Assembly (NCBI GenBank): GCA_905480225.1
Contig: CAJQPO010000007.1
Span: forward strand, 1 to 64,000
DNA length: 64,000 nt
Source of the DNA: an uncultured Flavobacteriales bacterium
GTDB lineage: Bacteria > Bacteroidota > Bacteroidia > Flavobacteriales_D > Parvicellaceae
Direction of reading: 5' to 3'
Shown here: positions 1 to 64,000 of the stretch, one piece after another
Layout: each line of letters starts with the position of its first letter
Position numbering within the stretch: position 1 is the first letter of the stretch
Made by a program: the position numbers and the translations under genes
Notes under the pieces: generated by a model
The model's input: only the letters and a program-made list of their open reading frames with translations
The model's database searches: none
Told to the model about the DNA's origin: nothing

Positions 1-135
1 GTCCCAAGAAATTTCTAAAGGGTAGCTATCAGGTACAATTTCAATAACCATTTCGGTAAAGCCTGAAGAACATTGAGCATTAAAATATTCAAGATTAATT
101 ACGAGAAATAGAAAAAAGATTAATAGTCGTAGCAT
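1..135 (-). CDS. Secreted protein, N-terminal fragment (cut by window edge)
   Basis: Only the first 45 codons are inside the window; the frame stays open to base 1. Residues 1-21 form a hydrophobic signal peptide ending in Asn-Ala-Gln, as is usual for exported Bacteroidota proteins. The following CSSGFTEMVIEIVPDSYPLE stretch resembles the opening of secreted flavobacterial proteins with PKD-like or similar beta domains. That link is from memory of the family and is inference. Start chosen at the ATG (complement of 133-135) because the signal peptide begins there. The gene diverges from icmF. No function can be given from this piece. Confidence 0.6.
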   Translation of the reverse strand, partial: MLRLLIFFLFLVINLEYFNAQCSSGFTEMVIEIVPDSYPLEISWD

Positions 136-300
136 GGTTCAAGTTACGATTTATTAAGTAATTGATGTATCCCCTCATTGAAATCTTGAATTCCAATAAA
201 GAAATAGATAAATTGGTGTTCTAACGGCTAATATTAAATGATTTCAATTTAAGGTATTGGTTCTTTTCTTCAGTAGATTTAAAAATTAAGTTCTTATATC

Positions 301-308
301 TATATTTG
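301..308 (+). promoter_or_regulatory. Candidate -7 promoter element of icmF (TATATTTG)
   Basis: TATATTTG matches the Bacteroidota -7 consensus TAnnTTTG exactly and lies 23 bases before the icmF ATG, leaving room for a short leader. I see no TTG at the usual -33 distance, so the call rests on the -7 element alone. Confidence 0.45.
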
Positions 309-331
309 CTTGCCTTTTTTAGACAGAATTA

Positions 332-3300
332 ATGGAACAAATTACTCCTTATATACCCAAGCATAAAATCAGAATTGTAACAGCAGCGTCTTTGTTCGAT
401 GGCCACGATGCGGCGATTAACATTATGAGACGAATCATTCAGGCTACGGGCTGTGAAGTCATTCATCTAGGACATGACCGAAGTGTTGAAGAAGTTGTTA
501 ATTGTGCTATTCAAGAAGACGCTCAGGCAATTGCGATGACTTCTTATCAAGGTGGCCATATGGAGTACTTTAAATATATGTACGATTTACTTCAAGAGAA
601 CGGAGCTAGTAAAATTAAAATATTTGGTGGTGGCGGTGGTACCATTTTACCTTCGGAAATAGCCGAATTACAAGCGTATGGTGTGACAAGAATTTACCAT
701 CCAGACGATGGTAGGTCCTTGGGACTACAAGGAATGATTAATGATTTGGTTAAACAATGTGATTTCAGCACCGGCAATGATGTTCAAGCAGATTTTAAGT
801 CTAATGATTTTCATGATTATAGAACGATAGGAAGGTTGATTTCAGCAGCAGAGAATTATCCTGAAGAAAACGCATCAGTGTTGAAAAAAATTCACGAAAC
901 TGCATCAAAAAAAAATACGCCGGTTCTAGGGATTACAGGAACTGGAGGTGCTGGGAAATCATCTTTGGTAGATGAATTGGTTAGAAGATTTCTGACTGAT
1001 TTTCCTTCCAAAAAAATGGCTATCGTATCCGTTGACCCATCAAAACGAAAAACAGGAGGCGCACTTTTAGGTGATAGAATCAGAATGAATGCGATTCGAA
1101 ACGAGAGAGTTTTTATGCGTTCATTGGCAACGAGACAGTCCAACCTTGCCTTATCAAAACATGTTTCAACTGCGCTTGATATTCTTAAAACGGCACATTT
1201 TGATCTTATCATATTAGAAACTTCAGGAATAGGACAGTCGGATACAGAAATCCTGGATCATTCAGATGTTTCTCTTTATGTAATGACGCCAGAATTTGGG
1301 GCTGCGACTCAGCTAGAAAAGATTGATATGCTTGATTTTGCGGATATAGTTGCACTCAATAAATCGGATAAAAGAGGTGCGTTAGATGCTATACGAGATG
1401 TGAAAAAACAGTATCGAAGAAATCACAATTTATGGGAAGCTTTGGATGAAGAAATACCTGTGTTTGGAACGATTGCGTCTCAATTTAATGACCCAGGGAT
1501 GAACACTTTGTATAAGTCGCTGATGGACAAGCTGGTTGAAAAGTCAGGTGCAGACCTCTTGTCTCAGTATGCTATTACGAAGGAAATGTCAGAAAAAATA
1601 TATGTGATTCCTCCTTCTAGAACACGTTATTTGTCGGAAATATCTGAAAGTAACAGGAGCTATGATGCGTGGGTCAATCAGCAGACTGAAACAGCCAATA
1701 CTTTGTATGGATTGCAAAAGACCCTTTTAGCTGTATCGGGCAATGGTGAATTAGAAGCAGGGTTGAAAACGGTATTCGACAAGGTTAAATTAGATTTAGA
1801 TCCTAAAAATTGGTTGTTGCTTGAATCATGGGAAGAAAAAATAGCCAGATACAAAGGACCATTATATAAATTCAAGGTTAGAGATAAAGAATTGTCTATA
1901 TCTACGCATACGAAGTCATTATCTCATTTGGATATTCCTAAAGTTGCCTTGCCTAGGTACAGTGGATGGGGTGATCGTTTGAAATGGTTGTTACAAGAAA
2001 ATGTACCGGGCGAATTTCCTTTTACGGCAGGTTTGTTCCCCTTTAAGAGAGAGGGAGAAGATCCAACTCGAATGTTTGCTGGAGAAGGGGGGCCAGAAAG
2101 GACGAATAAACGATTTCATTATGTAAGCCTCGGGTTGCCTGCGAAGCGACTATCTACGGCTTTTGATTCCGTTACCTTATACGGCAATGATCCCGCAATA
2201 CGGCCGGATATTTATGGTAAGATTGGTAATGCAGGAGTTTCCATTTGCTGTCTCGATGATGCCAAGAAATTGTATTCTGGTTTTGATTTGTCTAATGAAA
2301 TGACCTCTGTCAGCATGACTATCAACGGGCCAGCTCCTATGCTGCTTGGTTTTTTTATGAATGCAGCAATTGATCAAAACTGTGAAAAATATATTTTAGA
2401 GCATAAACTGCAACAGGATGTAGAAAATGTTTTTAACGAACGCTATGACAAGAGGGGAATTGAACGTCCAAAATATCAAGGGAATTTACCGGAAGGAAAC
2501 GATGGATTAGGTTTAATGCTATTAGGATTAACCGGTGATCAGGTGTTAAAAGAAGATGTCTACAACAAGATTAAGGCAGATACATTATCAAGAGTAAGGG
2601 GCACGGTTCAAGCGGATATTTTGAAAGAGGATCAAGCACAGAACACCTGTATATTTTCAACAGAATTTGCCTTGCGATTAATGGGTGATGTACAAGAATA
2701 TTTTATTCACAATGAGATTAGGAATTTCTATTCCGTTTCTATTTCAGGATATCACATCGCAGAAGCGGGAGCGAACCCCATATCTCAATTGGCATTTACA
2801 TTGGCCAACGGATTTACTTTCATTGAGTACTATTTGAGCCGAGGTATGGATATTAATAAATTCGGTCCGAACCTTTCTTTCTTTTTCTCAAATGGAATAG
2901 ATCCGGAATACGCAGTAATTGGAAGAGTAGCTAGAAGGATTTGGGCAAAAGCTCTTGCTAAAAAGTATGGTGCAGACAAACGGGCTCAAATGCTTAAATA
3001 TCACATCCAAACATCTGGAAGATCACTTCATGCCCAAGAGATAGATTTCAATGACATCCGAACTACTTTGCAGGCGCTTTATGCGATTTATGACAATTGT
3101 AATTCATTACATACCAATGCATATGATGAGGCCATTACTACACCAACAGAAGACTCTGTTAGGCGTGCTATGGCGATTCAATTAATTATTAATCGCGAAT
3201 TGGGACTTGCAAAAAATGAAAACCCAATGCAAGGTTCTTTCATTATTGAAGAGCTGACAGAATTGGTTGAAGAAGCTGTATTGATGGAGTTCGACCGTAT

Positions 3301-3697
3301 CACAGAAAGAGGAGGTGTTTTAGGTGCTATGGAAACCATGTATCAGAGAAGTAAAATTCAAGAGGAGTCCATGCATTATGAAACACTCAAGCATACAGGC
3401 GAATTTCCAATTATTGGCGTCAATACATTTTTAAGTTCGAAAGGTTCACCTACGATTATTCCTGAAGAAGTAATTCGAGCTACCGAAGTAGAAAAAAAAC
3501 ACCAAATAGAGATGCTTGAAGTTCTTCAGAATGCCAATGGTGAAAAATCTATTGAAGCATTGAAAAACATTCAGAAGGCCGCGATTCAGAATGATAATAT
3601 TTTTGAAAAGTTGATGGAAGCTTCCAAATATTGTTCACTGGGCCAATTGACTCATGCGCTTTTTGAAGTTGGTGGGCAGTATAGAAGAAACATGTAA
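332..3697 (+). CDS. icmF: Fused isobutyryl-CoA mutase / methylmalonyl-CoA mutase family protein (IcmF)
   Basis: The 1121-residue product has the three-part IcmF layout: an N-terminal adenosylcobalamin-binding domain (about 10-140; DGHD at 23-26 carries the B12-ligand His), a MeaB/ArgK-type P-loop GTPase (Walker [10 protein letters not shown] at 203-211), and a large (beta/alpha)8 acyl-CoA mutase domain in the C-terminal half. IcmF enzymes interconvert isobutyryl-CoA and butyryl-CoA, and some act on isovaleryl- or pivalyl-CoA; the fused GTPase protects and loads the cofactor. Length matches the family (about 1,090-1,120). The start is the only ATG next to the promoter element. The gene stands alone, with a non-coding leader of about 200 bases. 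Substrate preference cannot be decided without aligning the active-site residues. Confidence 0.93.
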
Positions 3698-3816
3698 CAG
3701 TAAGTAGTTTACAGCAACCCTTTTAATTTTTAAGAATGTTCAAGATGTCAATATTGCATTTGCTGTTGTGATTAGGATGTAACAAAAACGATTTCAGTAT
3801 ATTTCGTGACCCTATT

Positions 3817-5847
3817 ATGATTTTACAAAGAAATATATTTTTGTTTGTCACACTGCTTTTGCCTTTTATTTCAAATGCGGGTATTAATTTGGATTCGCTG
3901 AAGGGCATTTGGAATGATACCAATCAAAAGACTGAAGACAGGTTTTTAGCAGCTAAAACCATTGCTTGGACCGGTTATTTACAGAGCTACCCGGATAGTT
4001 CATTTTATTTTTCTGAGCAATACTTCCTTGTCGCAAAAGAAAGAAACAACCTCAAAGAGATGGCTACGGCTTTGTATATCCAGGCCAATGCATGTGGAAA
4101 TCAAGGGTTGAATGTACTCGCCTTGGAAAAAGCCAAATCTTCTTTGGCGATTTATGAAAAGATACCTTACAAAACAGGAGTCGCCAATTCTTATAACCTA
4201 ATAGGGAATATTTGCTTAAGCTTAAAGGAATTCAATGAAGCGCAGAAATACTACAGCAACGCATTAGAAATATATCTTGAAAAGGAAGATAAAATGGGGC
4301 AAGCCAATGTCTACAACAACATGGGCAATATTTTGAAGGAAGAGTCTAACTATTTAGATGCTCTTAATTATTATTTAAAAAGTTTGAAACTGAAGAAGGC
4401 TATTGGAAATAAGATAGGTATTTCATCCACGTATACCAATATTGGTCTTGTTCAATTAGCCATGAAAGATTATCTGCAAGCATTAGAATACCTAGAGTTG
4501 GGTTTGAATATATGTGAAGAGGAGGGGTTTGAAAATGGGGAGAGCAGTTGTTTGATCAACATATCTGAATGTTATTTTAAACAGGGCGAGGTTTCAATGG
4601 CTGAGGATTTCGCTGAAAAAGGTTTGTCTTTATCTATAAAGATTAAGTCTCTTGAGGCTACCAAAGCGGCTTACGAAATTCTATATAGAATTTCAAAGAA
4701 TACTGGAAATTTTCCAAAAGCGCTGAAGATGAAAGAGCTTTTTGAATTGTGTAAGGATAGTCTTCGAAAAGAAGAAGTAGTCCAGAATCTTCAGCAAATG
4801 AAATTGCAAGAGGAATATAAGCTAAAGAAACAAGCGGATTTATTTCTTTATGAGCTGGAAATAGCAAACAATGAAAAAAAATTATTGAAAGAAAAAACTT
4901 TCAGAAACAGCTTGTACTTTTTGATTGCTGTTATTGCTATTTTTCTGTTAGGTTTTGTAAATCGATATGTGAAAATTAAGAGACACAAGCGAATTATTGA
5001 AGAACAACATCTTGAGCTAAACGAAGCGCATGGAGAATTAACAGATAGTATTAATTATGCTAAATGGATTCAGTCAGCTTTGCTGAAAACGGACGAACGA
5101 ATTACGGCTCATTTACCGGCTCATTTTATTTACTATTCACCAAAAGACATTGTCTCGGGTGATTTCTACTGGTTTCATGAGAAAGGAGGATATCTCTATT
5201 TTTGTGTTGCGGATTGCACAGGTCATGGTGTTCCTGGTGCCTTTATGAGTATGCTTGGTATTTCTTTCTTACAGGAAATTGTAGCAATGGGCGATGCCCC
5301 AATGCCTAGTGAAATTATGGAAGGGTTGAGTGAACGTTTGGTGCAAGAACTTTCGCAAAAAGAAGGTGATAATCCGCTTAAAGACGGAATGGATGCTTCT
5401 ATCATTAGGTATCACAAAGAATCTGAAAAGATTGATTGGTGCGGAGCCAATAATTCCATATACATTGCCTCTAATAATGATTATACAGAATACCTAAAGA
5501 AAGAGGAGATTCGAGTAATTAAAATAGATGGCAAAGAAGGAGTTTTAAATGAGTTATTGCCTATGCGGCAGTCTGTCGGTTACAATGTATTTAAGACACC
5601 TTTTGTTGATTGCTCACTGACGCTTGAAAAGGGTGATTTATTGTATTTGCTTACAGATGGTTATGCTGATCAATTTGGAGGACTGAAAGGTAAAAAGTAC
5701 ATGCAGACTCGATTGAAACATTTTTTATTAGAGAATTGGAAATGTTCGATTAAAGATCAACACAAAAAATTGGAAATGGAATTTATTAACTGGAAAGGCA
5801 ATATGGGTCAGATTGATGATGTGTGTATTGCTGGTTTTGTCATTTAG
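3817..5847 (+). CDS. Membrane-anchored TPR / SpoIIE-type PP2C serine phosphatase
   Basis: The 676-residue protein has a signal peptide (1-21), periplasmic TPR repeats (about 40-310; helices such as ANVYNNMGNILKEESNY at 163-179), a charged coiled coil (310-360), one membrane helix (about 364-382), a second short coiled coil, and a cytoplasmic SpoIIE/PP2C phosphatase domain (about 435-676). Metal-binding acidic motifs are visible: SGDF (447-450), ADCTGHGVPG (465-474) and a C-terminal DD near 668. Such proteins sense a periplasmic or membrane signal and dephosphorylate an anti-sigma-antagonist-like partner. The next gene on the same strand encodes a SiaC-like protein, so that is the likely substrate (inference from SiaA-SiaC of Pseudomonas). 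Confidence 0.85.
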   Translation: MILQRNIFLFVTLLLPFISNAGINLDSLKGIWNDTNQKTEDRFLAAKTIAWTGYLQSYPDSSFYFSEQYFLVAKERNNLKEMATALYIQANACGNQGLNVLALEKAKSSLAIYEKIPYKTGVANSYNLIGNICLSLKEFNEAQKYYSNALEIYLEKEDKMGQANVYNNMGNILKEESNYLDALNYYLKSLKLKKAIGNKIGISSTYTNIGLVQLAMKDYLQALEYLELGLNICEEEGFENGESSCLINISECYFKQGEVSMAEDFAEKGLSLSIKIKSLEATKAAYEILYRISKNTGNFPKALKMKELFELCKDSLRKEEVVQNLQQMKLQEEYKLKKQADLFLYELEIANNEKKLLKEKTFRNSLYFLIAVIAIFLLGFVNRYVKIKRHKRIIEEQHLELNEAHGELTDSINYAKWIQSALLKTDERITAHLPAHFIYYSPKDIVSGDFYWFHEKGGYLYFCVADCTGHGVPGAFMSMLGISFLQEIVAMGDAPMPSEIMEGLSERLVQELSQKEGDNPLKDGMDASIIRYHKESEKIDWCGANNSIYIASNNDYTEYLKKEEIRVIKIDGKEGVLNELLPMRQSVGYNVFKTPFVDCSLTLEKGDLLYLLTDGYADQFGGLKGKKYMQTRLKHFLLENWKCSIKDQHKKLEMEFINWKGNMGQIDDVCIAGFVI

Positions 5848-5901
5848 TCGAATAACGGAGGGCTAATAATAAGCACTATAATTTACAGACTGAACGTATT
5901 A

Positions 5902-5920
5902 AAGGGTCTTCTAAACCCTT
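5902..5920 (+). terminator. Weak hairpin between phosphatase and SiaC-like gene
   Basis: AAGGGT (5902-5907) pairs with ACCCTT (5915-5920) around a 7-base loop, followed by A-rich then T-rich sequence. It may reduce read-through from the phosphatase gene into the SiaC-like gene. The stem is short and the T run is displaced by about ten bases, so this is tentative. Confidence 0.3.
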
Positions 5921-6002
5921 AAAAAGTTTTATTTTTGACACATAAAACCTTATTTTCTTGACTAATTCTATATCCTTAATTGAATATTATTTATTTTAGA
6001 GC

Positions 6003-6398
6003 ATGATATTCCAAATAGACGCAACGGATAAAACGCCGGAAATTGATTTTTCTCCCGTAACAGGAGTACTCAAAATTAAAGGCATTTCAATACCAGAAGA
6101 TTCTAAAGAATTTTATCGAGGCTTGTACATGGAGATCGAAGAGTACTTGCAAGATCCTCTAGAGTGGAGTGTGGTTGAATTACATTTGGAATATTTCAAT
6201 ACCAGCACAACGCTGTTCCTTCGTGACTTGATGAAGAAGTATCGTCAAGCCAATCAAATCGGAAATACGAATGTGAAAATCATGTGGATTTTTGAAGAAG
6301 ACGATTTAGATATGGAAGATGCTGGGCTCGAGTTTAAGGATTTGTTTGATGATATACCTTTTGAATTACAGGCAGTAGAAGAATTCGATTTCAGATAG
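6003..6398 (+). CDS. SiaC-family regulatory phosphoprotein (DUF1987)
   Basis: This 131-residue protein matches the SiaC/DUF1987 family over its whole length: an early TPEIDFSPVTGVLKIKG stretch, the SIPEDSKEFY segment (29-38), and the core FNTSTT at 65-70. SiaC of Pseudomonas aeruginosa is phosphorylated on a Thr in the equivalent LNTSS motif; here Thr67 occupies that place (by eye). In that system SiaB kinase phosphorylates SiaC, SiaA phosphatase removes the phosphate, and unphosphorylated SiaC activates a diguanylate cyclase. It lies 155 bases after a SpoIIE-type phosphatase gene, which supports the pairing. No SiaB-like gene is next to it. The downstream target here is unknown. Confidence 0.85.
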   Translation: MIFQIDATDKTPEIDFSPVTGVLKIKGISIPEDSKEFYRGLYMEIEEYLQDPLEWSVVELHLEYFNTSTTLFLRDLMKKYRQANQIGNTNVKIMWIFEEDDLDMEDAGLEFKDLFDDIPFELQAVEEFDFR

Positions 6399-6411
6399 TG
6401 ATTATCCAACA

Positions 6412-7872
6412 TCATTGGCTATAGATCCACAAGTCAGTTTGCCATTTTTCCTTAATTCTATTCATGTTCTTCAGCAGTTCAGGTTTTGCTTTTGATTGCT
6501 CAATGCTCACTAAATTTCGATTCGAATTGGAACGGATAATTTTTGAATTAAACCCTTCTTTTTTCCATCTAAAGCATTCTTTTTCTGCATTTGCTTTGCT
6601 ATTAAAACTACCTATGATTAAATAATACATCGTGTTAGATGAAAACGATTCCATTTTTTTCTGCTCAACTTGTTTCACTATTGATGAAGGATTTATAGTA
6701 GCTACATTGGATGACTGCTGCTTAATTTTTGGTATGAATGCTAGAGGGTTTCCCATTGATGACAGTGTTCGGTCAGCAAGGTCCAATTCTTGAATTAATG
6801 ATGAATCTTGAAAAACGTTCAATTTCCCGCTATAACAAGCCACCCAAATTCTTCCTAATTCATTGTCGATGGTTATTCCGATTGGTTTGCTTCCAGTTTC
6901 GACCGTATCTTCGATTGAAAAATCACTCGTTTTTATTTTAGACATAGTTTTCTCACCATAATTAACAACGTAGAGAAATTGTCCTGATTCACTTAAAGCC
7001 ATAGATCTTGGCATCCTTCCAGTTCTTATTTTTTCAATCGATTGATTTGATAAGTTGTATTTACCTATTTTACCTTCACCGTTCAAACTAATATACAGTG
7101 TTTCGTCCTTAGGGTCGAGGCATAAATGTCTTGGGTTTTTGCCAATGTTTGGAATTATATTTTTGGCACAATTACTTAAATTTATCTCGACAATTTTTGA
7201 AGAACCCATAATGGCAACAAAGGCTTTTTTAGAATCTGAAGTGATGGCTATTCCCCTTGGGTGCGCTCCAACTTTTATCCGTTTTATCTCTTTTTCCTGG
7301 TTTAAGCTTACAATACTCACATCACCACTGCTCCAGTTGCTTACTAACAAAAGAGAGTCATTGGGGCTTACAGCCATGAATTTTGGTACAGCACCAACAG
7401 TTATGATATTGGCGATTTGAAATGTAGTCATGTCAACTTTATAGATAAAGCTGCTGTCGTATTTTGAAGAATTACAAGCATCACAACCTGGATTTTTAAA
7501 TCCTGGTCCTGTCATGTTGTAATTAGAAATCCAGGCGTATTTTCCGTTATGAGAAAACGTGCATTCTACAGGAGCTCCGTTCAATTCGTATTCACCTTCA
7601 TGGTTGAAATCTGAAGGTGTTATTTTATCAGGAATAGTCGCAATTAGCTCGTAATCTCGGTCGTGAACTAGAATTTTATGTTTGTACATCATGTGTTGCG
7701 ATAAGAAATACCCTGTTCCGGAGTGAACAACTGATTTTGGGGACATGCTTCCTGAAATGGTTTTAATCAGCTGCAAACCATAATGCTTTTCCGAATCGGT
7801 TATTTCTTGTGAATTTCCGAAGAATGATGATCCTAATAAAAGGACTGTGGTTAGGTATATTCCTAGCTGCAT
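6412..7872 (-). CDS. Secreted YVTN-type beta-propeller protein with C-terminal SPOR domain
   Basis: The 486-residue product begins with a signal peptide (about 1-21). Residues about 30-370 form repeated beta-propeller blades of the YVTN/YncE type (repeats such as SPNDSLLLVSNWSSGDVSIV and SESGQFLYVVNYGEKTMSKI). After a Ser/Gln-rich linker, residues about 415-486 form a SPOR domain (starting near MYYLIIGSFNSKANAEKECF). SPOR domains bind denuded peptidoglycan glycan strands, often at division sites; propellers usually bind proteins or ligands. The ATG directly follows the TAA of the hydrolase gene upstream, so the two are co-transcribed. The ligand is unknown. Confidence 0.75.
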   Translation of the reverse strand: MQLGIYLTTVLLLGSSFFGNSQEITDSEKHYGLQLIKTISGSMSPKSVVHSGTGYFLSQHMMYKHKILVHDRDYELIATIPDKITPSDFNHEGEYELNGAPVECTFSHNGKYAWISNYNMTGPGFKNPGCDACNSSKYDSSFIYKVDMTTFQIANIITVGAVPKFMAVSPNDSLLLVSNWSSGDVSIVSLNQEKEIKRIKVGAHPRGIAITSDSKKAFVAIMGSSKIVEINLSNCAKNIIPNIGKNPRHLCLDPKDETLYISLNGEGKIGKYNLSNQSIEKIRTGRMPRSMALSESGQFLYVVNYGEKTMSKIKTSDFSIEDTVETGSKPIGITIDNELGRIWVACYSGKLNVFQDSSLIQELDLADRTLSSMGNPLAFIPKIKQQSSNVATINPSSIVKQVEQKKMESFSSNTMYYLIIGSFNSKANAEKECFRWKKEGFNSKIIRSNSNRNLVSIEQSKAKPELLKNMNRIKEKWQTDLWIYSQ

Positions 7873-8715
7873 TTAGGAGTCCAATAAGAATTCTTGTGCG
7901 TCTATTGCTGTCTTTTCAGGGCATTCTTCCATCGGGACGTGTCCCATGTTATCATAAATGATGAGTTTGTTGTTTGGAATATCACGTTGAAATTTGAATG
8001 CATGATCAACATTTAGCCATTTGTCTTCGTTTCCCCATAATATCAAAACGGGCATGGATAACTGCGTCAAATTATGTGTATTCTGTTTGTAATTGGAATT
8101 GGCTATGTATACAAATGCTTCCTTGTTTCCATCTCGATGAATCATGTCATAATAACGATTTACAATATCACTGGTAACTTTAGTTTGGTCGCAATATACT
8201 TGTCGTACAAATCTTCGCACAACTGCTTTTGGAATAAAATTGAAAACATTTCTGAGTACTGGAGTTTGAGCAATAATAAATGGCAAAGGGTAATTATTGT
8301 CATTGATGTATCCTGCAGAATCAATTAGAATAAGCTTCTTTACTTTATTGGGATTTTGAAGGGCAAACTCCCAAGATAACCATCCTCCAAGAGAATTCCC
8401 GACTAAAAAGAAGTCTTCGATTTCTAGTGCGTCCGTGAAGTTTTGTAGAAATGCAGTGAATTGATCAATTGAATAATTATTGTTGGGGCTAGGTCCGGTT
8501 AAACCAAAACCTGGCATATCAAGTCTAATTACACGGAAATTGTCTTTCAAAATTTCGGTCCAACCATTATAGGTATGCAGGGATGAGAATGTACCGTGTA
8601 ATAGTAAAATTGTTGGACCGCTCCCTTCGTCACGATAATGCACTTTTACTCCGGAAATGTCAATCCATTTCGAGTCTTTTGTAGTGTATTTTTGGAGTAA
8701 TTCGTCTACGGTCAT
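7873..8715 (-). CDS. Alpha/beta-fold hydrolase
   Basis: The 280-residue protein is a classical alpha/beta hydrolase: oxyanion segment LLLHGT (37-42), nucleophile elbow GNSLGG with Ser108, acid Asp near 231 in WGNEDKW, and His259 in MGHVPMEE. A mobile cap region lies between about 130 and 205. It has no signal peptide, so it is probably cytoplasmic. Substrate cannot be read from sequence; small esters, lactones or acyl-CoA-type compounds are possible. It is the first gene of a two-gene unit with the propeller/SPOR gene, and lies downstream of a TetR gene on the same strand. Confidence 0.85.
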   Translation of the reverse strand: MTVDELLQKYTTKDSKWIDISGVKVHYRDEGSGPTILLLHGTFSSLHTYNGWTEILKDNFRVIRLDMPGFGLTGPSPNNNYSIDQFTAFLQNFTDALEIEDFFLVGNSLGGWLSWEFALQNPNKVKKLILIDSAGYINDNNYPLPFIIAQTPVLRNVFNFIPKAVVRRFVRQVYCDQTKVTSDIVNRYYDMIHRDGNKEAFVYIANSNYKQNTHNLTQLSMPVLILWGNEDKWLNVDHAFKFQRDIPNNKLIIYDNMGHVPMEECPEKTAIDAQEFLLDS

Positions 8716-8863
8716 TTCGCCTCATTAATCGGCATGATTCGGAAGGTAAGGTAAGAAAATAAGTAAGCTTTATTAAACTTTAATTCACTTGATAGTTCAA
8801 AATTCTGTTTTTTCATAAAAAGTAATGGACTGAATGTATTTTTTCAAATCCATAGAGATGTTC

Positions 8864-8875
8864 GAATAATTATTC
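8864..8875. repeat. 12-base perfect palindrome at the 3' end of the TetR gene
   Basis: GAATAATTATTC is a perfect palindrome that spans the stop codon of the TetR gene and lies about 150 bases before the hydrolase start. A similar AT-rich inverted repeat lies in front of the TetR gene itself (9499-9517). It could be a regulator-binding site or part of a weak terminator. Confidence 0.35.
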
Positions 8876-9475
8876 ACTTTTTGTTAATATTCCATTGAAT
8901 TTGGTATTGAAATATTCTTCAAAGGCGATTTGTAAGCTTAAGTGATGCTTAGCCAAGAAACTGGCATCGGTAGCTAAATCGAAGAATAATCGATCTTGTT
9001 GTGCCATAAGCGCAATGTTAAATGTAGAGAACACGCCTCTTTTTATACCCATACTATAGTATTCCATTAGATTTTCTACAGAGGCATTTTGAAACAATTG
9101 AATAGGCTCCCAGCAACTCGGAAAGAAAACTTTAAGTTCATTTAAGTATTGTGTAGTCAGACCACCTAGATTCGTGGTGAAATGACGTACGCCTTCATAA
9201 TATCTTTCAATAAAATCGAGCTCATCATTAAATAAATACTCTTTCATAATCGAAAGATCAGATAGTTTTAGCCAAACAGCAGCTTCAACTAATTCTTCTT
9301 TGGATTGAAAATAATTATAAATCGTTGCTTTAGATATATTTAAATGAATAGCTATTTCATCCATCGTTACTTTACGAACACCGTGTTCATAGAAATAGGG
9401 TAGAACTTTTTTAAGCCACTTTTTTTGTTTAGCGTCAAGTTCTTTTCTCTCCTTTTCAACCGCTTTTCTTCCCAT
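8870..9475 (-). CDS. TetR family transcriptional regulator (copy 1)
   Basis: 201 residues, the usual TetR length. The N-terminal helix-turn-helix is clear: VRKVTMDEIAIHLNISKATI at about 33-52, then YNYFQSKEEL. The C-terminal ligand-binding half is not assignable. It begins MGRK, as does the second TetR protein at 14659-15273, and the two share the layout of the DNA-binding domain and the following helices, so they look like paralogues. It is divergent from the outer-membrane-like protein, lipoprotein and aldehyde dehydrogenase genes and precedes the hydrolase, so it may control either side. Confidence 0.88.
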   Translation of the reverse strand: MGRKAVEKERKELDAKQKKWLKKVLPYFYEHGVRKVTMDEIAIHLNISKATIYNYFQSKEELVEAAVWLKLSDLSIMKEYLFNDELDFIERYYEGVRHFTTNLGGLTTQYLNELKVFFPSCWEPIQLFQNASVENLMEYYSMGIKRGVFSTFNIALMAQQDRLFFDLATDASFLAKHHLSLQIAFEEYFNTKFNGILTKSE

Positions 9476-9498
9476 ATTATACGATTACAATCTCAAGT

Positions 9499-9517
9499 AA
9501 TAATTCGAAAAATTATT
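9499..9517. promoter_or_regulatory. Inverted repeat in the divergent TetR promoter region (candidate operator)
   Basis: AATAATT (9499-9505) and AATTATT (9511-9517) form 7-base arms around CGAAA, in the 89-base gap between the TetR gene and the divergent gene at 9565. Its position is where a TetR repressor commonly binds to control itself and its neighbour. Assignment is by position and symmetry only. Confidence 0.35.
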
Positions 9518-9564
9518 CTACATTTAGAGACCTAACTTCTCGTCAAGTTTACCAAAAAAATAGC

Positions 9565-10194
9565 ATGAATAAAAGGTATGTTTTTATATTAATCATTTTG
9601 TTGTCTATTAATTCTATGGGTTTTATAGCTCAGGATAATAGTTCTTTAGAGAGCACCACTGATCAATCCGCAGGTCAAATTCAAAACGGTATTTATTTGG
9701 AACTAGGCGGTAATGCGGGTGTCTATTCGATCAATTACGAGCGTTTATTTAGTTTGGGCAAAATCAACATTGCTGGCAGAATGGGTTTTTCTCTTTTAAG
9801 TGAACGTCTTTTTATCGAGCCAGAAGAGAATAAAGGATTAGAAATTTTAATGCCCTTTGGAGCCAATGTAATTTACGGTTTTGCCGGATCGCATAGGATT
9901 GAAGCTGGTATTGGCGGCACGTATTACAGTCATAAAGTGTATGCTATTACGATGAATACGTCGAATATTAATAATCAGCCTGTTTCTACAGATTTGGTGC
10001 GGAAAAATGAGATTTGGCCAAACTTTAATATAGGCTATCGATTTCAGAAAACGAGCAGTGGAATGTATTACAGGGCATTTTTTAATGGTCATTTGAGTCG
10101 GAGATTTTTAGCTGATAGCCCGAACAGTCATTCTCAATACTCCATGTTAACTTTGGACCCTTGGGCCGGAATTTCGGTAGGATACGGATTTTAA
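9565..10194 (+). CDS. Putative outer-membrane beta-barrel protein, unknown function
   Basis: 209 residues with a signal peptide (1-23, ending in Ala-Gln). The mature part has alternating aromatic and polar residues typical of small beta-barrels (for example YLELGGNAGVYSINYERLF, and VGYGF at the very C-terminus, where the final Phe fits a barrel sorting signal). I do not recognise a named family. The next gene starts one base after its stop, so it is co-transcribed with the lipoprotein. Confidence 0.65.
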   Translation: MNKRYVFILIILLSINSMGFIAQDNSSLESTTDQSAGQIQNGIYLELGGNAGVYSINYERLFSLGKINIAGRMGFSLLSERLFIEPEENKGLEILMPFGANVIYGFAGSHRIEAGIGGTYYSHKVYAITMNTSNINNQPVSTDLVRKNEIWPNFNIGYRFQKTSSGMYYRAFFNGHLSRRFLADSPNSHSQYSMLTLDPWAGISVGYGF

Positions 10195-10195
10195 A

Positions 10196-10789
10196 ATGTA
10201 CAATATGAATCAAAAATATTTTGTTTGGACATTAGTCATCATTGTGGGAGTATTTTTACTTGACGCTTGTCGTAAAAATCAGGATCCATTAAAAGTGGGT
10301 GGTTGCGGAGACGCTAATTCACCAGAAGGTCAAGTGGGCTTAATAGATTACGACGATGGGAGCTGTTTGTATGGTTTCATTACCGAGTATCAAATCACCT
10401 ATCATCCACAGTATGACAATGCTGCTGGAACAGGCGTAGATTGGGATTTTGCCACGAATACAGATGCTGATTTAATTCTTAGAATCAAACAGGATACGGC
10501 GAGCGACTGGTTTTTTAATAGTGAAAGTGGATTTGGTACACCAGAGATTCAACATAATGATACGGCGCGGTTCTCTGCTCTTACGGAATATCAGCTTGTA
10601 AATACATCGTATCGATGGGATTTGTACGATCATGATCCATTACCGCTTGATGACAATGATTTGATAAGCTCAGGTACATTCAATGCCATTGCCAATGCTT
10701 CCAATGGATATGTGACTGCCAAGGGATTCAATAGCGCCGGGGATAGCACAGAATTGCGCATCAAGTATGATTTAAGAAAAGTCTATTAG
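10196..10789 (+). CDS. Putative lipoprotein with C2-like beta domain
   Basis: 197 residues from the first ATG; the ATG three codons later (10205) is an equally good start. A hydrophobic N-terminus ends in LLDAC, a lipobox, followed by charged residues. A DYDDGSCLYGF segment resembles a Bacteroidota 'DDGSC' motif. The rest is predicted beta-rich with acidic loops (WDLYDHDPLPLDDND), which would suit a calcium-binding C2-like sandwich; that is inference. It lies 1 base after the barrel gene and 74 bases before the aldehyde dehydrogenase. Confidence 0.6.
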   Translation: MYNMNQKYFVWTLVIIVGVFLLDACRKNQDPLKVGGCGDANSPEGQVGLIDYDDGSCLYGFITEYQITYHPQYDNAAGTGVDWDFATNTDADLILRIKQDTASDWFFNSESGFGTPEIQHNDTARFSALTEYQLVNTSYRWDLYDHDPLPLDDNDLISSGTFNAIANASNGYVTAKGFNSAGDSTELRIKYDLRKVY

Positions 10790-10831
10790 TATTTGACAAT
10801 ATCCAGTTGAATGTTTATTAGATTTAACATG

Positions 10832-10845
10832 TTATGCGTGCATAA
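10832..10845. promoter_or_regulatory. Palindrome TTATGC-GT-GCATAA before the aldehyde dehydrogenase (candidate operator)
   Basis: Six-base arms around GT form a perfect inverted repeat 18 bases before the ATG of the aldehyde dehydrogenase gene, first gene of an operon that ends in a TetR gene. The position suits a repressor-binding site controlling the operon. No binding evidence. Confidence 0.4.
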
Positions 10846-10863
10846 TAAATTAAGCTGCAATTT

Positions 10864-12276
10864 ATGACCAACGATTACAAGCAATTATTTCAAAAACAAC
10901 GGAGTCATTTTCTGACCAAAGTACAGCACCATACTATTGCTGATAGAAGAAGGAAACTGAAGTCAATTAAGGATTGGATTAAAAAGAATCACAAAGAAAT
11001 TATTGAGTCGATTAGTGCTGATTTTAAAAAGTCACCAGAAGAAATAAAATTTGGAGAAATCAAACCTGTTTTAAGTGAAATAAATGATGCACTTATTCAT
11101 GTCAGGAAATGGTCAGAAAGAAAAAAGGTAAGCACTCCACTTTTTCTTTTGGGTTCTAGGGCAGAGGTATTGGTGGAACCAAAAGGCGTAGTATTAGTTG
11201 TGGCACCTTGGAATTTTCCATTTATGCTAACCATGGGGCCAGTAGTTTCTGCAATTGCTGCGGGAAATGTAGTTACCATCAAGCCATCTGAGTTGACACC
11301 CAATACAGAACAACTAATTCTCCGGATGATTACTGAATTGTTTGAAGAGAAAGATGTTGCAGTAGTAACGGGTGATGCGAAAACAGGAGCGGCATTAATA
11401 GAGCAACCTTGGAATCATATATTCTTTACGGGAAGCCCGAATGTTGGTAAAATGGTAATGGCAGCTGCGGCAAAAAATTTAACTTCAGTCACACTTGAGC
11501 TAGGAGGAAGGAATCCAGCAATTGTGGATGAGACTGCTAATTTAAAGGATGCGGCTGAGAAATTGATATGGGGTAAATGTTTTAATGCTGGTCAATCCTG
11601 TATTGCTCCAAATTATTTATTAGTCCACAGTTCGAAGTATGAGGAGATACTGATTAGATTAGAATCGGCGTATAATAAAATGTATTGCAGTGGGAAACAA
11701 GAGATGGAGATGAATAAAGCTTTCCCACGTATAGTGAACAAACGTAATTTTGATCGAGTAAAAGGGCTAGTTGATGCTGCTGTAGCTGAAGGAGCTCAAG
11801 TGATTTTGGGTGGTGATTTTAATGGTAGCGACAATTATGTTTCTCCTACTATACTCACCAATGTGACGACTGATTCAACTTTATTTCAAGATGAAATATT
11901 TGGGCCGGTTTTGCCCGTGATAAAGTACGATTCGTGGGATGACGTTTTTGACATGGTAAATTCGACAGAAATTCCGTTGGCGTTGTACCTGTTTTCAAGG
12001 TCGTCTAAGAACATTAAAAGAGTGCTGAAGAGTACAACAGCGGGAACCAGTTGTATTAACGAGACAACTGTTCAGTTTATTCATCCTGAATTGCCTTTTG
12101 GCGGGCATAATTTTTCTGGTATTGGTAAAGCGCATGGAAAGTATGGTTTTGATGAATTCTCTAATGAAAGGGCTATCCTAAAACAAAGAGTAGGTTGGAC
12201 TTCTGCTAAGATGATTTATCCCCCTTATACCCGTTTAAAACGAAAAATTATTGACTTCCTTACTTGGAGAATGTAA
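10864..12276 (+). CDS. Aldehyde dehydrogenase (class 3-like, NAD(P)+-dependent)
   Basis: 470 residues, the length of class 3/fatty-aldehyde dehydrogenases, which lack the longer N-terminus of class 1/2 enzymes. Seen motifs: APWNFPF (114-120), FTGSPNVGK cofactor loop (188-196), general base Glu212 in LELGG, and catalytic Cys246 in GQSC. It oxidises an aldehyde to a carboxylate; with a GMC alcohol oxidase and a thioesterase immediately downstream the likely substrates are medium- or long-chain aldehydes (inference). Its TAA overlaps the ATG of the next gene by one base, so translation is coupled. Confidence 0.9.
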   Translation: MTNDYKQLFQKQRSHFLTKVQHHTIADRRRKLKSIKDWIKKNHKEIIESISADFKKSPEEIKFGEIKPVLSEINDALIHVRKWSERKKVSTPLFLLGSRAEVLVEPKGVVLVVAPWNFPFMLTMGPVVSAIAAGNVVTIKPSELTPNTEQLILRMITELFEEKDVAVVTGDAKTGAALIEQPWNHIFFTGSPNVGKMVMAAAAKNLTSVTLELGGRNPAIVDETANLKDAAEKLIWGKCFNAGQSCIAPNYLLVHSSKYEEILIRLESAYNKMYCSGKQEMEMNKAFPRIVNKRNFDRVKGLVDAAVAEGAQVILGGDFNGSDNYVSPTILTNVTTDSTLFQDEIFGPVLPVIKYDSWDDVFDMVNSTEIPLALYLFSRSSKNIKRVLKSTTAGTSCINETTVQFIHPELPFGGHNFSGIGKAHGKYGFDEFSNERAILKQRVGWTSAKMIYPPYTRLKRKIIDFLTWRM

Positions 12277-14258
12277 TGTTGTTTACGGATGAGGAACATA
12301 GCTTATTAGCCGAGATTTGTGACGCGTTTGTGGGGCCCGTTAAAAGTTTGGATGGGGATGATGCTTATTGGCAAAACAAGGCCTCCAATTTGGATTTAAA
12401 GCAAAAAATTGAAACGACGGCTAATGCATTACCAGCACAAGATATTATTGACTTGAAAAAGGTGCTCAAATTGTTTTCGAAAAAGACACTTGGCATATTC
12501 TGGCGAGGTCCAATGAAACCTTTCAATGAATTAACCCTAGCGCAAAAAGAGAAACTTTTATTTAGGTGGTCTAGGAGTTCAATTGGAAATTTTAGAAAGG
12601 CCTTTAATGTATTTCGCAAAATGGCTGCATTCATGAGTTATTCTGCCTCTGCGGATGAAATACCACACATCCACTCTAAAATAGGCTATAAATCTTCTTC
12701 TTCGAAAATCGCTGAATATCCAACAAAGATAAAAACACTTTTTTCCGAATCGAATCAAGTAATATCCTGTGAGGTTTTGATAGTAGGGTCCGGAGCAGGA
12801 GGCGGATTAGCCGCTGGGATGTTGGCAGATGCAGGTAAAGATGTGGTATTGTTAGAAAAAGGAAGCTATATCAACGAAGAAGGATTCACTGATAACGAAT
12901 GGGATATGGTTACCCAACTTTATGACCGTGGTGGTGCGCTTGCTACCAATGATGGTGGTGTTACTGTATTTGCTGGGAGTTGTTTGGGCGGCGGAACTAC
13001 GGTTAATTGGAACGGTTCTTTTGCTACACCAGATCGAATTTTGGAAGAATGGACAGAAGAACATCAGCTGGATCATTTGTTCCTTAAAGAGTATGAACAA
13101 AGTAGACAAGCTGTTTTTAATCTGTTTAATGTAAATAAGGCAAATTCTGTTCATAATCCCCAAAATCAAAAGCTATGGGATGGTGCATCAAAAAGAGGCT
13201 TGAATCCTGAGTTGATAGCTAGAAATGTTGTTGATTGTCAAAAGAATGGGTTTGAAAATTGTGGCTTTTGTGGTTTTGGATGTAAAGGAGGTTGCAAACA
13301 GGGCACCATGAGAACAACGATACAAACAGCATCTGACAATGGCGCTCGTATATATTGTAACACTGAGGTCAAACATTTGACTACGTCACTCAATCAAGTT
13401 ACTGGTGCTGTCGGTTTTCAAAACCGAAATGGGGAACTTCGAAAGCTGACGATAAAAGCTGAAAAAGTAATCGTTGCGTGCGGTTCCATTCACACACCTG
13501 CGCTTTTAATGAGAAGTGGCTTGCGCCACCCTGAATTGGGCAAAAATTTATATTTCCACCCAACTGTTGGCGTTGCCGCAAGATATAGTGATTTAATTGA
13601 GCCTTGGAGTGGCCCGATGATGTCAACTGTAGTTTCCGATGCCATGCAATTAGATGGCAATTATGGTTATTGGATAGAAACCGCACCGGTGCATCCAGGT
13701 GTTATTGGGATGACTTTGCCATGGACTTCTATTGAACAACATAAAAAAGATTTAACAATGGCTTCTAATTGTGGCGCTTTCATCGTTTTGACGCGTGATA
13801 AATACGGAGGTAAAGTTCGAATTGACAATCAAGGAAATGCCGTAATTAACTATAAGATGCATTCTTACGATTTGAATCACGCAATCCAGGGAATGAAGGA
13901 GGCATCAGAAATACATTTTGCTGCTGGAGCAACAGAAGTGATTTTTCCGCATAGTTCAAGAAAAACACTTTTGAATACAGCAGATCAAAATCAAAGAGCA
14001 GATTTCTACAAACAAATGACTTCCTGGAAATGGAGAGCAAATGATTATATACTTTATTCAGCTCATCAAATGTCTACTTGCAGAATGGGTGGAAATAATA
14101 AAACCCACCCCGTCCGTCCTGATGGGTCATTTGTTGGATATAATAACTTATTTATTGCAGATGGAAGTGCGCTGCCAAGTTGTCCAGGTATTAATCCAAT
14201 GATGTCCATTATGGCTCAAAGTCATTTCACAATAAAAAACATATTAAATGAATATTAG
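12276..14258 (+). CDS. GMC-family FAD-dependent alcohol oxidoreductase (long-chain alcohol oxidase-like)
   Basis: 660 residues from the ATG that overlaps the preceding stop; a TTG four codons upstream is less likely. An N-terminal helical region (about 1-150) precedes the FAD-binding GSGAGGG motif (about 171-177). Later features are a Cys cluster (CGFCGFGCKGGC, around 332-343) and the C-terminal GMC_oxred_C domain with catalytic His near 597 in SAHQMSTCRMGG and the FIADGSALPS motif. This layout resembles bacterial and plant long-chain fatty alcohol oxidases. With the upstream aldehyde dehydrogenase it would turn alcohols into acids. It overlaps the thioesterase start by 11 bases. Confidence 0.87.
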   Translation: MLFTDEEHSLLAEICDAFVGPVKSLDGDDAYWQNKASNLDLKQKIETTANALPAQDIIDLKKVLKLFSKKTLGIFWRGPMKPFNELTLAQKEKLLFRWSRSSIGNFRKAFNVFRKMAAFMSYSASADEIPHIHSKIGYKSSSSKIAEYPTKIKTLFSESNQVISCEVLIVGSGAGGGLAAGMLADAGKDVVLLEKGSYINEEGFTDNEWDMVTQLYDRGGALATNDGGVTVFAGSCLGGGTTVNWNGSFATPDRILEEWTEEHQLDHLFLKEYEQSRQAVFNLFNVNKANSVHNPQNQKLWDGASKRGLNPELIARNVVDCQKNGFENCGFCGFGCKGGCKQGTMRTTIQTASDNGARIYCNTEVKHLTTSLNQVTGAVGFQNRNGELRKLTIKAEKVIVACGSIHTPALLMRSGLRHPELGKNLYFHPTVGVAARYSDLIEPWSGPMMSTVVSDAMQLDGNYGYWIETAPVHPGVIGMTLPWTSIEQHKKDLTMASNCGAFIVLTRDKYGGKVRIDNQGNAVINYKMHSYDLNHAIQGMKEASEIHFAAGATEVIFPHSSRKTLLNTADQNQRADFYKQMTSWKWRANDYILYSAHQMSTCRMGGNNKTHPVRPDGSFVGYNNLFIADGSALPSCPGINPMMSIMAQSHFTIKNILNEY

Positions 14259-14658
14259 CAATACTGAAATCAAGGTTAGGGGTTATCATTTAGACGTCTA
14301 TCAACACGTAAATAACGCGCGTTATTTGGAATTTTTAGAAGAAGCAAGATGGAATCATTATCAGGATTACCCACCTTCCTACTTTGTGGATAAAGGCTGG
14401 GGAGTCATTATTGTGAATATTAATATCAATTACAAATTTCCAGCAGTCTTAGGTGATACCCTTGATGTACAAACCAGTTTGTTGAAAATTGGAAAATCGA
14501 GTATAACTTTTCAGCAGGAAATTCGAATTAAAGAAAACAATAAGCTTGCCGTAAGTGCAGAAGTTACATTTGTAATTATTGATCTAAAAACGAATAAAAT
14601 CATGCCAATTGAAGGTGAGATAGAAAAAGTTTTAACTAGAACGAAAAAACTGAATTGA
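14248..14658 (+). CDS. Acyl-CoA thioesterase, hotdog fold (4HBT family)
   Basis: 136 residues with the 4-hydroxybenzoyl-CoA thioesterase signature: an early VRGYHLDVYQHVNNARYLEF segment (catalytic Asp in D-x-x-x-H-V-N-N) and a central helix-strand hotdog pattern. The family hydrolyses acyl-CoA or acyl-ACP thioesters. It overlaps the GMC gene by 11 bases and its TGA directly abuts the TTG start of the TetR gene, so it belongs to the four-gene operon. Chain length preference is not readable. Confidence 0.85.
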   Translation: MNISNTEIKVRGYHLDVYQHVNNARYLEFLEEARWNHYQDYPPSYFVDKGWGVIIVNININYKFPAVLGDTLDVQTSLLKIGKSSITFQQEIRIKENNKLAVSAEVTFVIIDLKTNKIMPIEGEIEKVLTRTKKLN

Positions 14659-15273
14659 TTGGGTAGAAAAACAACAGATAAAACTCGATATAATAATGCT
14701 TTAATCAAGCAGCGCCTCGCCATAAAAGCGATGGTCTATTTTCAGCAAAATGGGGTTAGAAAAATCAGTATGTCAAAGTTGGCTAAAGATTTATCGATAA
14801 GCAAAACAACCATTTATAATCATTTTGAATCTCGTGAAGCGCTTTTAGAATCGGCCTTGTCTTATAAATTGTCTGTTATTGGAGAATATGAATCGGTGCT
14901 TGAAAACATTACGCTTTCATATACTGAGCGGTATCGAAAAGCCATGTTATTTTATTGTGTTCAGCTTTTTGATGTCTCTTCTAAATTGATGTATGAAATC
15001 AGGGTGTTTTATCCAGCACTTTGGAAGATGGTTCTAGCCTTTCACAAAACAACATTCTTAAATCTGAAAAATTATTACGAGATTGGAATTGAAATTGGTG
15101 CATTTAAATCGGAAGTAAATTCGATTTTAGCGAGCCTTGACGATCAACAATTTTTTGAAATGCTCGGATTACAGGACGTAATTCAAGAAAATGGGATTTC
15201 TGTCATAGGCGCGTTTAACCATCATTTTCAAATGAAATTTTCTGGTATTCTCGATGCGAAATTTCGTATGTAA
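14659..15273 (+). CDS. TetR family transcriptional regulator (copy 2), TTG start
   Basis: 204 residues. TTG start immediately after the thioesterase TGA; it gives MGRKTTDK, which lines up with MGRK at the start of the other TetR protein (8870-9475), so the non-ATG start is supported by homology. The helix-turn-helix is GVRKISMSKLAKDLSISKTT (about 32-51) followed by IYNHFESREAL. As last gene of the alcohol/aldehyde-oxidation operon it probably regulates that operon in response to a fatty acid or acyl-CoA-type ligand (inference). Confidence 0.87.
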   Translation: MGRKTTDKTRYNNALIKQRLAIKAMVYFQQNGVRKISMSKLAKDLSISKTTIYNHFESREALLESALSYKLSVIGEYESVLENITLSYTERYRKAMLFYCVQLFDVSSKLMYEIRVFYPALWKMVLAFHKTTFLNLKNYYEIGIEIGAFKSEVNSILASLDDQQFFEMLGLQDVIQENGISVIGAFNHHFQMKFSGILDAKFRM

Positions 15274-15289
15274 AAATGTCGAATGAACC

Positions 15290-15406
15290 TTATAGCATTG
15301 TCATTCCCATGACGCTAATTGTTAGAGCTAAAAAGGAAGACATGATAACAATTCGCAACAATATATTGGCTTTCGGCTTTTCTTCTAGATTGAGTGGGGT
15401 GTCCAT
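15290..15406 (-). CDS. Small single-span membrane protein, unknown (38 residues)
   Basis: ATG at 15404-15406 (complement) gives 38 residues: a hydrophilic start (MDTPLNLEEKPKAN), then one hydrophobic segment (ILLRIVIMSSFLALTISVMG). A TACATTTG -7 element lies 42 bases upstream on the same strand. The ORF sits in the only gap longer than 300 bases in the window (15274-15671); the rest of that gap (15456-15671) shows no other convincing feature. No family recognised; chance ORF is possible. Confidence 0.4.
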   Translation of the reverse strand: MDTPLNLEEKPKANILLRIVIMSSFLALTISVMGMTML

Positions 15407-15447
15407 TGTAGTAGTTTTATTTATTAAGTAGGCTTCTGTAAATGTAA

Positions 15448-15455
15448 CAAATGTA
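15448..15455 (-). promoter_or_regulatory. Candidate -7 promoter element (TACATTTG) for the 38-residue ORF
   Basis: The complement of 15448-15455 reads TACATTTG, an exact TAnnTTTG match. A TTG lies 15 bases upstream on the same strand, a little closer than the usual 17-20. It points at the small ORF 15290-15406. Confidence 0.4.
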
Positions 15456-15671
15456 ATTGGTAATAAGTTACAATTGGTCCCAAAAAAAAGTCGGTTGATT
15501 TAAATTTTGTCTAGAGAATTCCAACATTGATTCGAGTAAAGAAATGCTTGAGGCAGGTATTAATTAATTTATTTGAACCAATAATCAGGGGCTATGTTGA
15601 TTTTGGATATCAAGTTTGGAGCATGAAATTCGGACTTTTCTGCATGTGAATATTTCATTAGAAGAATTGGG

Positions 15672-16076
15672 TTAATCTATAAATCTATCGCTTAACTCAG
15701 CAGTGGGAATCCAACATTCTTCCGATTTTCCGTACCATTTATAGCGGTTGGCGGCAATAATGTCATAGACCCAATCTCGAGCAAAGTACGGAATAAGCCA
15801 AAAAATATAAATACACGGATAGGGCATTTTCAATTGAAAAGCAATTCTAAAAATGGCTCTTGATTTTTCATAGATGCGCTTGTTTTTGACGAGAACAATA
15901 GAGTCCATTTTTTTGGGGTCCTTGTTGTATTGGATTAAAATATTTTGACCAAAGTCAGATTGAATTGAAGCAAATTTGAAAATAGGATTTCTTTCCTTCT
16001 TAATGATTCGACGTACCGATGAGTTGCATAAATTGCAAACTCCGTCAAATAAAATAATGGGGCAATCTTTCTCCAT
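15672..16076 (-). CDS. DCC-family thiol-disulfide oxidoreductase-like protein (DUF393)
   Basis: 134 residues. The N-terminal FDGVCNLCNSSVR (about 10-22) is the DxxCxxC motif that names the DCC family; a LIDxIY-type helix-strand pattern with an aromatic-rich tail (IFWLIPYFARDWVYD) follows. DUF393 proteins are thioredoxin-like in outline and presumed thiol redox proteins, but function is mostly untested. It lies alone, 70 bases after pruA on the same strand. Confidence 0.85.
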   Translation of the reverse strand: MEKDCPIILFDGVCNLCNSSVRRIIKKERNPIFKFASIQSDFGQNILIQYNKDPKKMDSIVLVKNKRIYEKSRAIFRIAFQLKMPYPCIYIFWLIPYFARDWVYDIIAANRYKWYGKSEECWIPTAELSDRFID

Positions 16077-16146
16077 TTTATTCGAATATTGCGAATAAGT
16101 TCAATTTACACAAGTCAAATTAAAACTCCGTGTTATTTGTAAATTT

Positions 16147-17772
16147 CTAATCTAAAAATGGGTAACGATAATCTTTTGCTGGAACAAAGGTTTCTTTAAT
16201 TGTTCTTGGCGAAACCCACCTCAGTAAATTAATGTATGAGCCAGCTTTATCATTTGTGCCAGAGCCTCTTGCACCTCCAAACGGTTGTTGTCCTACTACA
16301 GCACCTGTGGGCTTGTCATTAATATAAAAATTACCTGCGGCATTTTCCAGTTTTTTCATGGCGAAGTCTATGGCATATCTGTCCGTTGAAATAACTGCGC
16401 CAGTTAAAGCGTAATCAGAAGTTTGGTCTACCAAGTCTAGCGTTTCCTCCCATTGATCATCGTCATAAACAAACAAAGTAATAACGGGACCAAATATTTC
16501 TTCACACATGGTTTTAAATTTCGGATCTGTCGTTACTACCACGGTTGGCTCAATAAAGTATCCAATAGATTTGTCATAACCACCACCAACGATGATTTCA
16601 GCATTTGATTGCGCTTTAATATAGTCTAAATATGTTGCGATTTTATCAAAGGCTTTTTCATCGATAACGGCATTAATAAAATTGGAAGTGTCCGAAGGAG
16701 AACCCATTTTGAACGAACTTACTTGTTCAACGATAGAAGTCTTGGTTTCGGCCCAAATGCTTTTGGCAATATATGCCCTAGACGCAGCTGAACACTTTTG
16801 CCCTTGGTATTCAAATGCTCCTCTTGCAATGGCAGTTGCGACTTCTTTTGGATTCGCAGATTTATGTGCAACAATAAAGTCTTTCCCACCTGTTTCACCA
16901 ACAATTCGTGGATAAGACCTGTATTTTTCAATATTAGTACCAATTTCTTTCCATAGGTGGCGAAAAACTCCGGTAGATCCCGTAAAATGAAGCCCTGCAA
17001 AATCTCGGTGTTTAAAGACGATATCACCGGCAGTTGGTCCATCAACTGTTATCATATTGATTACTCCATCAGGCAGTCCAGCTGCTTTGAACAGCTTCAT
17101 GATAACTTCTGCTGAATAAACTTGCGTTTCTGCAGGTTTCCAAACACATACGTTACCCATCATTGCAGCGACAGCCGGTAAATTAGCACAAATAGAGGTG
17201 AAATTGAATGGCGTAATACAAAAAACAAAGCCTTCAAGTGGTCTGTATTCTAATCTGTTCCACATTCCCGGGTTGGATCCAGGTTGTTCGCCATATACCT
17301 GTTCCATATAGGCAACATTGAACTTGAAAAAATCGATGAGCTCGCAGGCCGCATCAATTTCAGCTTGAAATACATTTTTAGATTGCGCGAGCATTGTAGC
17401 AGCATTCATTTCATCTCGGAATGGCCCGGCAAGGAGTTCTGCAGCTTTTAAAAAAATACTTGCACGATGCTCCCATGGAAGTGATGCCCATTGTTGTTTT
17501 GCCTCTAAAGCAGCGTCAATAGCGGCATGAACGTGAGATGAATCACCATAATTAAAATGACCTAAAGTATGAGCATGCTCGTGAGGTGGAGCGATTTTCA
17601 TCTTATTTTCGGTCCGAACTTCTGCTGCTCCAATGTACATAGGTACATCAACTTGCTGGCCATGCATTTCATGATATTTTGCAATTAAGTTTTCTCTCTC
17701 TACAGAACTAGGCTCGAATGATGTTACGGGTTCGTTTTCTGGGAATGGAACAATATATACTCCTTTTGGCAT
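16147..17772 (-). CDS. pruA: L-glutamate gamma-semialdehyde dehydrogenase (1-pyrroline-5-carboxylate dehydrogenase)
   Basis: 541 residues, typical of the stand-alone P5C dehydrogenase (no fused proline dehydrogenase). Visible motifs are ITPFNFT (186-192), the cofactor loop FTGSTGVF (263-270), general base Glu293 in VGETGGKDF, and catalytic Cys327 in GQKCSAASR. It oxidises glutamate semialdehyde to glutamate with NAD+, the second step of proline catabolism. No proline dehydrogenase gene is adjacent. The gene is transcribed away from the T9SS block, with a 188-base divergent region in front. Confidence 0.93.
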   Translation of the reverse strand: MPKGVYIVPFPENEPVTSFEPSSVERENLIAKYHEMHGQQVDVPMYIGAAEVRTENKMKIAPPHEHAHTLGHFNYGDSSHVHAAIDAALEAKQQWASLPWEHRASIFLKAAELLAGPFRDEMNAATMLAQSKNVFQAEIDAACELIDFFKFNVAYMEQVYGEQPGSNPGMWNRLEYRPLEGFVFCITPFNFTSICANLPAVAAMMGNVCVWKPAETQVYSAEVIMKLFKAAGLPDGVINMITVDGPTAGDIVFKHRDFAGLHFTGSTGVFRHLWKEIGTNIEKYRSYPRIVGETGGKDFIVAHKSANPKEVATAIARGAFEYQGQKCSAASRAYIAKSIWAETKTSIVEQVSSFKMGSPSDTSNFINAVIDEKAFDKIATYLDYIKAQSNAEIIVGGGYDKSIGYFIEPTVVVTTDPKFKTMCEEIFGPVITLFVYDDDQWEETLDLVDQTSDYALTGAVISTDRYAIDFAMKKLENAAGNFYINDKPTGAVVGQQPFGGARGSGTNDKAGSYINLLRWVSPRTIKETFVPAKDYRYPFLD

Positions 17773-17960
17773 GTCTATTTATCGTTTAATTATTAATTCA
17801 CTGGCGAATTTAATCAAACAGATTAGATTGATAAAGATTTAATATAAAACGAGATTAAAATTGTGGTAATAAATTCAAATTGTTTATTTTTCCGATTAAA
17901 TCTTGTATTCAGTGAAATGCCTTAACTGATTCAACTGCTGATTATAAATACTTTACGCGA

Positions 17961-20900
17961 ATGAAAAGATATTTACTCTTACTACTTGTTGTGTTTGTCG
18001 CACATCCAATCTTTTTTGCACAATCTAGACTTGCGAATATTAATGTCTCAACAACTTATCGTACACACAATTACGACTGTGGTTTGGGAGGAGATTTTTT
18101 TACAGATCCAGATCCGAGATATGATATTAGGGCGCAATATCTAAGTGGGGGAGTCGGAAGTGGATTGGTAGGTCCTCCAGTATTTTCTTTTGACGAAGAG
18201 CCTTGCAGTGGTTATGACTTTAGTCATACCATAATGGATGTTCAAGGAGTATGTGCGGACGAAGTTCAGATCAGAATTGAATGGTGGGAAGAAGATGGTG
18301 TTTTAGGAGGCTGTTGTGGGTCTTGTACCACTTATAACCCATCTGGCTGTACGAATAATGATGAAAATTATAATTTATTTAATCCAATACGTACGCTAAC
18401 ATCCATGCCAGAAGGTATCACAAATACGTATCAAGTGGCGGGTAATGATTTCACGGTTGATTACACTATTTTTTGGGAACGCGTTCCTACACCTACTTTG
18501 GATGCGGCATCAATTACGGCAGTTTGTGATGGTTCTTTGGCAAGCTTAATTGCAAACACTTCCCAAACGATTGCTGGTGCTGATTTTTATTGGTGGGATA
18601 ATTCATTTGGTACTGGCGTCCCAGTTGGATCTGGATCTACTTTTACTCCTACAGTAACAGGTTCTACTTCTTATTGGGTGGGATATTCTTTTTCTGCTCC
18701 TTTGTTTTGTAGAACGGATCTTTTACAAGTTGATGTATCTGTTCTACCTGCACCCATACCTTCAGCTCCTGGTGTTTCGGCGTGTGTCGGAACAGCCGCA
18801 ACTTTGTCGGCTTTTGAGGCTACTGCTGTTGATTACACTTGGTATTCTGATCCCGCAGGAACCATTGCAATAGGAACTGGCACTTCGTTCACTACTGGAA
18901 CGATAAGTGCAGACTCTACGTTTTATGTGGCTGCAAATCATTCAAATGGTTGTGAGAGTGCACTGGTGTCAATTTTGGTCTCTACGTTGAGCTTGTCTGG
19001 GGACCCAACTGCCATTAATGCCGCACCAACGGCATCTATTTGTCCGGGAGGGGGACCTGTTAACTTATCAGTACTCGGAGGTTCTTTAGGAGCTGGAGCT
19101 GATTGGCAATGGTATTCAGGAACATGTGGAGGTACTTCATCCGGTTCAGGCCTTTCGATTTCGGTAAGTCCTGCTGTGACAACAACTTATTATGCCCGGG
19201 CAGAAGGAACATGTGGTACAACCAATTGCGCATCATTAACGGTGGTAGTTGAGTCTCTTTCTACCGCAGCCACTGGAATTGCGGCTAATGATAGTTCTGT
19301 TTGCCCTGGTGATGCTGTAAACTTAAGTGTTGTAGGTGGCGTTTTAGGAACCAGCTCAGACTGGCAGTGGTATGGCTCAGCTTGTGGTTTAATTCCTCTT
19401 GGTTCTGGATTTTCAGTTGTTGTTAATCCGGTTGTTACATCAACGTATTATCTCCGTGCTGAAGGAAATTGCGATACATCGAGCTGTGTTTCATTAACTA
19501 TAAATGTTGAGAATATTGCAGCAGCAGCAGATTCTGCAACGGTTACAATTGATAACATTTGCCCGGGTGACACCAGTCAATTAGTTGCTCATTCTGCAGC
19601 GGTTTTGGGTGCGGGATATACCTGGGTATGGTACACCGGAGCGTGCGGTGCCGTTCCAGTTGGTATTAGTGATACGCTTGATGTTATGCCTACATCAACT
19701 ATGACTTATTACTTGAGGGCTGTTGGTACTTGTGGCTTTTCAAACTGTGAGACAACGACACTTACTGTTTTGCCAGGATCCATTGCGCCAACTGGTGTTA
19801 CAACGAACAACAACAATTTTTGCGAAGGTGATAGCGCTGTACTTACGGTAGTCGACGGAACGCTTGAAACCGGTGCGCAATGGACATGGTATGAAAACGC
19901 GTGTGGCGGCGCACCTGTAGGAACAGGCGCTTCAATTACAGTAATTCCTGGTAACACTACAACTTATTTTGTTAGGGCTGAAGGTGGCTCTTGTGGTAAT
20001 ACATCCTGTGCATCGATTATGATATCTGTATTTTCTATCAACACAATACTTATTGTCCCTTTTGATACGCTTTGCGCTCAATCTTCAAGTGCATTCAATC
20101 TATCTGGTGGTTTCCCAATTGGCGGGGTTTATGCCGGAACAGGAGTTTCAGGAACGGTTTTCGATCCTTCAGCAGCCGGTGCAGGTACGCATACAGTAAC
20201 CTATACTTACACGGATGGCAATGGTTGTGTTGACTCTGCAAGTCAAGATTTAGTTATTGAACTTGATAACGTTTCGCCAGCAGGTATTATGTCAACGGAT
20301 TCTATAATCTGTGACTCTACAGATTTGACATTGTATGTTGTAGGTGGTTCTCTTGCACCTGGCTCAGACTGGATTTGGTACCAGAATAACTGCGGAGAGA
20401 TTCAACTGGGTACAGGCGATAGTCTAATGGTTTCACCTGGGGTAACAACGACGTATTACGCCAGAGCTGAAGGTGGCGTTTGTGGACCATCTGAATGCGT
20501 CTCATTCACCGTAATTTTGTCGGAGGTGAGTGCTATGATGATTCCTTTTGAAGACATTTGTGAAGGAACAATTGTAAATTTAGAAAATGGTTTTCCAAAT
20601 GGAGGAACGTATTCAGGTTCTGGTGTTTCTGGAGGTACATTTAATCCTACTGTCGCTGGTTTAGGTGTCCACACAATCAGTTATTTATATACGGACAACT
20701 ACGGATGTTCCGACCTGGCTACAGCAAACGTAACGGTTTCTACAAATCCTTTAACTGCAAGTGCAGAAATTTCGTCTGAACCCTGTGCTGAGGGTGGAGT
20801 AACGATTACGGTTTCTCCTCTAGGTGGTACAGGTTTTTACAACTACTTCTGGTCTGATGGCACATTTGAAAATCCATATCATTACGCACCAGTTGGAACT

Positions 20901-21233
20901 TATTCTGTAGTTGTATCAGATGGTACTAATTGTTCTGTACAGCTATCCAATATTGAAATTTCGGATGAATTAGGTTGTGTAGAAGTTCCTAATTCATTTA
21001 CGCCAAACGGAGACGGTATGAATGATACCTGGAATTTAAATTTCAATGGAAACAATGATGTCAGCTTACAAGTTTATTCTAAATGGGGGAAGCTCGTTTT
21101 TGAAACAAAGAGCCCAACGATTCAATGGGATGGTCAGTACGGTGGCGATGACCTTCCATCAGGGACCTATTATTATGTTTTGAAATTAGATGATTCTGTA
21201 GATCAAAATGGTCCGTTAACCATTGTAAGGTAA
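17961..21233 (+). CDS. Large T9SS-exported adhesin-like protein with Ig-like repeats and type-B sorting domain
   Basis: 1090 residues: signal peptide (1-21), a Cys-rich N-terminal region (to about 180), then about eight Ig-like/PKD-like beta repeats of roughly 85 residues. Each repeat has a conserved Cys pair and a D-W-x-W-Y strand (for example GADWQWYSGTCGG) and ends in TYYxRAEG. The last ~84 residues form the gliding-motility/type-B T9SS sorting domain, starting VEVPNSFTPNGDGMNDTWNL near 1007. Such proteins cross the outer membrane through T9SS and stay at the surface or are released. The PorP/SprF-family gene 22 bases downstream is the usual partner of type-B cargo. Confidence 0.87.
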   Translation: MKRYLLLLLVVFVAHPIFFAQSRLANINVSTTYRTHNYDCGLGGDFFTDPDPRYDIRAQYLSGGVGSGLVGPPVFSFDEEPCSGYDFSHTIMDVQGVCADEVQIRIEWWEEDGVLGGCCGSCTTYNPSGCTNNDENYNLFNPIRTLTSMPEGITNTYQVAGNDFTVDYTIFWERVPTPTLDAASITAVCDGSLASLIANTSQTIAGADFYWWDNSFGTGVPVGSGSTFTPTVTGSTSYWVGYSFSAPLFCRTDLLQVDVSVLPAPIPSAPGVSACVGTAATLSAFEATAVDYTWYSDPAGTIAIGTGTSFTTGTISADSTFYVAANHSNGCESALVSILVSTLSLSGDPTAINAAPTASICPGGGPVNLSVLGGSLGAGADWQWYSGTCGGTSSGSGLSISVSPAVTTTYYARAEGTCGTTNCASLTVVVESLSTAATGIAANDSSVCPGDAVNLSVVGGVLGTSSDWQWYGSACGLIPLGSGFSVVVNPVVTSTYYLRAEGNCDTSSCVSLTINVENIAAAADSATVTIDNICPGDTSQLVAHSAAVLGAGYTWVWYTGACGAVPVGISDTLDVMPTSTMTYYLRAVGTCGFSNCETTTLTVLPGSIAPTGVTTNNNNFCEGDSAVLTVVDGTLETGAQWTWYENACGGAPVGTGASITVIPGNTTTYFVRAEGGSCGNTSCASIMISVFSINTILIVPFDTLCAQSSSAFNLSGGFPIGGVYAGTGVSGTVFDPSAAGAGTHTVTYTYTDGNGCVDSASQDLVIELDNVSPAGIMSTDSIICDSTDLTLYVVGGSLAPGSDWIWYQNNCGEIQLGTGDSLMVSPGVTTTYYARAEGGVCGPSECVSFTVILSEVSAMMIPFEDICEGTIVNLENGFPNGGTYSGSGVSGGTFNPTVAGLGVHTISYLYTDNYGCSDLATANVTVSTNPLTASAEISSEPCAEGGVTITVSPLGGTGFYNYFWSDGTFENPYHYAPVGTYSVVVSDGTNCSVQLSNIEISDELGCVEVPNSFTPNGDGMNDTWNLNFNGNNDVSLQVYSKWGKLVFETKSPTIQWDGQYGGDDLPSGTYYYVLKLDDSVDQNGPLTIVR

Positions 21234-21255
21234 TTTAACGCTAAAACTCAATAAT

Positions 21256-22203
21256 ATGATAAAGGTAGTTTTAATAGCATTTGTTTTTATTCTGACATCG
21301 TCAGTTTGGAGTCAACAAATCTCCATGTACAGTCAATATATGTTTAACCAGTTTTCAATCAACCCTGCTGTTTCTGGGTCTGAAATGTATGCTCCAGTAG
21401 CTTTAAGTTTTAGAAGGCAATGGGCGGGCATGAAAAATGCACCAGTTACCCAAACCTTATCTGCTCACTCTTTTATGGGCGAGTCAATGGGAATTGGGGC
21501 CAATATTTTTAACGATGTTTCTGGTCCAACTCGTCGAACGGGTTTGAGCGCTGCGTACAGTTATCACATTTCGGTAAGCGACCATTCAAAATTGTCATTT
21601 GGTGTTGCTACCCACATTACACAGTTTGTTTTAGATAGGGATAAATTGATTACAGAATTGCCGAACGATATTGCTATTCTTAATCAAACGAGTAACGAAT
21701 TAGTACCAGATTTTACTTTTGGTCTGTATTGGTATGGTGAAAATCATTTTGTAGGTTTTTCTGCTTTGAACCTATTGGAAAGTAAAAATGACCTGTTTGA
21801 TATAACCACTCCGGTCACCAATACCTTAGATCGGGCGTTTTATTTTAGTGGAGGTTATCGGTTTAAGGTGGGGGAATCTTTTAAAATTGAACCTTCGCTA
21901 CTTTTTCGTTACATGTTAAATGCACCATTTCAATTGGATATCAATTCACGGTTTATTTTGAAAGAAAAGTATTGGCTGGGCTTTTCCTACAGGCTAAATG
22001 ATGCCTTTGTAACCATGTTAGGGGTAGATTTAGGTGCAATTTGTTTTGGGTATTCTTACGATTATACAATGTCTGACTTAGTAAATTACAATTCAGGTTC
22101 ACATGAGGTGTTTTTAGGTGTAAAAATGTTTAAAGGAGGTAAAGGTAAAACACCATGGCATAAGAGAAACCGACTGTATTCTTCGTATTCAAAAGGAACT
22201 TGA
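21256..22203 (+). CDS. PorP/SprF family type IX secretion outer-membrane protein
   Basis: 315 residues with a signal peptide (1-19) and the family hallmark at the mature N-terminus, QQISMYSQYMFNQFSINPAV, then a beta-barrel pattern with SFRRQW (53-58). PorP/SprF proteins are membrane anchors or export partners for type-B sorted cargo; many paralogues occur per genome, each often beside its own cargo gene. Here the large adhesin lies directly upstream and the PorE-like gene directly downstream, so this one probably serves that adhesin. Confidence 0.9.
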   Translation: MIKVVLIAFVFILTSSVWSQQISMYSQYMFNQFSINPAVSGSEMYAPVALSFRRQWAGMKNAPVTQTLSAHSFMGESMGIGANIFNDVSGPTRRTGLSAAYSYHISVSDHSKLSFGVATHITQFVLDRDKLITELPNDIAILNQTSNELVPDFTFGLYWYGENHFVGFSALNLLESKNDLFDITTPVTNTLDRAFYFSGGYRFKVGESFKIEPSLLFRYMLNAPFQLDINSRFILKEKYWLGFSYRLNDAFVTMLGVDLGAICFGYSYDYTMSDLVNYNSGSHEVFLGVKMFKGGKGKTPWHKRNRLYSSYSKGT

Positions 22204-22227
22204 ATTAATTCAAAATAACCATCAAAC

Positions 22228-24666
22228 ATGAAGATTTATTTTCTTCAACTTTTTATTGCCTTCGGCATCGTTTCATCATCTTTTGCTCAATTAAAAGAAG
22301 CGAATGACCTATTCGATAATTTCGAATATAGAGAGGCGATTAAGTACTTTGAAAGTGTAGGAAATTTAGACGAAGAAAATAGACTGAAATTGGCTTTTTG
22401 TTATTTCAGGATACACGATTTTAAAAATGCTCATTTTCAATTTTCAAACGTTATTTCAACGGAAGGAATAAGTCCAATTAATTACCATTTTTATGGGATA
22501 TGCTTAAAAAATATTGGAAGATTTGACGAGGCAAGGGTTTGGTTTCTGCGTTATCAAAAGTTGGACTCACTTGATTTTTTTAACAACTTAAATTTAGAAG
22601 AACTCGAATTTCAGGAAAGCCAGTACCTTGCCCCTGAACGATTAGAGTTGATTAATCTAACTGCTATTAATAGTGGTCTATCGGAATTTTGTCCTCGTTA
22701 CTTTAAAGATGGGTTTATTTATTGTGATGAGGTCAAATTTGATGAAAGCAATAAAAGACCACATATAGATTATGGAAATGATAGCTTAGATATTGATGCA
22801 TTAGAATATGGCTCAGCAGAACGGCCTTTGGCAGAGTTGTATTATGTTCCTATTACGGGTGACATGCATGGTTCTCCTACATTAATGGCTGAAGATGATC
22901 ATTTTCATATAGGTGATTTTGATATTGATGAAATTACTGGTGAAATTTACTTTACTAAAATTGATTTATTAAATAAGTGGAATCCTCAAGCACGGAGTCA
23001 TCCCCGTCTTTTTAAAGCCAAGTTTGATACTGTCAATAAAAAGCTGGTTGATGTAAAAAAAGTAAAGATCAAGAAACTGCATGACGAAGACGGTTCGGGA
23101 CATCCAACCTTATCTGCAGACGGAAATAGGATGTATTTTTCGTCTAATCGCCCACATGGATATGGTGGTTCTGATTTGTATTACACTAAAAAATTGCCAA
23201 ATGGCAATTGGGATGAGCCCATTAACTTGGGAGACCAGGTTAATACCCCTGGAGATGAACTGTACCCTTATTTATTCAAGGATAGTTGTTTGTATTTCTC
23301 TTCTAATGGGCACATAGGTTTTGGTGGCTTGGATTTATTCAAAGTTTTGGTTGACAGTTCTGAGGCGAGTAAAAGAGAAATTCTTCCAAAACCTCTCAAT
23401 TCCGAATCTGATGATATTGGTTTATTACTGAATGAAAACAATACCGATGAGGGATTTGTAGTCTCGAATAGATTTCATGGTGGATTTGGTGACGATGACA
23501 TGTTTAGGTTTAAATTGAAGCTAGACGATTCATATGTGCAGGGGGTGGTAAGAAATGAAGATGGTTCGGTAGCGTCAAATGCATTAGTTAAGTTGTTAGG
23601 TATAGATGGACATGAAATTCAGCAACTCAAGACTGATAAAAATGGGAAGTACTTTTTTGATCTTGATTCGAATGAAACTTATCATTTAATTGCTACCACG
23701 AATGGACATGTCGCAAAAAAGCAAATCACACTAGGTCCAGATTGGAATAGCAAGGATCCTCTTGATTTAACCTTAATGCCAGCTCCAACTGTACAAGGTT
23801 TTGTGTTGGATGAGGCTGGTGAAATAGTTACGAGTGCAATAGTAAACTTATTAGATGATAGCGGGAATTATTTAGTTCAAACCGCTACAGATAATGAGGG
23901 AAGATATCAATTGGCACTGGATGAGAATAAAAAATATACCGTTGTTGCAAGAATTAAAGGTTTTCAAGGAGAAATAAAAGTATTGACGGATGATACATGG
24001 GATACTAATCAGGATTCTAATATTACTATGGTACCGACAGAATTGGTGCAAGGGGTAGTTTCTGATTCCACAGGTAAACCGATACCAGGAGCTTTGGTCA
24101 AATTACTTAACAACAAGGGTGTTGAAATTGGTCAAATAAAGACAGATAGTAATGGGTTTTATACGTTCACAGTGCCACCGGGAAATTATCAGCTTGTTGC
24201 GAGTATTAATGGATTAGGTGCTAAAGAGAATATTGTAATAGGTGAAAACTGGGATGGAGATAATTATTTGAATTTGGTTCTACTTCCTATGGCTACAGTT
24301 CAGGGTACCGTATTTGATATTGACGGCCTACCTGAGGCCAATTCAAAAATATTTCTTTACGATGAAAACGGTACTGTTCTTGTTCAATCTTGGACAGATG
24401 AAAATGGTAAATATCAATTTGTATTAACGGCAAATAGTAACTATGACATTGTTGCAGAAAAAGAAAACCTAAAGGGTAGTGTTCAAGTGGCAACAAATGA
24501 TTCTTGGGATAATCATAAAGTGACAGACATTCATTTAACGAATACAACGGTTGTTTCCGGAATCATATTGGATAATGATGGTAATCCGGTGGAAGGTGCA
24601 ACGGTTAAATTGTATGATGATAACGGTAATTTAATCGCAACGGTTAAGACAGGTGCAAATGGTTAA
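22228..24666 (+). CDS. PorE-like T9SS-associated protein, N-terminal part (ends at a premature TAA)
   Basis: 812 residues before the stop: signal peptide (1-20), TPR-like helices (about 25-130), a PD40/WD40-like beta-propeller (about 140-430; signatures GHPTLSADGNRMYFSSNRP and SSNGHIGFGGLDLF), then carboxypeptidase-regulatory-like (CRD) repeats. The order TPR, propeller, CRD, OmpA matches PorE of Porphyromonas, which tethers T9SS parts to peptidoglycan. The TAA at 24664-24666 falls inside CRD repeat 5, where an earlier repeat reads GGT AAA TAT (Gly-Lys-Tyr) at the same place; here it reads GGT TAA TAT. The frame continues without change to 25431, so the intact gene would be 1067 residues. Confidence 0.85.
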   Translation: MKIYFLQLFIAFGIVSSSFAQLKEANDLFDNFEYREAIKYFESVGNLDEENRLKLAFCYFRIHDFKNAHFQFSNVISTEGISPINYHFYGICLKNIGRFDEARVWFLRYQKLDSLDFFNNLNLEELEFQESQYLAPERLELINLTAINSGLSEFCPRYFKDGFIYCDEVKFDESNKRPHIDYGNDSLDIDALEYGSAERPLAELYYVPITGDMHGSPTLMAEDDHFHIGDFDIDEITGEIYFTKIDLLNKWNPQARSHPRLFKAKFDTVNKKLVDVKKVKIKKLHDEDGSGHPTLSADGNRMYFSSNRPHGYGGSDLYYTKKLPNGNWDEPINLGDQVNTPGDELYPYLFKDSCLYFSSNGHIGFGGLDLFKVLVDSSEASKREILPKPLNSESDDIGLLLNENNTDEGFVVSNRFHGGFGDDDMFRFKLKLDDSYVQGVVRNEDGSVASNALVKLLGIDGHEIQQLKTDKNGKYFFDLDSNETYHLIATTNGHVAKKQITLGPDWNSKDPLDLTLMPAPTVQGFVLDEAGEIVTSAIVNLLDDSGNYLVQTATDNEGRYQLALDENKKYTVVARIKGFQGEIKVLTDDTWDTNQDSNITMVPTELVQGVVSDSTGKPIPGALVKLLNNKGVEIGQIKTDSNGFYTFTVPPGNYQLVASINGLGAKENIVIGENWDGDNYLNLVLLPMATVQGTVFDIDGLPEANSKIFLYDENGTVLVQSWTDENGKYQFVLTANSNYDIVAEKENLKGSVQVATNDSWDNHKVTDIHLTNTTVVSGIILDNDGNPVEGATVKLYDDNGNLIATVKTGANG

Positions 24667-25062
24667 TATCAGTTTACCCTAGATAGAGATGAAAATTATC
24701 AAATAGTAGCAAGTATCGATGGATTTGAAGGTGTAGCAAATATTTTTACGGGGGATAATTGGAACGAAGATCATATCGTACAGATTAATCTGCTGCCTGC
24801 TGGAACTCCTACAAAAGGATTGGTGTTGGACAATAAAGATGGTAAAGGTATAGAAGGGGTGAAAGTGACACTAATTGACAACGAATCTGACAGTAAAATC
24901 ATTTTATTCACGAACAATAATGGCCTCTTTGATCTTGCATTATCTCAGAATAAAAGCTACACCCTGAATTTAGATAAGGAAGGCTATTATCCTAAATCAA
25001 TCATCGTAAATGCAGGGGAAAAGCTTCCCGAAGTAATTGATTTAAACAAAGAGTATGATTTG
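23533..25062 (+). repeat. Six tandem ~255-base coding repeats (CRD domains)
   Basis: Repeat units start near 23533, 23788, 24043, 24295, 24550 and 24808, spaced 255, 255, 252, 255 and 258 bases. Each encodes ~85 residues beginning V-x-G-x-V and containing D-x-x-G-x-Y and a DxW motif. The units are diverged at the base level but in register, so they arose by old tandem duplication. The premature stop lies in unit 5. Confidence 0.8.
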
Positions 25063-25431
25063 GCTATGGATTATGCAGGCTATGACGTAAATAAGATTTA
25101 TTTCGATTATGATAAATCGACTTTAACTGAGGAGTCCTTAGAACAATTAGATAAACTTGTGGAGACCATGAAAGAAAACGTGAATGCGCTACTATTTATC
25201 AAATCATATGCGGATTGCAGAGGACCTGACAAATACAATACAAGTTTGTCTTGGCTCAGGAGCAAAGCGGTTAAGGAATACTTAGTCAATAAAGGAATTG
25301 AGCCAGAAAGAATTGGAACCAAATCAATGGGTGCGACGAATTTTGTAAACAATTGTATTCAACCAGCGGATTGCACGGAAAAAGAACATGCTGTTAACCG
25401 GCGATCAGAATTTGAGATTAAGTTCAAGTAA
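24667..25431 (+). pseudogene. C-terminal part of the PorE-like gene (CRD remainder and OmpA domain), downstream of the premature stop
   Basis: In frame with 22228-24666 and directly after its TAA. It encodes the rest of CRD repeat 5, repeat 6 (from about 24808) and an OmpA_C-like peptidoglycan-binding domain (IYFDYDKSTLTEES, from about 25096, with a NRRSEFEIKF end). There is no convincing start; the first possible one, TTG at 24820, falls inside repeat 6 and has no signal peptide, so it is unlikely to be a separate gene. Without read-through the OmpA anchor would be lost. Either a real nonsense mutation or a sequence error. Confidence 0.75.
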
Positions 25432-25479
25432 GATTCAACATCTACAAGAAAACTTAAAGTGTCGAACAGACAAGTGTAG

Positions 25480-25866
25480 TCAGTTAAACTTATAGGGAAT
25501 AACCAGCTTAAATTCAGGAATACGAGCTTTAAAATGCTCTTCAGAATTCAGATTAATAAAGAAATAAGCACCACTCATGGATCCATAATCAGTATGTAAA
25601 TTACACGATGATTCGTATTCATGTGTCCCTCCTGGTCTAATAATAGGCCTTAAACCAACAACGCCGTCTCCTTCAATTTTTCTATTTTCTGCCATAGAAT
25701 CTTTAATGAACCACGATCTTTTCACTAATTGTACAGGGAATTCATTGGTGTTATTTATAGAAATTTTGTACGAAAACAAGTAAAGGTTGTTTTGAGGATT
25801 GGAGTACCGTTCTTGGTACATCGTCACTACACTTATTCTAATGCCTTGATCTATATCAGTGATCAT
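25480..25866 (-). CDS. apaG: ApaG domain protein
   Basis: 128 residues, the full length of ApaG. Family features: beta-sandwich opening (GIRISVVTMYQERYSNPQNN), VQLVKRSWFIKD (54-65), the GVVGLRPIIRPG loop (78-89) and MSGAYFF near 108. ApaG/FBXO3-like domains are immunoglobulin-like; the gene was first linked to cobalt/magnesium tolerance in Salmonella, and the molecular role remains unclear. It converges with the PorE-like gene (48 bases between stops). Confidence 0.9.
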   Translation of the reverse strand: MITDIDQGIRISVVTMYQERYSNPQNNLYLFSYKISINNTNEFPVQLVKRSWFIKDSMAENRKIEGDGVVGLRPIIRPGGTHEYESSCNLHTDYGSMSGAYFFINLNSEEHFKARIPEFKLVIPYKFN

Positions 25867-25924
25867 AAAACAATTATAATGAAAAAATGTATTTGGAAGT
25901 CTTATTTTATTTAAAAAATAAAAG

Positions 25925-27265
25925 TTAGCGCCTCAATGAATTAAATTTTTTAACGCCAATCAGTCTTTCATATCTTTCTGATGGCTCATTATAATATACA
26001 TATATCGTGTAGTCATTCTCCGTTTCGTAATGAGTGCCTTCAATAAATCGAATTATTCCGGCAGTTTCATTGTCTTTTAATAAGGCATATTGATAGTTGT
26101 AGTAACCTTGTTTTAGATAAATATCTGCTTCGTAAAAACCGCGCTCATTGTTGTAAATCAATTTATATTCGTCTTTAAATTTCCAATCTGAAAGCGCACC
26201 GAAAATAAATAGGTCACCCCCTCCAATTTGTTCTGGATATTTTAATCTAAACTGCACAAATCCATAATCACCATCGAGATCGGGGTCGTTACCATCTTCA
26301 CAGTCCACAACAAATTTTCCATTTAACTCACTTGATGAGTAGTAATTTTTATAGGTTCGTTTGATGTCAGTTTTTAAATAAATAAAATTGGTTGTGTCAT
26401 TTTTACTGTAATCTAAAACGTTAATTGAATTGTAGTTAAAGCTTTTAAAGTCAAAAAATCGAAATTCATTGTTGCCGTCAAAAACATTCTTTTCATCATA
26501 ATCATAAACCAATTCCTTGTCTTTGATAAAAATGGGCTTTAAATCAGTTATTAGGTTGTCAATTCTTCCATTCTGTTGTAGAACCACTTTCAAATTTGAA
26601 ATGGGATTAATTATGGGGGTTGCACCATAAATCAATGTGAAATCAATCTCTTGTCGGTAATCTCTATCCATAACCGTACTCGCAGGTTTAATTCTTGGAT
26701 TGATTGTGATTCCATTTTCTGTAACCATGAAGCGTTTTGTTAGTATGGGCTTTTCTTGGTCGTTTTCTTCGAAAAGATAAAAGATGTAATTGCCTGATTT
26801 CGTTAATTTCACATCTTCATTAGGAAAGGTGAATTCGTAGTGAACAAACTTTTGCAGCGTGTTAAAAGAAAAATTATAATTCGAAATGTAGTTGTCGTAA
26901 AATCCGCTGAGGAACTCCGTTTCCATCAAGTCGCTGGGTTCCCAGCTACTAGAGCAATGAATTACAGTGTAATTATAATCTCTGATTTCTCCTTGTAGAT
27001 CGTCAAAACCCAGAATCAATTGTTCATTCGAGTAAAGGGCGAGTATGTTGTCGGAAATTGGTGAATGAGGTTGATGCAGGGTCACTGTTTTGATATAAGG
27101 CACATAGGTATGGTCCTCATAGCGAATGGTATTATCATCAAAATACAAATCTTGCTCATCCGCTATACTTACGCGTTTCTTTATTTTTGATTTTTTTTGC
27201 GCGTGTAGTCCGATAAAGCACGTTGCGAATAAAATAAACAGCAGGTATTTTGTGATGTGGATCAT
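25925..27265 (-). CDS. Type IX secretion system plug-like protein (DUF5103)
   Basis: 446 residues with a signal peptide (1-22, then a Lys-rich stretch). DUF5103 proteins are beta-rich; visible here are an N-terminal domain with GFDDLQGEIRDYNYTVIHCS (about 91-110), a middle domain, and a C-terminal carbohydrate-binding-like module (FIFGALSDWKFKDEYKLIYN). In Flavobacterium johnsoniae the plug protein closes the periplasmic side of the SprA translocon when no substrate is engaged. It lies next to the T9SS genes but on the opposite strand, transcribed away from the nqr operon. Confidence 0.82.
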   Translation of the reverse strand: MIHITKYLLFILFATCFIGLHAQKKSKIKKRVSIADEQDLYFDDNTIRYEDHTYVPYIKTVTLHQPHSPISDNILALYSNEQLILGFDDLQGEIRDYNYTVIHCSSSWEPSDLMETEFLSGFYDNYISNYNFSFNTLQKFVHYEFTFPNEDVKLTKSGNYIFYLFEENDQEKPILTKRFMVTENGITINPRIKPASTVMDRDYRQEIDFTLIYGATPIINPISNLKVVLQQNGRIDNLITDLKPIFIKDKELVYDYDEKNVFDGNNEFRFFDFKSFNYNSINVLDYSKNDTTNFIYLKTDIKRTYKNYYSSSELNGKFVVDCEDGNDPDLDGDYGFVQFRLKYPEQIGGGDLFIFGALSDWKFKDEYKLIYNNERGFYEADIYLKQGYYNYQYALLKDNETAGIIRFIEGTHYETENDYTIYVYYNEPSERYERLIGVKKFNSLRR

Positions 27266-27283
27266 GTTTATTAGTTTAGATTC

Positions 27284-27298
27284 ATTCTAAATTAGAAT
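27284..27298. repeat. 15-base palindrome before the DUF5103 gene
   Basis: ATTCTAA-A-TTAGAAT is a perfect palindrome with a single central base, 19 bases upstream of the DUF5103 start codon, within the 129-base divergent region shared with nqrA. It could be an operator for either gene; no regulator is suggested by the neighbours. Confidence 0.3.
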
Positions 27299-27394
27299 AA
27301 TAACGTTCTTAATGCATTCTATTATACACGCTAGTGCCAACAAATTTATAATTTTACGGCCTCTTAAACTTTGTTTTAAATTAAGAAATCAACT

Positions 27395-28759
27395 ATGTCT
27401 AAAGCCGTTAAAATTCGTAGAGGCTTAAACATCGCATTGCAAGGTAAGGCGGACAAAGTCCATGCCAATGCAAACGAGGCGAAGCAATATGCAATAAAAC
27501 CGACTGATTTTCATGGGTTAATGCCAAAACTTGTGGGTAAAGAAGGGCACAAATTGAAAGCTGGATCGGTGTTATTCTACGACAAATACAACGAAAGTAT
27601 TAAATATGCGTCGCCCGTTAGTGGTGAAATATCTGAAATTCGTAGAGGAGAAAAACGAAAAATATTGGAGGTAATCATTACCCCAGACGGAAAAGATTCT
27701 TTCGAAAAGCATGATGTTGCGGATCCAAACGACTTAAGTAGGGAAGAGATTCTTGAAAAAATGTTAGCTTCTGGATTGTGGCCATTTATTAAAATGAGGC
27801 CAGTCGATATTGTTGCTAATCCTACCGACACTCCTAAAATGATTGTTGTTTCCGCATTTGATTCGCATCCTTTGGCTCCAGACTATAATTTCTTATTGAA
27901 GGACGATCAAGAAGCATTTCAAACAGGAATTAATGCACTAAATAAGCTTACGGAAGGTTCTGTTCACCTCAACATTCGAGGTGAGAAAAAACAGAGCTCG
28001 ATTTTTGAACAATGTGAAAATGTTCAAATCAATCTTTTTGGAGGGGTGCACCCTTGTGGAAATGTAGGTGTTCAAATTCATCATATTGACCCGATTAACA
28101 AAGGAGAAGTAGTTTGGACAGTTAATCCTGCTGACGTAGCCGTAATCGGTAAATTTTTCATGTCTGGTAGGTTTGATACAGAGCGTGTTGTGGCCTTAAC
28201 CGGTTCGAAAGTAAATGAGCCTCGTTATCTCAAAACAAAAATTGGTGCGTCCATAGATAGTTTGGTCAAGAATAATATTGACGCGGAGAATGTTCGTATT
28301 ATCTCGGGTAACGTATTAACTGGAGACAAGACTGATGACAAAGGGTTTATAGGGTATTATCATCATCAAATCACGGTGGTGCCAGAAGGAGATCACCACA
28401 AGTTTTTCTTGACCGATGGATGGTTGAGTCTAGGGTTTAATCGATTTTCAATGTCCACGTCATACCCAACCATGCTCAATGCACCAAGTAAGAGATGGGA
28501 ATTAGATACCAATCTGAATGGTGAAGAAAGAGCATTTGTTGTATCAGAACAATACGAAAAAGTTTTTCCATTTGATATTTATCCCGTTTTTCTCATAAAA
28601 TCAATCTTAACGAATGATATTGATGGAATGGAAAAATTAGGAATTTACGAAGTAGCACCAGAGGATTTTGCGCTTTGCGAATTCGTTTGTACGTCTAAAA
28701 TCAATTCTCAAAAAATAATTCGAGACGGTTTAGATATTATTAAAGAGGAGTGTTTATAA
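27395..28759 (+). CDS. nqrA: Na+-translocating NADH:quinone reductase subunit A
   Basis: 454 residues. NqrA is the peripheral cytoplasmic subunit; it has an N-terminal barrel-sandwich region like RnfC (KIRRGLNIALQGKAD, then a GHKLKAGSVLFYDK segment near 51-64) and a Rossmann-like middle part (HPLAPDYNFLLK). It contains no covalent cofactor and sits over the quinone site. First of six nqr genes in the usual order A-B-C-D-E-F with 1-18 base gaps, so it defines the operon start; the operon promoter is probably in 27266-27394, but I see no exact TAnnTTTG there. Confidence 0.95.
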   Translation: MSKAVKIRRGLNIALQGKADKVHANANEAKQYAIKPTDFHGLMPKLVGKEGHKLKAGSVLFYDKYNESIKYASPVSGEISEIRRGEKRKILEVIITPDGKDSFEKHDVADPNDLSREEILEKMLASGLWPFIKMRPVDIVANPTDTPKMIVVSAFDSHPLAPDYNFLLKDDQEAFQTGINALNKLTEGSVHLNIRGEKKQSSIFEQCENVQINLFGGVHPCGNVGVQIHHIDPINKGEVVWTVNPADVAVIGKFFMSGRFDTERVVALTGSKVNEPRYLKTKIGASIDSLVKNNIDAENVRIISGNVLTGDKTDDKGFIGYYHHQITVVPEGDHHKFFLTDGWLSLGFNRFSMSTSYPTMLNAPSKRWELDTNLNGEERAFVVSEQYEKVFPFDIYPVFLIKSILTNDIDGMEKLGIYEVAPEDFALCEFVCTSKINSQKIIRDGLDIIKEECL

Positions 28760-28768
28760 AAGCAAGAA

Positions 28769-30049
28769 ATGAAATTTTTAAGAAACATATTTGATAACGC
28801 TCATCATAAGCTAGAATCAAAAGAAAAAATCAAAAAGTTTTGGCCTTTGATAGATGCTTTTGATACGCTTATGTTTACCCCGAAAGAGGTAACGAAGTCT
28901 GGTTCGCACATTCGTGATGCGATCGATTTGAAACGAACGATGATGCTAGTAATCACTGCCATGGTTCCGTGTTTATTATTTGGCATTTATAATGCAGGAT
29001 ACCAAAGTTTACGCCTTACCGAGGCGGGTTGGGACGCAGGAGTTTTGGATTGTTTCATGGCTGGTTTGCCTAAAATATTACTGCTGATTATCGTTTCTTA
29101 CGCTACTGGTTTAGGTGTAGAATTTATTTTTGCGATACGGAATCAACATTCTGTAGCAGAAGGATTTTTGGTTTCTGGAATGTTGATTCCATTGATTATG
29201 CCAATAGATGTGCCACTTTGGATGGTAGTAGCCGCCACGGCTTTTGCCGTTTTAATTGGCAAAGAAGTCTTTGGAGGTACAGGGATGAACATTTTGAATG
29301 TCGCACTAACCGCGAGGGCATTCTTATTCTTTGCGTATCCCACAAAAATGTCTGGTGACAAGGTGTGGATTTCTGATTATGAGTTAATGAAAGAAAAGAG
29401 CCTGGCTGTTAAAGAAAATGTGGCTAATGGAACGGAAATTCCTGAACACCTTGCAAATGTACCAGAGCTCGTTGATGGCATGTCTGGGGCAACTGCGATG
29501 GGGGAACTTGCCAGTACTTTTGACGCAACAGCAGCACATTCAGAAGCAGTTACCTCGATGTTCGCTTCGGGAGGACAATTTGATTTTATGAATTCATTTT
29601 TAGGTTTAATACCTGGTTCAGTTGGAGAGACTTCAGCACTAGCTTGTTTGTTGGGTGCTGGAATGTTGTTAGCAACGGGTATTGCTAGTTGGAAGGTAAT
29701 TGGATCTTTTTTCGTTGGTGGTTTATTCATGACCTCTGTTCTTTTCGCAATTGGAGGAAACCCTTATTTTGATTTAAATCCAATTCATCAATTGATGTTG
29801 GGTGGCTTCATGTTTGGAATGGTATTTATGGCCACAGATCCGGTAACTGCTTGCCAAACGGGTACAGGAAAATTCATTTATGGATTTTTGGGTGGTTCGC
29901 TCGGAATTTTGATCCGGATTTTAAACCCTGCTTACCCTGAAGGAATTATGTTAGCAATTTTAATTGCGAATGTGTGTGCTCCATTAATAGATCACATGGT
30001 GATCCAATCGAATATTAAACGAAGACTAAGTCGACTAAAAACCGCATAA
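28769..30049 (+). CDS. nqrB: Na+-translocating NADH:quinone reductase subunit B
   Basis: 426 residues, multi-pass membrane subunit of the RnfD/NqrB family. The flavinylation motif DGMSGAT places the covalent FMN on Thr242. An N-terminal cytoplasmic tail (1-55, KFLRNIFDNAHHKLESKEKI) precedes about ten membrane helices; the VGETSALACLLGAG and MATDPVTACQTGTG segments are conserved in the family. NqrB carries FMN and riboflavin and forms much of the sodium path. Flavin is attached by ApbE, whose gene ends this operon. Confidence 0.95.
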   Translation: MKFLRNIFDNAHHKLESKEKIKKFWPLIDAFDTLMFTPKEVTKSGSHIRDAIDLKRTMMLVITAMVPCLLFGIYNAGYQSLRLTEAGWDAGVLDCFMAGLPKILLLIIVSYATGLGVEFIFAIRNQHSVAEGFLVSGMLIPLIMPIDVPLWMVVAATAFAVLIGKEVFGGTGMNILNVALTARAFLFFAYPTKMSGDKVWISDYELMKEKSLAVKENVANGTEIPEHLANVPELVDGMSGATAMGELASTFDATAAHSEAVTSMFASGGQFDFMNSFLGLIPGSVGETSALACLLGAGMLLATGIASWKVIGSFFVGGLFMTSVLFAIGGNPYFDLNPIHQLMLGGFMFGMVFMATDPVTACQTGTGKFIYGFLGGSLGILIRILNPAYPEGIMLAILIANVCAPLIDHMVIQSNIKRRLSRLKTA

Positions 30050-30050
30050 A

Positions 30051-30884
30051 ATGGCTATTAATAAAGAAAGTAATTCGTATACAATAATGTTCGCCGTTGC
30101 TATGGTTGTTGTTGTTGGTGGTCTTTTGGCGTTTACCTACGAATCCTTTAAGGACGTCATAAAAAGTAACCAAGAAAACGAAAAGAAGCAAAACATCTTA
30201 CAAGCAATCGGAATCGCTGAGACAGGTGGTAAAGATTTTGATAGGACTGCGGCACAGGAAGTCTTCTATAAATATGTTACCAGAAGAATAACACTTTCTT
30301 ATGAAGGGCAAATATTAAGTGACTTACCTGCCGATAGTATCATTAATGCGTCAAATAAGCTAGATGCCTTTAACATAGACTTAAGAAAAGAGTATAAGCT
30401 ATACGGTAAGAAGGTAATCAAGAATAACAAGGGAAGCAAAGAGAAATTGGCTGCAGGATTGGCCGCAGAAGATAGAATTCATTATCCTTTGTTTGTTTGT
30501 GAAAAAGGAGATTCAACTTTTTATGTAGTTTCTGCTGTTGGAACGGGCCTTTGGGATGATGTTTGGGGTTATATTGGAATTAATTCAAACTGTCAAACCA
30601 TTAGTGGTTCTGTTTTCGATCATAAAGCGGAAACGCCCGGATTAGGTTCGAAGGTTACTGAAGATTGGTTTCAAAAACAATTTGTTGGTAAACGAATCAT
30701 GGCTGAAGATGGCGAAACCAGGTTGAAGCTAGAGGTTCGAAAACCAGGAAATGAATTGAATATCCATCAGGTAGATGGAATTAGTGGCGCAACATTTACA
30801 GGTGCAGGTGTTGCAGAAATGTTGGAAAGATCATTTGTGGTCTACCAAGATTTTTTTGATAATAATCCAGAATTCAAAAAATAA
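30051..30884 (+). CDS. nqrC: Na+-translocating NADH:quinone reductase subunit C
   Basis: 277 residues: one N-terminal membrane helix (about 10-29) and a periplasmic FMN-binding domain. The motif DGISGAT places the covalent FMN on Thr248. The family's GLWDDVWGYIGI and ETPGLGSKV segments are present. NqrC shuttles electrons on the periplasmic side. The start codon follows the nqrB stop by one base, so translation is probably coupled. Confidence 0.95.
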   Translation: MAINKESNSYTIMFAVAMVVVVGGLLAFTYESFKDVIKSNQENEKKQNILQAIGIAETGGKDFDRTAAQEVFYKYVTRRITLSYEGQILSDLPADSIINASNKLDAFNIDLRKEYKLYGKKVIKNNKGSKEKLAAGLAAEDRIHYPLFVCEKGDSTFYVVSAVGTGLWDDVWGYIGINSNCQTISGSVFDHKAETPGLGSKVTEDWFQKQFVGKRIMAEDGETRLKLEVRKPGNELNIHQVDGISGATFTGAGVAEMLERSFVVYQDFFDNNPEFKK

Positions 30885-30889
30885 GAGGC

Positions 30890-31549
30890 ATGGCAGAGGT
30901 AAAAGAAAAAGAGCCGTTATTCTCTAAGAAGAACAAAAGGTTAATTACGGATCCGTTGAATGACAATAATCCGGTAACAATACAAGTACTAGGTATTTGT
31001 TCGGCATTAGCGGTCACGGTTCAATTGGATAATGCAATAGTGATGTCTATTGCGGTAATGGCTGTATTGGTTATCGGTAATGTGGTAGTTTCTTTGCTAA
31101 GAAGTTTTATCCCTCCAAGGATTCGAATCATCGTTCAGCTTGTTATCGTTGCATCACTGGTTATCATTGTTGATATTGTGTTAAAAGCATTTGTTTACGA
31201 TGTTTCTAAGCAACTTTCAGTCTTTGTCGGACTCATCATTACCAATTGTATCATTATGGGTCGTTTGGAGGCTTTCGCAATGGGTAATAAACCATGGGCA
31301 TCTGCTTTGGACGGAGTTGGTAACGGATTAGGTTATGGGTTTGTTTTGATTGTTGTTGCGATTTGTAAAGAATTATTTGGTTCGGGATCGTTAACTATCC
31401 CTGGATTTGATAAGTTTCAATTTATTGCTGAAGGCTCTGGTTACCTGCATAACGGTTTAATGCTGTTACCACCTTCTTCGTTGGTTTTAGTAGCAGTCTA
31501 TATTTGGATTCAAAAAACCAGAAACAAGAAATTAATAGAAGAACATTAA
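30890..31549 (+). CDS. nqrD: Na+-translocating NADH:quinone reductase subunit D
   Basis: 219 residues, six-helix membrane protein of the NqrD/RnfE family. Two conserved Cys are visible, Cys37 in VLGICSALAV and Cys120 in ITNCIIMGR; with two from NqrE they hold the intramembrane iron centre. The N-terminal ~30 residues are hydrophilic and cytoplasmic. It lies 5 bases after nqrC. Confidence 0.95.
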   Translation: MAEVKEKEPLFSKKNKRLITDPLNDNNPVTIQVLGICSALAVTVQLDNAIVMSIAVMAVLVIGNVVVSLLRSFIPPRIRIIVQLVIVASLVIIVDIVLKAFVYDVSKQLSVFVGLIITNCIIMGRLEAFAMGNKPWASALDGVGNGLGYGFVLIVVAICKELFGSGSLTIPGFDKFQFIAEGSGYLHNGLMLLPPSSLVLVAVYIWIQKTRNKKLIEEH

Positions 31550-31567
31550 TTAAAAGAAGAAAGAGAA

Positions 31568-32182
31568 ATGGAATACTTTAAATTATTCATACGTGCTGCC
31601 TTCGTAGACAACATGATCTTTGCATTCTTTTTTGGAATGTGTTCATATTTGGCGGTGTCAAAAACGGTAAAAACGGCAGTTGGTTTAGGAATGGCTGTAA
31701 TTTTTGTTCTAACAGTAACGGTTCCTGTCAACTGGTTATTAGATACTTATGTATTGCAAGAAGGAGCTTTGTCTTGGTTAGGACCTGAATATGCCAGCTA
31801 TGATCTCAGCTTTTTGAGTTTTATCATGTTTATTGCAGTTATTGCGTCAATTGTTCAATTAGTCGAAATGATTGTTGAGAAGTTCTCACCAGCTCTTTAT
31901 GGTGCCTTGGGAATCTTCTTGCCATTAATCGCAGTAAACTGTGCCATTTTAGGGGGTGCATTGTTTATGCAACAAAAACAATTTGGAGATATTGCTGAAG
32001 CTACGACGTACGGATTGGGTTCTGGATTTGGATGGTTCATAGCGGTAGTTTTAATTGCGGCAATAAGAGAGAAAATTCGCTATTCTCATATACCTGCCCC
32101 ACTTAGAGGAGTTGGTATGGCTTTCTTAATTACGGGCTTAATGGGATTGGCATTTTTAGGATTTTTAGGTTTTAACATTTAA
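31568..32182 (+). CDS. nqrE: Na+-translocating NADH:quinone reductase subunit E
   Basis: 204 residues, a membrane paralogue of NqrD with inverted topology. Cys25 (FGMCSYLAV) and Cys124 (AVNCAILGG) complete the four-cysteine iron site with NqrD. An AAIREKIRYSHIP cytoplasmic loop near the C-terminus is typical. The iron at this site needs a maturation factor (NqrM in Vibrio); a candidate lies at 34668-34871. Confidence 0.95.
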   Translation: MEYFKLFIRAAFVDNMIFAFFFGMCSYLAVSKTVKTAVGLGMAVIFVLTVTVPVNWLLDTYVLQEGALSWLGPEYASYDLSFLSFIMFIAVIASIVQLVEMIVEKFSPALYGALGIFLPLIAVNCAILGGALFMQQKQFGDIAEATTYGLGSGFGWFIAVVLIAAIREKIRYSHIPAPLRGVGMAFLITGLMGLAFLGFLGFNI

Positions 32183-32195
32183 TAGTGATTTAAGA

Positions 32196-33491
32196 ATGAC
32201 TGGAGTAGTAATAACATCAATTATAGTTTTCTTGGCTGTAGTGCTTTCACTAACGGCCTTGCTCTTATTTGCAAAGGCAAAATTGGTTTCTTCTGGAAAA
32301 ATTAAGATTACCATTAATGGAGAAAGAGAACTAGAAGTAGAAGGTGGAAACACTTTATTAAGTACGTTAGGTACCGCAGGTATTTTTTTACCATCCGCTT
32401 GTGGTGGTGGTGGAACTTGTGTGCAATGTATTTGTCAAGTTCATACTGGCGGTGGATCAATATTACCTACAGAAGTTCCGCATTTTTCTCGAAAGGAAAT
32501 AGCTTCTAACCACAGACTTGGTTGTCAGGTCAAGGTTAAGGAAGATATGGAGATTGAAGTAGAGGAGGAAGTTCTAGGAATTAAGGAGTGGAAAGCAAAA
32601 GTGGTTTCTAATTATAATGTGGCAACGTTCATCAAAGAATTTATAGTTGAAATTCCTGAGGATATGGACTACAAAGCTGGTGGATATATCCAGATCAATA
32701 TTCCAAAATGCACCATTAATTATTCAGATATGGACGTTGAAGCACATCCACAGGATCATCCTGGTGAGCCGGAGAAATTCAAGGCTGATTGGGATAAATT
32801 TGGTTTATGGCCATTGGTGATGAAAAATGATGAAGAAGTTGTTCGTGCTTATTCGATGGCATCTTATCCAGCTGAAGGTCGAAAAATCATGTTGAATGTT
32901 AGGGTTGCTACACCACCTTGGGACCGCAAGAACAACGATTGGATGAAAGTCAATCCAGGCATAGCATCCTCTTATATTTTTAATTGTAAAGCAGGTGATG
33001 AGGTAACCATCTCGGGACCTTATGGCGAATTTTTCATCAACGAATCTGACTCAGAAATGCTTTACGTTGGTGGAGGTGCAGGAATGGCGCCTATGCGTTC
33101 ACATTTATACGAGTTATTTAAAACATTAAAAACAGGTCGGAAAGTAACCTATTGGTATGGCGGTCGCTCACGTGCGGAATTGTTCTATATACATTACTTT
33201 AGAGATCTTGAAAAAGAGTTTTCCAATTTTAAATTTTATTTGGTGTTGTCAGAGCCATTGGAATCTGATAATTGGGTTGAAAAGAAAGACATTGATGATC
33301 CAAATGGTGATGGATTTCTAGGATTTGTACATAATGCTGTAATTGATCAGTATTTAAGTAAACACGATGATCCTGAGGATATTGAGCTTTACTTCTGTGG
33401 ACCTCCGCTAATGAATGTTGCCGTTCAGAAAATGGGTGAAGATTTCGGGATACCTGATGATAGTATAAGATTTGATGATTTTGGTGGTTAA
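32196..33491 (+). CDS. nqrF: Na+-translocating NADH:quinone reductase subunit F
   Basis: 431 residues, the electron-entry subunit. In order: one N-terminal membrane helix (about 5-25), a [2Fe-2S] ferredoxin domain (Cys69, Cys75, Cys78, Cys110), an FAD domain (RAYSMASYP) and an NADH domain (GGGAGMAPMRSHLYE; CGPPLMN near the end). It oxidises NADH and passes electrons through FAD and the iron-sulfur centre. Its last bases overlap the longest possible apbE reading frame, and a strong terminator follows 22 bases after its stop. Confidence 0.96.
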   Translation: MTGVVITSIIVFLAVVLSLTALLLFAKAKLVSSGKIKITINGERELEVEGGNTLLSTLGTAGIFLPSACGGGGTCVQCICQVHTGGGSILPTEVPHFSRKEIASNHRLGCQVKVKEDMEIEVEEEVLGIKEWKAKVVSNYNVATFIKEFIVEIPEDMDYKAGGYIQINIPKCTINYSDMDVEAHPQDHPGEPEKFKADWDKFGLWPLVMKNDEEVVRAYSMASYPAEGRKIMLNVRVATPPWDRKNNDWMKVNPGIASSYIFNCKAGDEVTISGPYGEFFINESDSEMLYVGGGAGMAPMRSHLYELFKTLKTGRKVTYWYGGRSRAELFYIHYFRDLEKEFSNFKFYLVLSEPLESDNWVEKKDIDDPNGDGFLGFVHNAVIDQYLSKHDDPEDIELYFCGPPLMNVAVQKMGEDFGIPDDSIRFDDFGG

Positions 33492-34641
33492 CACTTGTCA
33501 CAATAGTATTTTTAAAAAGTCCCGATTGATTGGGACTTTTTTGTTTTCGCTGCTTTTCTATTCCTGTACAGATAACACCAATACTAATGGACGTAAGTCA
33601 TTAGAAAAGGATGAATCGAGTAGGAAAAACAGTTCGGAAAATAATTTCTATACGATTGAAGGGTTTGCTCAAGGAACGACCTATCAAATAAAATATGAGG
33701 CTTCACACGATTTAAAAATCAAACGCGAAATTGATTCATTGCTACAAGATTTTGATTGGCACTTATCAACGTATTTGGATTCAAGTTTAATTTCTGATTT
33801 TAATAATGCAGATGTTCATTTCTATTGCCAAATTGTTTCCAGTATTATAGCCAATTGCTTTTTAGAATCTCGAAAAATTTATGAAGTTACTGATGGTGCT
33901 TTTAATCCAGCTGTCTACCCACTGGTTGATTTTTGGGGGTTTTATGACATGGCGAATAAAGAACACCAGCCAACTCGGGAGGAAATTGATTCAGTATTAA
34001 AATTCATTGTTTTTGATTCCACAGCTATTCAATTGGTTCAAAATAAATGGATAGATACGGATGAGCTAAGTGTCAACGAATTGTGTAAGGTTGATGCAAG
34101 ATTGAAGCTGGATTTCAATGCCATAGCGCAAGGTTTTTCAGTAGACTTAATTGGACTTTTCCTGAAATCTTGGGGTGTTGAAAATTACATGGTAGAGTTA
34201 GGTGGCGAGGTAAAATGTCGAGGAGTAAATGCATATGGTAATTTGTGGAAGATTGGTATTGATCGCCCATCTGATGGAGCAAGTGTGGCAAACAGAGTAC
34301 TTAATGCAGCTGTACTGGTAGATAATAAAGGTTTAGCAACATCGGGTAATTACAGAAAGTTTTATGAGCTGAATGGTATTAAATATGCGCATACGATCGA
34401 TCCTAGGACAGGGATGCCTGTTTCTCATTCCTTATTAAGCACTACGGTTGTTTCTGACAAAGCTTCTGTATCTGATGCTTATGCAACAGCATTTATGGTT
34501 TTAGGTGTAGAAGAGACTAAGCTATTTCTTGAAAAACATGAAGAATTGGACTTGGATGTCTATTTAATTTATGCCAATGCTAATGGAGAATTTATTACTT
34601 GGATGAACAGCGGTATGAAAGCAATTATAGAGGAATTTTAA
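33475..34641 (+). CDS. apbE: FAD:protein FMN transferase (flavin transferase ApbE), lipoprotein
   Basis: 388 residues from the ATG at 33475 (a TTG one codon earlier is also open); an internal TTG at 33526 would start closer to the signal peptide. A hydrophobic segment ends in LLFYSC, a lipobox, so the enzyme is probably anchored on the periplasmic side. Family motifs: GFAQGTTYQIKYEA (about 64-77), GGEVKCRG, and the metal-binding IDPRTGMPV near the C-terminus. ApbE moves FMN from FAD to Thr in SGAT motifs, as in the NqrB and NqrC genes upstream. The N-terminal codons contain the hairpin of an intrinsic terminator, so expression may be lower than nqr or come from another promoter. Confidence 0.92.
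   Translation: MILVVNTCHNSIFKKSRLIGTFLFSLLFYSCTDNTNTNGRKSLEKDESSRKNSSENNFYTIEGFAQGTTYQIKYEASHDLKIKREIDSLLQDFDWHLSTYLDSSLISDFNNADVHFYCQIVSSIIANCFLESRKIYEVTDGAFNPAVYPLVDFWGFYDMANKEHQPTREEIDSVLKFIVFDSTAIQLVQNKWIDTDELSVNELCKVDARLKLDFNAIAQGFSVDLIGLFLKSWGVENYMVELGGEVKCRGVNAYGNLWKIGIDRPSDGASVANRVLNAAVLVDNKGLATSGNYRKFYELNGIKYAHTIDPRTGMPVSHSLLSTTVVSDKASVSDAYATAFMVLGVEETKLFLEKHEELDLDVYLIYANANGEFITWMNSGMKAIIEEF
33514..33542 (+). terminator. Intrinsic terminator of the nqr operon, inside the 5' end of apbE
   Basis: AAAAAGTCCC (33514-33523) pairs with GGGACTTTTT (33532-33541) around an 8-base loop, and the descending arm doubles as the T run. This is the shape of a factor-independent terminator. It follows the nqrF stop by 22 bases but overlaps the region coding for the ApbE signal peptide. 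Confidence 0.75.
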
Positions 34642-34660
34642 TTCCGAAGGAATTCTTTAA
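34640..34660 (+). terminator. Possible terminator after apbE
   Basis: AATTCC (34640-34645) pairs with GGAATT (34649-34654) around GAA, followed by CTTTAATTTT. Read on the other strand the loop is C(UUCG)G, a very stable tetraloop. The T tract is broken, so strength is uncertain. It lies between two convergent genes. Confidence 0.45.
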
Positions 34661-34667
34661 TTTTGAG

Positions 34668-34871
34668 TTAGGGTAGTGGTTGAATTTCACTTTTACATTT
34701 TTCGTCGGGTCGTGCCCCGCACACTCCACAAGAAGCACCGTCTTCTTGAAGCAAAGGATTGTTACTTGCGCATGTGCCTGCAAATTCCCCTCCTTTTTTT
34801 GCCCATATTTTAATTGCAATTCCTGCGACTGCAAGCCCCAAAAGGCCGATAGAAAGTAACGCTAACTTCAT
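34668..34871 (-). CDS. nqrM: NqrM-like (DUF539-like) four-cysteine membrane protein
   Basis: 67 residues: one N-terminal membrane helix (about 4-24), a basic stretch (KIWAKKGGEFAG), then four Cys in CASNNPLLQEDGASCGVCGARPDEKC (Cys34, Cys48, Cys51, Cys59). NqrM of Vibrio has the same outline, a membrane helix followed by a GSCGG/C-x-C-x-x-PC cluster, and is needed to insert iron between NqrD and NqrE; its gene often lies beside nqr and apbE. This protein lies directly beside apbE, on the opposite strand. Homology is judged by length, Cys pattern and place only; the Cys spacing differs from the Vibrio protein, so the name is provisional. Confidence 0.6.
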   Translation of the reverse strand: MKLALLSIGLLGLAVAGIAIKIWAKKGGEFAGTCASNNPLLQEDGASCGVCGARPDEKCKSEIQPLP

Positions 34872-34888
34872 GGTAACAAAGTTAAGGA

Positions 34889-35623
34889 TTATTGTGGAAT
34901 TAATGCTCCTGAACCAGTCATTGCAACATCGATAATTGTTGGATTACCAGAATAATACACATTACCTGATGACTCAATAACCCCATTAATTGAGTTTGTG
35001 GCATTCAATTTTAGCCATCCTGTTGAATTCCAATGAATAGCAGCCTTTGTTGAAATTAATTGCGATGCATCAACATCACCATGCCCAAAATAATAAAAGT
35101 AGCTATCTGCGCATGTACCAACTAATTTAATATTTGTGACTCCGACATTCACAATAAAGAAACTCGAATCACATTCAAGCGTTAAATCAATATTTCCGTT
35201 TGCACGATTCGCATCAACAATAATATTCTTCTTTATGGGTGTTTCATTTGTCAAGTTTCCGGATCCATAAAGTAAGATCTTATTAAGATTTATACTGTTT
35301 AGGTAAACTTTAGTTTTGTAATTAAGGTCTCGCAAGAATGAACATCTATTATCATCTCTTATAAATAGCGTGTCATTAGAAACTTCAGTCACAATAAAAC
35401 CCATGAGGTTTGCACCTGATTCTACAACTATCGAATTATCAGTGGTATCTGTTAGTATTAAGTCAATGTGATCATCTAGAACCACAAAGGAATAAGGGTT
35501 AAGCGACCTTGAATCAAAGGTGATATTTCCAATATTTTTGAAACACCTCCTATTTTCTACTTTCTTACATCCGGTCAATGAAAAGATAAATGAGATGACT
35601 ATTAAGAATTTACATCGATTCAT
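34889..35623 (-). CDS. GIN-domain (DUF2807-like) putative lipoprotein
   Basis: 244 residues from the ATG at 35621-35623; longer starts lack a signal peptide at the N-terminus. A hydrophobic segment ends in LTGC, a lipobox. The mature part shows the right-handed beta-helix-like pattern of DUF2807 (SFVVLDDHIDLILTDTTD; YGSGNLTNETP; GSGALIP at the C-terminus). These are exported putative auto-transporter adhesin-type domains of unknown role, common in Bacteroidota. The start overlaps the end of the PagL-like gene by 14 bases, so the two are co-transcribed. Confidence 0.7.
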   Translation of the reverse strand: MNRCKFLIVISFIFSLTGCKKVENRRCFKNIGNITFDSRSLNPYSFVVLDDHIDLILTDTTDNSIVVESGANLMGFIVTEVSNDTLFIRDDNRCSFLRDLNYKTKVYLNSINLNKILLYGSGNLTNETPIKKNIIVDANRANGNIDLTLECDSSFFIVNVGVTNIKLVGTCADSYFYYFGHGDVDASQLISTKAAIHWNSTGWLKLNATNSINGVIESSGNVYYSGNPTIIDVAMTGSGALIPQ

Positions 35624-36740
35624 CTTGCTTACTATTTTTGTCTTTTTTTGTGTTCTGAAAAAATCTATATCCAATGCCTAATTCCATATATTCAGCGATA
35701 CCGAAATGTGTTTTTATGCCTAATGAAGCAACGATACCAGTCTTTGCAAATCGCTTTCGGTAACCAATTTTTTGATACAATGGACCATTTTCTTTATACT
35801 TTGAGAATAGATAAACTCCTTGCTGTAGGAAGACTGAATTATCATTAAACTTTAATTCCAAGCCACCAAATCCACCAATTTGCAGACTCATTAAATTGGG
35901 GTTACTACCTGACTCTGTTGCTGCCAGCAAACTTGGATTGGCAAATGCATCTATGCCAGAACACCAAGCAAATTTTGGTGAAAACTGATGTAAATACTGA
36001 AAACCCAAAGAACCCACAAGGTATTTTTTAGGATGATGAAGGCTTACCTGCCGAGCACCACCAAATAGAAACACTTCGTGTGCTCTGATAAATAAGGATT
36101 CGTCATTCGTGTAATTAGTAGGATTACGTATTTCTAATTCTTCATTGGCAGGATTACCTATGGCAAATCCAAGGTATACCGTTGGAATGTTGATTCCTAA
36201 ATTAGGGGAATTATACGATGCATTGGAGAAATGAGTTATTGCTATTCCATATTTAATAAATTGCAATTTTATTGAGGCCTCTCCTTCAATTGCCACGTTA
36301 ATAAGGGAATTAATGTGGGTGCCAATTGTAATATTTTTGCTGTTTGTGACCTGATCAAAAGGTTTTTGAACATAGCCTATGCCTCCTCCAAATTTCAATC
36401 GTGGAGCAAATTTACCTGCACCTAGTTTAAATCGAATGTTCGGATAAAGTCCAAAACAGTGCCCAATTTGTTTTGGGTTCCCTGTGTTTAGGTATAAGAC
36501 TGAAAGACCATTAATCGGTTTAGTATAGTTAGTGCTTAGGTGAGAAACTCCAATGGGTTCCGATAAATAACTAAGTTCAAACGTTGAGGAATGGCCTTGT
36601 ATTAGATGCCTCATGCTTGATCTATGAGCAACTAAGAATCCAGAACCGTAAGTGGCTGCGATATATCGTCTAGCTCCCTGACCAAGTCCAGTTGTTACAG
36701 TTAGAACCGCAAGTACTGATATGACATATCGTTTCTTCAT
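35610..36740 (-). CDS. PagL-like acyloxyacyl hydrolase / lipid A deacylase family outer-membrane protein
   Basis: 376 residues from the ATG at 36738-36740 (a TTG upstream would add five residues before the signal peptide). A signal peptide is followed by an outer-membrane beta-barrel pattern. The opening YGSGFLVAHRSSMRHLIQGH is typical of the Bacteroidota acyloxyacyl hydrolase family, and THFSNASYNSPNLGIN carries the His/Ser-Asn motif of PagL active sites. PagL removes the 3-O acyl chain from lipid A; whether this long homologue does so is unproven. A second C-terminal barrel-like half makes it about twice the size of PagL. Confidence 0.7.
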   Translation of the reverse strand: MKKRYVISVLAVLTVTTGLGQGARRYIAATYGSGFLVAHRSSMRHLIQGHSSTFELSYLSEPIGVSHLSTNYTKPINGLSVLYLNTGNPKQIGHCFGLYPNIRFKLGAGKFAPRLKFGGGIGYVQKPFDQVTNSKNITIGTHINSLINVAIEGEASIKLQFIKYGIAITHFSNASYNSPNLGINIPTVYLGFAIGNPANEELEIRNPTNYTNDESLFIRAHEVFLFGGARQVSLHHPKKYLVGSLGFQYLHQFSPKFAWCSGIDAFANPSLLAATESGSNPNLMSLQIGGFGGLELKFNDNSVFLQQGVYLFSKYKENGPLYQKIGYRKRFAKTGIVASLGIKTHFGIAEYMELGIGYRFFQNTKKDKNSKQDESM

Positions 36741-36849
36741 TTTGTTACATTGCAATTTACTGCAATTCTCAGAATCTATTATCCTCTAAATTCGATTTGG
36801 AAATTCTACAATTATTCTCATTGATTTTGCGTTTCTGCACTAACATACT

Positions 36850-37038
36850 TTACATTCGATCTCTATTATCTTCAATTCCTGAATAGACTATGCCCATGGT
36901 GTCATTCAAAAAGAAAATATCATTTAATGGATCTGAAGATAGATGTGTAATAAAGGCTCCAGAAATGATTACTTCTTCCTTGTTGCATTGTACTGTTAAT
37001 AATGCGATTAAATTAAATATTATAAAGAACTTTAACAT
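36850..37038 (-). CDS. Short lipoprotein-like protein, possibly a truncated remnant
   Basis: 62 residues: a hydrophobic N-terminus ending in TVQC (a loose lipobox), then about 45 residues (AFITHLSSDPLNDIFFLNDTMGIV) that look like the first blade of a YCF48/BNR-type propeller lipoprotein. It stops at DRM with no continuation in any frame before the PagL-like gene. Either a small lipoprotein or the 5' stump of a longer gene. Function not recognised. Confidence 0.4.
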   Translation of the reverse strand: MLKFFIIFNLIALLTVQCNKEEVIISGAFITHLSSDPLNDIFFLNDTMGIVYSGIEDNRDRM

Positions 37039-37111
37039 GCTTTCAAAGTTAACGGATAAGCATTAGATTCGAATAGTCTTTGTGCATGGAAATGTATACT
37101 TCGTAATTAAT

Positions 37112-37897
37112 ATGAATAAAATGAGTGGTATTGAAAACAAGCTAGCAGCTTTCGAACGATTACTTACAATAATGGATGAATTACGATCTAAGTGCCCGTG
37201 GGATAAAAAGCAAACCATAGAATCTCTTAGATACTTAACAATTGAGGAGACTTATGAACTTTGTGACGCGATAATAAATCAAGACATGGAGGAGATTAAG
37301 GGGGAGTTGGGTGATCTTTTTTTGCACTTGGTTTTTTATGCTAAAATAGCTTCGGAAACAAATTCTTTTGATATCTCAGATGTGTTAAATGGAGTGTGTG
37401 ACAAGCTAGTCGAAAGGCACCCTCATATTTATGGTGATGTTGAAGTGTCAGGTGAAGAGGAAGTAAAGGCCAATTGGGAAAAAATTAAGCTTAAAAATAA
37501 AAAGGGTAAGCAGTCTGTTTTGGGTGGCGTTCCTAATTCACTTCCAGCTATGGTAAAAGCTACTCGAATGCAAGAAAAGGCAAGGGGTGTTGGTTTTGAT
37601 TGGGACAATCAACAACAGGTTTGGGATAAGGTAAATGAAGAGCTGCGAGAGTTTAAGGAGGAAGTAGATGCGCAAAGCAATGAAATAGAAGCTGAATTTG
37701 GAGACTTACTTTTTTCTATGATTAATTATGCACGATTTATTGGTGTGAACCCGGAAGACGCACTTGAAAAGACAAATAAAAAGTTCATAAAGAGGTTTCA
37801 GTATCTTGAAACCGAATCGGCTAAAGATGGCAAGGTTATGGGCGAAATGACCTTAGCCGAAATGGATCAATATTGGGAACGTGCCAAGACAATTTAA
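37112..37897 (+). CDS. mazG: Nucleoside triphosphate pyrophosphohydrolase MazG
   Basis: 261 residues from the ATG at 37112; a GTG ten codons upstream is open but would add residues not seen in the family. Two tandem MazG domains: the first has LRSKCPWDKKQTIESLR and EETYELCDAI with EXXE metal motifs, the second has EELREFKEEVD and EAEFGDLLFSMINYARF. MazG hydrolyses NTPs to NMP and pyrophosphate and clears aberrant nucleotides. Single gene, divergent from the short lipoprotein gene. Confidence 0.93.
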   Translation: MNKMSGIENKLAAFERLLTIMDELRSKCPWDKKQTIESLRYLTIEETYELCDAIINQDMEEIKGELGDLFLHLVFYAKIASETNSFDISDVLNGVCDKLVERHPHIYGDVEVSGEEEVKANWEKIKLKNKKGKQSVLGGVPNSLPAMVKATRMQEKARGVGFDWDNQQQVWDKVNEELREFKEEVDAQSNEIEAEFGDLLFSMINYARFIGVNPEDALEKTNKKFIKRFQYLETESAKDGKVMGEMTLAEMDQYWERAKTI

Positions 37898-37901
37898 TTA
37901 T

Positions 37902-39620
37902 TTATGTCGCATCATTTTTCCTTGCATTGCTAAACTTTTCCCGCTTTCGTAATCGTATTATTAAGCTGAACATTATTCCAAACGCGATTAAAATGAGTGC
38001 GATTAATTTTTGATCTTGCGATATGAAATGTACGGTTTTAACTTTGCCGAAATTAGTTGTTTTCAGTTGCAGAGAATTAGAAATTTCTGAAGATATAATG
38101 GTGGCTCTATCATTCACAAAAGAACGCATGTTGTCGAGGTCCTTATTCCATGCAAATGTCGAGGTTGGATGGCCCCAACGGTCAATATGAGCAGGAACAT
38201 GGGGAGCAATAATGTTTGATATACTATCAATTATTTTAAAGCATCGAGTGGGAGAGAGGTGCGTACTCAGTAATTCAGCGTAGCGATTGGCAAATTCAAG
38301 TTGATAGTTTTTATTCGTCATTAAGGCATTAAATATTTTAGTAATCATGGATTCTTTGTGCAATTGCATAAATTCAAACATGTTATCATGGGGGTGTTGA
38401 AAGCCGGCATCGATGTCAATCAGTACAAGTCTCCATTTACCTTTTCCTTTTTCTTTCCAAAAAGTAATGTTGTTGTTCTGTAATAACCAGTCTTGGTTAC
38501 TGAAGAAAGTTTCACAAATGATGTAGTCCGTAAAATTAGACAGGTCAATGAGTTCACCAAAAGAAGCGAAGTTATGATCAAGACTCATTTTGTGCGATTC
38601 AATAAAATTAAATATTTCTTGAAATTCAGGCTGATCGTAATTGCCTGGAATCAGAATGCTATCCTCGTTACAATCAAAATGTTCGGTCAGGTATTTTTCA
38701 TCGACTCGTTCTCTAATTATATGAAGTCCCCAGTATTCACCATTAATGTACGTGCGAGAAAATCCATAATCCATAATTTCGAGGTCTAATGGCCTCGAAA
38801 GTTCATGTGCAACTACGTCGTTTATTAATCTAGAGCTGTGACCACTATATAAGGACCTTAGTAGGATTCTTTTGTGTTTCTTTTTAGAGTTATTGTGGAA
38901 CTTATATTTAATGCTTTTTGACCCATATTTATTTCTTGCATATAGTCTAAAAGATTTTTGTGGAGCTGAACCTGTTTTTAAACCATGGATTCGTACGCCT
39001 AGATTTTTATTTTGTTTGGTTTTGCCTTTACGTAAAAATGTCCAATGAATTTCTCTCTCCCAATTGCCTCCTTTTTTATGATAATTTCCAGTCCAAACTG
39101 AATTATTTACTTCTGCATGTATACCAGGTACGCTAATTCCAACGGTGTCGTTGTAGAAATCTGGCACGCTAATAAATAACGAAGATGTGGGGAAGTTGTC
39201 CCAGTTCTTATCGAAGAAAAAAGTGCGATAATGAAAGTCGGTTATGCGCTGATTATCTTTGTATCCTGCAATTTTAATGGCAATGGCGCAATCGTAATGA
39301 GTAGGCGGTTTCCAAGTATGCCATTCGTTGTTATTACTTCTATTAGGTATTGCCGTGGTAGGTTTAAGTGCTATTTTTTCTTGAAGAATAAGCGCATCGG
39401 ATATGATGAGTTGATTTTTTAAAATTATGCCGGCTCGTGGATCAGATCCGTCTAGCGAGTATTTTATTTCTGAACAATTAGGACAAGTCGCTACTAGTGT
39501 AAATATTTTTCCGTGATATCCATTGTCATGAGATAAGGTTAGTTCTTGCCCGAAGAAATTCCCTACATTTAAAATAAATAAACTGCAGATAATATTTCTT
39601 ATAGTTCTATTCGTATTCAA
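37902..39620 (-). CDS. CotH-like kinase family protein with N-terminal chitobiase-like domain, TTG start
   Basis: 572 residues. The TTG start overlaps the TGA of the upstream tRNA-binding gene (TTGA), and the N-terminus is a signal peptide (1-25), which supports it. Residues about 30-110 resemble a chitobiase/hexosaminidase C-terminal beta domain (SDDP-type motif SLDGSDPRAG). The CotH kinase-like core follows (KSFRLYARNKYG; GEYWGLHIIRERVDEKYL; metal loop VLIDIDAGFQHP near 410), and a membrane helix lies near the C-terminus (about 535-560). CotH proteins phosphorylate spore-coat proteins in Bacillus; in Bacteroidota the exported homologues have no defined target. Whether the domain faces the periplasm is inference from the signal peptide. 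Confidence 0.8.
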   Translation of the reverse strand: MNTNRTIRNIICSLFILNVGNFFGQELTLSHDNGYHGKIFTLVATCPNCSEIKYSLDGSDPRAGIILKNQLIISDALILQEKIALKPTTAIPNRSNNNEWHTWKPPTHYDCAIAIKIAGYKDNQRITDFHYRTFFFDKNWDNFPTSSLFISVPDFYNDTVGISVPGIHAEVNNSVWTGNYHKKGGNWEREIHWTFLRKGKTKQNKNLGVRIHGLKTGSAPQKSFRLYARNKYGSKSIKYKFHNNSKKKHKRILLRSLYSGHSSRLINDVVAHELSRPLDLEIMDYGFSRTYINGEYWGLHIIRERVDEKYLTEHFDCNEDSILIPGNYDQPEFQEIFNFIESHKMSLDHNFASFGELIDLSNFTDYIICETFFSNQDWLLQNNNITFWKEKGKGKWRLVLIDIDAGFQHPHDNMFEFMQLHKESMITKIFNALMTNKNYQLEFANRYAELLSTHLSPTRCFKIIDSISNIIAPHVPAHIDRWGHPTSTFAWNKDLDNMRSFVNDRATIISSEISNSLQLKTTNFGKVKTVHFISQDQKLIALILIAFGIMFSLIIRLRKREKFSNARKNDAT

Positions 39621-39949
39621 GATATTTTAAAGCCATTTTTGGCCATTCTTTCAGTTGTAATAAGTACAACATTAGCTTGCTCTTGAATGCCAAGCACAAG
39701 GCATTCACTCATGAAAGTTCCAATTTGTTTTTTAGGGAAGTTCACTACTGCAATAATTTGAGTACCAATTAAATCTTCAGGTTGATACAGTGTTGTGATT
39801 TGTGCAGAACTCTTTTTGATTCCCAGTTCGCCAAAGTCAATCAGCAGTTTATAAGCTGGGTTTCTAGCTTCTTTAAATTCTTCTACAGCTGTAATCGTAC
39901 CAGTTCTCAAATCAATTTTACAAAAATCGTCCCAATTAATTGTTTCCAT
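39617..39949 (-). CDS. tRNA-binding OB-fold protein, CsaA-like
   Basis: 110 residues from the ATG giving METINWDDFCKIDLRTGTIT; an upstream extension is open but outside the family. Matches the CsaA/Trbp111 OB fold: IDLRTGTITAVEEFKEARNP, then GIKKSSAQIT, IAVVNFPKKQIGTFMSECLVLG. Such dimers bind the outer corner of tRNA; CsaA in Bacillus was also described as an export-linked chaperone. The stop overlaps the start of the CotH-like gene. Confidence 0.88.
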   Translation of the reverse strand: METINWDDFCKIDLRTGTITAVEEFKEARNPAYKLLIDFGELGIKKSSAQITTLYQPEDLIGTQIIAVVNFPKKQIGTFMSECLVLGIQEQANVVLITTERMAKNGFKIS

Positions 39950-40042
39950 ATTCTGAATGTAAATAATCTGTAGAACATAAAAAAATAGCGGTGCTGTTGC
40001 GGTTGGTATTTCCAGTTCTGAGTTATCGAGGCTATTGAGCAC

Positions 40043-40066
40043 AAAAAAAGGGAGCTAAAAGCTCCC
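40043..40066 (-). terminator. Intrinsic terminator of the thrS-infC-rpmI-rplT operon
   Basis: On the minus strand GGGAGCT (complement of 40060-40066) pairs with AGCTCCC (complement of 40050-40056) around three bases, followed by seven T. It lies 27 bases after the rplT stop. A clean factor-independent terminator. Confidence 0.85.
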
Positions 40067-40092
40067 CCTTTAAACTAAAATTAATTTTAGTA

Positions 40093-40437
40093 CTATTTCA
40101 CTGCATCCACAATCGCTTTAAATGCTTCTGGATTGTTAAGGGCTAAGTCAGCAAGAACTTTTCTATTCAAGGTTATGCCTTTTGCGGCAACTTTACCCAT
40201 AAAAACAGAATAAGACATTCCGTGTTCTCTTGCTGCTGCGTTAATACGCTGTACCCAAAGTGATCGGAAGTTTCTTTTATTTTGCTTTCTATCTCTATAA
40301 GCATAAGTCAGACCTTTTTCAACTGCATTTTTTGCTACAGTATGAACGTTCTTTCTTCTTCCGTAATAACCTTTGGCCTGCTTAATTACCTTTTTTCTTC
40401 TGGCTTTAGCGGCAACTGAATTTGTTGATTTTGGCAT
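40093..40437 (-). CDS. rplT: 50S ribosomal protein L20
   Basis: 114 residues, highly basic, with the L20 core ([50 protein letters not shown]). It binds 23S rRNA early in 50S assembly and in many bacteria represses its own operon. Last gene of thrS-infC-rpmI-rplT; the 124-base gap before it is longer than the other gaps and might hold an autoregulatory site, but I cannot identify one. Confidence 0.97.
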
Positions 40438-40561
40438 TTCTAATTGTTTTTTGGTAGTTAGTGTTCCGACCTCTTCGAAAACTTACAAAACTAAATACCG
40501 GGTTTAACATTGTCTCTCTAGGTTTGAGACTGAACCATTAATTGTCTGTTAAAATTAAAGT

Positions 40562-40756
40562 TTACGCACATAGCTGAAGTTTGATGCTTTTAACATCAGA
40601 CTTATGCACCAATGTCGCCTTTGTAAGATTTCTCTTTCGTTTAGTCGACTTTTTTGTCAAGATGTGACTCTTGTACGCGTGTTTCCTTTTGATTTTACCA
40701 GAACCAGTGAACTTGAATCTCTTCTTTGCACTGGCATTTGTTTTCATTTTAGGCAT
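40562..40756 (-). CDS. rpmI: 50S ribosomal protein L35
   Basis: 64 residues; starts [20 protein letters not shown], the L35 signature, and is rich in Lys/Arg. It lies 25 bases after infC and is followed by rplT. Confidence 0.97.
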
Positions 40757-40781
40757 TATTCAAAAATATAATTAATAAACA

Positions 40782-41333
40782 TTACTTCTTTTTCAAAGGC
40801 TGAATCATCATGATCATCTTTTTACCTTCGAGTTTTGGCATTTGTTCTACAAGGCCGATTTCCACCAACTCTTGCGCAAATTTAAGTAAGAGAATTTCAC
40901 CTCTTTCTTTAAAAACAATGGTCCTTCCTTTAAAGAACACATATGCCTTTACTTTACTACCATCTGCCAAAAACTTTTTTGCATGATTCAATTTAAAATT
41001 GAAATCATGATCATCTGTATTAGGTCCAAATCGTATTTCTTTAACGACAACTTTTACCTGTTTCGATTTCAGCTCTTTCTGTTTCTTTTTTTGTTCGTAC
41101 AGAAACTTTTTATAATCAATAATCTTACAAACGGGAGGTACAGCTTTGGGAGATATTTCTACCAAATCCAAACCCTGGTTATCTGCTAACTCAATGGCTT
41201 CTTGAATTGGATAAACTCCAGGTTCTATTCCTTCACCAACAACACGCACTTCTGACGAATAAATTTTGTCATTTATTCTGTGAGCGTCTTCTTTTTTTAC
41301 TATTCTACGGCCTCTGCCTCTTCTAACTGCTAT
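40782..41333 (-). CDS. infC: Translation initiation factor IF-3, AUA start
   Basis: IF-3 has an N-terminal domain, a Lys-rich linker ([11 protein letters not shown]) and a C-terminal domain ([20 protein letters not shown]). The first in-frame ATG/GTG/TTG (GTG, 41249) would remove the start of the N-terminal domain. Reading upstream, homologous N-terminal sequence ([20 protein letters not shown]...) continues back to an ATA codon at 41331-41333, giving 183 residues, the normal size. A GGGAGG site lies 7 bases before it (41341-41346). infC in many bacteria uses AUU, AUC or another rare start so that IF-3, which rejects such codons, controls its own level. Confidence 0.88.
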
Positions 41334-41340
41334 GGCTAAT

Positions 41341-41346
41341 CCTCCC
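41341..41346 (-). promoter_or_regulatory. Strong Shine-Dalgarno site of infC (GGGAGG)
   Basis: The complement reads GGGAGG, 7 bases before the ATA start of infC. Most genes in this window lack such a site, as expected for Bacteroidota, so its presence marks infC as a special case and decides the start codon. Confidence 0.75.
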
Positions 41347-41360
41347 TTTAATGATTATTA

Positions 41361-43331
41361 TTAATTTTCTTTAGACTCCTCTAAAGTTTGGTTTTTTGAG
41401 TTCAATTCACTTTCAATTAAATCATTCATCAAATCTGCGAACGTTTCAATTGTCATTGATCCCAAATCTCCTTCACCTTGTTTTCTAACAGAAACAACAT
41501 TTTCAGAAACTTCATTTTCTCCAATTATGAGCATGAAAGGTATTTTTTTAAGCTCATTATCTCGAATTTTCTTTCCAATCTTTTCGTTCCGATCGTCAAC
41601 AAGGCTGCGAATATCGTACTTTTTTAATAAACTAGAAACATTTTTAGTATAATCATTGTACTTCTCACTAAGTGGAAGAATGGCAACTTGTTCTGGATTA
41701 AGCCATAATGGGAACTTTCCGGCACAGTGCTCTATAAGCAAGGCTACAAATCTTTCTAATGATCCAAAAGGTGCTCTATGAATCATTACAGGGCGGTGCT
41801 TAGCATTATCAGAGCCTATATACTCTAATTCGAACCGATCAGGAAGGTTATAATCCACTTGTATTGTTCCTAGCTGCCAACTTCTCCCTAAGGCATCTTT
41901 TATCATAAAGTCCAATTTTGGACCATAAAAAGCAGCTTCTCCGTATTCAATTACAGCGGGTAACCCTTTCGCAGCGGTGGCGTTTATAATTGCTTGCTCT
42001 GCTTTTTTCCAATTATCTTCCGTTCCAATATATTTTGAACGGTCTGTTTTATCGCGTAGAGAAATTTGCGCGGTAAAATCATTAAAATCTAATGCACTTA
42101 AGACGTATAAAACGAGATCTATTACTTTTTTGAATTCTTCTTCGACCTGGTCGGCTCTGCAAAAAAGATGGGCATCATCTTGGGTAAAACCTCGAACCCT
42201 TGTGAGGCCATGTAATTCACCACTTTGTTCATAACGATATACGGTGCCGAACTCGGCAAGTCGAATAGGTAAATCTTTGTATGATCTGGGTCTTGATTTG
42301 TAAATTTCGCAATGATGTGGACAATTCATGGGTTTTAGCATGAATTCTTCTCCATCGGCAGGGGTATTTATGGGTTGAAATGAATCTTCTCCATATTTAG
42401 CATAATGTCCAGAAGTTATGTATAAATCTTTGTGCCCGATATGCGGAGTAATTACTTGCTCGTAGCCCGCTTCAATTTGTGCCTTCTTCATGAAGTCTTC
42501 AAGTCTTGATCTTAGAGCTGCTCCTTTTGGCAACCACAAAGGAAGTCCTTGTCCAACTCGCTGTGAAAAAGTAAATAAGTTTAGTTCCTTGCCTAGTTTT
42601 CTGTGATCTCTTTTTTTGGCTTCTTCAAGAAGCGCCAAGTATTCTTTTAGTTCTTTGGCTTTTGGAAAGGTGATGCCATATATGCGAGTAAGTTGTTTGT
42701 TTTTTTCGTCACCCCTCCAATAGGCTCCAGCAATATTCATCAGTTTAACTGCTTTGATGTAACCCGTATGCGGTAAGTGCGGGCCTCTGCAAAGGTCAGT
42801 AAAGTTACCTTGTGTATACAATGTGATGCTCCCGTCTTCGAGATTTTCTAATAATTCTAATTTGTATTGATCACTTTTTTGAGTAAAATGTGCTATGGCA
42901 TCTGCTTTTGATATTTCTTGTCTTTTAAAGATATTTTTTTCACGAGCGAGCTCGAGCATTTTATCCTCAATCTTTTTGAAATCTTTGTCTGATATTTCGT
43001 GTGGGCCAAGATCCACATCGTAATAGAATCCGTTTTCTACTGGAGGGCCGATGGCTAATTTAATGCCTGGATAGAAAAATTCTAGCGCTTCAGCCATCAG
43101 ATGCGCAGATGAATGCCACATGGTAGCTTTTCCCTTCGTATCCTTCCACGTCAAAAGCTTGATTTCGGCATCAATGGTAAGTGGGCGATGTGCATCCCAC
43201 ACTTCACCATTTACCTCAGCAGAATAAACATTTCTGGCCAAGCCTTCGCTTATGCTCGATGCTACATCAAAAGATGTGACTCCGCTTTCAAATTCTTTAA
43301 TAGAACCGTCAGGTAGGGTAACTTTAATCAT
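41361..43331 (-). CDS. thrS: Threonyl-tRNA synthetase
   Basis: 656 residues, full length. Domain order: TGS (1-62), editing domain with [11 protein letters not shown] and the [10 protein letters not shown] motif (72-215), class II catalytic core with [12 protein letters not shown] (about 337-348, a zinc Cys) and [13 protein letters not shown] (motif 3), and the anticodon-binding domain (from about 545). It charges tRNA-Thr. First gene of the thrS-infC-rpmI-rplT operon; the stop lies 27 bases before the infC start. Confidence 0.97.
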
Positions 43332-43352
43332 GAATAGTACATATTAAGCCGT

Positions 43353-43360
43353 CAAATATA
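43353..43360 (-). promoter_or_regulatory. Candidate -7 promoter element of thrS (TATATTTG)
   Basis: The complement reads TATATTTG, an exact TAnnTTTG match, 21 bases before the thrS ATG. The remainder of the gap (43361-43529) shows no other feature. A TTG 12 bases upstream is too close for a standard -33 box. Confidence 0.45.
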
Positions 43361-43529
43361 AAACAAAGGAAACAACAGTGAATTTTTTTTAGAGTTGTTT
43401 TGAAATTGATTTTTAAATAAATAAGGTCAATAATGGTCTGCTAAGTAATACTTAGTAAAACTGGATTAACAGCGTTACATGTATACGAAACTCGAAACAC
43501 AAATTGATTAAAATATTATGTTAAAGATT

Positions 43530-44171
43530 TTACTTATATCCCAGATTCTCGTAACCAGAGGCAAAAACAATGGCTCCTCTTTTCACTACGACCTTTCTTC
43601 TTCCAGTGTCCGGATCTTCCTCAAATTCTTCGTCTATCGCAGGAATGGTGTAATCAACATAAACCTTGGAAAGCAGTATTTTTTCTAACTCGTAATCACT
43701 CAATCCTTTTTCTTTATAGTGATTCCTCATGTTTTCCAATAATTTTTCAGATGTAAATTCAAACGAACCACCACTGACAGATTTTTTCTCATAGATTAAA
43801 ATACGGTTGTTGTAGCTAGCAGGTTTATTGTAAACGCTTACTTGAATGGGCTCAACGGTAACGCCGTCCGCATTAAATGTGAATTTATAATCCGAATTTA
43901 ATATCAGCGCAACCTCTACTTCCTTCATGGTATTGTACGGCTTGTAATTGAAATAGGTCGTTCGCCCAAAAGAATATCGAAATGGTTTCAGTGCTGCTTT
44001 ACAAGACTGTCGGTACCCTGCAACTTGGGATTTGAATTCTGAAGCAGCATCCATTCCTCCTTTAGAAGATTTCTTTTTCTTGTCCTCTTTCTGGTCGGGG
44101 GCGAATGAAACCAATACGCCCATAAAAACTAATCCAGCTAATAACTTGATGTACGATTTGTATCTTTTCAT
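43530..44171 (-). CDS. Exported protein of unknown function
   Basis: 213 residues from the ATG at 44169-44171 (a TTG three codons upstream is less likely). The N-terminus has a membrane/signal segment (about 8-24, LLAGLVFMGVLVSFA), then a very Lys-rich stretch. The rest contains no domain I recognise; the conserved-looking FGRTTYFNYKPYNTMKEVEV and a C-terminal VKRGAIVFASGYENLGYK are the most distinctive parts. The start lies one base after the stop of the preceding lipoprotein gene, so they form a pair. Confidence 0.7.
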   Translation of the reverse strand: MKRYKSYIKLLAGLVFMGVLVSFAPDQKEDKKKKSSKGGMDAASEFKSQVAGYRQSCKAALKPFRYSFGRTTYFNYKPYNTMKEVEVALILNSDYKFTFNADGVTVEPIQVSVYNKPASYNNRILIYEKKSVSGGSFEFTSEKLLENMRNHYKEKGLSDYELEKILLSKVYVDYTIPAIDEEFEEDPDTGRRKVVVKRGAIVFASGYENLGYK

Positions 44172-44172
44172 A

Positions 44173-45042
44173 TTATTCAATCATATCGTTTCTTAATGCA
44201 ACAATTAATTCTGAAATTTCTTTTAATTCAGACTTTGTCATTTGCAATCTGCCCAGGTCTACGTCTTCGTCCGTTAGGTTTTTAACACTTTCACAGTTCT
44301 GGTATGCGTTCACAATTTCAAGAATACCATTCCTGATGTATATAATTTCAGGATCTTGATCTTCAATTACTTCAAGACCAGTAGCGATTCTATTTCCAAA
44401 CTCTATTTGACTGGCCAACTGTTGTACGACGTTCCCGGAATCTTGTTCCATAATCGTTAAAGAACCTAAATACATGCCTTCTATCCAGGCACCGGCGAAA
44501 TACACTACTTCAAGGTCGTCTTTGCCATTAGATTCAATGTATTCAATGGTATTCATTTGAATTTCAGTGAGAATCATGATAATAGAATCAGTATTGCCAA
44601 TATTTTCCTTAAACTTTGTTATTGCAGTTTCTTCGAAAATATTACTCATGCCAATTTCGTTTGCTAAGAATTCTGTTGCTTCCAAATACCCTTTCGCATC
44701 AGATATTTGGTCATTAACTACACAAGTTGCAAGATCAGCAGCATATACTCCAAAATTTAAGGATTTTTTAAGTTTGGTCTGGTAAAGATCTTTGTTACTC
44801 ACAGGATTTAGAATGGTTTGATCATAGACCAATCCCGCTTGTTTGAAAAAAGCTGCAATTTCAAGTGGTGAAGGCGGAGCAAAAGCAAAATCACTACTCT
44901 CTTCAATGATTATTTTGTCAGTAATTTGTTCTTTAACAATTGGGGTTTCGTCTTGATGTTGAGAAGATTCGTCTTTACCACAGGCAAAAAAGAAAATTAC
45001 TACACCAAGAAGCAAGACATTTATATTCTTCATTGTATTCAT
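44173..45042 (-). CDS. Putative lipoprotein of unknown function
   Basis: 289 residues from the ATG at 45040-45042; an upstream extension lies before the signal sequence. The N-terminal hydrophobic stretch ends in FFFAC, a lipobox, then a Ser/Glu-rich linker. The body is mostly helical and acidic (IAAFFKQAGLVYDQTI; YFAGAWIEGMYLGSLTI). I do not recognise the family; Bacteroidota genomes carry similar lipoproteins of unknown role. Co-transcribed with the following exported protein. Confidence 0.7.
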   Translation of the reverse strand: MNTMKNINVLLLGVVIFFFACGKDESSQHQDETPIVKEQITDKIIIEESSDFAFAPPSPLEIAAFFKQAGLVYDQTILNPVSNKDLYQTKLKKSLNFGVYAADLATCVVNDQISDAKGYLEATEFLANEIGMSNIFEETAITKFKENIGNTDSIIMILTEIQMNTIEYIESNGKDDLEVVYFAGAWIEGMYLGSLTIMEQDSGNVVQQLASQIEFGNRIATGLEVIEDQDPEIIYIRNGILEIVNAYQNCESVKNLTDEDVDLGRLQMTKSELKEISELIVALRNDMIE

Positions 45043-45102
45043 TTTAATTGCAACTCCTTCCACAATACGCAAATGTTGGAGTTTTGTTAGCTTAAAATAG
45101 GA

Positions 45103-45567
45103 TTAATCTTTAAATACTTCAATTTCCTGACTCTTTTTGACCAAGTCTGTGAACTTACCCTTATACCTTGTTGCACGAACCAAATGGTTATCAATCCAGT
45201 GATAATTGCCACCTCTAGGCTTACACATGAGTAGACCGTGATACTTGAATCCCTGTTTGTCCAGCCATTTTGTAGTTACCTCTCGGTGCTCTTCTGTTCT
45301 TGAGGTAAAGAAAGTAATGATGTGACCTTCTTCATACCATGCGTTTAAATATTCAAGAGCATCTTCAAATGGCTCACAAGTGGCCATTCTTTCAGGCTCT
45401 TCATTTGGAATATCGTCTGTAATCGTCCCATCGATGTCAATGAGATAATTTTTTACATCTTGAGGTAATAACGGACTAAGTGCATTTCCGCTATCATCTT
45501 TGATTTCTTCAAGTGTATGTTTGCTTTTACTCAAGTTTAGATTTTCATTATTACTCTTGTCTACCAT
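45103..45567 (-). CDS. HAD-superfamily phosphatase-like protein
   Basis: 154 residues. The HAD motif I, DIDGT, is at 44-48 (nucleophile Asp44, Asp46), motif II as FFTSRTEEHR near 86-95, and a Lys/Asp pair in KPRGGNYHWIDNH for motifs III/IV. The ~35 N-terminal residues are polar and not part of the fold. Homologues in this phylum are often labelled phosphoheptose isomerase, which the sequence does not support. The substrate is unknown. It lies 11 bases after the carboxylase gene. Confidence 0.75.
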   Translation of the reverse strand: MVDKSNNENLNLSKSKHTLEEIKDDSGNALSPLLPQDVKNYLIDIDGTITDDIPNEEPERMATCEPFEDALEYLNAWYEEGHIITFFTSRTEEHREVTTKWLDKQGFKYHGLLMCKPRGGNYHWIDNHLVRATRYKGKFTDLVKKSQEIEVFKD

Positions 45568-45578
45568 AAAGTCTATTT

Positions 45579-47237
45579 TTAAGTCTGTATAACTCCAACA
45601 TTATAAGGTTCAATCTCGTCATTGTAATTAGCCATTTCAATTCCACAAGAGATTAGATTTCTTGTGTCGGCTGGATCTATTATACCGTCTGTCCATAATC
45701 GGGCTGCTGCATAATAGGGGGAGGTTTGTGCGTCGTAATTAGCTTTGGTTTCATTATAAAGAAGCGCTTCTTTTTCAGGTGTTAATTCTTGCCCTCTGGA
45801 TTTAGCTGTAGCCAGTTCGATTTGGACCAGTACCTTTGCGGCTTGAGCTCCTCCCATTACTGCTAATTGGGCCGTAGGCCAAGCAAAAATTAACCTTGGG
45901 TCATATGCTTTTCCGCACATTGCATAATTACCCGCACCGTAGGAGTTACCCATAATTATTGTAAACTTGGGAACTGTGCTTGTGCTCATGGCACTAACCA
46001 ATTTGGCTCCATCTTTAATAATACCGCCATGTTCTGATCTTGAACCTACCATGAAACCTGTAACATCTTGGAGAAAAACCAATGGTATTTTCTTTTGATT
46101 ACAGTTCATAATAAACCGTGCAGCTTTATCAGCGGAGTCTGAATAAATAACGCCACCAAATTGTACTTCACCACTCTTGGTTTTGACAATTTCTCTTTGA
46201 TTGGCTACAATTCCTACCGACCATCCATCTATTCGAGCATAACAACATACAATTGTTTTACCGTAAGTCGCTTTGTATTCTGTGAATTTGGAGTCGTCAA
46301 CCAACCTTTTTATAATTTCCTTAACATTGTACGGTTTTGCGCGGTCATCAGGCATTACTCCGTAGATATCTCTGTCTTTAAAATGAGGCTCAATGGCATC
46401 AATTCGATTAAATCCAGCTGTTTTAACAGGCCCAATTTTTTCAATGAGATCTCTAATAGTCGATAAGCATTCATTGTCGTCTTTGCTGTGGTAATCCGTT
46501 ACTCCTGAAATTTCACAATGGGTAGTTGCACCTCCTAAAGTTTCATTGTCAATGTCTTCACCAATTGCAGCTTTAACGAGATAAGATCCAGCTAAAAATA
46601 TACTGCCTGTTTTTTCAACGATTAAAGATTCATCGCTCATTATTGGTAGATATGCACCGCCAGCAACACAGCTGCCCATTACAGCAGCAATTTGCGTTAT
46701 TCCTTTTGCACTCATTACGGCATTATTCCTGAAAATGCGGCCAAAATTTTCTTTATCGGGGAATATTTCATCTTGCATGGGCAAGAATACACCAGCGCTA
46801 TCCACTAAATAAATGATTGGAATTCTATTTTCGATTGCAATTTCTTGAGCACGTAAGTTTTTTTTGCCTGTAATAGGAAACCAAGCTCCAGCTTTTACTG
46901 TTGCATCATTAGCTACAACGATTACGGGCCTTTTATGAATGTATCCAATAACAACAATTACTCCACCAGAAGGACAACCGCCATACTTCTCATACATTTT
47001 ATGGCCTGCTAAGGCACCAACTTCAAGTTTTTTTGAATCATTGTCTAAGAGGGCATCAATACGCTCTCTAGCTGTTAATTTACCTTTGGAATGATGTTTG
47101 TCAATTTTATTTTGCCCACCACCAAGATAGATTTTATCTAATGTTCGTTGGAGTTCAGACAATCTCAGACGCATCTTGTCATCATTTCTGTTGAATTCCA
47201 TTTCTTTTTTAGTAAACTTCTTCATGTTCTCCGCCAT
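45579..47237 (-). CDS. Acyl-CoA carboxylase, carboxyltransferase beta subunit
   Basis: 552 residues, the crotonase-fold carboxyltransferase of propionyl-/methylcrotonyl-CoA carboxylases. Typical stretches are KLTARERIDALLDND, GGAYLPIMSDE near 200-210, VTGFMVGSR and GNSYGAGNYAMCGKAYDPR. It moves carboxyl from biotin to an acyl-CoA and needs a biotin-carrying alpha subunit, which is not in the window. The AGAWFPITGKKNLRAQEIA segment resembles methylcrotonyl-type subunits, but substrate is undecided. It may connect to branched-chain acyl-CoA use, as may IcmF at the left end. Confidence 0.9.
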   Translation of the reverse strand: MAENMKKFTKKEMEFNRNDDKMRLRLSELQRTLDKIYLGGGQNKIDKHHSKGKLTARERIDALLDNDSKKLEVGALAGHKMYEKYGGCPSGGVIVVIGYIHKRPVIVVANDATVKAGAWFPITGKKNLRAQEIAIENRIPIIYLVDSAGVFLPMQDEIFPDKENFGRIFRNNAVMSAKGITQIAAVMGSCVAGGAYLPIMSDESLIVEKTGSIFLAGSYLVKAAIGEDIDNETLGGATTHCEISGVTDYHSKDDNECLSTIRDLIEKIGPVKTAGFNRIDAIEPHFKDRDIYGVMPDDRAKPYNVKEIIKRLVDDSKFTEYKATYGKTIVCCYARIDGWSVGIVANQREIVKTKSGEVQFGGVIYSDSADKAARFIMNCNQKKIPLVFLQDVTGFMVGSRSEHGGIIKDGAKLVSAMSTSTVPKFTIIMGNSYGAGNYAMCGKAYDPRLIFAWPTAQLAVMGGAQAAKVLVQIELATAKSRGQELTPEKEALLYNETKANYDAQTSPYYAAARLWTDGIIDPADTRNLISCGIEMANYNDEIEPYNVGVIQT

Positions 47238-47282
47238 ATGCGTACACTTATGAAACGAAGATAATAATTTAGTGTAGGATGG

Positions 47283-47882
47283 TTACAGGAAACTGCTACT
47301 GTTTGGCCCTTCATTGAATACTAAGTCAAGTATGGACATATTTATTTGAAATCCATGCCGTTCTTCAAAAACTTGCAGATAAGAACGGTGTTTAAAATGA
47401 CGATGAAAGTCGTCATTAGGTTTACACTTGTTCCTGAAGTCAAGGACGTAATTTTTTACAAATTCGGTAGTCCTCATTTCCGGTTTTTCAATACCTGTAA
47501 TCGTTTTAACAATTTCGTGCGCTTTCGTGTTTAATTCCCACAGGGTTTTAGGTTTAAATTCTTTATAAAAAGATTCAAATAAATGGGCGTAATGTTCAAA
47601 AAAGGGCGATGCCTGATAGCTAGAAACAATCGCACCAAGATGAACTCTTTGCCAATCTTCGGCGTAAGAAATCTCCAGGTTCTCTATGGGCTCTTTCCTT
47701 TGCCGTCTATTGATTGGAACAATTAAATTTTGTTTCGAATTAGCACTTATAATTGTACATCGATTACGATAAGATTGCTTCTGGAAATGTTCATATGGAT
47801 CAAACGATACTGTTTCTGCTTGATTGTATACAGAGTAGTACGCTAAATTGCCAAAATACAACCTAGGCAGAACGGTAAACAT
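47283..47882 (-). CDS. WbqC family protein
   Basis: 199 residues from the ATG that overlaps the lepB stop by one base (TAATG); a start ten codons upstream would lie inside lepB. The WbqC signature is seen: LPRLYFGNLAYYSVY, YRNRCTIISANSKQNLIVPI, WQRVHLGAIVSSYQASPFFEHY. WbqC-like proteins occur in O-antigen loci and throughout Bacteroidota beside lepB; biochemical role is not established. Confidence 0.87.
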   Translation of the reverse strand: MFTVLPRLYFGNLAYYSVYNQAETVSFDPYEHFQKQSYRNRCTIISANSKQNLIVPINRRQRKEPIENLEISYAEDWQRVHLGAIVSSYQASPFFEHYAHLFESFYKEFKPKTLWELNTKAHEIVKTITGIEKPEMRTTEFVKNYVLDFRNKCKPNDDFHRHFKHRSYLQVFEERHGFQINMSILDLVFNEGPNSSSFL

Positions 47883-49579
47883 TAATGCGCAGATTGAAAA
47901 ATTCTTTCCCACCGAACACCTTCGTGTCCTTTTTCGTTGTCTTTTGAATACCAGATAAAGGCTGCTTTCCCAACTACATGGTCTTCAGGTACATATCCCC
48001 ACATTCTAGAGTCTAGCGAGTTGTGCCTATTGTCTCCCATTAGCCAATAGTAATTCATTTTGAATGTATATGTATCACTCAGTTCGCCATTGATGTACAC
48101 CCCATTAGGAGTAATTTCAAAATGGTTTTTTTCATAGGATTCTATAGCCCTTCTATAGAAAATCGCATTGAATTCATTCATTTCAATTTCATCTCCTTTT
48201 TTCGGTAAATACCAAGGTCCCATGTTGTCTTCTGTCCAATCTTTAGTGATCAAATTGTTCGGAAATATTTGCATGTAATTAAACTTCATGACTTCTGGGT
48301 TGTTATAGTATCCTCTTGGTTTCCAATTTACCCAAGTGGTATCTATATAGGTGAGTTTTGAAAATTCGGTGAAGGCTTTCATGGACATCGGAACGCGATA
48401 AACACCATTATTAAAGCTTATATCTGAAGGATTAATGTCATATTCCTCTTTGAATTTATCTTTTATTCTCCCGTCAAAATTTCGACTTGAAATCACATTA
48501 TAATTGAATTGCGCATTCTCATCAAGATATGCATCAGCTCCATTTACAATCAACTTACCATTTATAATTTCCATGGTGTCCCCAGCAATCCCTACACACC
48601 TTTTGATGTAATTTTCCTTCTTGTCCGTAGGCCGTTCAATCCAGCCTTCAAATTTAGTCGGATCTTTTATTCGTTCTCCGAATTGACTGTAAGTAAATGT
48701 ATGCGTCATGGTATTATTCTCCAATAGATTCGTTCTTGCTTGGGCATAATATTGTTCGCGATTTTCCTCAAATTCTTCTGCGGAGCAATTACACAAATAA
48801 AAGGCCTCATCTCTCAAGAACTGATGATAATTATGCCCCTGTAATTCATCACCTCTTTTATTTCTGCCCAATAGGGCGGTATCTCCAGCTGGGTAATTAA
48901 AAACAACAATGTCGTTTCTTTCTATGTCGGTGTACCCAGGAAGCCTGTGGTAATCCATTCCAAACCAATCCAAGTACGAGCGCGTGTACGTGCCAGGAAT
49001 GTTGTTGTGAAAAAAAGGCACAGCAAGCGGTGTTTGAGGTAATTTTGAACCGTACGCAATTTTATTTACAAAAAGGTAATCTCCAATAAGTAAATCTTTT
49101 TCCATCGAGCCCGTGGGGATCGTAAAGGCTTCAAAGAAAAACCCTCTGATTATTCCAGCGGCAACAATAGCAAATAGCAAAGCATCTCCCCACTCTCTAA
49201 TCAATCCCTTTTCTTTTTTATTTTTCCAAACCAGTGGCCCTGTCCATTTCTGTTTGTCATCATAACCGGCACTGATAACAGAATAGTGGGGCACTAGTAG
49301 AGCAATTATTGCATCCTTAAATGACCTTTTTCCTGTACAAAAACTAACATTTACATTTAAAATTAACAGCATTAAAAAATTGACACCCGGAACACACATG
49401 AGTAGAATCCACCACCATGGTTTTTCCATTAGCTTAAATAAAATCAATAGATTATAAACAGGTATATAGCCATGTAATGGATTTTTATAACCCGCTTTTT
49501 TGAATAATTTTGGAAGAGCTGCAAAATAGATTCCAATTAGTAGGTAAAGTAAAATATGGGGGATGTCTAATACAAACAT
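47882..49579 (-). CDS. lepB: Signal peptidase I, long Bacteroidota form
   Basis: 565 residues, far longer than the usual 200-350. An N-terminal region (about 1-105) holds several membrane helices and resembles DUF5684. Then come a further membrane helix (about 130-150), catalytic Ser158 in PTGSME, a ~165-residue insertion, catalytic Lys326 in YIKRCVGIAGD, and MGDNRHNSLDSR near 525. It cleaves signal peptides of exported proteins at the periplasmic face. It lies between dapB and wbqC. Confidence 0.92.
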   Translation of the reverse strand: MFVLDIPHILLYLLIGIYFAALPKLFKKAGYKNPLHGYIPVYNLLILFKLMEKPWWWILLMCVPGVNFLMLLILNVNVSFCTGKRSFKDAIIALLVPHYSVISAGYDDKQKWTGPLVWKNKKEKGLIREWGDALLFAIVAAGIIRGFFFEAFTIPTGSMEKDLLIGDYLFVNKIAYGSKLPQTPLAVPFFHNNIPGTYTRSYLDWFGMDYHRLPGYTDIERNDIVVFNYPAGDTALLGRNKRGDELQGHNYHQFLRDEAFYLCNCSAEEFEENREQYYAQARTNLLENNTMTHTFTYSQFGERIKDPTKFEGWIERPTDKKENYIKRCVGIAGDTMEIINGKLIVNGADAYLDENAQFNYNVISSRNFDGRIKDKFKEEYDINPSDISFNNGVYRVPMSMKAFTEFSKLTYIDTTWVNWKPRGYYNNPEVMKFNYMQIFPNNLITKDWTEDNMGPWYLPKKGDEIEMNEFNAIFYRRAIESYEKNHFEITPNGVYINGELSDTYTFKMNYYWLMGDNRHNSLDSRMWGYVPEDHVVGKAAFIWYSKDNEKGHEGVRWERIFQSAH

Positions 49580-49580
49580 T

Positions 49581-50294
49581 TTAGCTAAGTTTAAGTACGT
49601 CTTTCATGGTATAAATACCCTTTTTATGTTGCATAAATTCTGCGGCAATTACTGCGCCTAAGGCAAAGCCTTTTCTATTGTGTGCAACATGTTCAATTTT
49701 TAATTCGTCTACTTCCGATTGATAGGTCACTTGGTGCGTGCCTGGCACATTTGGTTCTCTTATAGATTGTATATCAAGGCTCTCCGATTCATCAGAAAGT
49801 CCATCTGACCATTTTATTTTTCTAGATAGCACATCTATGATACCTTCGCCAATCGTGATAGCAGTTCCGCTTGGAGCATCAAGTTTTTCGGTATGGTGGG
49901 TTTCTGAAACTTTCACATCATATTGTTTTTGATGTTCCATTAACTCGGCTAAACGTGTATTTATTTCTAAAAATATGTTAACGCCTAAACTAAAGTTAGT
50001 CGCCGTTAACATGGCAGCATTATAATGTTCTAACAGGCGCTTTACCTCTTCATAATTGTGGTACCATCCTGTTGTGCCAACAATTACTGGGGTACCTGCT
50101 TCAAAGCAATGTTTTATGTTCTTCGATGCAGACTCTGGGTTAGTAAATTCTATTGCTACGTCTGCGTTACTGATGGAATTGGTATCCATTTCTTCGACAC
50201 ATGTCGACCTTAGCACAATTTCGTGTCCTCTATCTTGCGCAATGGGTTCAATTGCTTTCCCCATTTTTCCATATCCAATTAGAGCAATCTTCAT
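49581..50294 (-). CDS. dapB: 4-hydroxy-tetrahydrodipicolinate reductase
   Basis: 237 residues. NAD(P)H-binding GYGKMGKAI at the N-terminus (about 7-15), then VGTTGW near 73-78, and the substrate/catalytic ETHHTEKLDAPSGTAITIGE around 131-150 with the His-His and Lys. It reduces the dihydrodipicolinate precursor on the way to lysine and diaminopimelate. It lies 1 base before lepB in the same direction. Confidence 0.95.
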   Translation of the reverse strand: MKIALIGYGKMGKAIEPIAQDRGHEIVLRSTCVEEMDTNSISNADVAIEFTNPESASKNIKHCFEAGTPVIVGTTGWYHNYEEVKRLLEHYNAAMLTATNFSLGVNIFLEINTRLAELMEHQKQYDVKVSETHHTEKLDAPSGTAITIGEGIIDVLSRKIKWSDGLSDESESLDIQSIREPNVPGTHQVTYQSEVDELKIEHVAHNRKGFALGAVIAAEFMQHKKGIYTMKDVLKLS

Positions 50295-50340
50295 AAATAG
50301 GGTTCAAAAATACAGAAATAGTAACATCTCGTGCTTTTTA

Positions 50341-50895
50341 TTATTTCTGTGCTAGAGTTAGACTAATTCCAACATGTCTATTTGTATTGAATTCGAACCT
50401 GGGAGTGATTCGGAGCGTAAGATTGGTAGATATGTCATGATTGAAAAGATGTGCGTCTACACTGGCATCTACAATTTGCAAAATGTAGATCCCCGCAATT
50501 GTAACAATCGATAAGTCTCGCCAACTCTTAAATTGATCGATGGCAGTTCTCAAATTTTCGGTACTGTAATTGGTATAATTCGTAGCGGGATTACCAGGGT
50601 TATTAAGCCTGAAAACGTATTCTTTTTTGAGGCTCTTATAATTAGTGATATTGTCTTTTAAAAAATACCCCGCAGTTCCAAGTCCAGCATAAATGATAGG
50701 GACTTTCCACAATCTTCTTCTACCTTTAATTGATGCGTGATTGTACACTTGGCCAGCTCCAGGTAAAATAGAAGATAAAATAGCTGCCTTTCTTGGTGAT
50801 TTAATTTCTGTATCAACTATCGAATCCTGTGAATACGAGTAATTGAAAAATAAAAGGAGAAAGCAGACGGTATAATTTCTGAGGGCATTATTCAT
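50341..50895 (-). CDS. DUF5683 domain membrane protein
   Basis: 184 residues. Signal peptide (1-22), then KSPRKAAILSSILPGAGQVYNH (32-53), the signature of DUF5683: a short hydrophobic hairpin with PGAGQxYN. Further helices span about 67-85 and 130-150. These proteins regularly lie between parB and dapB in Bacteroidota; function unknown. The start overlaps the parB stop by 8 bases. Confidence 0.85.
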   Translation of the reverse strand: MNNALRNYTVCFLLLFFNYSYSQDSIVDTEIKSPRKAAILSSILPGAGQVYNHASIKGRRRLWKVPIIYAGLGTAGYFLKDNITNYKSLKKEYVFRLNNPGNPATNYTNYSTENLRTAIDQFKSWRDLSIVTIAGIYILQIVDASVDAHLFNHDISTNLTLRITPRFEFNTNRHVGISLTLAQK

Positions 50896-51761
50896 TCAGA
50901 AGTTTCATGATGCGATTAAATTCTGAGTCATTCTTAAAATCAATAACAATCTTCCCTTTCCCTCGATTGTTCATCGCCACTTTAACTTTAGTTTCTAAAG
51001 AACTCGACAATAATTGAACTTCTTTTTTCTCAGAGCGACTTAATTCAATGGAACCACTTCTTTTTTTGGAGGTAGTTTTGTTTTTTACTAGTTCCTCTAC
51101 CTTTCGAACGGATAAATTATCTGCTAGAATGGATCGCAAGGTTTCAAGCTGTTCTGATTCATTTGAAATGGAAAGAAGCGATCTTGCGTGTCCCATCGAA
51201 ATTTTGTTGTCTCTTAGTGCGGCTTGAATTTCTAGGGGTAGCTTAAGAAGTCTTAAATAGTTAGAAACGGTTGAACGCTGCTTGCCAACTTTGTCACTTA
51301 ATTGTTCTTGAGTTATTTGGCATTCGTCAATTAATCGCTGAAAACTCAATGAAATTTCTATCGCATTTAAGTCTTCTCTTTGAACATTTTCAACAATGGC
51401 CATTTCCAACATGGTTTGATCGTTAGCCACTCGTATGTAGCATGGAACTGCTGTTAAACCGGCAATTGTAGCCGCTCTGAATCTGCGCTCACCCGAAATG
51501 ATTTGATATCTGTTCTGACTCATTTTACGTAACGTAATGGGCTGAATTATTCCATGAGTCTTGATAGAAGCCGTTAAATTCACCAGTGCTTCCTTTTCAA
51601 ATCCCGTTCTTGGCTGAAATGGATTTGTTTCAATTTGTGCTAAAGGAATTTCTGAAATGGAACCGGCAATTTGTGAACCAGTAGAAGGGTTAGAAGACGA
51701 CATTATATCTGTTGCTGCGCCCTCAATTAGCGCACTCAGCCCTTTACCTAATCCTCCTTTT

Positions 51762-51772
<11 letters not shown>
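50888..51772 (-). CDS. parB: Chromosome-partitioning protein ParB
   Basis: 294 residues. The N-terminal GLGKGLSALI is typical of ParB. The CTP-binding ParB domain has QPRTGFEKEALVNLTASIKT and GERRFRAA (about 113-120); the helix-turn-helix follows (ENVQREDLNAIE, QLSDKVGKQRSTVSNYLRLL), and a Lys/Arg-rich linker leads to a C-terminal dimer domain. ParB loads on parS and slides as a CTP clamp. No parS sequence was seen in the window. It overlaps parA by 11 bases. Confidence 0.95.
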
Positions 51773-52577
<805 letters not shown>

Positions 52578-52590
52578 GTCTTTCCCGTTA

Positions 52591-53271
52591 TCAATTAAGT
52601 ACTTCAGATTCTCCAATCTCAAGTAAAGTCAATTTATTACCTGCCTTTTCAAATTTTGATTTGGCTTCTTCCTTATTAATTTTAATGTATCCGAATGTGT
52701 CGTAATGAACACCTACAATATTTTTGCATTTGATAAAGTCTGCACAAATCACGGCATCATCAATCCCCATCGTAAAGTTGTCTCCTATAGGTAGAATGGC
52801 AAAATCTAATTGATGTTGCATTCCAATGAGCTTCATATCCATGGTCAAAGCAGTGTCGCCGGCATAATAAAAGTTTCCATGTTCAGATTCAATAACATAT
52901 CCCGCAGGATTGCCACCATAATTACCATCAGGAAGAATGCTGGAATGTACTGCATTGGTCATTTTTACTGTTCCAAAATCAAAATTCCATTTTCCACCGT
53001 GATTCATAGGATGGCCATCAAGTCCTTTTTGTGCAAACCACATACAAGTTTCATAAGGGGCAATAATTTTTGCTCCTGTCCTTTTAGCAATTCTCTCTAC
53101 ATCCAAAATGTGATCTTCATGTCCATGAGAAACTAAAATATAGTTTGCTTCAATACTATCAATATCAACATTAGAGGCTAATTCATTGCCAGAGATAAAT
53201 GGATCGAACAATATTTTTGTTGACCCAAAATCTAACAGCGTGCAAGAATGTCCAAAGAATGTTAATTTCAT
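52591..53271 (-). CDS. UPF0173-type metal-dependent hydrolase
   Basis: 226 residues from the ATG giving MKLTFFGHSCTLLDFG; a longer start is open but not supported. A metallo-beta-lactamase fold with SHGHEDHI (58-65, zinc ligands), a second set VHSSILPDG near 102-110, and FYYAGDTALT (about 136-145); final HYD near 198. The family (YtkL-like) is widespread, substrate unknown. It ends 13 bases before parA. Confidence 0.9.
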   Translation of the reverse strand: MKLTFFGHSCTLLDFGSTKILFDPFISGNELASNVDIDSIEANYILVSHGHEDHILDVERIAKRTGAKIIAPYETCMWFAQKGLDGHPMNHGGKWNFDFGTVKMTNAVHSSILPDGNYGGNPAGYVIESEHGNFYYAGDTALTMDMKLIGMQHQLDFAILPIGDNFTMGIDDAVICADFIKCKNIVGVHYDTFGYIKINKEEAKSKFEKAGNKLTLLEIGESEVLN

Positions 53272-53476
53272 TATAATTCTGAATAAACTTATTCTGTAAA
53301 AATACACTACAAATGAAGCTGAGCTCTAAGTCCACCTAGCTAATTGTGAACAGATTTTTGTTTATTCGTCATTTACCCGCTAGTTTATCCACAAAAATGG
53401 TCGCATTATAATCGTATTATTGCTAGAAATAAAGGGGTTGGAGATGATGTCCTCAATCCATTTAATGTTAATAAGT

Positions 53477-53998
53477 ATGGTGACAATAGTTGTAGGAACG
53501 AATAGAGGAAACAGTAAGAGCGCTGAACTTGCCAAATTTTATGAAGAATCTTTTAATGAGAAAGAAATTTCTTGTCAAGTTTTAGATTTAAAAGTACTGC
53601 CTATAGATTTTATTTTTACGGAGTGCTTTGGTCAAAGATCTGAGGAGTATGCTCATATATTAGAAAAGTATGTGATAAAAGCAGATAAGTTTGTATTTGT
53701 ATTACCGGAATACCATGGTGGATTCCCGGGTGTTGTAAAGAGCTTTTTAGATTCTTTTTCAGGAGATATTATTGCGGGGAAACATGCTGCATTAGTTGGT
53801 GTTTCAGCAGGAAGGGCTGGTAACTTAAGGGGATTAGATGCATTTGCTGGCGTGCTGGGGTACATGCAAGTAGAAGTATTAGCCAACAGACCGAAGTTGA
53901 GTAATATTGAGGGTATCCTTAAGGGTGGTGTTTTGGCAAATGCGGAGAATTTGGCCAAGGTTGAAAAACAAATACAGCAATTGATTGCAATTAGCTAG
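53477..53998 (+). CDS. NADPH-dependent FMN reductase-like flavoprotein
   Basis: 173 residues from the ATG giving MVTIVVGTNRGNSKSAELAK; earlier in-frame starts would add a non-family tail. The phosphate-binding loop is GTNRGNSKS (7-15), and LPEYHGGFPGVVKSFLDSF (about 76-94) is the typical flavodoxin-like flavin loop. It probably reduces FMN or a quinone/azo-type substrate with NADPH. It lies alone between two minus-strand genes. Confidence 0.85.
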   Translation: MVTIVVGTNRGNSKSAELAKFYEESFNEKEISCQVLDLKVLPIDFIFTECFGQRSEEYAHILEKYVIKADKFVFVLPEYHGGFPGVVKSFLDSFSGDIIAGKHAALVGVSAGRAGNLRGLDAFAGVLGYMQVEVLANRPKLSNIEGILKGGVLANAENLAKVEKQIQQLIAIS

Positions 53999-54028
53999 TC
54001 TCTATTGCATTGAGATCAAGGTTGGGAT

Positions 54029-54391
54029 TTAGCCCAAATCATCGAATTTAACATCCGTTGTGTAATCTTGGTCTTGATTTGAAGCGTTGTCTGAGTTAGA
54101 AGAATAATTCGTGCTTAATTCAGGAAAATCTCCTTGATCTTTTAATTCTTGAATTTTATCAATGGCCTCATCAAATCCTAAACTAAACTTTTCAAAATCC
54201 TCTTTGTACAGAAATATTTTATGTTTTTCGTAGTGTGATTTGCCGTCATGATTTGTTTTCTTCTTACTCTCGGTAATGGTTAGGTAAAGATCGTTACCCT
54301 TAGTAGTTTTCACATCGAAGAAGTAAGTCCTTTTACCAGCTCTTACAGCTTTCGAGAAAATCTCATCTCTATATGGCATTTTATCTTCCAT
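54029..54391 (-). CDS. PUR-domain DNA/RNA-binding protein (DUF3276)
   Basis: 120 residues. The PUR-alpha-like fold is read from VRAGKRTYFFDVKTTKGNDLYLTITES and KHKIFLYKEDFEKFSLGFDEAID; the C-terminal ~25 residues are acidic, Asn/Asp-rich and probably disordered. Bacterial PUR proteins (BpuR in Borrelia) bind single-stranded DNA and RNA. In Bacteroidota the single-domain form is conserved with no known target. Confidence 0.87.
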   Translation of the reverse strand: MEDKMPYRDEIFSKAVRAGKRTYFFDVKTTKGNDLYLTITESKKKTNHDGKSHYEKHKIFLYKEDFEKFSLGFDEAIDKIQELKDQGDFPELSTNYSSNSDNASNQDQDYTTDVKFDDLG

Positions 54392-54525
54392 CTTCCCTTA
54401 AATCTTAAACACTTTAAACAAAACAGGCCTCTAACAAATTTAACATAAAATCCGATATATTAAAATTAATAGGCCTCTAATGTCAATACGTCTATGGTTT
54501 TCGCTAGTTAATCGTTGATAAGTAA

Positions 54526-56298
54526 TTAATTATCAGCAAGTTGTTTCTTGTAGAGGGAAAAGTAATCACCCCTTTTATTGAGTAAATCATGGTGTGTTCC
54601 TCTTTCTATTATTCTTCCTTGGTCCAAAACAATAATTTCATCAGCGTGTTGTATGGAGGAAATTCTATGACTTGTTATTATGGTCGTATTGTTTGCCATA
54701 ATTTGCTTTAAATTACTGAGTATAGTCGCTTCTGTTTCTGTGTCGACGGCGGATAAACAATCGTCTAAGAGCATTATTTTCGGCTCTCTTATTAATGCAC
54801 GAGCAATAGAAATTCGTTGTTTCTGCCCTCCAGATAGTGTTAAACCTCGTTCACCCATTACGGAAGAATAACCGTCTTTAAAATTGATAATATTGTGATG
54901 AATATGTGCATTTACGGCAGCCTTTTCAATTCGATCTGGTTTGGCGCCATTTTCTATTCCAAAACTAATATTGTTAGCGATAGTATCTGAAAATAAAAAT
55001 ACCTCCTGTGGGACAAATCCAATATTAGACCTAAAAGAACTCAGTTCATAATGGTCTAATGAAATGCCGTCTAGTAGAATCGTTCCTTTCAACGGATCAT
55101 ACATGCGCGCTGCAAGATCAGCTACGGTTGATTTGCCACTTCCGGTTCGACCAATGATAGCCAGTGTTTTTCCAGGTTCAATAACGAAGCTAACATCACT
55201 TAAAACTTCCTTGTTACTATTTGGGTATGAAAATGTAACGTTTCGAAACTCTAATCTACCTTGTATGTTTGTTGCTTGTATTGGTCCTGATACAATTTGA
55301 GGTTGTTCTTTTAAAAATTCATTGATTCGTTCTTGAGATGCTGCTGCACGTTGAATGATAGAAGTTACCCATCCAATTGAGGCGAAAGGCCAGGTTAGCA
55401 TATTTACGTAGATGACAAATTGAACGATATCCCCATAGCTAATATCTCCATCGATTGTTTTTATTCCTCCAACGTAGATGGTAATGATTGTACTTAAGCC
55501 AATAAGAAGCAGGATGATTGGCATAAAGAAGGCATTAATCAATACTAATTTTAATGACCGTGTTTTGTACTCATTGCTTTCTTTTTGAAAAGACTGATAG
55601 GCTTCCTCTTGACGATTATAGGCTTTTACAATGCGAATACCAGAAAACATTTCTTGCACAAAAGTGGTCAATTTTGATTGCTGGTGCTGCACTCGTTCAC
55701 TTCGTTTGTTCATCGTGTGGCTAACGAAATAAATTAAAATAGACATGATGGGCAACGGGATAAGCGTCCATAGCGTTAATTCAACACTTTTGTCTAACAT
55801 AAAAACAAGAGTAACTGTAAATAGGCACAATAAATTAATAGAATACATAATGGCAGGCCCTAAGTACATCCTCGCTTTGGTTACGTCTTCAGAAATTCGA
55901 TTCATTAAATCTCCTGTATTGTTTTCCTTATAGAAGCCAAGGTGAAGCCTTTGATAGTGATCATATATTTCATTTTTCAAATCGAACTCAATTAGCCGAC
56001 TTAAAATAATAATGGTTTGTCTCATCATAAAGACAAAAACAGCTCTAAGAAGAGCTAATGCCATGTATATTAGGATAATATTGAGTGTAAAAGGGAGAAT
56101 GTTGTCCGTGTAAAATATCTCTTTCGAATCGACGTTTGGATATTGTGCAATAAAAGAGGTAAACTGATCAATGGCTTGCTGAATCTTGGAAGGCATTATC
56201 GCTTGAATAATGTTGGAGGCAAGAATAAAAAGAAATCCAAGTAAAATTCGCCAGCGGTACTTCCAAATATATTTGTTTAAATATGCCAGCGATTTCAT
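54526..56298 (-). CDS. ABC exporter, fused permease and ATPase
   Basis: 590 residues: an N-terminal six-helix exporter domain (about 15-320; ISRMSEDVTKAR-like NRISEDVTKARMY near 132-144) and a C-terminal nucleotide-binding domain. Walker A GRTGSGKST (about 379-387), Q-loop FVPQEVFLF, signature LSGGQKQRIS near 486-495, Walker B IMLLDDCLSAVD. It forms dimers and exports lipid- or peptide-like substrates (MsbA/MDR type); the substrate is not assignable. Divergent from the amino-acid dehydrogenase gene. Confidence 0.9.
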   Translation of the reverse strand: MKSLAYLNKYIWKYRWRILLGFLFILASNIIQAIMPSKIQQAIDQFTSFIAQYPNVDSKEIFYTDNILPFTLNIILIYMALALLRAVFVFMMRQTIIILSRLIEFDLKNEIYDHYQRLHLGFYKENNTGDLMNRISEDVTKARMYLGPAIMYSINLLCLFTVTLVFMLDKSVELTLWTLIPLPIMSILIYFVSHTMNKRSERVQHQQSKLTTFVQEMFSGIRIVKAYNRQEEAYQSFQKESNEYKTRSLKLVLINAFFMPIILLLIGLSTIITIYVGGIKTIDGDISYGDIVQFVIYVNMLTWPFASIGWVTSIIQRAAASQERINEFLKEQPQIVSGPIQATNIQGRLEFRNVTFSYPNSNKEVLSDVSFVIEPGKTLAIIGRTGSGKSTVADLAARMYDPLKGTILLDGISLDHYELSSFRSNIGFVPQEVFLFSDTIANNISFGIENGAKPDRIEKAAVNAHIHHNIINFKDGYSSVMGERGLTLSGGQKQRISIARALIREPKIMLLDDCLSAVDTETEATILSNLKQIMANNTTIITSHRISSIQHADEIIVLDQGRIIERGTHHDLLNKRGDYFSLYKKQLADN

Positions 56299-56322
56299 AG
56301 AATCAAATTCATTTAATTATAC

Positions 56323-56330
56323 TACTTTTG
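56323..56330 (+). promoter_or_regulatory. Candidate -7 promoter element of the amino-acid dehydrogenase gene (TACTTTTG)
   Basis: TACTTTTG matches TAnnTTTG and lies 69 bases before the start of the gene at 56399. It sits in the 100-base divergent region; the -33 TTG is not evident. Confidence 0.35.
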
Positions 56331-56359
56331 CCCGAAGAAACTGGGCGCATTTGTGCAGA

Positions 56360-56367
56360 CAAATTTA
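56360..56367 (-). promoter_or_regulatory. Candidate -7 promoter element of the ABC exporter gene (TAAATTTG)
   Basis: The complement reads TAAATTTG, a TAnnTTTG match, pointing toward the exporter gene (start 56298). With 56323-56330 it would make face-to-face overlapping promoters. Confidence 0.35.
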
Positions 56368-56398
56368 ACGTTGTTTTTAATATAAACAGGTAAGTAAG

Positions 56399-57478
56399 AT
56401 GGATGTTCAGCCAATTACGGAGGTGAAAGATAATAATATACAGGTTTTAGGCCATATGTTGAACATGGGTCATGAGCAGGTTTTATTTTGCAATGACCCT
56501 AAAACCGGTTTAAAAGCGATTGTGGCAGTGCACAATACGGTGTGTGGTCCAGCTTTGGGTGGAACCAGAATGTGGCAATACGAAAAGGAAGAGCATGCGT
56601 TGAAAGACGTTTTGCGTTTGTCTAGAGGAATGACCTACAAAAATTCAATTTCTAATTTGAATTTGGGAGGAGGTAAAGCCGTAATAATAGGTGATTCAAG
56701 AAAAGATAAATCAAAAGATTTGTTTAAGCGGTTCGGAAAATTTGTGGATAGTTTAAACGGTAATTATATTACTGCGGAAGATGTTGGTATTTCTCCTGCA
56801 GACATGGTTTATGTCGCACAAGAAACACGACATGTAGCAGGGTTACCTGGGAAAAGCGGGGATCCATCACCGGTTACCGCATTTGGAGTGTATATGGGAA
56901 TGAAGGCTGCTAGTAAAGTTCAATTTGGCAATGATTCGTTAGCAGGAAAAAAGATAGCTGTGCAAGGTGTGGGACATGTTGGGGAGTATTTGGTTGAACA
57001 TCTTTCGAAGGAAGGTGCAAAACTTTTCATCAGTGATATTCATGAGCCAACACTCAGTCATGTTGCTTCTAAATACGGAGCGGAAGTAGTAGGGCTAGAT
57101 GAAATTTATGATTTAGAGATGGATATTTATGCCCCTTGCGCTCTTGGAGCTACCATTAATGATCGAACACTTGGCCGATTAAAGTGTTCGATAGTTGCAG
57201 GTGCTGCCAATAATCAGCTAGAAGATGAAGCTGTTCATGGCGAGGTATTGAGAGGAAAGGGAATTACGTATGCGCCAGATTATTTAATCAACGCAGGTGG
57301 AGTCATGAATTGTTATGCTGAGGTTGTTGGTCTTGAGCGGTCAGAAGTAATGAAAATGGCTGAGAATATTTACAATACAACAATTGAAATAATAAACTAC
57401 TCAAGAAAAGAGGGAATACCTACATATTTAGCAGCCAACAGGAAGGCTGAAAAAAGAATTGCGGAATTATCCGTGTAA
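56399..57478 (+). CDS. Glu/Leu/Phe/Val dehydrogenase (leucine dehydrogenase-like)
   Basis: 359 residues, the length of leucine/phenylalanine dehydrogenases rather than of glutamate dehydrogenase (~450). The N-terminal catalytic domain has GGTRMWQY (about 57-64), RGMTYKNSISNLNLGGGKAV with the substrate Lys, and TAEDVGIS. The Rossmann domain shows VQGVGHVGEYL near 187-197. It deaminates branched-chain amino acids with NAD+; the exact substrate is not decided. It may supply 2-oxoacids for branched acyl-CoA metabolism together with IcmF and the carboxylase (inference). Confidence 0.88.
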   Translation: MDVQPITEVKDNNIQVLGHMLNMGHEQVLFCNDPKTGLKAIVAVHNTVCGPALGGTRMWQYEKEEHALKDVLRLSRGMTYKNSISNLNLGGGKAVIIGDSRKDKSKDLFKRFGKFVDSLNGNYITAEDVGISPADMVYVAQETRHVAGLPGKSGDPSPVTAFGVYMGMKAASKVQFGNDSLAGKKIAVQGVGHVGEYLVEHLSKEGAKLFISDIHEPTLSHVASKYGAEVVGLDEIYDLEMDIYAPCALGATINDRTLGRLKCSIVAGAANNQLEDEAVHGEVLRGKGITYAPDYLINAGGVMNCYAEVVGLERSEVMKMAENIYNTTIEIINYSRKEGIPTYLAANRKAEKRIAELSV

Positions 57479-57502
57479 CTATTTGAAACGTTCTTTAAAG
57501 TT

Positions 57503-58447
57503 ATGCTCAACAGGAGGCATTTAAGAATTAAGGTACTGCAAGCGTTATATGCTTATTATAGATCCGATGGTAAGGATTTTTCAGCAGGTGAAACCGAGCT
57601 ATTTTTCGGAATCAATAAAATTTACGAACTCTATATTTTTTACCTGTTACTTTTTGGTGAAGTCCGTTCTTTTGCTCAATATCGGATAGAAGAAAACAAA
57701 AAGAAAAAACTACCATCGAAGTTAGATTTAAACCCCAATCTAAAATTTGTAAATAATTTTGTTTTTTCATTAATTTCTGAAAATAAGGAGCTTCAAAAAG
57801 TGGCGAATAATCAGAAAATTAATTGGATTGGAGAGCAGGACCTCGTGAAGAAATTGTACTATCAAATTATCGAAGATGATTTGTATACGCAGTATATGGC
57901 GGAAGAATCTTCATCACAGGAAGACGATAAAACGTTTGCCCTGAGAATATTTAAAAAAGTCATCGCTAACTACGAGTTAATTCATAATTTCTTTGAAGAA
58001 AAAAGTATCTATTGGAACGACGATATTGATTTTACGTGTAGTATGGTTTTAAAAACAATTAAAACTTTTCATAGCGAATCTGATGCTACCAGTCCAATAT
58101 TGTCTTTGTATAAGGATGAGTCTGATGAAAAGGAATTTGCACGCGTGCTTTTCAGAAAGTCTGTAATGAATGATAAATCGAATCTCGATATAATTCAGAA
58201 ATTTTCTCAGAATTGGGAAATTGAAAGAATTGCCCTTATGGACATTCTTTTAATGAAAATTGCGTTGACAGAGGCCCAGGAGTTTGAAACCATACCCTTG
58301 AAAGTGACATTGAACGAGTACATAGATATTTCGAAATTTTATTCTACACCGAAAAGCAATGGCTTTATAAATGGAATACTAGATAAAGCTTTCGAAGATT
58401 TGAAAAATAGCGGTGCCATTAAAAAAGTCGGTAGAGGCTTAATCTAA
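57503..58447 (+). CDS. nusB: Transcription antitermination factor NusB, long form
   Basis: 314 residues, against ~140 in most bacteria; Bacteroidota NusB commonly carries a long N-terminal half. The start NRRHLRIKVLQALYAYYRSD is the family opening. The C-terminal half holds the usual fold and signature (WEIERIALMDILLMKIALTE; NEYIDISKFYSTPKSNGFINGILDKAF). NusB with S10 supports rRNA antitermination. It heads the run nusB-DUF1573-yajC-coaE with 1-5 base gaps. Confidence 0.93.
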   Translation: MLNRRHLRIKVLQALYAYYRSDGKDFSAGETELFFGINKIYELYIFYLLLFGEVRSFAQYRIEENKKKKLPSKLDLNPNLKFVNNFVFSLISENKELQKVANNQKINWIGEQDLVKKLYYQIIEDDLYTQYMAEESSSQEDDKTFALRIFKKVIANYELIHNFFEEKSIYWNDDIDFTCSMVLKTIKTFHSESDATSPILSLYKDESDEKEFARVLFRKSVMNDKSNLDIIQKFSQNWEIERIALMDILLMKIALTEAQEFETIPLKVTLNEYIDISKFYSTPKSNGFINGILDKAFEDLKNSGAIKKVGRGLI

Positions 58448-58452
58448 TAAGT

Positions 58453-58884
58453 ATGAAAAATTTTCTAGCGTATTGTTCGATTGCCATTTCACTTTTGGGC
58501 TGTAATTTAACCGATCAAAATCATCAGTATAACATTTCAGTTGATCTAATAGATCCAGAAAATCCCCCAATTTTTCAATTTGACGAGCTCGATTACGATT
58601 TTGGAAATATTGCAATGGGTGAAAAATTAACGCATTCTTTTGAATTCAAGAACGTAGGGGAATCTCCGTTATTGATTCATACTGTTCAGCCCAGTTGCCA
58701 TTGTACCGTATTGAAAGATTGGCCTAAAGAACCAATTCCTCCGGGTGGGTCAGGTGCAATTACGGCACAATTTGAAGGTAAATTTGAAGGATCAAATACA
58801 AAGTCCATTTCTATTATGGCGAATACAAAACCAAATTTAACAAGACTAGTATTAACCGCCTCAGTAGTTGGGGCAAATAAATAA
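58453..58884 (+). CDS. DUF1573 lipoprotein
   Basis: 143 residues. A signal sequence ends in SLLGC (lipobox, Cys at 17). The DUF1573 Ig-like domain is clear: FDYDFGNIAMGEKLTHSFEF-type strand, VGESPLLIHTVQPSCHCT near 72-89 (with the conserved C-x-C), and GAITAQFEGKFEG. Common in Bacteroidota as small surface or periplasmic lipoproteins; no defined role. It lies 5 bases after nusB and 5 before yajC. Confidence 0.87.
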   Translation: MKNFLAYCSIAISLLGCNLTDQNHQYNISVDLIDPENPPIFQFDELDYDFGNIAMGEKLTHSFEFKNVGESPLLIHTVQPSCHCTVLKDWPKEPIPPGGSGAITAQFEGKFEGSNTKSISIMANTKPNLTRLVLTASVVGANK

Positions 58885-58889
58885 ATTGA

Positions 58890-59204
58890 ATGAAATTATT
58901 ACAAGCAGCAACAACAGAAGGCGGAGGATTTGGAACACTAATTATGTTCGGATTAATTTTCGTGGTGTTTTATTTTTTTATGATTCGACCCAATCAAAAA
59001 AAGCAAAAAGCTGCAAAGGCTTTTCGAGAAAATTTGAATAAAGGAGATCGGATTGTTACAATTGGCGGAATTCATGGTAAAGTAGAGGCGGTAAAAGATG
59101 CTACGGTTACAATAACAACCGAGGATGGAAGTAAAATGAAGATTGAAAAATCTGCAATTGCATCAGAATTTACGGAAGAGGCAATTGCGCAACAAGCGAA
59201 GTAA
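58890..59204 (+). CDS. yajC: Preprotein translocase subunit YajC
   Basis: 104 residues: one membrane helix (about 15-32), then FFMIRPNQKKQKAAKAFREN and the short beta domain KGDRIVTIGGIHGKVEAVKD. YajC accompanies SecDF-YidC at the inner membrane. Its stop lies one base before the TTG start of coaE. Confidence 0.94.
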   Translation: MKLLQAATTEGGGFGTLIMFGLIFVVFYFFMIRPNQKKQKAAKAFRENLNKGDRIVTIGGIHGKVEAVKDATVTITTEDGSKMKIEKSAIASEFTEEAIAQQAK

Positions 59205-59205
59205 T

Positions 59206-59778
59206 TTGATAGTTGGAATTACGGGTGGCATCGGTAGTGGTAAGTCAACGGTTTGTTTAATTTTTGAGCTGTTCAATATCCCGGTTTATAATTCAGATGA
59301 AAAGGCTAAATTCTTAATGAATTCAAGTCCAAACTTGATGCAAAATATTCAAGCAAATTTTGGTGTCGAAATGTATGTCAATGGTGCCTTGGATAGGTCA
59401 AAATTAGCGGCTAAAGTTTTTTCAAACCCTGATGCACTTATTCAGTTAAATGCCCTTGTACATCCTGCAGTAGGAAGAGATTTTGACGAATGGCAAGATC
59501 AGTTTGATAACACCATCTTACTTAAAGAAGCAGCCATATTAATAGAGAGTGGCGCTCATAAAAAATGCGATAAGATAATTGTAGTTGATGCCCCTGATGA
59601 ATTACGTCTTGAACGGGTAATGGCTAGAGACCAGGTTTCTGAAAAATCGGTAAAAGATAGAATGAATCGTCAGCTTGATAGAGAAGATCGATTAAAATTT
59701 GCCGATTATATTATTGATAATTCTGGTGCTGAATTGATAATTCCTCAGGTTCAAAAAATTATTTCTGATTTAAGTTAA
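59206..59778 (+). CDS. coaE: Dephospho-CoA kinase, TTG start
   Basis: 190 residues from TTG at 59206, giving the family start (M)IVGITGGIGSGKSTV; the first ATG in frame lies 63 bases upstream inside yajC and adds 21 unrelated residues. P-loop GGIGSGKS (7-14), LVHPAVGRDF and VVDAPDELRLERVMARD are typical. It phosphorylates dephospho-CoA, the last step of coenzyme A synthesis. Confidence 0.92.
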   Translation: MIVGITGGIGSGKSTVCLIFELFNIPVYNSDEKAKFLMNSSPNLMQNIQANFGVEMYVNGALDRSKLAAKVFSNPDALIQLNALVHPAVGRDFDEWQDQFDNTILLKEAAILIESGAHKKCDKIIVVDAPDELRLERVMARDQVSEKSVKDRMNRQLDREDRLKFADYIIDNSGAELIIPQVQKIISDLS

Positions 59779-59807
59779 ATACACGATGTATTCATTTTAT
59801 AACAGAC

Positions 59808-59832
59808 ATGATGTCAGAAAAAGTGACATCAT
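59808..59832. promoter_or_regulatory. 9-base inverted repeat upstream of dnaK
   Basis: ATGATGTCA (59808-59816) and TGACATCAT (59824-59832) are perfect complements around GAAAAAG. Two more TGTCA/TGACA half-sites lie at 59836-59840 and 59901-59905. It is about 150 bases before dnaK and lacks a T run, so a regulator site is more likely than a coaE terminator. It does not match the CIRCE consensus. Confidence 0.5.
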
Positions 59833-59985
59833 TGTGTCATATTTTCCTTAAAAGGAGGGAAAAAGTGTTTTTAAAACCTAGTGGCATTATAATTGAACAG
59901 TGACAAATGCTTGAAGTAGATGTTATAAATAGCAGTATACTATTTGAGCAATTAAAGAGAAGAAGAACAAGAAAAAACAAATAAA

Positions 59986-61884
59986 ATGGGTAAAATTATT
60001 GGAATAGACTTAGGGACGACCAATTCTTGCGTTTCAGTGATGGAGGGTAATGAGCCGGTTGTGATTTCCAACAGTGAAGGAAAAAGAACAACACCTTCAG
60101 TAGTAGCATTTGTAGAAGGTGGAGAAAGGAAAGTTGGCGATCCTGCAAAGCGTCAAGCGATTACAAATCCAACAAAAACCATCTATTCAATCAAGAGATT
60201 CATGGGCAATAAGTTCAGTGAATGCACAAAAGAAATTGATCGGGTGCCTTACAAGGTGGTAAAAGGAGATAACGATACTCCAAGAGTTGAAATTGACGAT
60301 CGAAAATATACTCCGCAAGAAATTTCTGCAATGGTACTTCAGAAAATGAAGAAAACAGCAGAGGATTTTCTAGGACAAGAAGTAACAGAGGCAGTAATTA
60401 CTGTTCCTGCTTATTTCAATGATTCCCAAAGGCAAGCAACCAAGGAAGCTGGTGAAATTGCTGGATTAGAGGTAAAACGAATCATTAATGAGCCAACAGC
60501 AGCTGCTTTGGCTTATGGAATGGACAAAAAGAATGTGGACCAAAAAATAGTTGTTTTTGATTTTGGTGGTGGTACGCACGATGTTTCAATTCTTGAATTA
60601 GGTGATGGTGTATTTGAAGTTTTAGCGACTGATGGAGACACTCACCTTGGAGGTGACGACGTAGATGAGAAGATTATACAGTGGCTTGCTGATGAGTTCA
60701 AAAAAGACGAAGGACTGGACTTAAGAAAAGATCCAATGGCTTTACAAAGGCTAAAAGAAGCTGCGGAAAAAGCTAAAATTGAATTATCGTCAACTTCATC
60801 GACAGAGATTAATTTACCATACATTATGCCGGTTGATGGTGTACCTAAGCACTTGGTTAGGACATTGTCGAAAGCTATTTTTGAGCAATTGATAGGTGAT
60901 TTAGTAAAACGTACTATCGAACCATGTAAAACGGCATTGAAAAATTCAGGATTAGCTACTTCTGATATTGATGAAGTGATTTTAGTTGGTGGTTCTACTC
61001 GTATCCCAGCTATACAGGAAGCAGTTGAGAAATTCTTTGGAAAAGCGCCTTCAAAAGGTGTTAATCCGGATGAAGTTGTTTCGGTAGGGGCGGCTATTCA
61101 AGGTGGCGTTCTGACTGGGGAAGTGAAGGATGTGTTATTGTTAGATGTAACTCCGTTATCTCTTGGTATTGAAACAATGGGTGGTGTATTTACTAAGTTG
61201 ATTGATGCTAACACAACTATTCCAACCAACAAGTCTCAGGTGTTTTCGACAGCTGCAGACAATCAACCTTCGGTAGAAATCCATGTGCTTCAAGGTGAGC
61301 GGACAATGGCTACAGATAATAGAACCATAGGGAGATTTCAACTTTCGGATATTCCTCCATCACCTAGAGGAATTCCTCAAATTGAAGTGAGTTTTGATAT
61401 TGATGCGAATGGAATTATTCAAGTTAAAGCTACAGATAAAGCAACTGGTAAGGAACAGAACATTAGAATTGAGGCTTCATCAGGCCTTAGTGATGATGAA
61501 ATTGAAAAAATGAAGCAAGAGGCTGAGGCTAATGCTGATTCAGATGCTAAATTAAAAGAGGAAATTGATAAGTTGAACCAGGCAGATGCACTAATCTTTC
61601 AAACTGAAAAAAGTCTGAAGGAATATGGTGATAAGCTTCCAGAAGATAAGAAAGCGCCTATTGAAGAGGCCTTATCGGAGCTTAAAACTGCACACGAGGC
61701 TAAGGATTTCGAAGGCATTGATACTTCAATGGAAAAGTTAAATACGGTTTTTCAGGCGGCAAGTCAGGAGATGTATCAACAAACTGGAGATCAGCCAGGA
61801 GGCGAAGCAGACAGTGCACCTGAAGAAGGAGGTTCAAAATCCAACGAAGAGGAAGTTACTGATGTAGATTTCGAAGAAGTTTAA
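59986..61884 (+). CDS. dnaK: Molecular chaperone DnaK (Hsp70)
   Basis: 632 residues. Nucleotide-binding domain with [13 protein letters not shown] at 5-17, [28 protein letters not shown] and [13 protein letters not shown]; substrate domain from about 390 ([16 protein letters not shown]), helical lid, and the acidic C-terminus ending [11 protein letters not shown], the typical EEVxxVDFEEV-type tail. It folds client proteins with DnaJ and GrpE, whose genes are not in the window. It has a long leader with inverted repeats and its own terminator, so it is a single-gene unit. Confidence 0.98.
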
Positions 61885-61905
61885 GCAGCGTTTTTAAATA
61901 CATTC

Positions 61906-61942
61906 AAGCCCAGCAACTTTACAGTGTGCTGGGCTTTTTTTT
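61906..61942 (+). terminator. Intrinsic terminator of dnaK
   Basis: AAGCCCAGCA (61906-61915) pairs with TGCTGGGCTT (61927-61936) around an 11-base loop, followed by further T residues (to 61942). Strong, 21 bases after the dnaK stop. Confidence 0.9.
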
Positions 61943-61988
61943 GTCTTCAGAATCCGATTCTTTTGAAGTGATAGTAATGGATACGTGT

Positions 61989-62456
61989 CTATTTGCTTAG
62001 CACCAGAAACAGTTCGCCAAATTCACACCAAAACGAATCAATTGCCAATAATCTAGACTCAAAAAAAGTGAAAACTTCGTGCCAGTCATTCTTGTTATAG
62101 AGATTAACGCCATTTCGAGTTTTTGAAACACGCATTATCTGCTGTCCAGTTTCTGTATTTGCCAATGGATCCCACTCCCATTCCTCACATACTTGAGAAT
62201 GGAATACTGTTTTTAGCTGAAGAAATTGCTCTAGAAAAAGTTCACGTATCCCTGCATCTTTATGCTGAAATTCAATTGAAATAATGGCTTTTTTATGGTC
62301 ACAATTTAATCGAATATAAATATCATTCACGCCGGTCTTGTAATTAGACCAATTCACTTTCTTTCCTGAAGCAGAACGATGTTTTGCGGTCATGAATTTT
62401 CCAAAGGATATCCAGAAAAGTGATTTGTGTTCGCGTCGTTCTTCTTTTGAAAACAT
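61989..62456 (-). CDS. DUF4268 domain protein
   Basis: 155 residues. The DUF4268 pattern is read from WISFGKFMTAKHRSASGKKV, YIRLNCDHKKAIISIEFQHK and WEWDPL. The fold is thought to be nuclease-related and often forms the C-terminal part of larger proteins; here it stands alone as in many Bacteroidota. Function not established. It is convergent with dnaK and divergent from comEC. Confidence 0.8.
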   Translation of the reverse strand: MFSKEERREHKSLFWISFGKFMTAKHRSASGKKVNWSNYKTGVNDIYIRLNCDHKKAIISIEFQHKDAGIRELFLEQFLQLKTVFHSQVCEEWEWDPLANTETGQQIMRVSKTRNGVNLYNKNDWHEVFTFFESRLLAIDSFWCEFGELFLVLSK

Positions 62457-62547
62457 GAAGCTAAGTTAACCTTGTCAGGGTTATATAAGGCATGTGCAAG
62501 AGATTATTACTCCCATTTCGTTAGTCAATAATTTGTAAATTAATTCA

Positions 62548-64000
62548 GTGACTATTTGGCAAAACTATCCGCTCATACGTTTATTGTTCCCATTCTTGAT
62601 GGGGATTATCTATGGCATATATACAGGAGCAAGTTCAATAATGTGGGGTTGGACAGCACTTTTTTTATTTTTTGTATTACTACTATTAACAAGAACCAGG
62701 CTCGCTACACATCTGCGTCTAAATTGGATTTTCGGGTTAACTTCCAATGTTGCATTTTTTTGTGTTGCTGTTGCGCTTGTAATAGGAAATACAACAAAAT
62801 TCCAATTAGATTATCACGAAAAATTTGAAGAAAAAACGGAATGGTTAATTGCCCGAGTGAACTCAGATCCAATTGAAAAAGAAAAGTCTTATCAAATAAA
62901 GCTCGGTATTCAAGGTGTGTGGTACGATAGTGCTTTTAAGAATGCAAATGGTCAAGTTGTCGCATATTTCGAGAGGGATACAGCTGCTATTTTTAATTTG
63001 AATTACGGACAGCTTATCGCGGTTCGGCCCGTTTTTAAAAGCATTCAAGAACCTAAAAACCCTAGTCAGTTCAATTATAAAAAATACATGCGTTTTCAAG
63101 GAATCTATGAATCTGGATACGTGAAGTCACATAATTACATTGATTTAAACGTCAATACGGGTGCTTTTTTGTTTCAGTTTGCAATAAGTCTCAGAAAAAG
63201 ATTCCTTTCAATGCTACAAAAAAGTGGCATAGGACAAAGTCAGCTAGGTGTGGCATCCGCCTTGATTCTTGGACAAAAAGAACACTTAGACCCTAAAACC
63301 ATTCAATCTTATGCAAGTGCAGGCGCCATCCATGTTTTAGCCGTGTCGGGCTTGCATGTAGGGATTCTGTATTTAGTGCTAGATTTTCTTTTGCAATGGC
63401 TTGGAAAGCGGAATAGGGGTAGTTTCATCAAAACCATCTTATTGTTATTGATTCTTTGGTTCTATGCTTTACTTACCGGTTTAAGCCCATCGGTGTTGAG
63501 GGCGACAACGATGTTTTCATTTGTAATCATAGCCTCTGGAGTAAATCGAAAAAGCAACATATATAACACGCTCGCTGCTTCTGTTTTTTTCTTGCTAATT
63601 ATAGATCCATTTCTCCTTCTTCAAGTAGGGTTTCAGTTATCATACCTTGCTGTAATTGGTATAATTTATTTGCAGCCAAAGATCTACCAAAAACTTCATT
63701 TTAAAAATCAACTATTGAATTACATATGGAAGATATCATCGGTTTCAATTGCAGCCCAAATCGCTACTTTCCCTCTTTGCTTATTGTATTTTCACCAGTT
63801 CCCAATTTATTTTCTTTTATCGAATTTGGTCGTTATACCGTTAGCTGGTATCATCCTTACATTAGGTCTTTTAGTTATTGCGACTGGAGCAGTTTCCTTT
63901 ATCTCGGGCATCTTTGGTTTCGTGCTTAATGGTACAATTTGGATATTGAATACAATTATCATGTCAATACATTTTTTACCCTACAATGTAATTGAAGGAG
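62548..64000 (+). CDS. comEC: ComEC/Rec2 family DNA uptake channel protein, N-terminal part (cut by window edge)
   Basis: The frame is open from the GTG at 62548 to the end of the window (484 codons) with no stop. N-terminal membrane helices (about 8-65) precede an OB-fold-like DUF4131 region (WLIARVNSDPIEKEKSYQIK). The ComEC core then begins with LGVASALILGQKEHLDPKTI, YASAGAIHVLAVSGLHVGIL and TGLSPSVLRATTMF, followed by several membrane helices. ComEC carries single-stranded DNA across the inner membrane during natural transformation. GTG was chosen because IWQNYPLIRLLFPFLMG follows at once, as in relatives. The C-terminal metallo-beta-lactamase-like part lies outside. Confidence 0.9.
   Translation, partial: MTIWQNYPLIRLLFPFLMGIIYGIYTGASSIMWGWTALFLFFVLLLLTRTRLATHLRLNWIFGLTSNVAFFCVAVALVIGNTTKFQLDYHEKFEEKTEWLIARVNSDPIEKEKSYQIKLGIQGVWYDSAFKNANGQVVAYFERDTAAIFNLNYGQLIAVRPVFKSIQEPKNPSQFNYKKYMRFQGIYESGYVKSHNYIDLNVNTGAFLFQFAISLRKRFLSMLQKSGIGQSQLGVASALILGQKEHLDPKTIQSYASAGAIHVLAVSGLHVGILYLVLDFLLQWLGKRNRGSFIKTILLLLILWFYALLTGLSPSVLRATTMFSFVIIASGVNRKSNIYNTLAASVFFLLIIDPFLLLQVGFQLSYLAVIGIIYLQPKIYQKLHFKNQLLNYIWKISSVSIAAQIATFPLCLLYFHQFPIYFLLSNLVVIPLAGIILTLGLLVIATGAVSFISGIFGFVLNGTIWILNTIIMSIHFLPYNVIEG

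Follow-up and report, generated by a model that had tools for sequence, protein, structure and literature searches.

An adhesin–PorP/SprF–PorE-like operon in a Flavobacteriales metagenome-assembled genome whose third gene carries a lone in-frame stop codon, probably a consensus error

The window analysed here is a stretch of 64,000 nucleotides from the genome of an uncultured Flavobacteriales bacterium (GCA_905480225.1, contig CAJQPO010000007.1, positions 1 to 64,000), and it carries at 17961-25431 three genes on one strand, encoding an adhesin-like protein, a PorP/SprF-family protein and, as third member, a PorE-like protein interrupted by one stop codon. The window's genome (G000) was compared with two congeners, the closest of which (G002) is a marine Crocinitomicaceae metagenome-assembled genome (MAG; records JABJPZ010000180.1 and 182.1), the other (G001) being more distant. 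The features of the locus are the following:

17961-21233, + strand: secreted adhesin-like protein of 1090 aa, with Ig_7 repeats and, at its C-terminus, a type B sorting domain of the T9SS (CHU_C / TIGR04131)
21256-22203, + strand: PorP/SprF-family outer-membrane shuttle/anchor of 315 aa (TIGR03519, PF11751)
22082-23782, no strand: tract 94-100% identical to G002 by sliding identity, with flanks at 74-92%
22228-24666, + strand: part of the PorE-like gene before the stop, 812 aa, with signal peptide, TPR, PD40 beta-propeller, CRDs 1-4 and the start of CRD 5
23536-25062, + strand: six CarboxypepD_reg-like repeats (CRDs), placed by Pfam CarboxypepD_reg and unit boundaries
about 23536-23790, 23791-24045 and 24046-24297, + strand: CRD units 1-3
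about 24298-24552, 24553-24810 (containing the stop) and 24811-25062, + strand: CRD units 4-6
24664-24666, + strand: in-frame TAA at codon 813, where both congeners align with a codon for lysine
24667-25431, + strand: part after the stop, 254 codons and the natural stop, with the remainder of CRD 5, CRD 6 and an OmpA-like peptidoglycan-binding domain

The adhesin-like protein is matched by Pfam Ig_7 (5.6e-61) and CHU_C (7.7e-21) and carries a type B C-terminal domain (CTD) that scores 68.6 bits against TIGR04131, for which the cut-off is 35. The PorP/SprF gene lies directly 3' of it after a gap of 22 bp (TIGR03519, 274 bits against a cut-off of 90.6; Pfam PF11751, 2.7e-81), and the PorE-like gene follows directly 3' of porP after a further 24 bp, with its OmpA domain beyond the stop. 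The locus is thus an operon of a type B CTD adhesin, a PorP/SprF protein and a PorE-like protein, and an ordinary member of a known operon kind. In F. johnsoniae, a PorE homologue is encoded in such operons together with a type B substrate and the SprF-like protein that shuttles it, and the PorE-like neighbours are tied to static adhesins (PMC12618676), while biochemical precedent is given by the PorE-PorP-PG1035 complex of P. gingivalis (PMC9143113) and by a structure of PorE with peptidoglycan (PMC7192894). A physical complex that holds the adhesin static is known only from pull-downs in P. gingivalis and has been proposed in F. johnsoniae (PMC9143113, PMC12618676). If the anchoring function described from work on these two species is taken over by analogy, export into the periplasm would be the normal fate of the PorE-like protein, whose TPR and propeller would there bind the PorP barrel, the six CRDs would bridge the gap and the OmpA domain would grip peptidoglycan, the outcome being that one particular surface adhesin would be made static. 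Further along the window, six genes at 27395-33491 resemble those for the Na+-translocating NADH:quinone reductase (nqrA-F) and are followed at 33472-34641 by an ApbE-like flavin transferase gene, all named from their translations alone.

When translated, 22228-25431 comprises 1068 codons, interrupted by a single internal stop and closed by the natural stop at 25429-25431. This translation confirmed an earlier sequence-only reading in which the frame was unbroken except for the TAA, placed in CRD repeat 5 at GGT-TAA-TAT, and in which repeat 4 had GGT-AAA-TAT at the matching place (24406-24414). The domains proposed there are likewise supported by Pfam, with TPR_2, PD40, CarboxypepD_reg (1.6e-49) and OmpA arranged as in PorE. 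The OmpA match (about 25099-25365, E 5.3e-17) is a complete domain lying after the stop; among solved structures, 6top, from the OmpA family, comes closest to this region (9.5e-16), and the core motif is retained in the alignment. The split arrangement is not one of chance, since 254 codons with a complete OmpA domain continue the frame of the 812 codons before them, and both congeners pass the position of the stop in one open frame. Membership of the PorE family in the strict sense was not found: the first 55 residues contain no cysteine, so that the signal peptide, unlike that of PorE, offers none for acylation, and the parts before and after the stop score 223.5 and 83.8 bits, respectively, against the PorE family (NF052230), which has a cut-off of 600. 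The best NCBIfam match by score is the CHU_0125 OmpA family (NF053607; 246 and 105 bits before and after the stop).

The window's genome (2.8 Mb) holds 34 type B CTD matches over the cut-off, 14 PorP/SprF genes and about 20 PorE-like genes, and from the positions of these matches we infer about eight triads (contigs C7, C36, C39, C70, C71, C96, C111 and C124). The locus shows the extent to which the PorE-like anchor family has expanded in one genome. The best PorE candidate (G000:C55:44755-46710, 524 bits) has no stops, and it is likely this gene, not that of the window, which encodes the core PorE. Because this better candidate is intact, the secretion machine itself is spared, and without the window gene one adhesin would be deprived of its anchor, with secretion in general left untouched. 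The suggestion that its loss would untie the T9SS from the cell wall was therefore abandoned, and loss of the core T9SS anchor was ruled out, the gene being one of about 20 paralogues and scoring 223.5 bits where 600 are needed.

The same codon was then read in the relatives. G002 aligns over 23182-25431 at about 89% DNA identity with no gap and reads as a single open frame in which the aligned codon is AAA, and G001 has an open frame of 1070 residues with lysine at that place; both congeners thus have lysine in an intact frame, and the TAA is one substitution away from their codon, in agreement with the proposed single-base break. The orthologues are single frames, and among the matches listed only that of G005, which belongs to a different genus, is interrupted, through frame changes that represent either an independent lesion or assembly indels (PorE-like orthologue at G005:C3:57682-60102, L077 / L054, with matches in frames 2, 3 and 2). 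The 27-nt context of the stop, allowing up to three mismatches, occurs once in the window's genome and is absent from the congeners. As judged by these alignments, the window's genome alone carries the TAA, and a patch copied from another genomic copy was ruled out by the single occurrence of its context. The high-identity tract of about 1.7 kb listed above (22082-23782) extends from the end of porP through the TPR and propeller regions and CRD 1, and dS between G000 and G002 is 0.043 in residues 1-306 as against 0.36-0.53 downstream, a pattern which points to probable recombination between lineages. The G002 assembly breaks inside this tract.

Selection behind the stop was assessed from the same alignments. 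Residues 814-1067 differ between G000 and G002 by 63 synonymous and 14 nonsynonymous changes (dN/dS 0.045), compared with a dN/dS of 0.21 in the CRDs before the stop. When the changes after the stop were polarised with G001, 16 synonymous and 5 nonsynonymous changes fell on the G000 branch and 18 and 6, respectively, on the G002 branch, and neither further lesions nor relaxed selection were found after the stop. Without selection on this part throughout the G000 branch, an excess of nonsynonymous over synonymous changes would be expected; as none is seen, the stop either arose very recently or does not exist in the real genome, and the purifying selection after it rules out an old pseudogene.

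Several ways in which an interrupted gene might still be productive were weighed. It had been suggested that recombination among the repeats of about 255 bases could remove or restore the stop, giving a switchable gene. There are indeed six units of near-equal length (starting at residues 437, 522, 607, 691, 776 and 862; 252-258 nt each, about 85 aa), and their number varies, with six in the window gene and in the orthologues from two further genera (G006 and G013) and four in those from a third (G028 and G031), so that unit number changes on the time scale of genera. The description as repeats nevertheless holds for the protein rather than for the DNA, as the units are only 53-64% identical pairwise at the DNA level, with longest exact runs of 7-10 nt; Tandem Repeats Finder detected no tandem repeat, and a repeat-family search of the DNA found no family of the CRD unit. 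Such runs and identities are too short and too low for RecA-type homologous recombination, the near-identical DNA repeats that an on/off switch would use are missing, and the gap-free alignment with G002 over 23182-25431 likewise argues against rearrangement. Repair of the stop by recombination among the CRDs was accordingly rejected, and a switch is scarcely credible. Hardly better placed is the view that two functional proteins are made, with the 254-codon downstream frame releasing a free OmpA protein from a start of its own. A candidate TTG start does occur at 24820 (203 aa), but the product would have no signal peptide, which would confine its OmpA domain to the cytoplasm, promoter-like matches were no better than those in shuffled sequences, and the orthologues are single frames. 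Read-through or recoding of the stop, yielding the full-length protein, would account for the purifying selection seen after the stop on the G000 branch. It is nonetheless very unlikely, as TAA is the commonest normal terminator in this genome (139 of 205 genes with orthologue-supported ends), as the part of the genome scanned (about 1 Mb) contains no suppressor-type tRNA with anticodon tta, and as the lysine of both congeners leaves no conserved recoding site; on the first two of these grounds an alternative genetic code or suppressor was also dismissed.

What the stop is was further examined through other breaks in the same assembly. Open reading frames were compared over about 1.05 Mb of G000, 0.77 Mb of G001 and 0.2 Mb of G002, without counting spurious-looking frames, stops at gene ends or stops upstream of the real start (e.g. 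in a LytTR-type regulator in L098). After this filtering, G000 retained three internal stops, in the PorE-like gene, a TlpA-like thioredoxin gene and ilvD, and one frameshift, in thiC, amounting to 4 broken genes of 252 as opposed to none of 316 in G001 and G002 together (Fisher p = 0.038). The ilvD gene (L082:6195-7874, i.e. G000:C36:46195-47874) has an internal TAG at L082:7341; it is the sole match over the family cut-off in the genome (a TIGR00110 match at G000:C2, considered as a second ilvD, was rejected as below the cut-off) and is flanked by an intact ilvE-like aminotransferase gene and intact ilvB-, ilvN- and ilvC-like genes. Similarly, thiC (L130:8116-10025, G000:C13) is frameshifted near codon 158, at about L130:9500-9550, and adjoins intact thiamine-pathway genes read from their sequences as thiD-, thiE-, thiG- and thiH-like. 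In the thioredoxin-like gene (L080:501-998, G000:C36), a TAA at L080:843 stands where G001 has lysine, again a change from AAA to TAA; about ten codons past this TAA there is also a Gly-to-Cys difference in a conserved stretch. Where an operon is otherwise perfect and one central gene in it is broken by a single base, the pattern is that of a consensus error. The ratio of nonsynonymous to synonymous private changes shows no overall excess in G000 relative to G002 (0.328 vs 0.319), and an error rate that gives only four breaks would be too low to show up in a test on private substitutions.

On this basis, the TAA at 24664 is probably a single-base consensus error of the metagenome-assembled genome, a reading preferred because ilvD, thiC and the thioredoxin-like gene of this assembly are likewise broken by single bases, and one which the comparison with relatives favours and does not prove. 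Several points weigh against it: the difference in broken genes between the assemblies is only mildly significant, the ratio for private changes is not raised in G000, the break in the thioredoxin-like gene is likewise from AAA to TAA, and a gene with about 20 paralogues could really be lost. The main competitor is a real and very recent nonsense allele, either fixed or polymorphic in the population, which is a distinct possibility and clearly the less probable of the two. Under such an allele, the putative PorP-binding parts would be kept and the peptidoglycan anchor lost, and either PorP by itself would retain the cognate adhesin or the truncated protein would be degraded. One substitution from the codon of the congeners would suffice, the loss would be tolerable within the redundant set of PorE-like, PorP/SprF and type B CTD genes, CRDs 1-5 evolve faster (dN/dS 0.21), and the lack of decay is equally to be expected of a young allele; however, ilvD and thiC are also broken, and these are implausible as real losses within intact pathways. 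It is improbable, going one step further, that a recent nonsense allele frees the adhesin and PorP from their wall tether, with the PorP-binding half of the anchor preserved, and turns a static adhesin into a mobile one in the population. The two options named at the outset, a recent knockout or a sequence error, hence both stand, with the consensus error preferred. More generally, a lone in-frame stop in a draft genome from a metagenome is best judged in the light of any stops that housekeeping genes of that assembly contain and of selection on the DNA beyond it.

By NCBIfam score, the PorE-like protein comes nearest to the CHU_0125 family of Cytophaga hutchinsonii (PMC5891637), yet it lies far under the 620-bit cut-off of that family. 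Compared with PorE of P. gingivalis (PG1058), the window protein has six CRDs where PG1058 has one, lacks the N-terminal lipobox Cys and falls below the NCBIfam PorE cut-off, whereas it shares with PG1058 the succession of TPR, beta-propeller, CRD and OmpA domains and the adjacent partner of the PorP family (PMC9143113, PMC7192894). With respect to Fjoh_3952-3951-3950 of F. johnsoniae (PMC12618676), the window gene differs in its six CRDs, its frame broken by TAA, its origin in a marine Crocinitomicaceae-like MAG and a function that is predicted, and the two loci are alike in encoding the same three kinds of protein, in the same order and on a single strand.

Follow-up and report, generated by a model that had tools for sequence, protein, structure and literature searches.

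We consider it probable, at odds of about four in five, that the 67-residue membrane protein encoded next to the nqr-apbE operon of this uncultured Flavobacteriales bacterium is an assembly factor dedicated to NQR: a small inner-membrane protein that would serve the iron site of NqrD and NqrE, presumably by delivery, and that would correspond in Bacteroidota to NqrM, of which it is probably a remote homologue. NqrM (PF04400, formerly DUF539) is the maturation factor of the Na+-NQR of Vibrio, Klebsiella and other Pseudomonadota. A preliminary description of the same DNA had already proposed the protein as the Bacteroidota counterpart of NqrM. Its co-occurrence with NQR, the placement of its gene, the lack of a canonical NqrM and an NqrM-like layout largely support this proposal. 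NQR is a main respiratory pump in many Bacteroidota, and the curated model finds no NqrM there; nor was a Bacteroidota NqrM described in the titles and abstract openings of the literature that we searched on NqrM and NQR maturation. With a candidate that matches in presence, place and layout, the question of what builds the NqrD/NqrE site of Bacteroidota is now testable, and the 67-aa gene would probably be needed to make a Bacteroidota NQR in a foreign host.

The gene, its locus and its relatives

The window, by which we mean the whole stretch of 64,000 nucleotides analysed, carries an nqrABCDEF-apbE operon (Table 1). Each of nqrA to nqrF scored over a curated NCBIfam cut-off, and apbE, which overlaps the end of nqrF, closes the operon. 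The 67-aa gene is convergent to apbE, with 26 nt between the two stops (apbE stop at 34641, end of the 67-aa ORF at 34668). Length, single membrane helix, the four Cys at residues 34, 48, 51 and 59 and the convergent position just outside the nqr operon had all been given in the preliminary description and were confirmed. It had further held that NqrD and NqrE keep four Cys, and these are indeed present: Cys 37 and 120 of NqrD and Cys 25 and 125 of NqrE, which the NQR literature gives as the four ligands of the intramembrane iron.

Table 1. Genes of the nqr locus in the window, and the CCGGGHC proteins of three other loci (last section)
Feature	Position	Strand	Remarks
nqrA	27395..28759	+	NCBIfam
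nqrB	28769..30049	+	NCBIfam
nqrC	30051..30884	+	NCBIfam TIGR01938
nqrD	30890..31549	+	NCBIfam; Cys 37 and 120 (also 159)
nqrE	31568..32182	+	NCBIfam; Cys 25 and 125
nqrF	32196..33491	+	NCBIfam TIGR01941, 553 bits
apbE, FAD:protein FMN transferase	33472..34641	+	PF02424, 6.8e-70, passes; overlaps end of nqrF
67-aa single-helix protein gene	34668..34871	-	ATG start; stop codon included; Cys 34/48/51/59
DUF2807 (head GIN domain) gene	34889..35674	-	same strand as 67-aa gene, 17 nt upstream of it
PagL-like (lipid A 3-O-deacylase family) gene	35610..36755	-	upstream of DUF2807 gene
f17 CCGGGHC protein	L124:10831-11055		
f17 CCGGGHC protein	L125:3360-3575		
f17 CCGGGHC protein	L135:3537-3740		

The protein has one hydrophobic stretch, which is N-terminal (best Kyte-Doolittle window 2.24). 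AlphaFold placed a single helix at residues 2-26 (block pLDDT 92/89) and left the tail without secondary structure (pLDDT 46-66), at a mean pLDDT of 65.6. ORFs in other frames and on both strands overlap the gene. The window ORF is beyond chance, because the same protein was found in 35 other aligned loci at 56-83% identity to it. The 67-aa gene may possibly be co-transcribed with the DUF2807 gene. In another locus (L004:4152-5962), too, the PagL-like/DUF2807 pair precedes the family gene and shares its strand, and three more loci (L002, L017 and L025), compared by gene size, have genes of similar size at this place.

A tblastn search of one genome collection returned 317 confirmed relatives, 80 of which were used as a locus set, mostly named as Flavobacteriales or below. 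Residues G17, I18, K21, K26, G28, F30, G32, T33, C34, P39, C48, C51, G52 and P55 were invariant in all 36 aligned members, and F30, G32, C34, P39, C48, C51 and G52 still were so in a wider set of 32 members. At least four Cys occurred in each of the 53 distinct members of sets A1 and A3, the spacing of the fourth being variable. None of the Pfam and NCBIfam models scored over its cut-off on any family member scanned, and in these scans the zinc-ribbon and similar matches of the window protein all stayed sub-threshold. A profile search of the PDB yielded chance-level matches alone (zinc-finger, rubredoxin, ATM), and a tblastn search of plasmids with the window protein gave no match. Eight genomes (G533, G537, G538, G564, G566, G610, G614 and G638) carry two copies of the family gene, in one case three, close together on one contig.

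Co-occurrence with NQR and placement of the gene

The family co-occurs near-strictly with NQR, and not with RNF. We compared the two in three genome draws, which share genomes and are thus not independent. Among the 296 genomes of the class draw, searched with a wider family profile at E<=0.01, 118 had both the family and full-length NqrF, two the family only, two NqrF only and 174 neither; at a stricter E<=1e-10 these figures became 106, 0, 14 and 176. In the phylum draw, for which at least 90% completeness was asked and the first, narrower family profile was used, the family was found in 40 of 247 genomes and full-length NqrF over cut-off in 50, all 40 being within the 50, so that 40 genomes had both, none the family only, ten NqrF only and 197 neither. 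A 51st NqrF match, in G167, was excluded because it covers model residues 129-403 only; there (L134, G167:C8:34625-35455) a 779-codon frame has an NqrF-like C-terminal part (339.9 bits), and no other nqr gene lies in 10 kb. The order of G238, with 149 genomes, gave 114 with both, two with the family only, five with NqrF only and 28 with neither. The tie to nqr that the preliminary description had drawn withstood these counts, which put a family gene without NqrF in 2 of 296, 0 of 247 and 2 of 149 genomes. The Fisher p for co-occurrence was 3.8e-78, not corrected for phylogeny. Contrasts within smaller groups agreed with this: among the 14 genomes of g8, NqrF occurred only in G084 and G154 and the family only in the same two, and among the eight genomes of f2, G398 had NqrF and the family and the other seven neither. 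The pattern tracks gains and losses within such groups. NqrM itself reportedly occurs only with NQR, according to the 2016 work of Kostyrko.

Of the family-only genomes G383, G441, G539 and G563, the first two were looked at individually. G383, which is 99% complete on one contig and has no NqrF at E<=1e-60, holds a broken remnant of the gene (L193:3009-3107) that stops after residue 33, with a 485-aa ORF on one side and an OmpH gene on the other. The remnant is syntenic with the intact family gene of the congener G404, a genome that has NqrF; there the neighbours are a 485-aa M20-peptidase gene and a gene of about 220 aa. G441 is a 92% complete MAG, where the family copy adjoins apbE. G306 and G354, which have NqrF and lack the family, are incomplete MAGs (92% and 95%) with no copy in the stretches around nqrF; further NqrF-only genomes (G506, G593, G595, G641 and G642) were taken from counts alone. 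As to the ten NqrF-only genomes of the phylum draw, two (f12) were reached by the wider profile and the other eight are those of f17, in whose eight NqrF genomes no family member was found.

These data bear on a reading in which the protein would be a small envelope protein of general zinc-ribbon or redox type, located near nqr by chance or through shared regulation. Weak matches to the zinc-ribbon family PF25144, below cut-off in 21 of 32 members, would be in line with it, as would the PagL-DUF2807 neighbours common to the window and L004. The Fisher p, albeit uncorrected for phylogeny, the within-genus contrasts and the broken remnant where NqrF is missing nevertheless speak against it, and we hold this reading, already disfavoured, to be highly improbable.

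A partner of ApbE that aids the attachment of FMN, and is not a factor for the iron site, might be suspected from loci of several genomes (L022, L024, L025, L028, L187-L190 and L194) where the family gene stands beside apbE with no nqr gene in the stretch examined. To our knowledge, however, the conserved Cys would have no place in known ApbE chemistry. RnfC, moreover, was found in 5 of the 40 family genomes (Fisher p=1), which indicates that the family does not follow RNF, and the family was found in none of 20 genomes with RnfC and without NqrF, although RNF too depends on ApbE, as stated in an excerpt of PMC12174285. Such a partner of ApbE thus appears very unlikely.

Linkage of the gene to nqr is common but not general, and it is lineage dependent. 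In the class draw, 33 of 120 family genes were located at most 10 kb from nqrF on the same contig, all 33 downstream of it, 31 convergent and two on the same strand. Within the same distance were 25 of 116 genes in the order draw, 20 downstream on the opposite strand, one downstream on the same strand and four upstream. That linkage is not general is seen from the 80-locus tblastn set, where the flanks examined held nqrF in five cases and apbE in twelve. In Algibacter luteus (L045), the family gene follows ECF-sigma and anti-sigma genes, away from nqr. In Bacteroides-type loci (L180, L181, L183, L185, L186 and L192) it was observed away from nqr as well, flanked on one side by an ORF of about 485 aa and on the other by a gene of about 200 aa, the latter being OmpH-like in the three scanned.

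Near-strict co-occurrence would fit equally well with a permanent accessory subunit of the Bacteroidota NQR, which would stay bound and stabilise NqrD/NqrE and would not be a maturation factor; many small accessory subunits likewise consist of a single helix and a short tail. Unlike nqrA-F, however, the gene is placed outside the nqr operon, convergent to it or elsewhere, and the layout of the protein resembles NqrM. We therefore regard a permanent subunit as unlikely and favour the assembly factor.

Relation to NqrM

Neither the window protein, at E<=1, nor any of the 32 members scanned had a match to the curated NqrM family PF04400 (cut-off 22 bits), while the same kind of scan recovered four of four known NqrM at 26-80 bits. 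The preliminary description had left it to be checked whether a separate canonical NqrM is present. PF04400 had no match in the own genome and none over cut-off in the 247 phylum-draw genomes, and the proposal stands; as the controls of the own-genome search were silent too, its result is read as absence only together with the Pseudomonadota control, where PF04400 was found in six of six NQR-bearing records.

For a more sensitive comparison, eleven NqrM sequences were aligned, eight of them annotated as nqrM and those of Proteus, Aeromonas and Neisseria obtained by tblastn with Providencia NqrM. The family profile A3 scored all 11 Pseudomonadota NqrM at 10.2-25.3 bits and all 235 unrelated decoys with an N-terminal helix at 8.9 bits or less, the decoys being mechanical ORFs from the fetched loci and not all real genes. 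The reverse profile, built on NqrM, was weaker: the family median was 5.3 bits, a value that six of 235 decoys equalled or exceeded. When profile A5 was used, a single decoy came up to the median score of NqrM, and eight came up to its lowest score. When the NqrM tails alone were shuffled, the score fell in most cases: 58 of 2200 shuffles reached the real score, Aeromonas being the worst case with 37 of 200. In Providencia NqrM, as in the window protein, the Cys of the G[ST]C motif is residue 34, and the G[ST] before it is in register too. This register was attained in 17 of 20000 permutations at fixed offset and in 110 of 20000 when the best of seven offsets was taken. BLASTP of the window protein against Ruegeria NqrM gave an E of 2e-4, in a single comparison.

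The profile-profile comparison suggested in the preliminary description had a mixed outcome: hhalign of the family against NqrM returned 87% and then 94% probability, but the similarity lies mostly in the helix. With the post-helix columns shuffled (random seeds not reproducible), the mean was 35.7 against a real value of 40.6, which 10 of 150 shuffles reached, and on the tail alone hhalign did no better than shuffles (46 of 150). Since the helix carries most of the signal, we dropped these percentages as proof of homology, and the case rests on the decoy test, the Cys34 register and the genomic context. The decoys and the tail shuffles favour a homology that extends past the helix, hhalign on the tail alone does not, and the likeness lies mostly in the helix and the GTC/GSC motif. 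We regard the family as a probable remote homologue of NqrM outside PF04400.

Both proteins are small, with one N-terminal helix, a G[ST]C motif whose Cys is residue 33 or 34 and more Cys in the tail, and both have a gene beside apbE or nqr and are tied to NQR. The family differs in having ASNNP and not GGL after the first Cys, in a gene that is usually convergent to the nqr operon or away from it, and in the His that replaces the first Cys in its Bacteroides-type branch. The Cys spacing, C-x13-C-x2-C-x7-C, departs from that of NqrM as the preliminary description had remarked. We do not see an objection in this, because curated Rhodobacterales NqrM also has CxxC and the spacing is thus variable among NqrM as well. 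The Rhodobacterales sequences (L143:1723-1959, L148, L150, L151 and L152) combine CxxC with a distant last Cys, and the three of these five that were scanned scored 26-32 bits with PF04400. L148 was the best-scoring NqrM with the Bacteroidota profile, at 25.3 bits.

Proposed function, the His branch and other small proteins

In Vibrio, insertion of the intramembrane cluster seems to require NqrM, which was predicted to deliver iron to NqrD/NqrE, according to excerpts of PMC12174285 and PMC6209661. By analogy, the single helix would anchor the 67-aa protein in the inner membrane, with the Cys-bearing tail probably facing the cytoplasm, as suggested by lysines 21, 25 and 26 at and after the end of the helix. 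The tail carries a GTC motif eight residues past the helix and a CxxC. It would bind iron or an Fe-S unit, to be passed on to the intramembrane cluster site common to NqrD and NqrE, or may keep this site open during assembly. We infer metal binding, membrane orientation and the delivery step from the likeness to NqrM.

Cys33 of V. harveyi NqrM is said to be essential and the other Cys helpful, again in the 2016 work of Kostyrko. In Bacteroides-type genomes, which were reached with the wider profile, the window segment GGEFAGTCASNN reads, for example, NGRFPNTHVSGN: His stands at the place of Cys34, Cys48 is kept, and CxxC and the fourth Cys are gone. The label Bacteroides-type was assigned from an nqr neighbourhood shared with Bacteroides finegoldii. 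Residue 34 was His in 29 and Cys in one (L226) of the best 30 loci of 116 genomes, a count biased to the His type because these loci are the best-scoring ones. The context of two His-type loci indicates that this branch is the same gene: in L212, which stems from G559, it lies convergent to nqrF at a distance of 2.1 kb, and in L194 it adjoins apbE. In f96 and f105, Cys34 and the Cys pair were kept. Since the Bacteroides-type branch has lost three of its four Cys, an iron carrier with four Cys is less convincing as a mechanism for the whole family. The branch indicates that some members do without the full four-Cys site, and either His/Cys ligation or a chaperone role may apply. The natural Cys-to-His change, at the position reported as essential in V. 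harveyi, offers a natural experiment on the working of the factor. In Parabacteroides, two small ORFs follow nqrF; with at most one Cys each, they were rejected as candidates.

A review, in an excerpt, places the origin of NQR in Bacteroidota. If this is so, the 67-aa family may be the original NqrM, and we propose that the Pseudomonadota form is derived. In a tentative scenario, which we think somewhat less probable than even, NqrM would have arisen with NQR in Bacteroidota, the 67-aa family being older; the Bacteroides-type branch would then have exchanged the first, essential Cys for His and lost two further Cys, so that a His/Cys pair remained. On this view the factor would either carry metal and tolerate an exchange of ligands, or be an assembly chaperone that can dispense with its four-Cys site in anaerobes.

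Other small proteins share single traits with the family. The FeoB-associated Cys-rich family PF12669 and FixS (PF03597) are small membrane proteins that weakly match 2 and 5 of 32 members; the best E-values were all 0.05 or worse, however, and their known genomic contexts differ from that of the 67-aa family. RseC, a partner of the RNF-like RSX, resembles it in a Cys-rich cytoplasmic motif that serves a related complex (excerpt of PMC11729352), but has two helices and a four-Cys motif in its N-terminal domain, and the 67-aa family does not follow RNF.

In f17, nqrABCDEF-apbE is followed directly, in all three loci read (three of eight; Table 1), by the gene of a small protein that has a single hydrophobic stretch and the motif CCGGGHC and matches no Pfam family over cut-off. 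It shares with the 67-aa protein the single N-terminal hydrophobic stretch, the Cys-rich tail and the position downstream of nqr-apbE, and differs in the CCGGGHC motif and in a gene that lies on the nqr strand. hhalign gave it 34% to the family and 88% to NqrM, values in which the helix likely weighs heavily. This protein may be a third kind of NQR helper.
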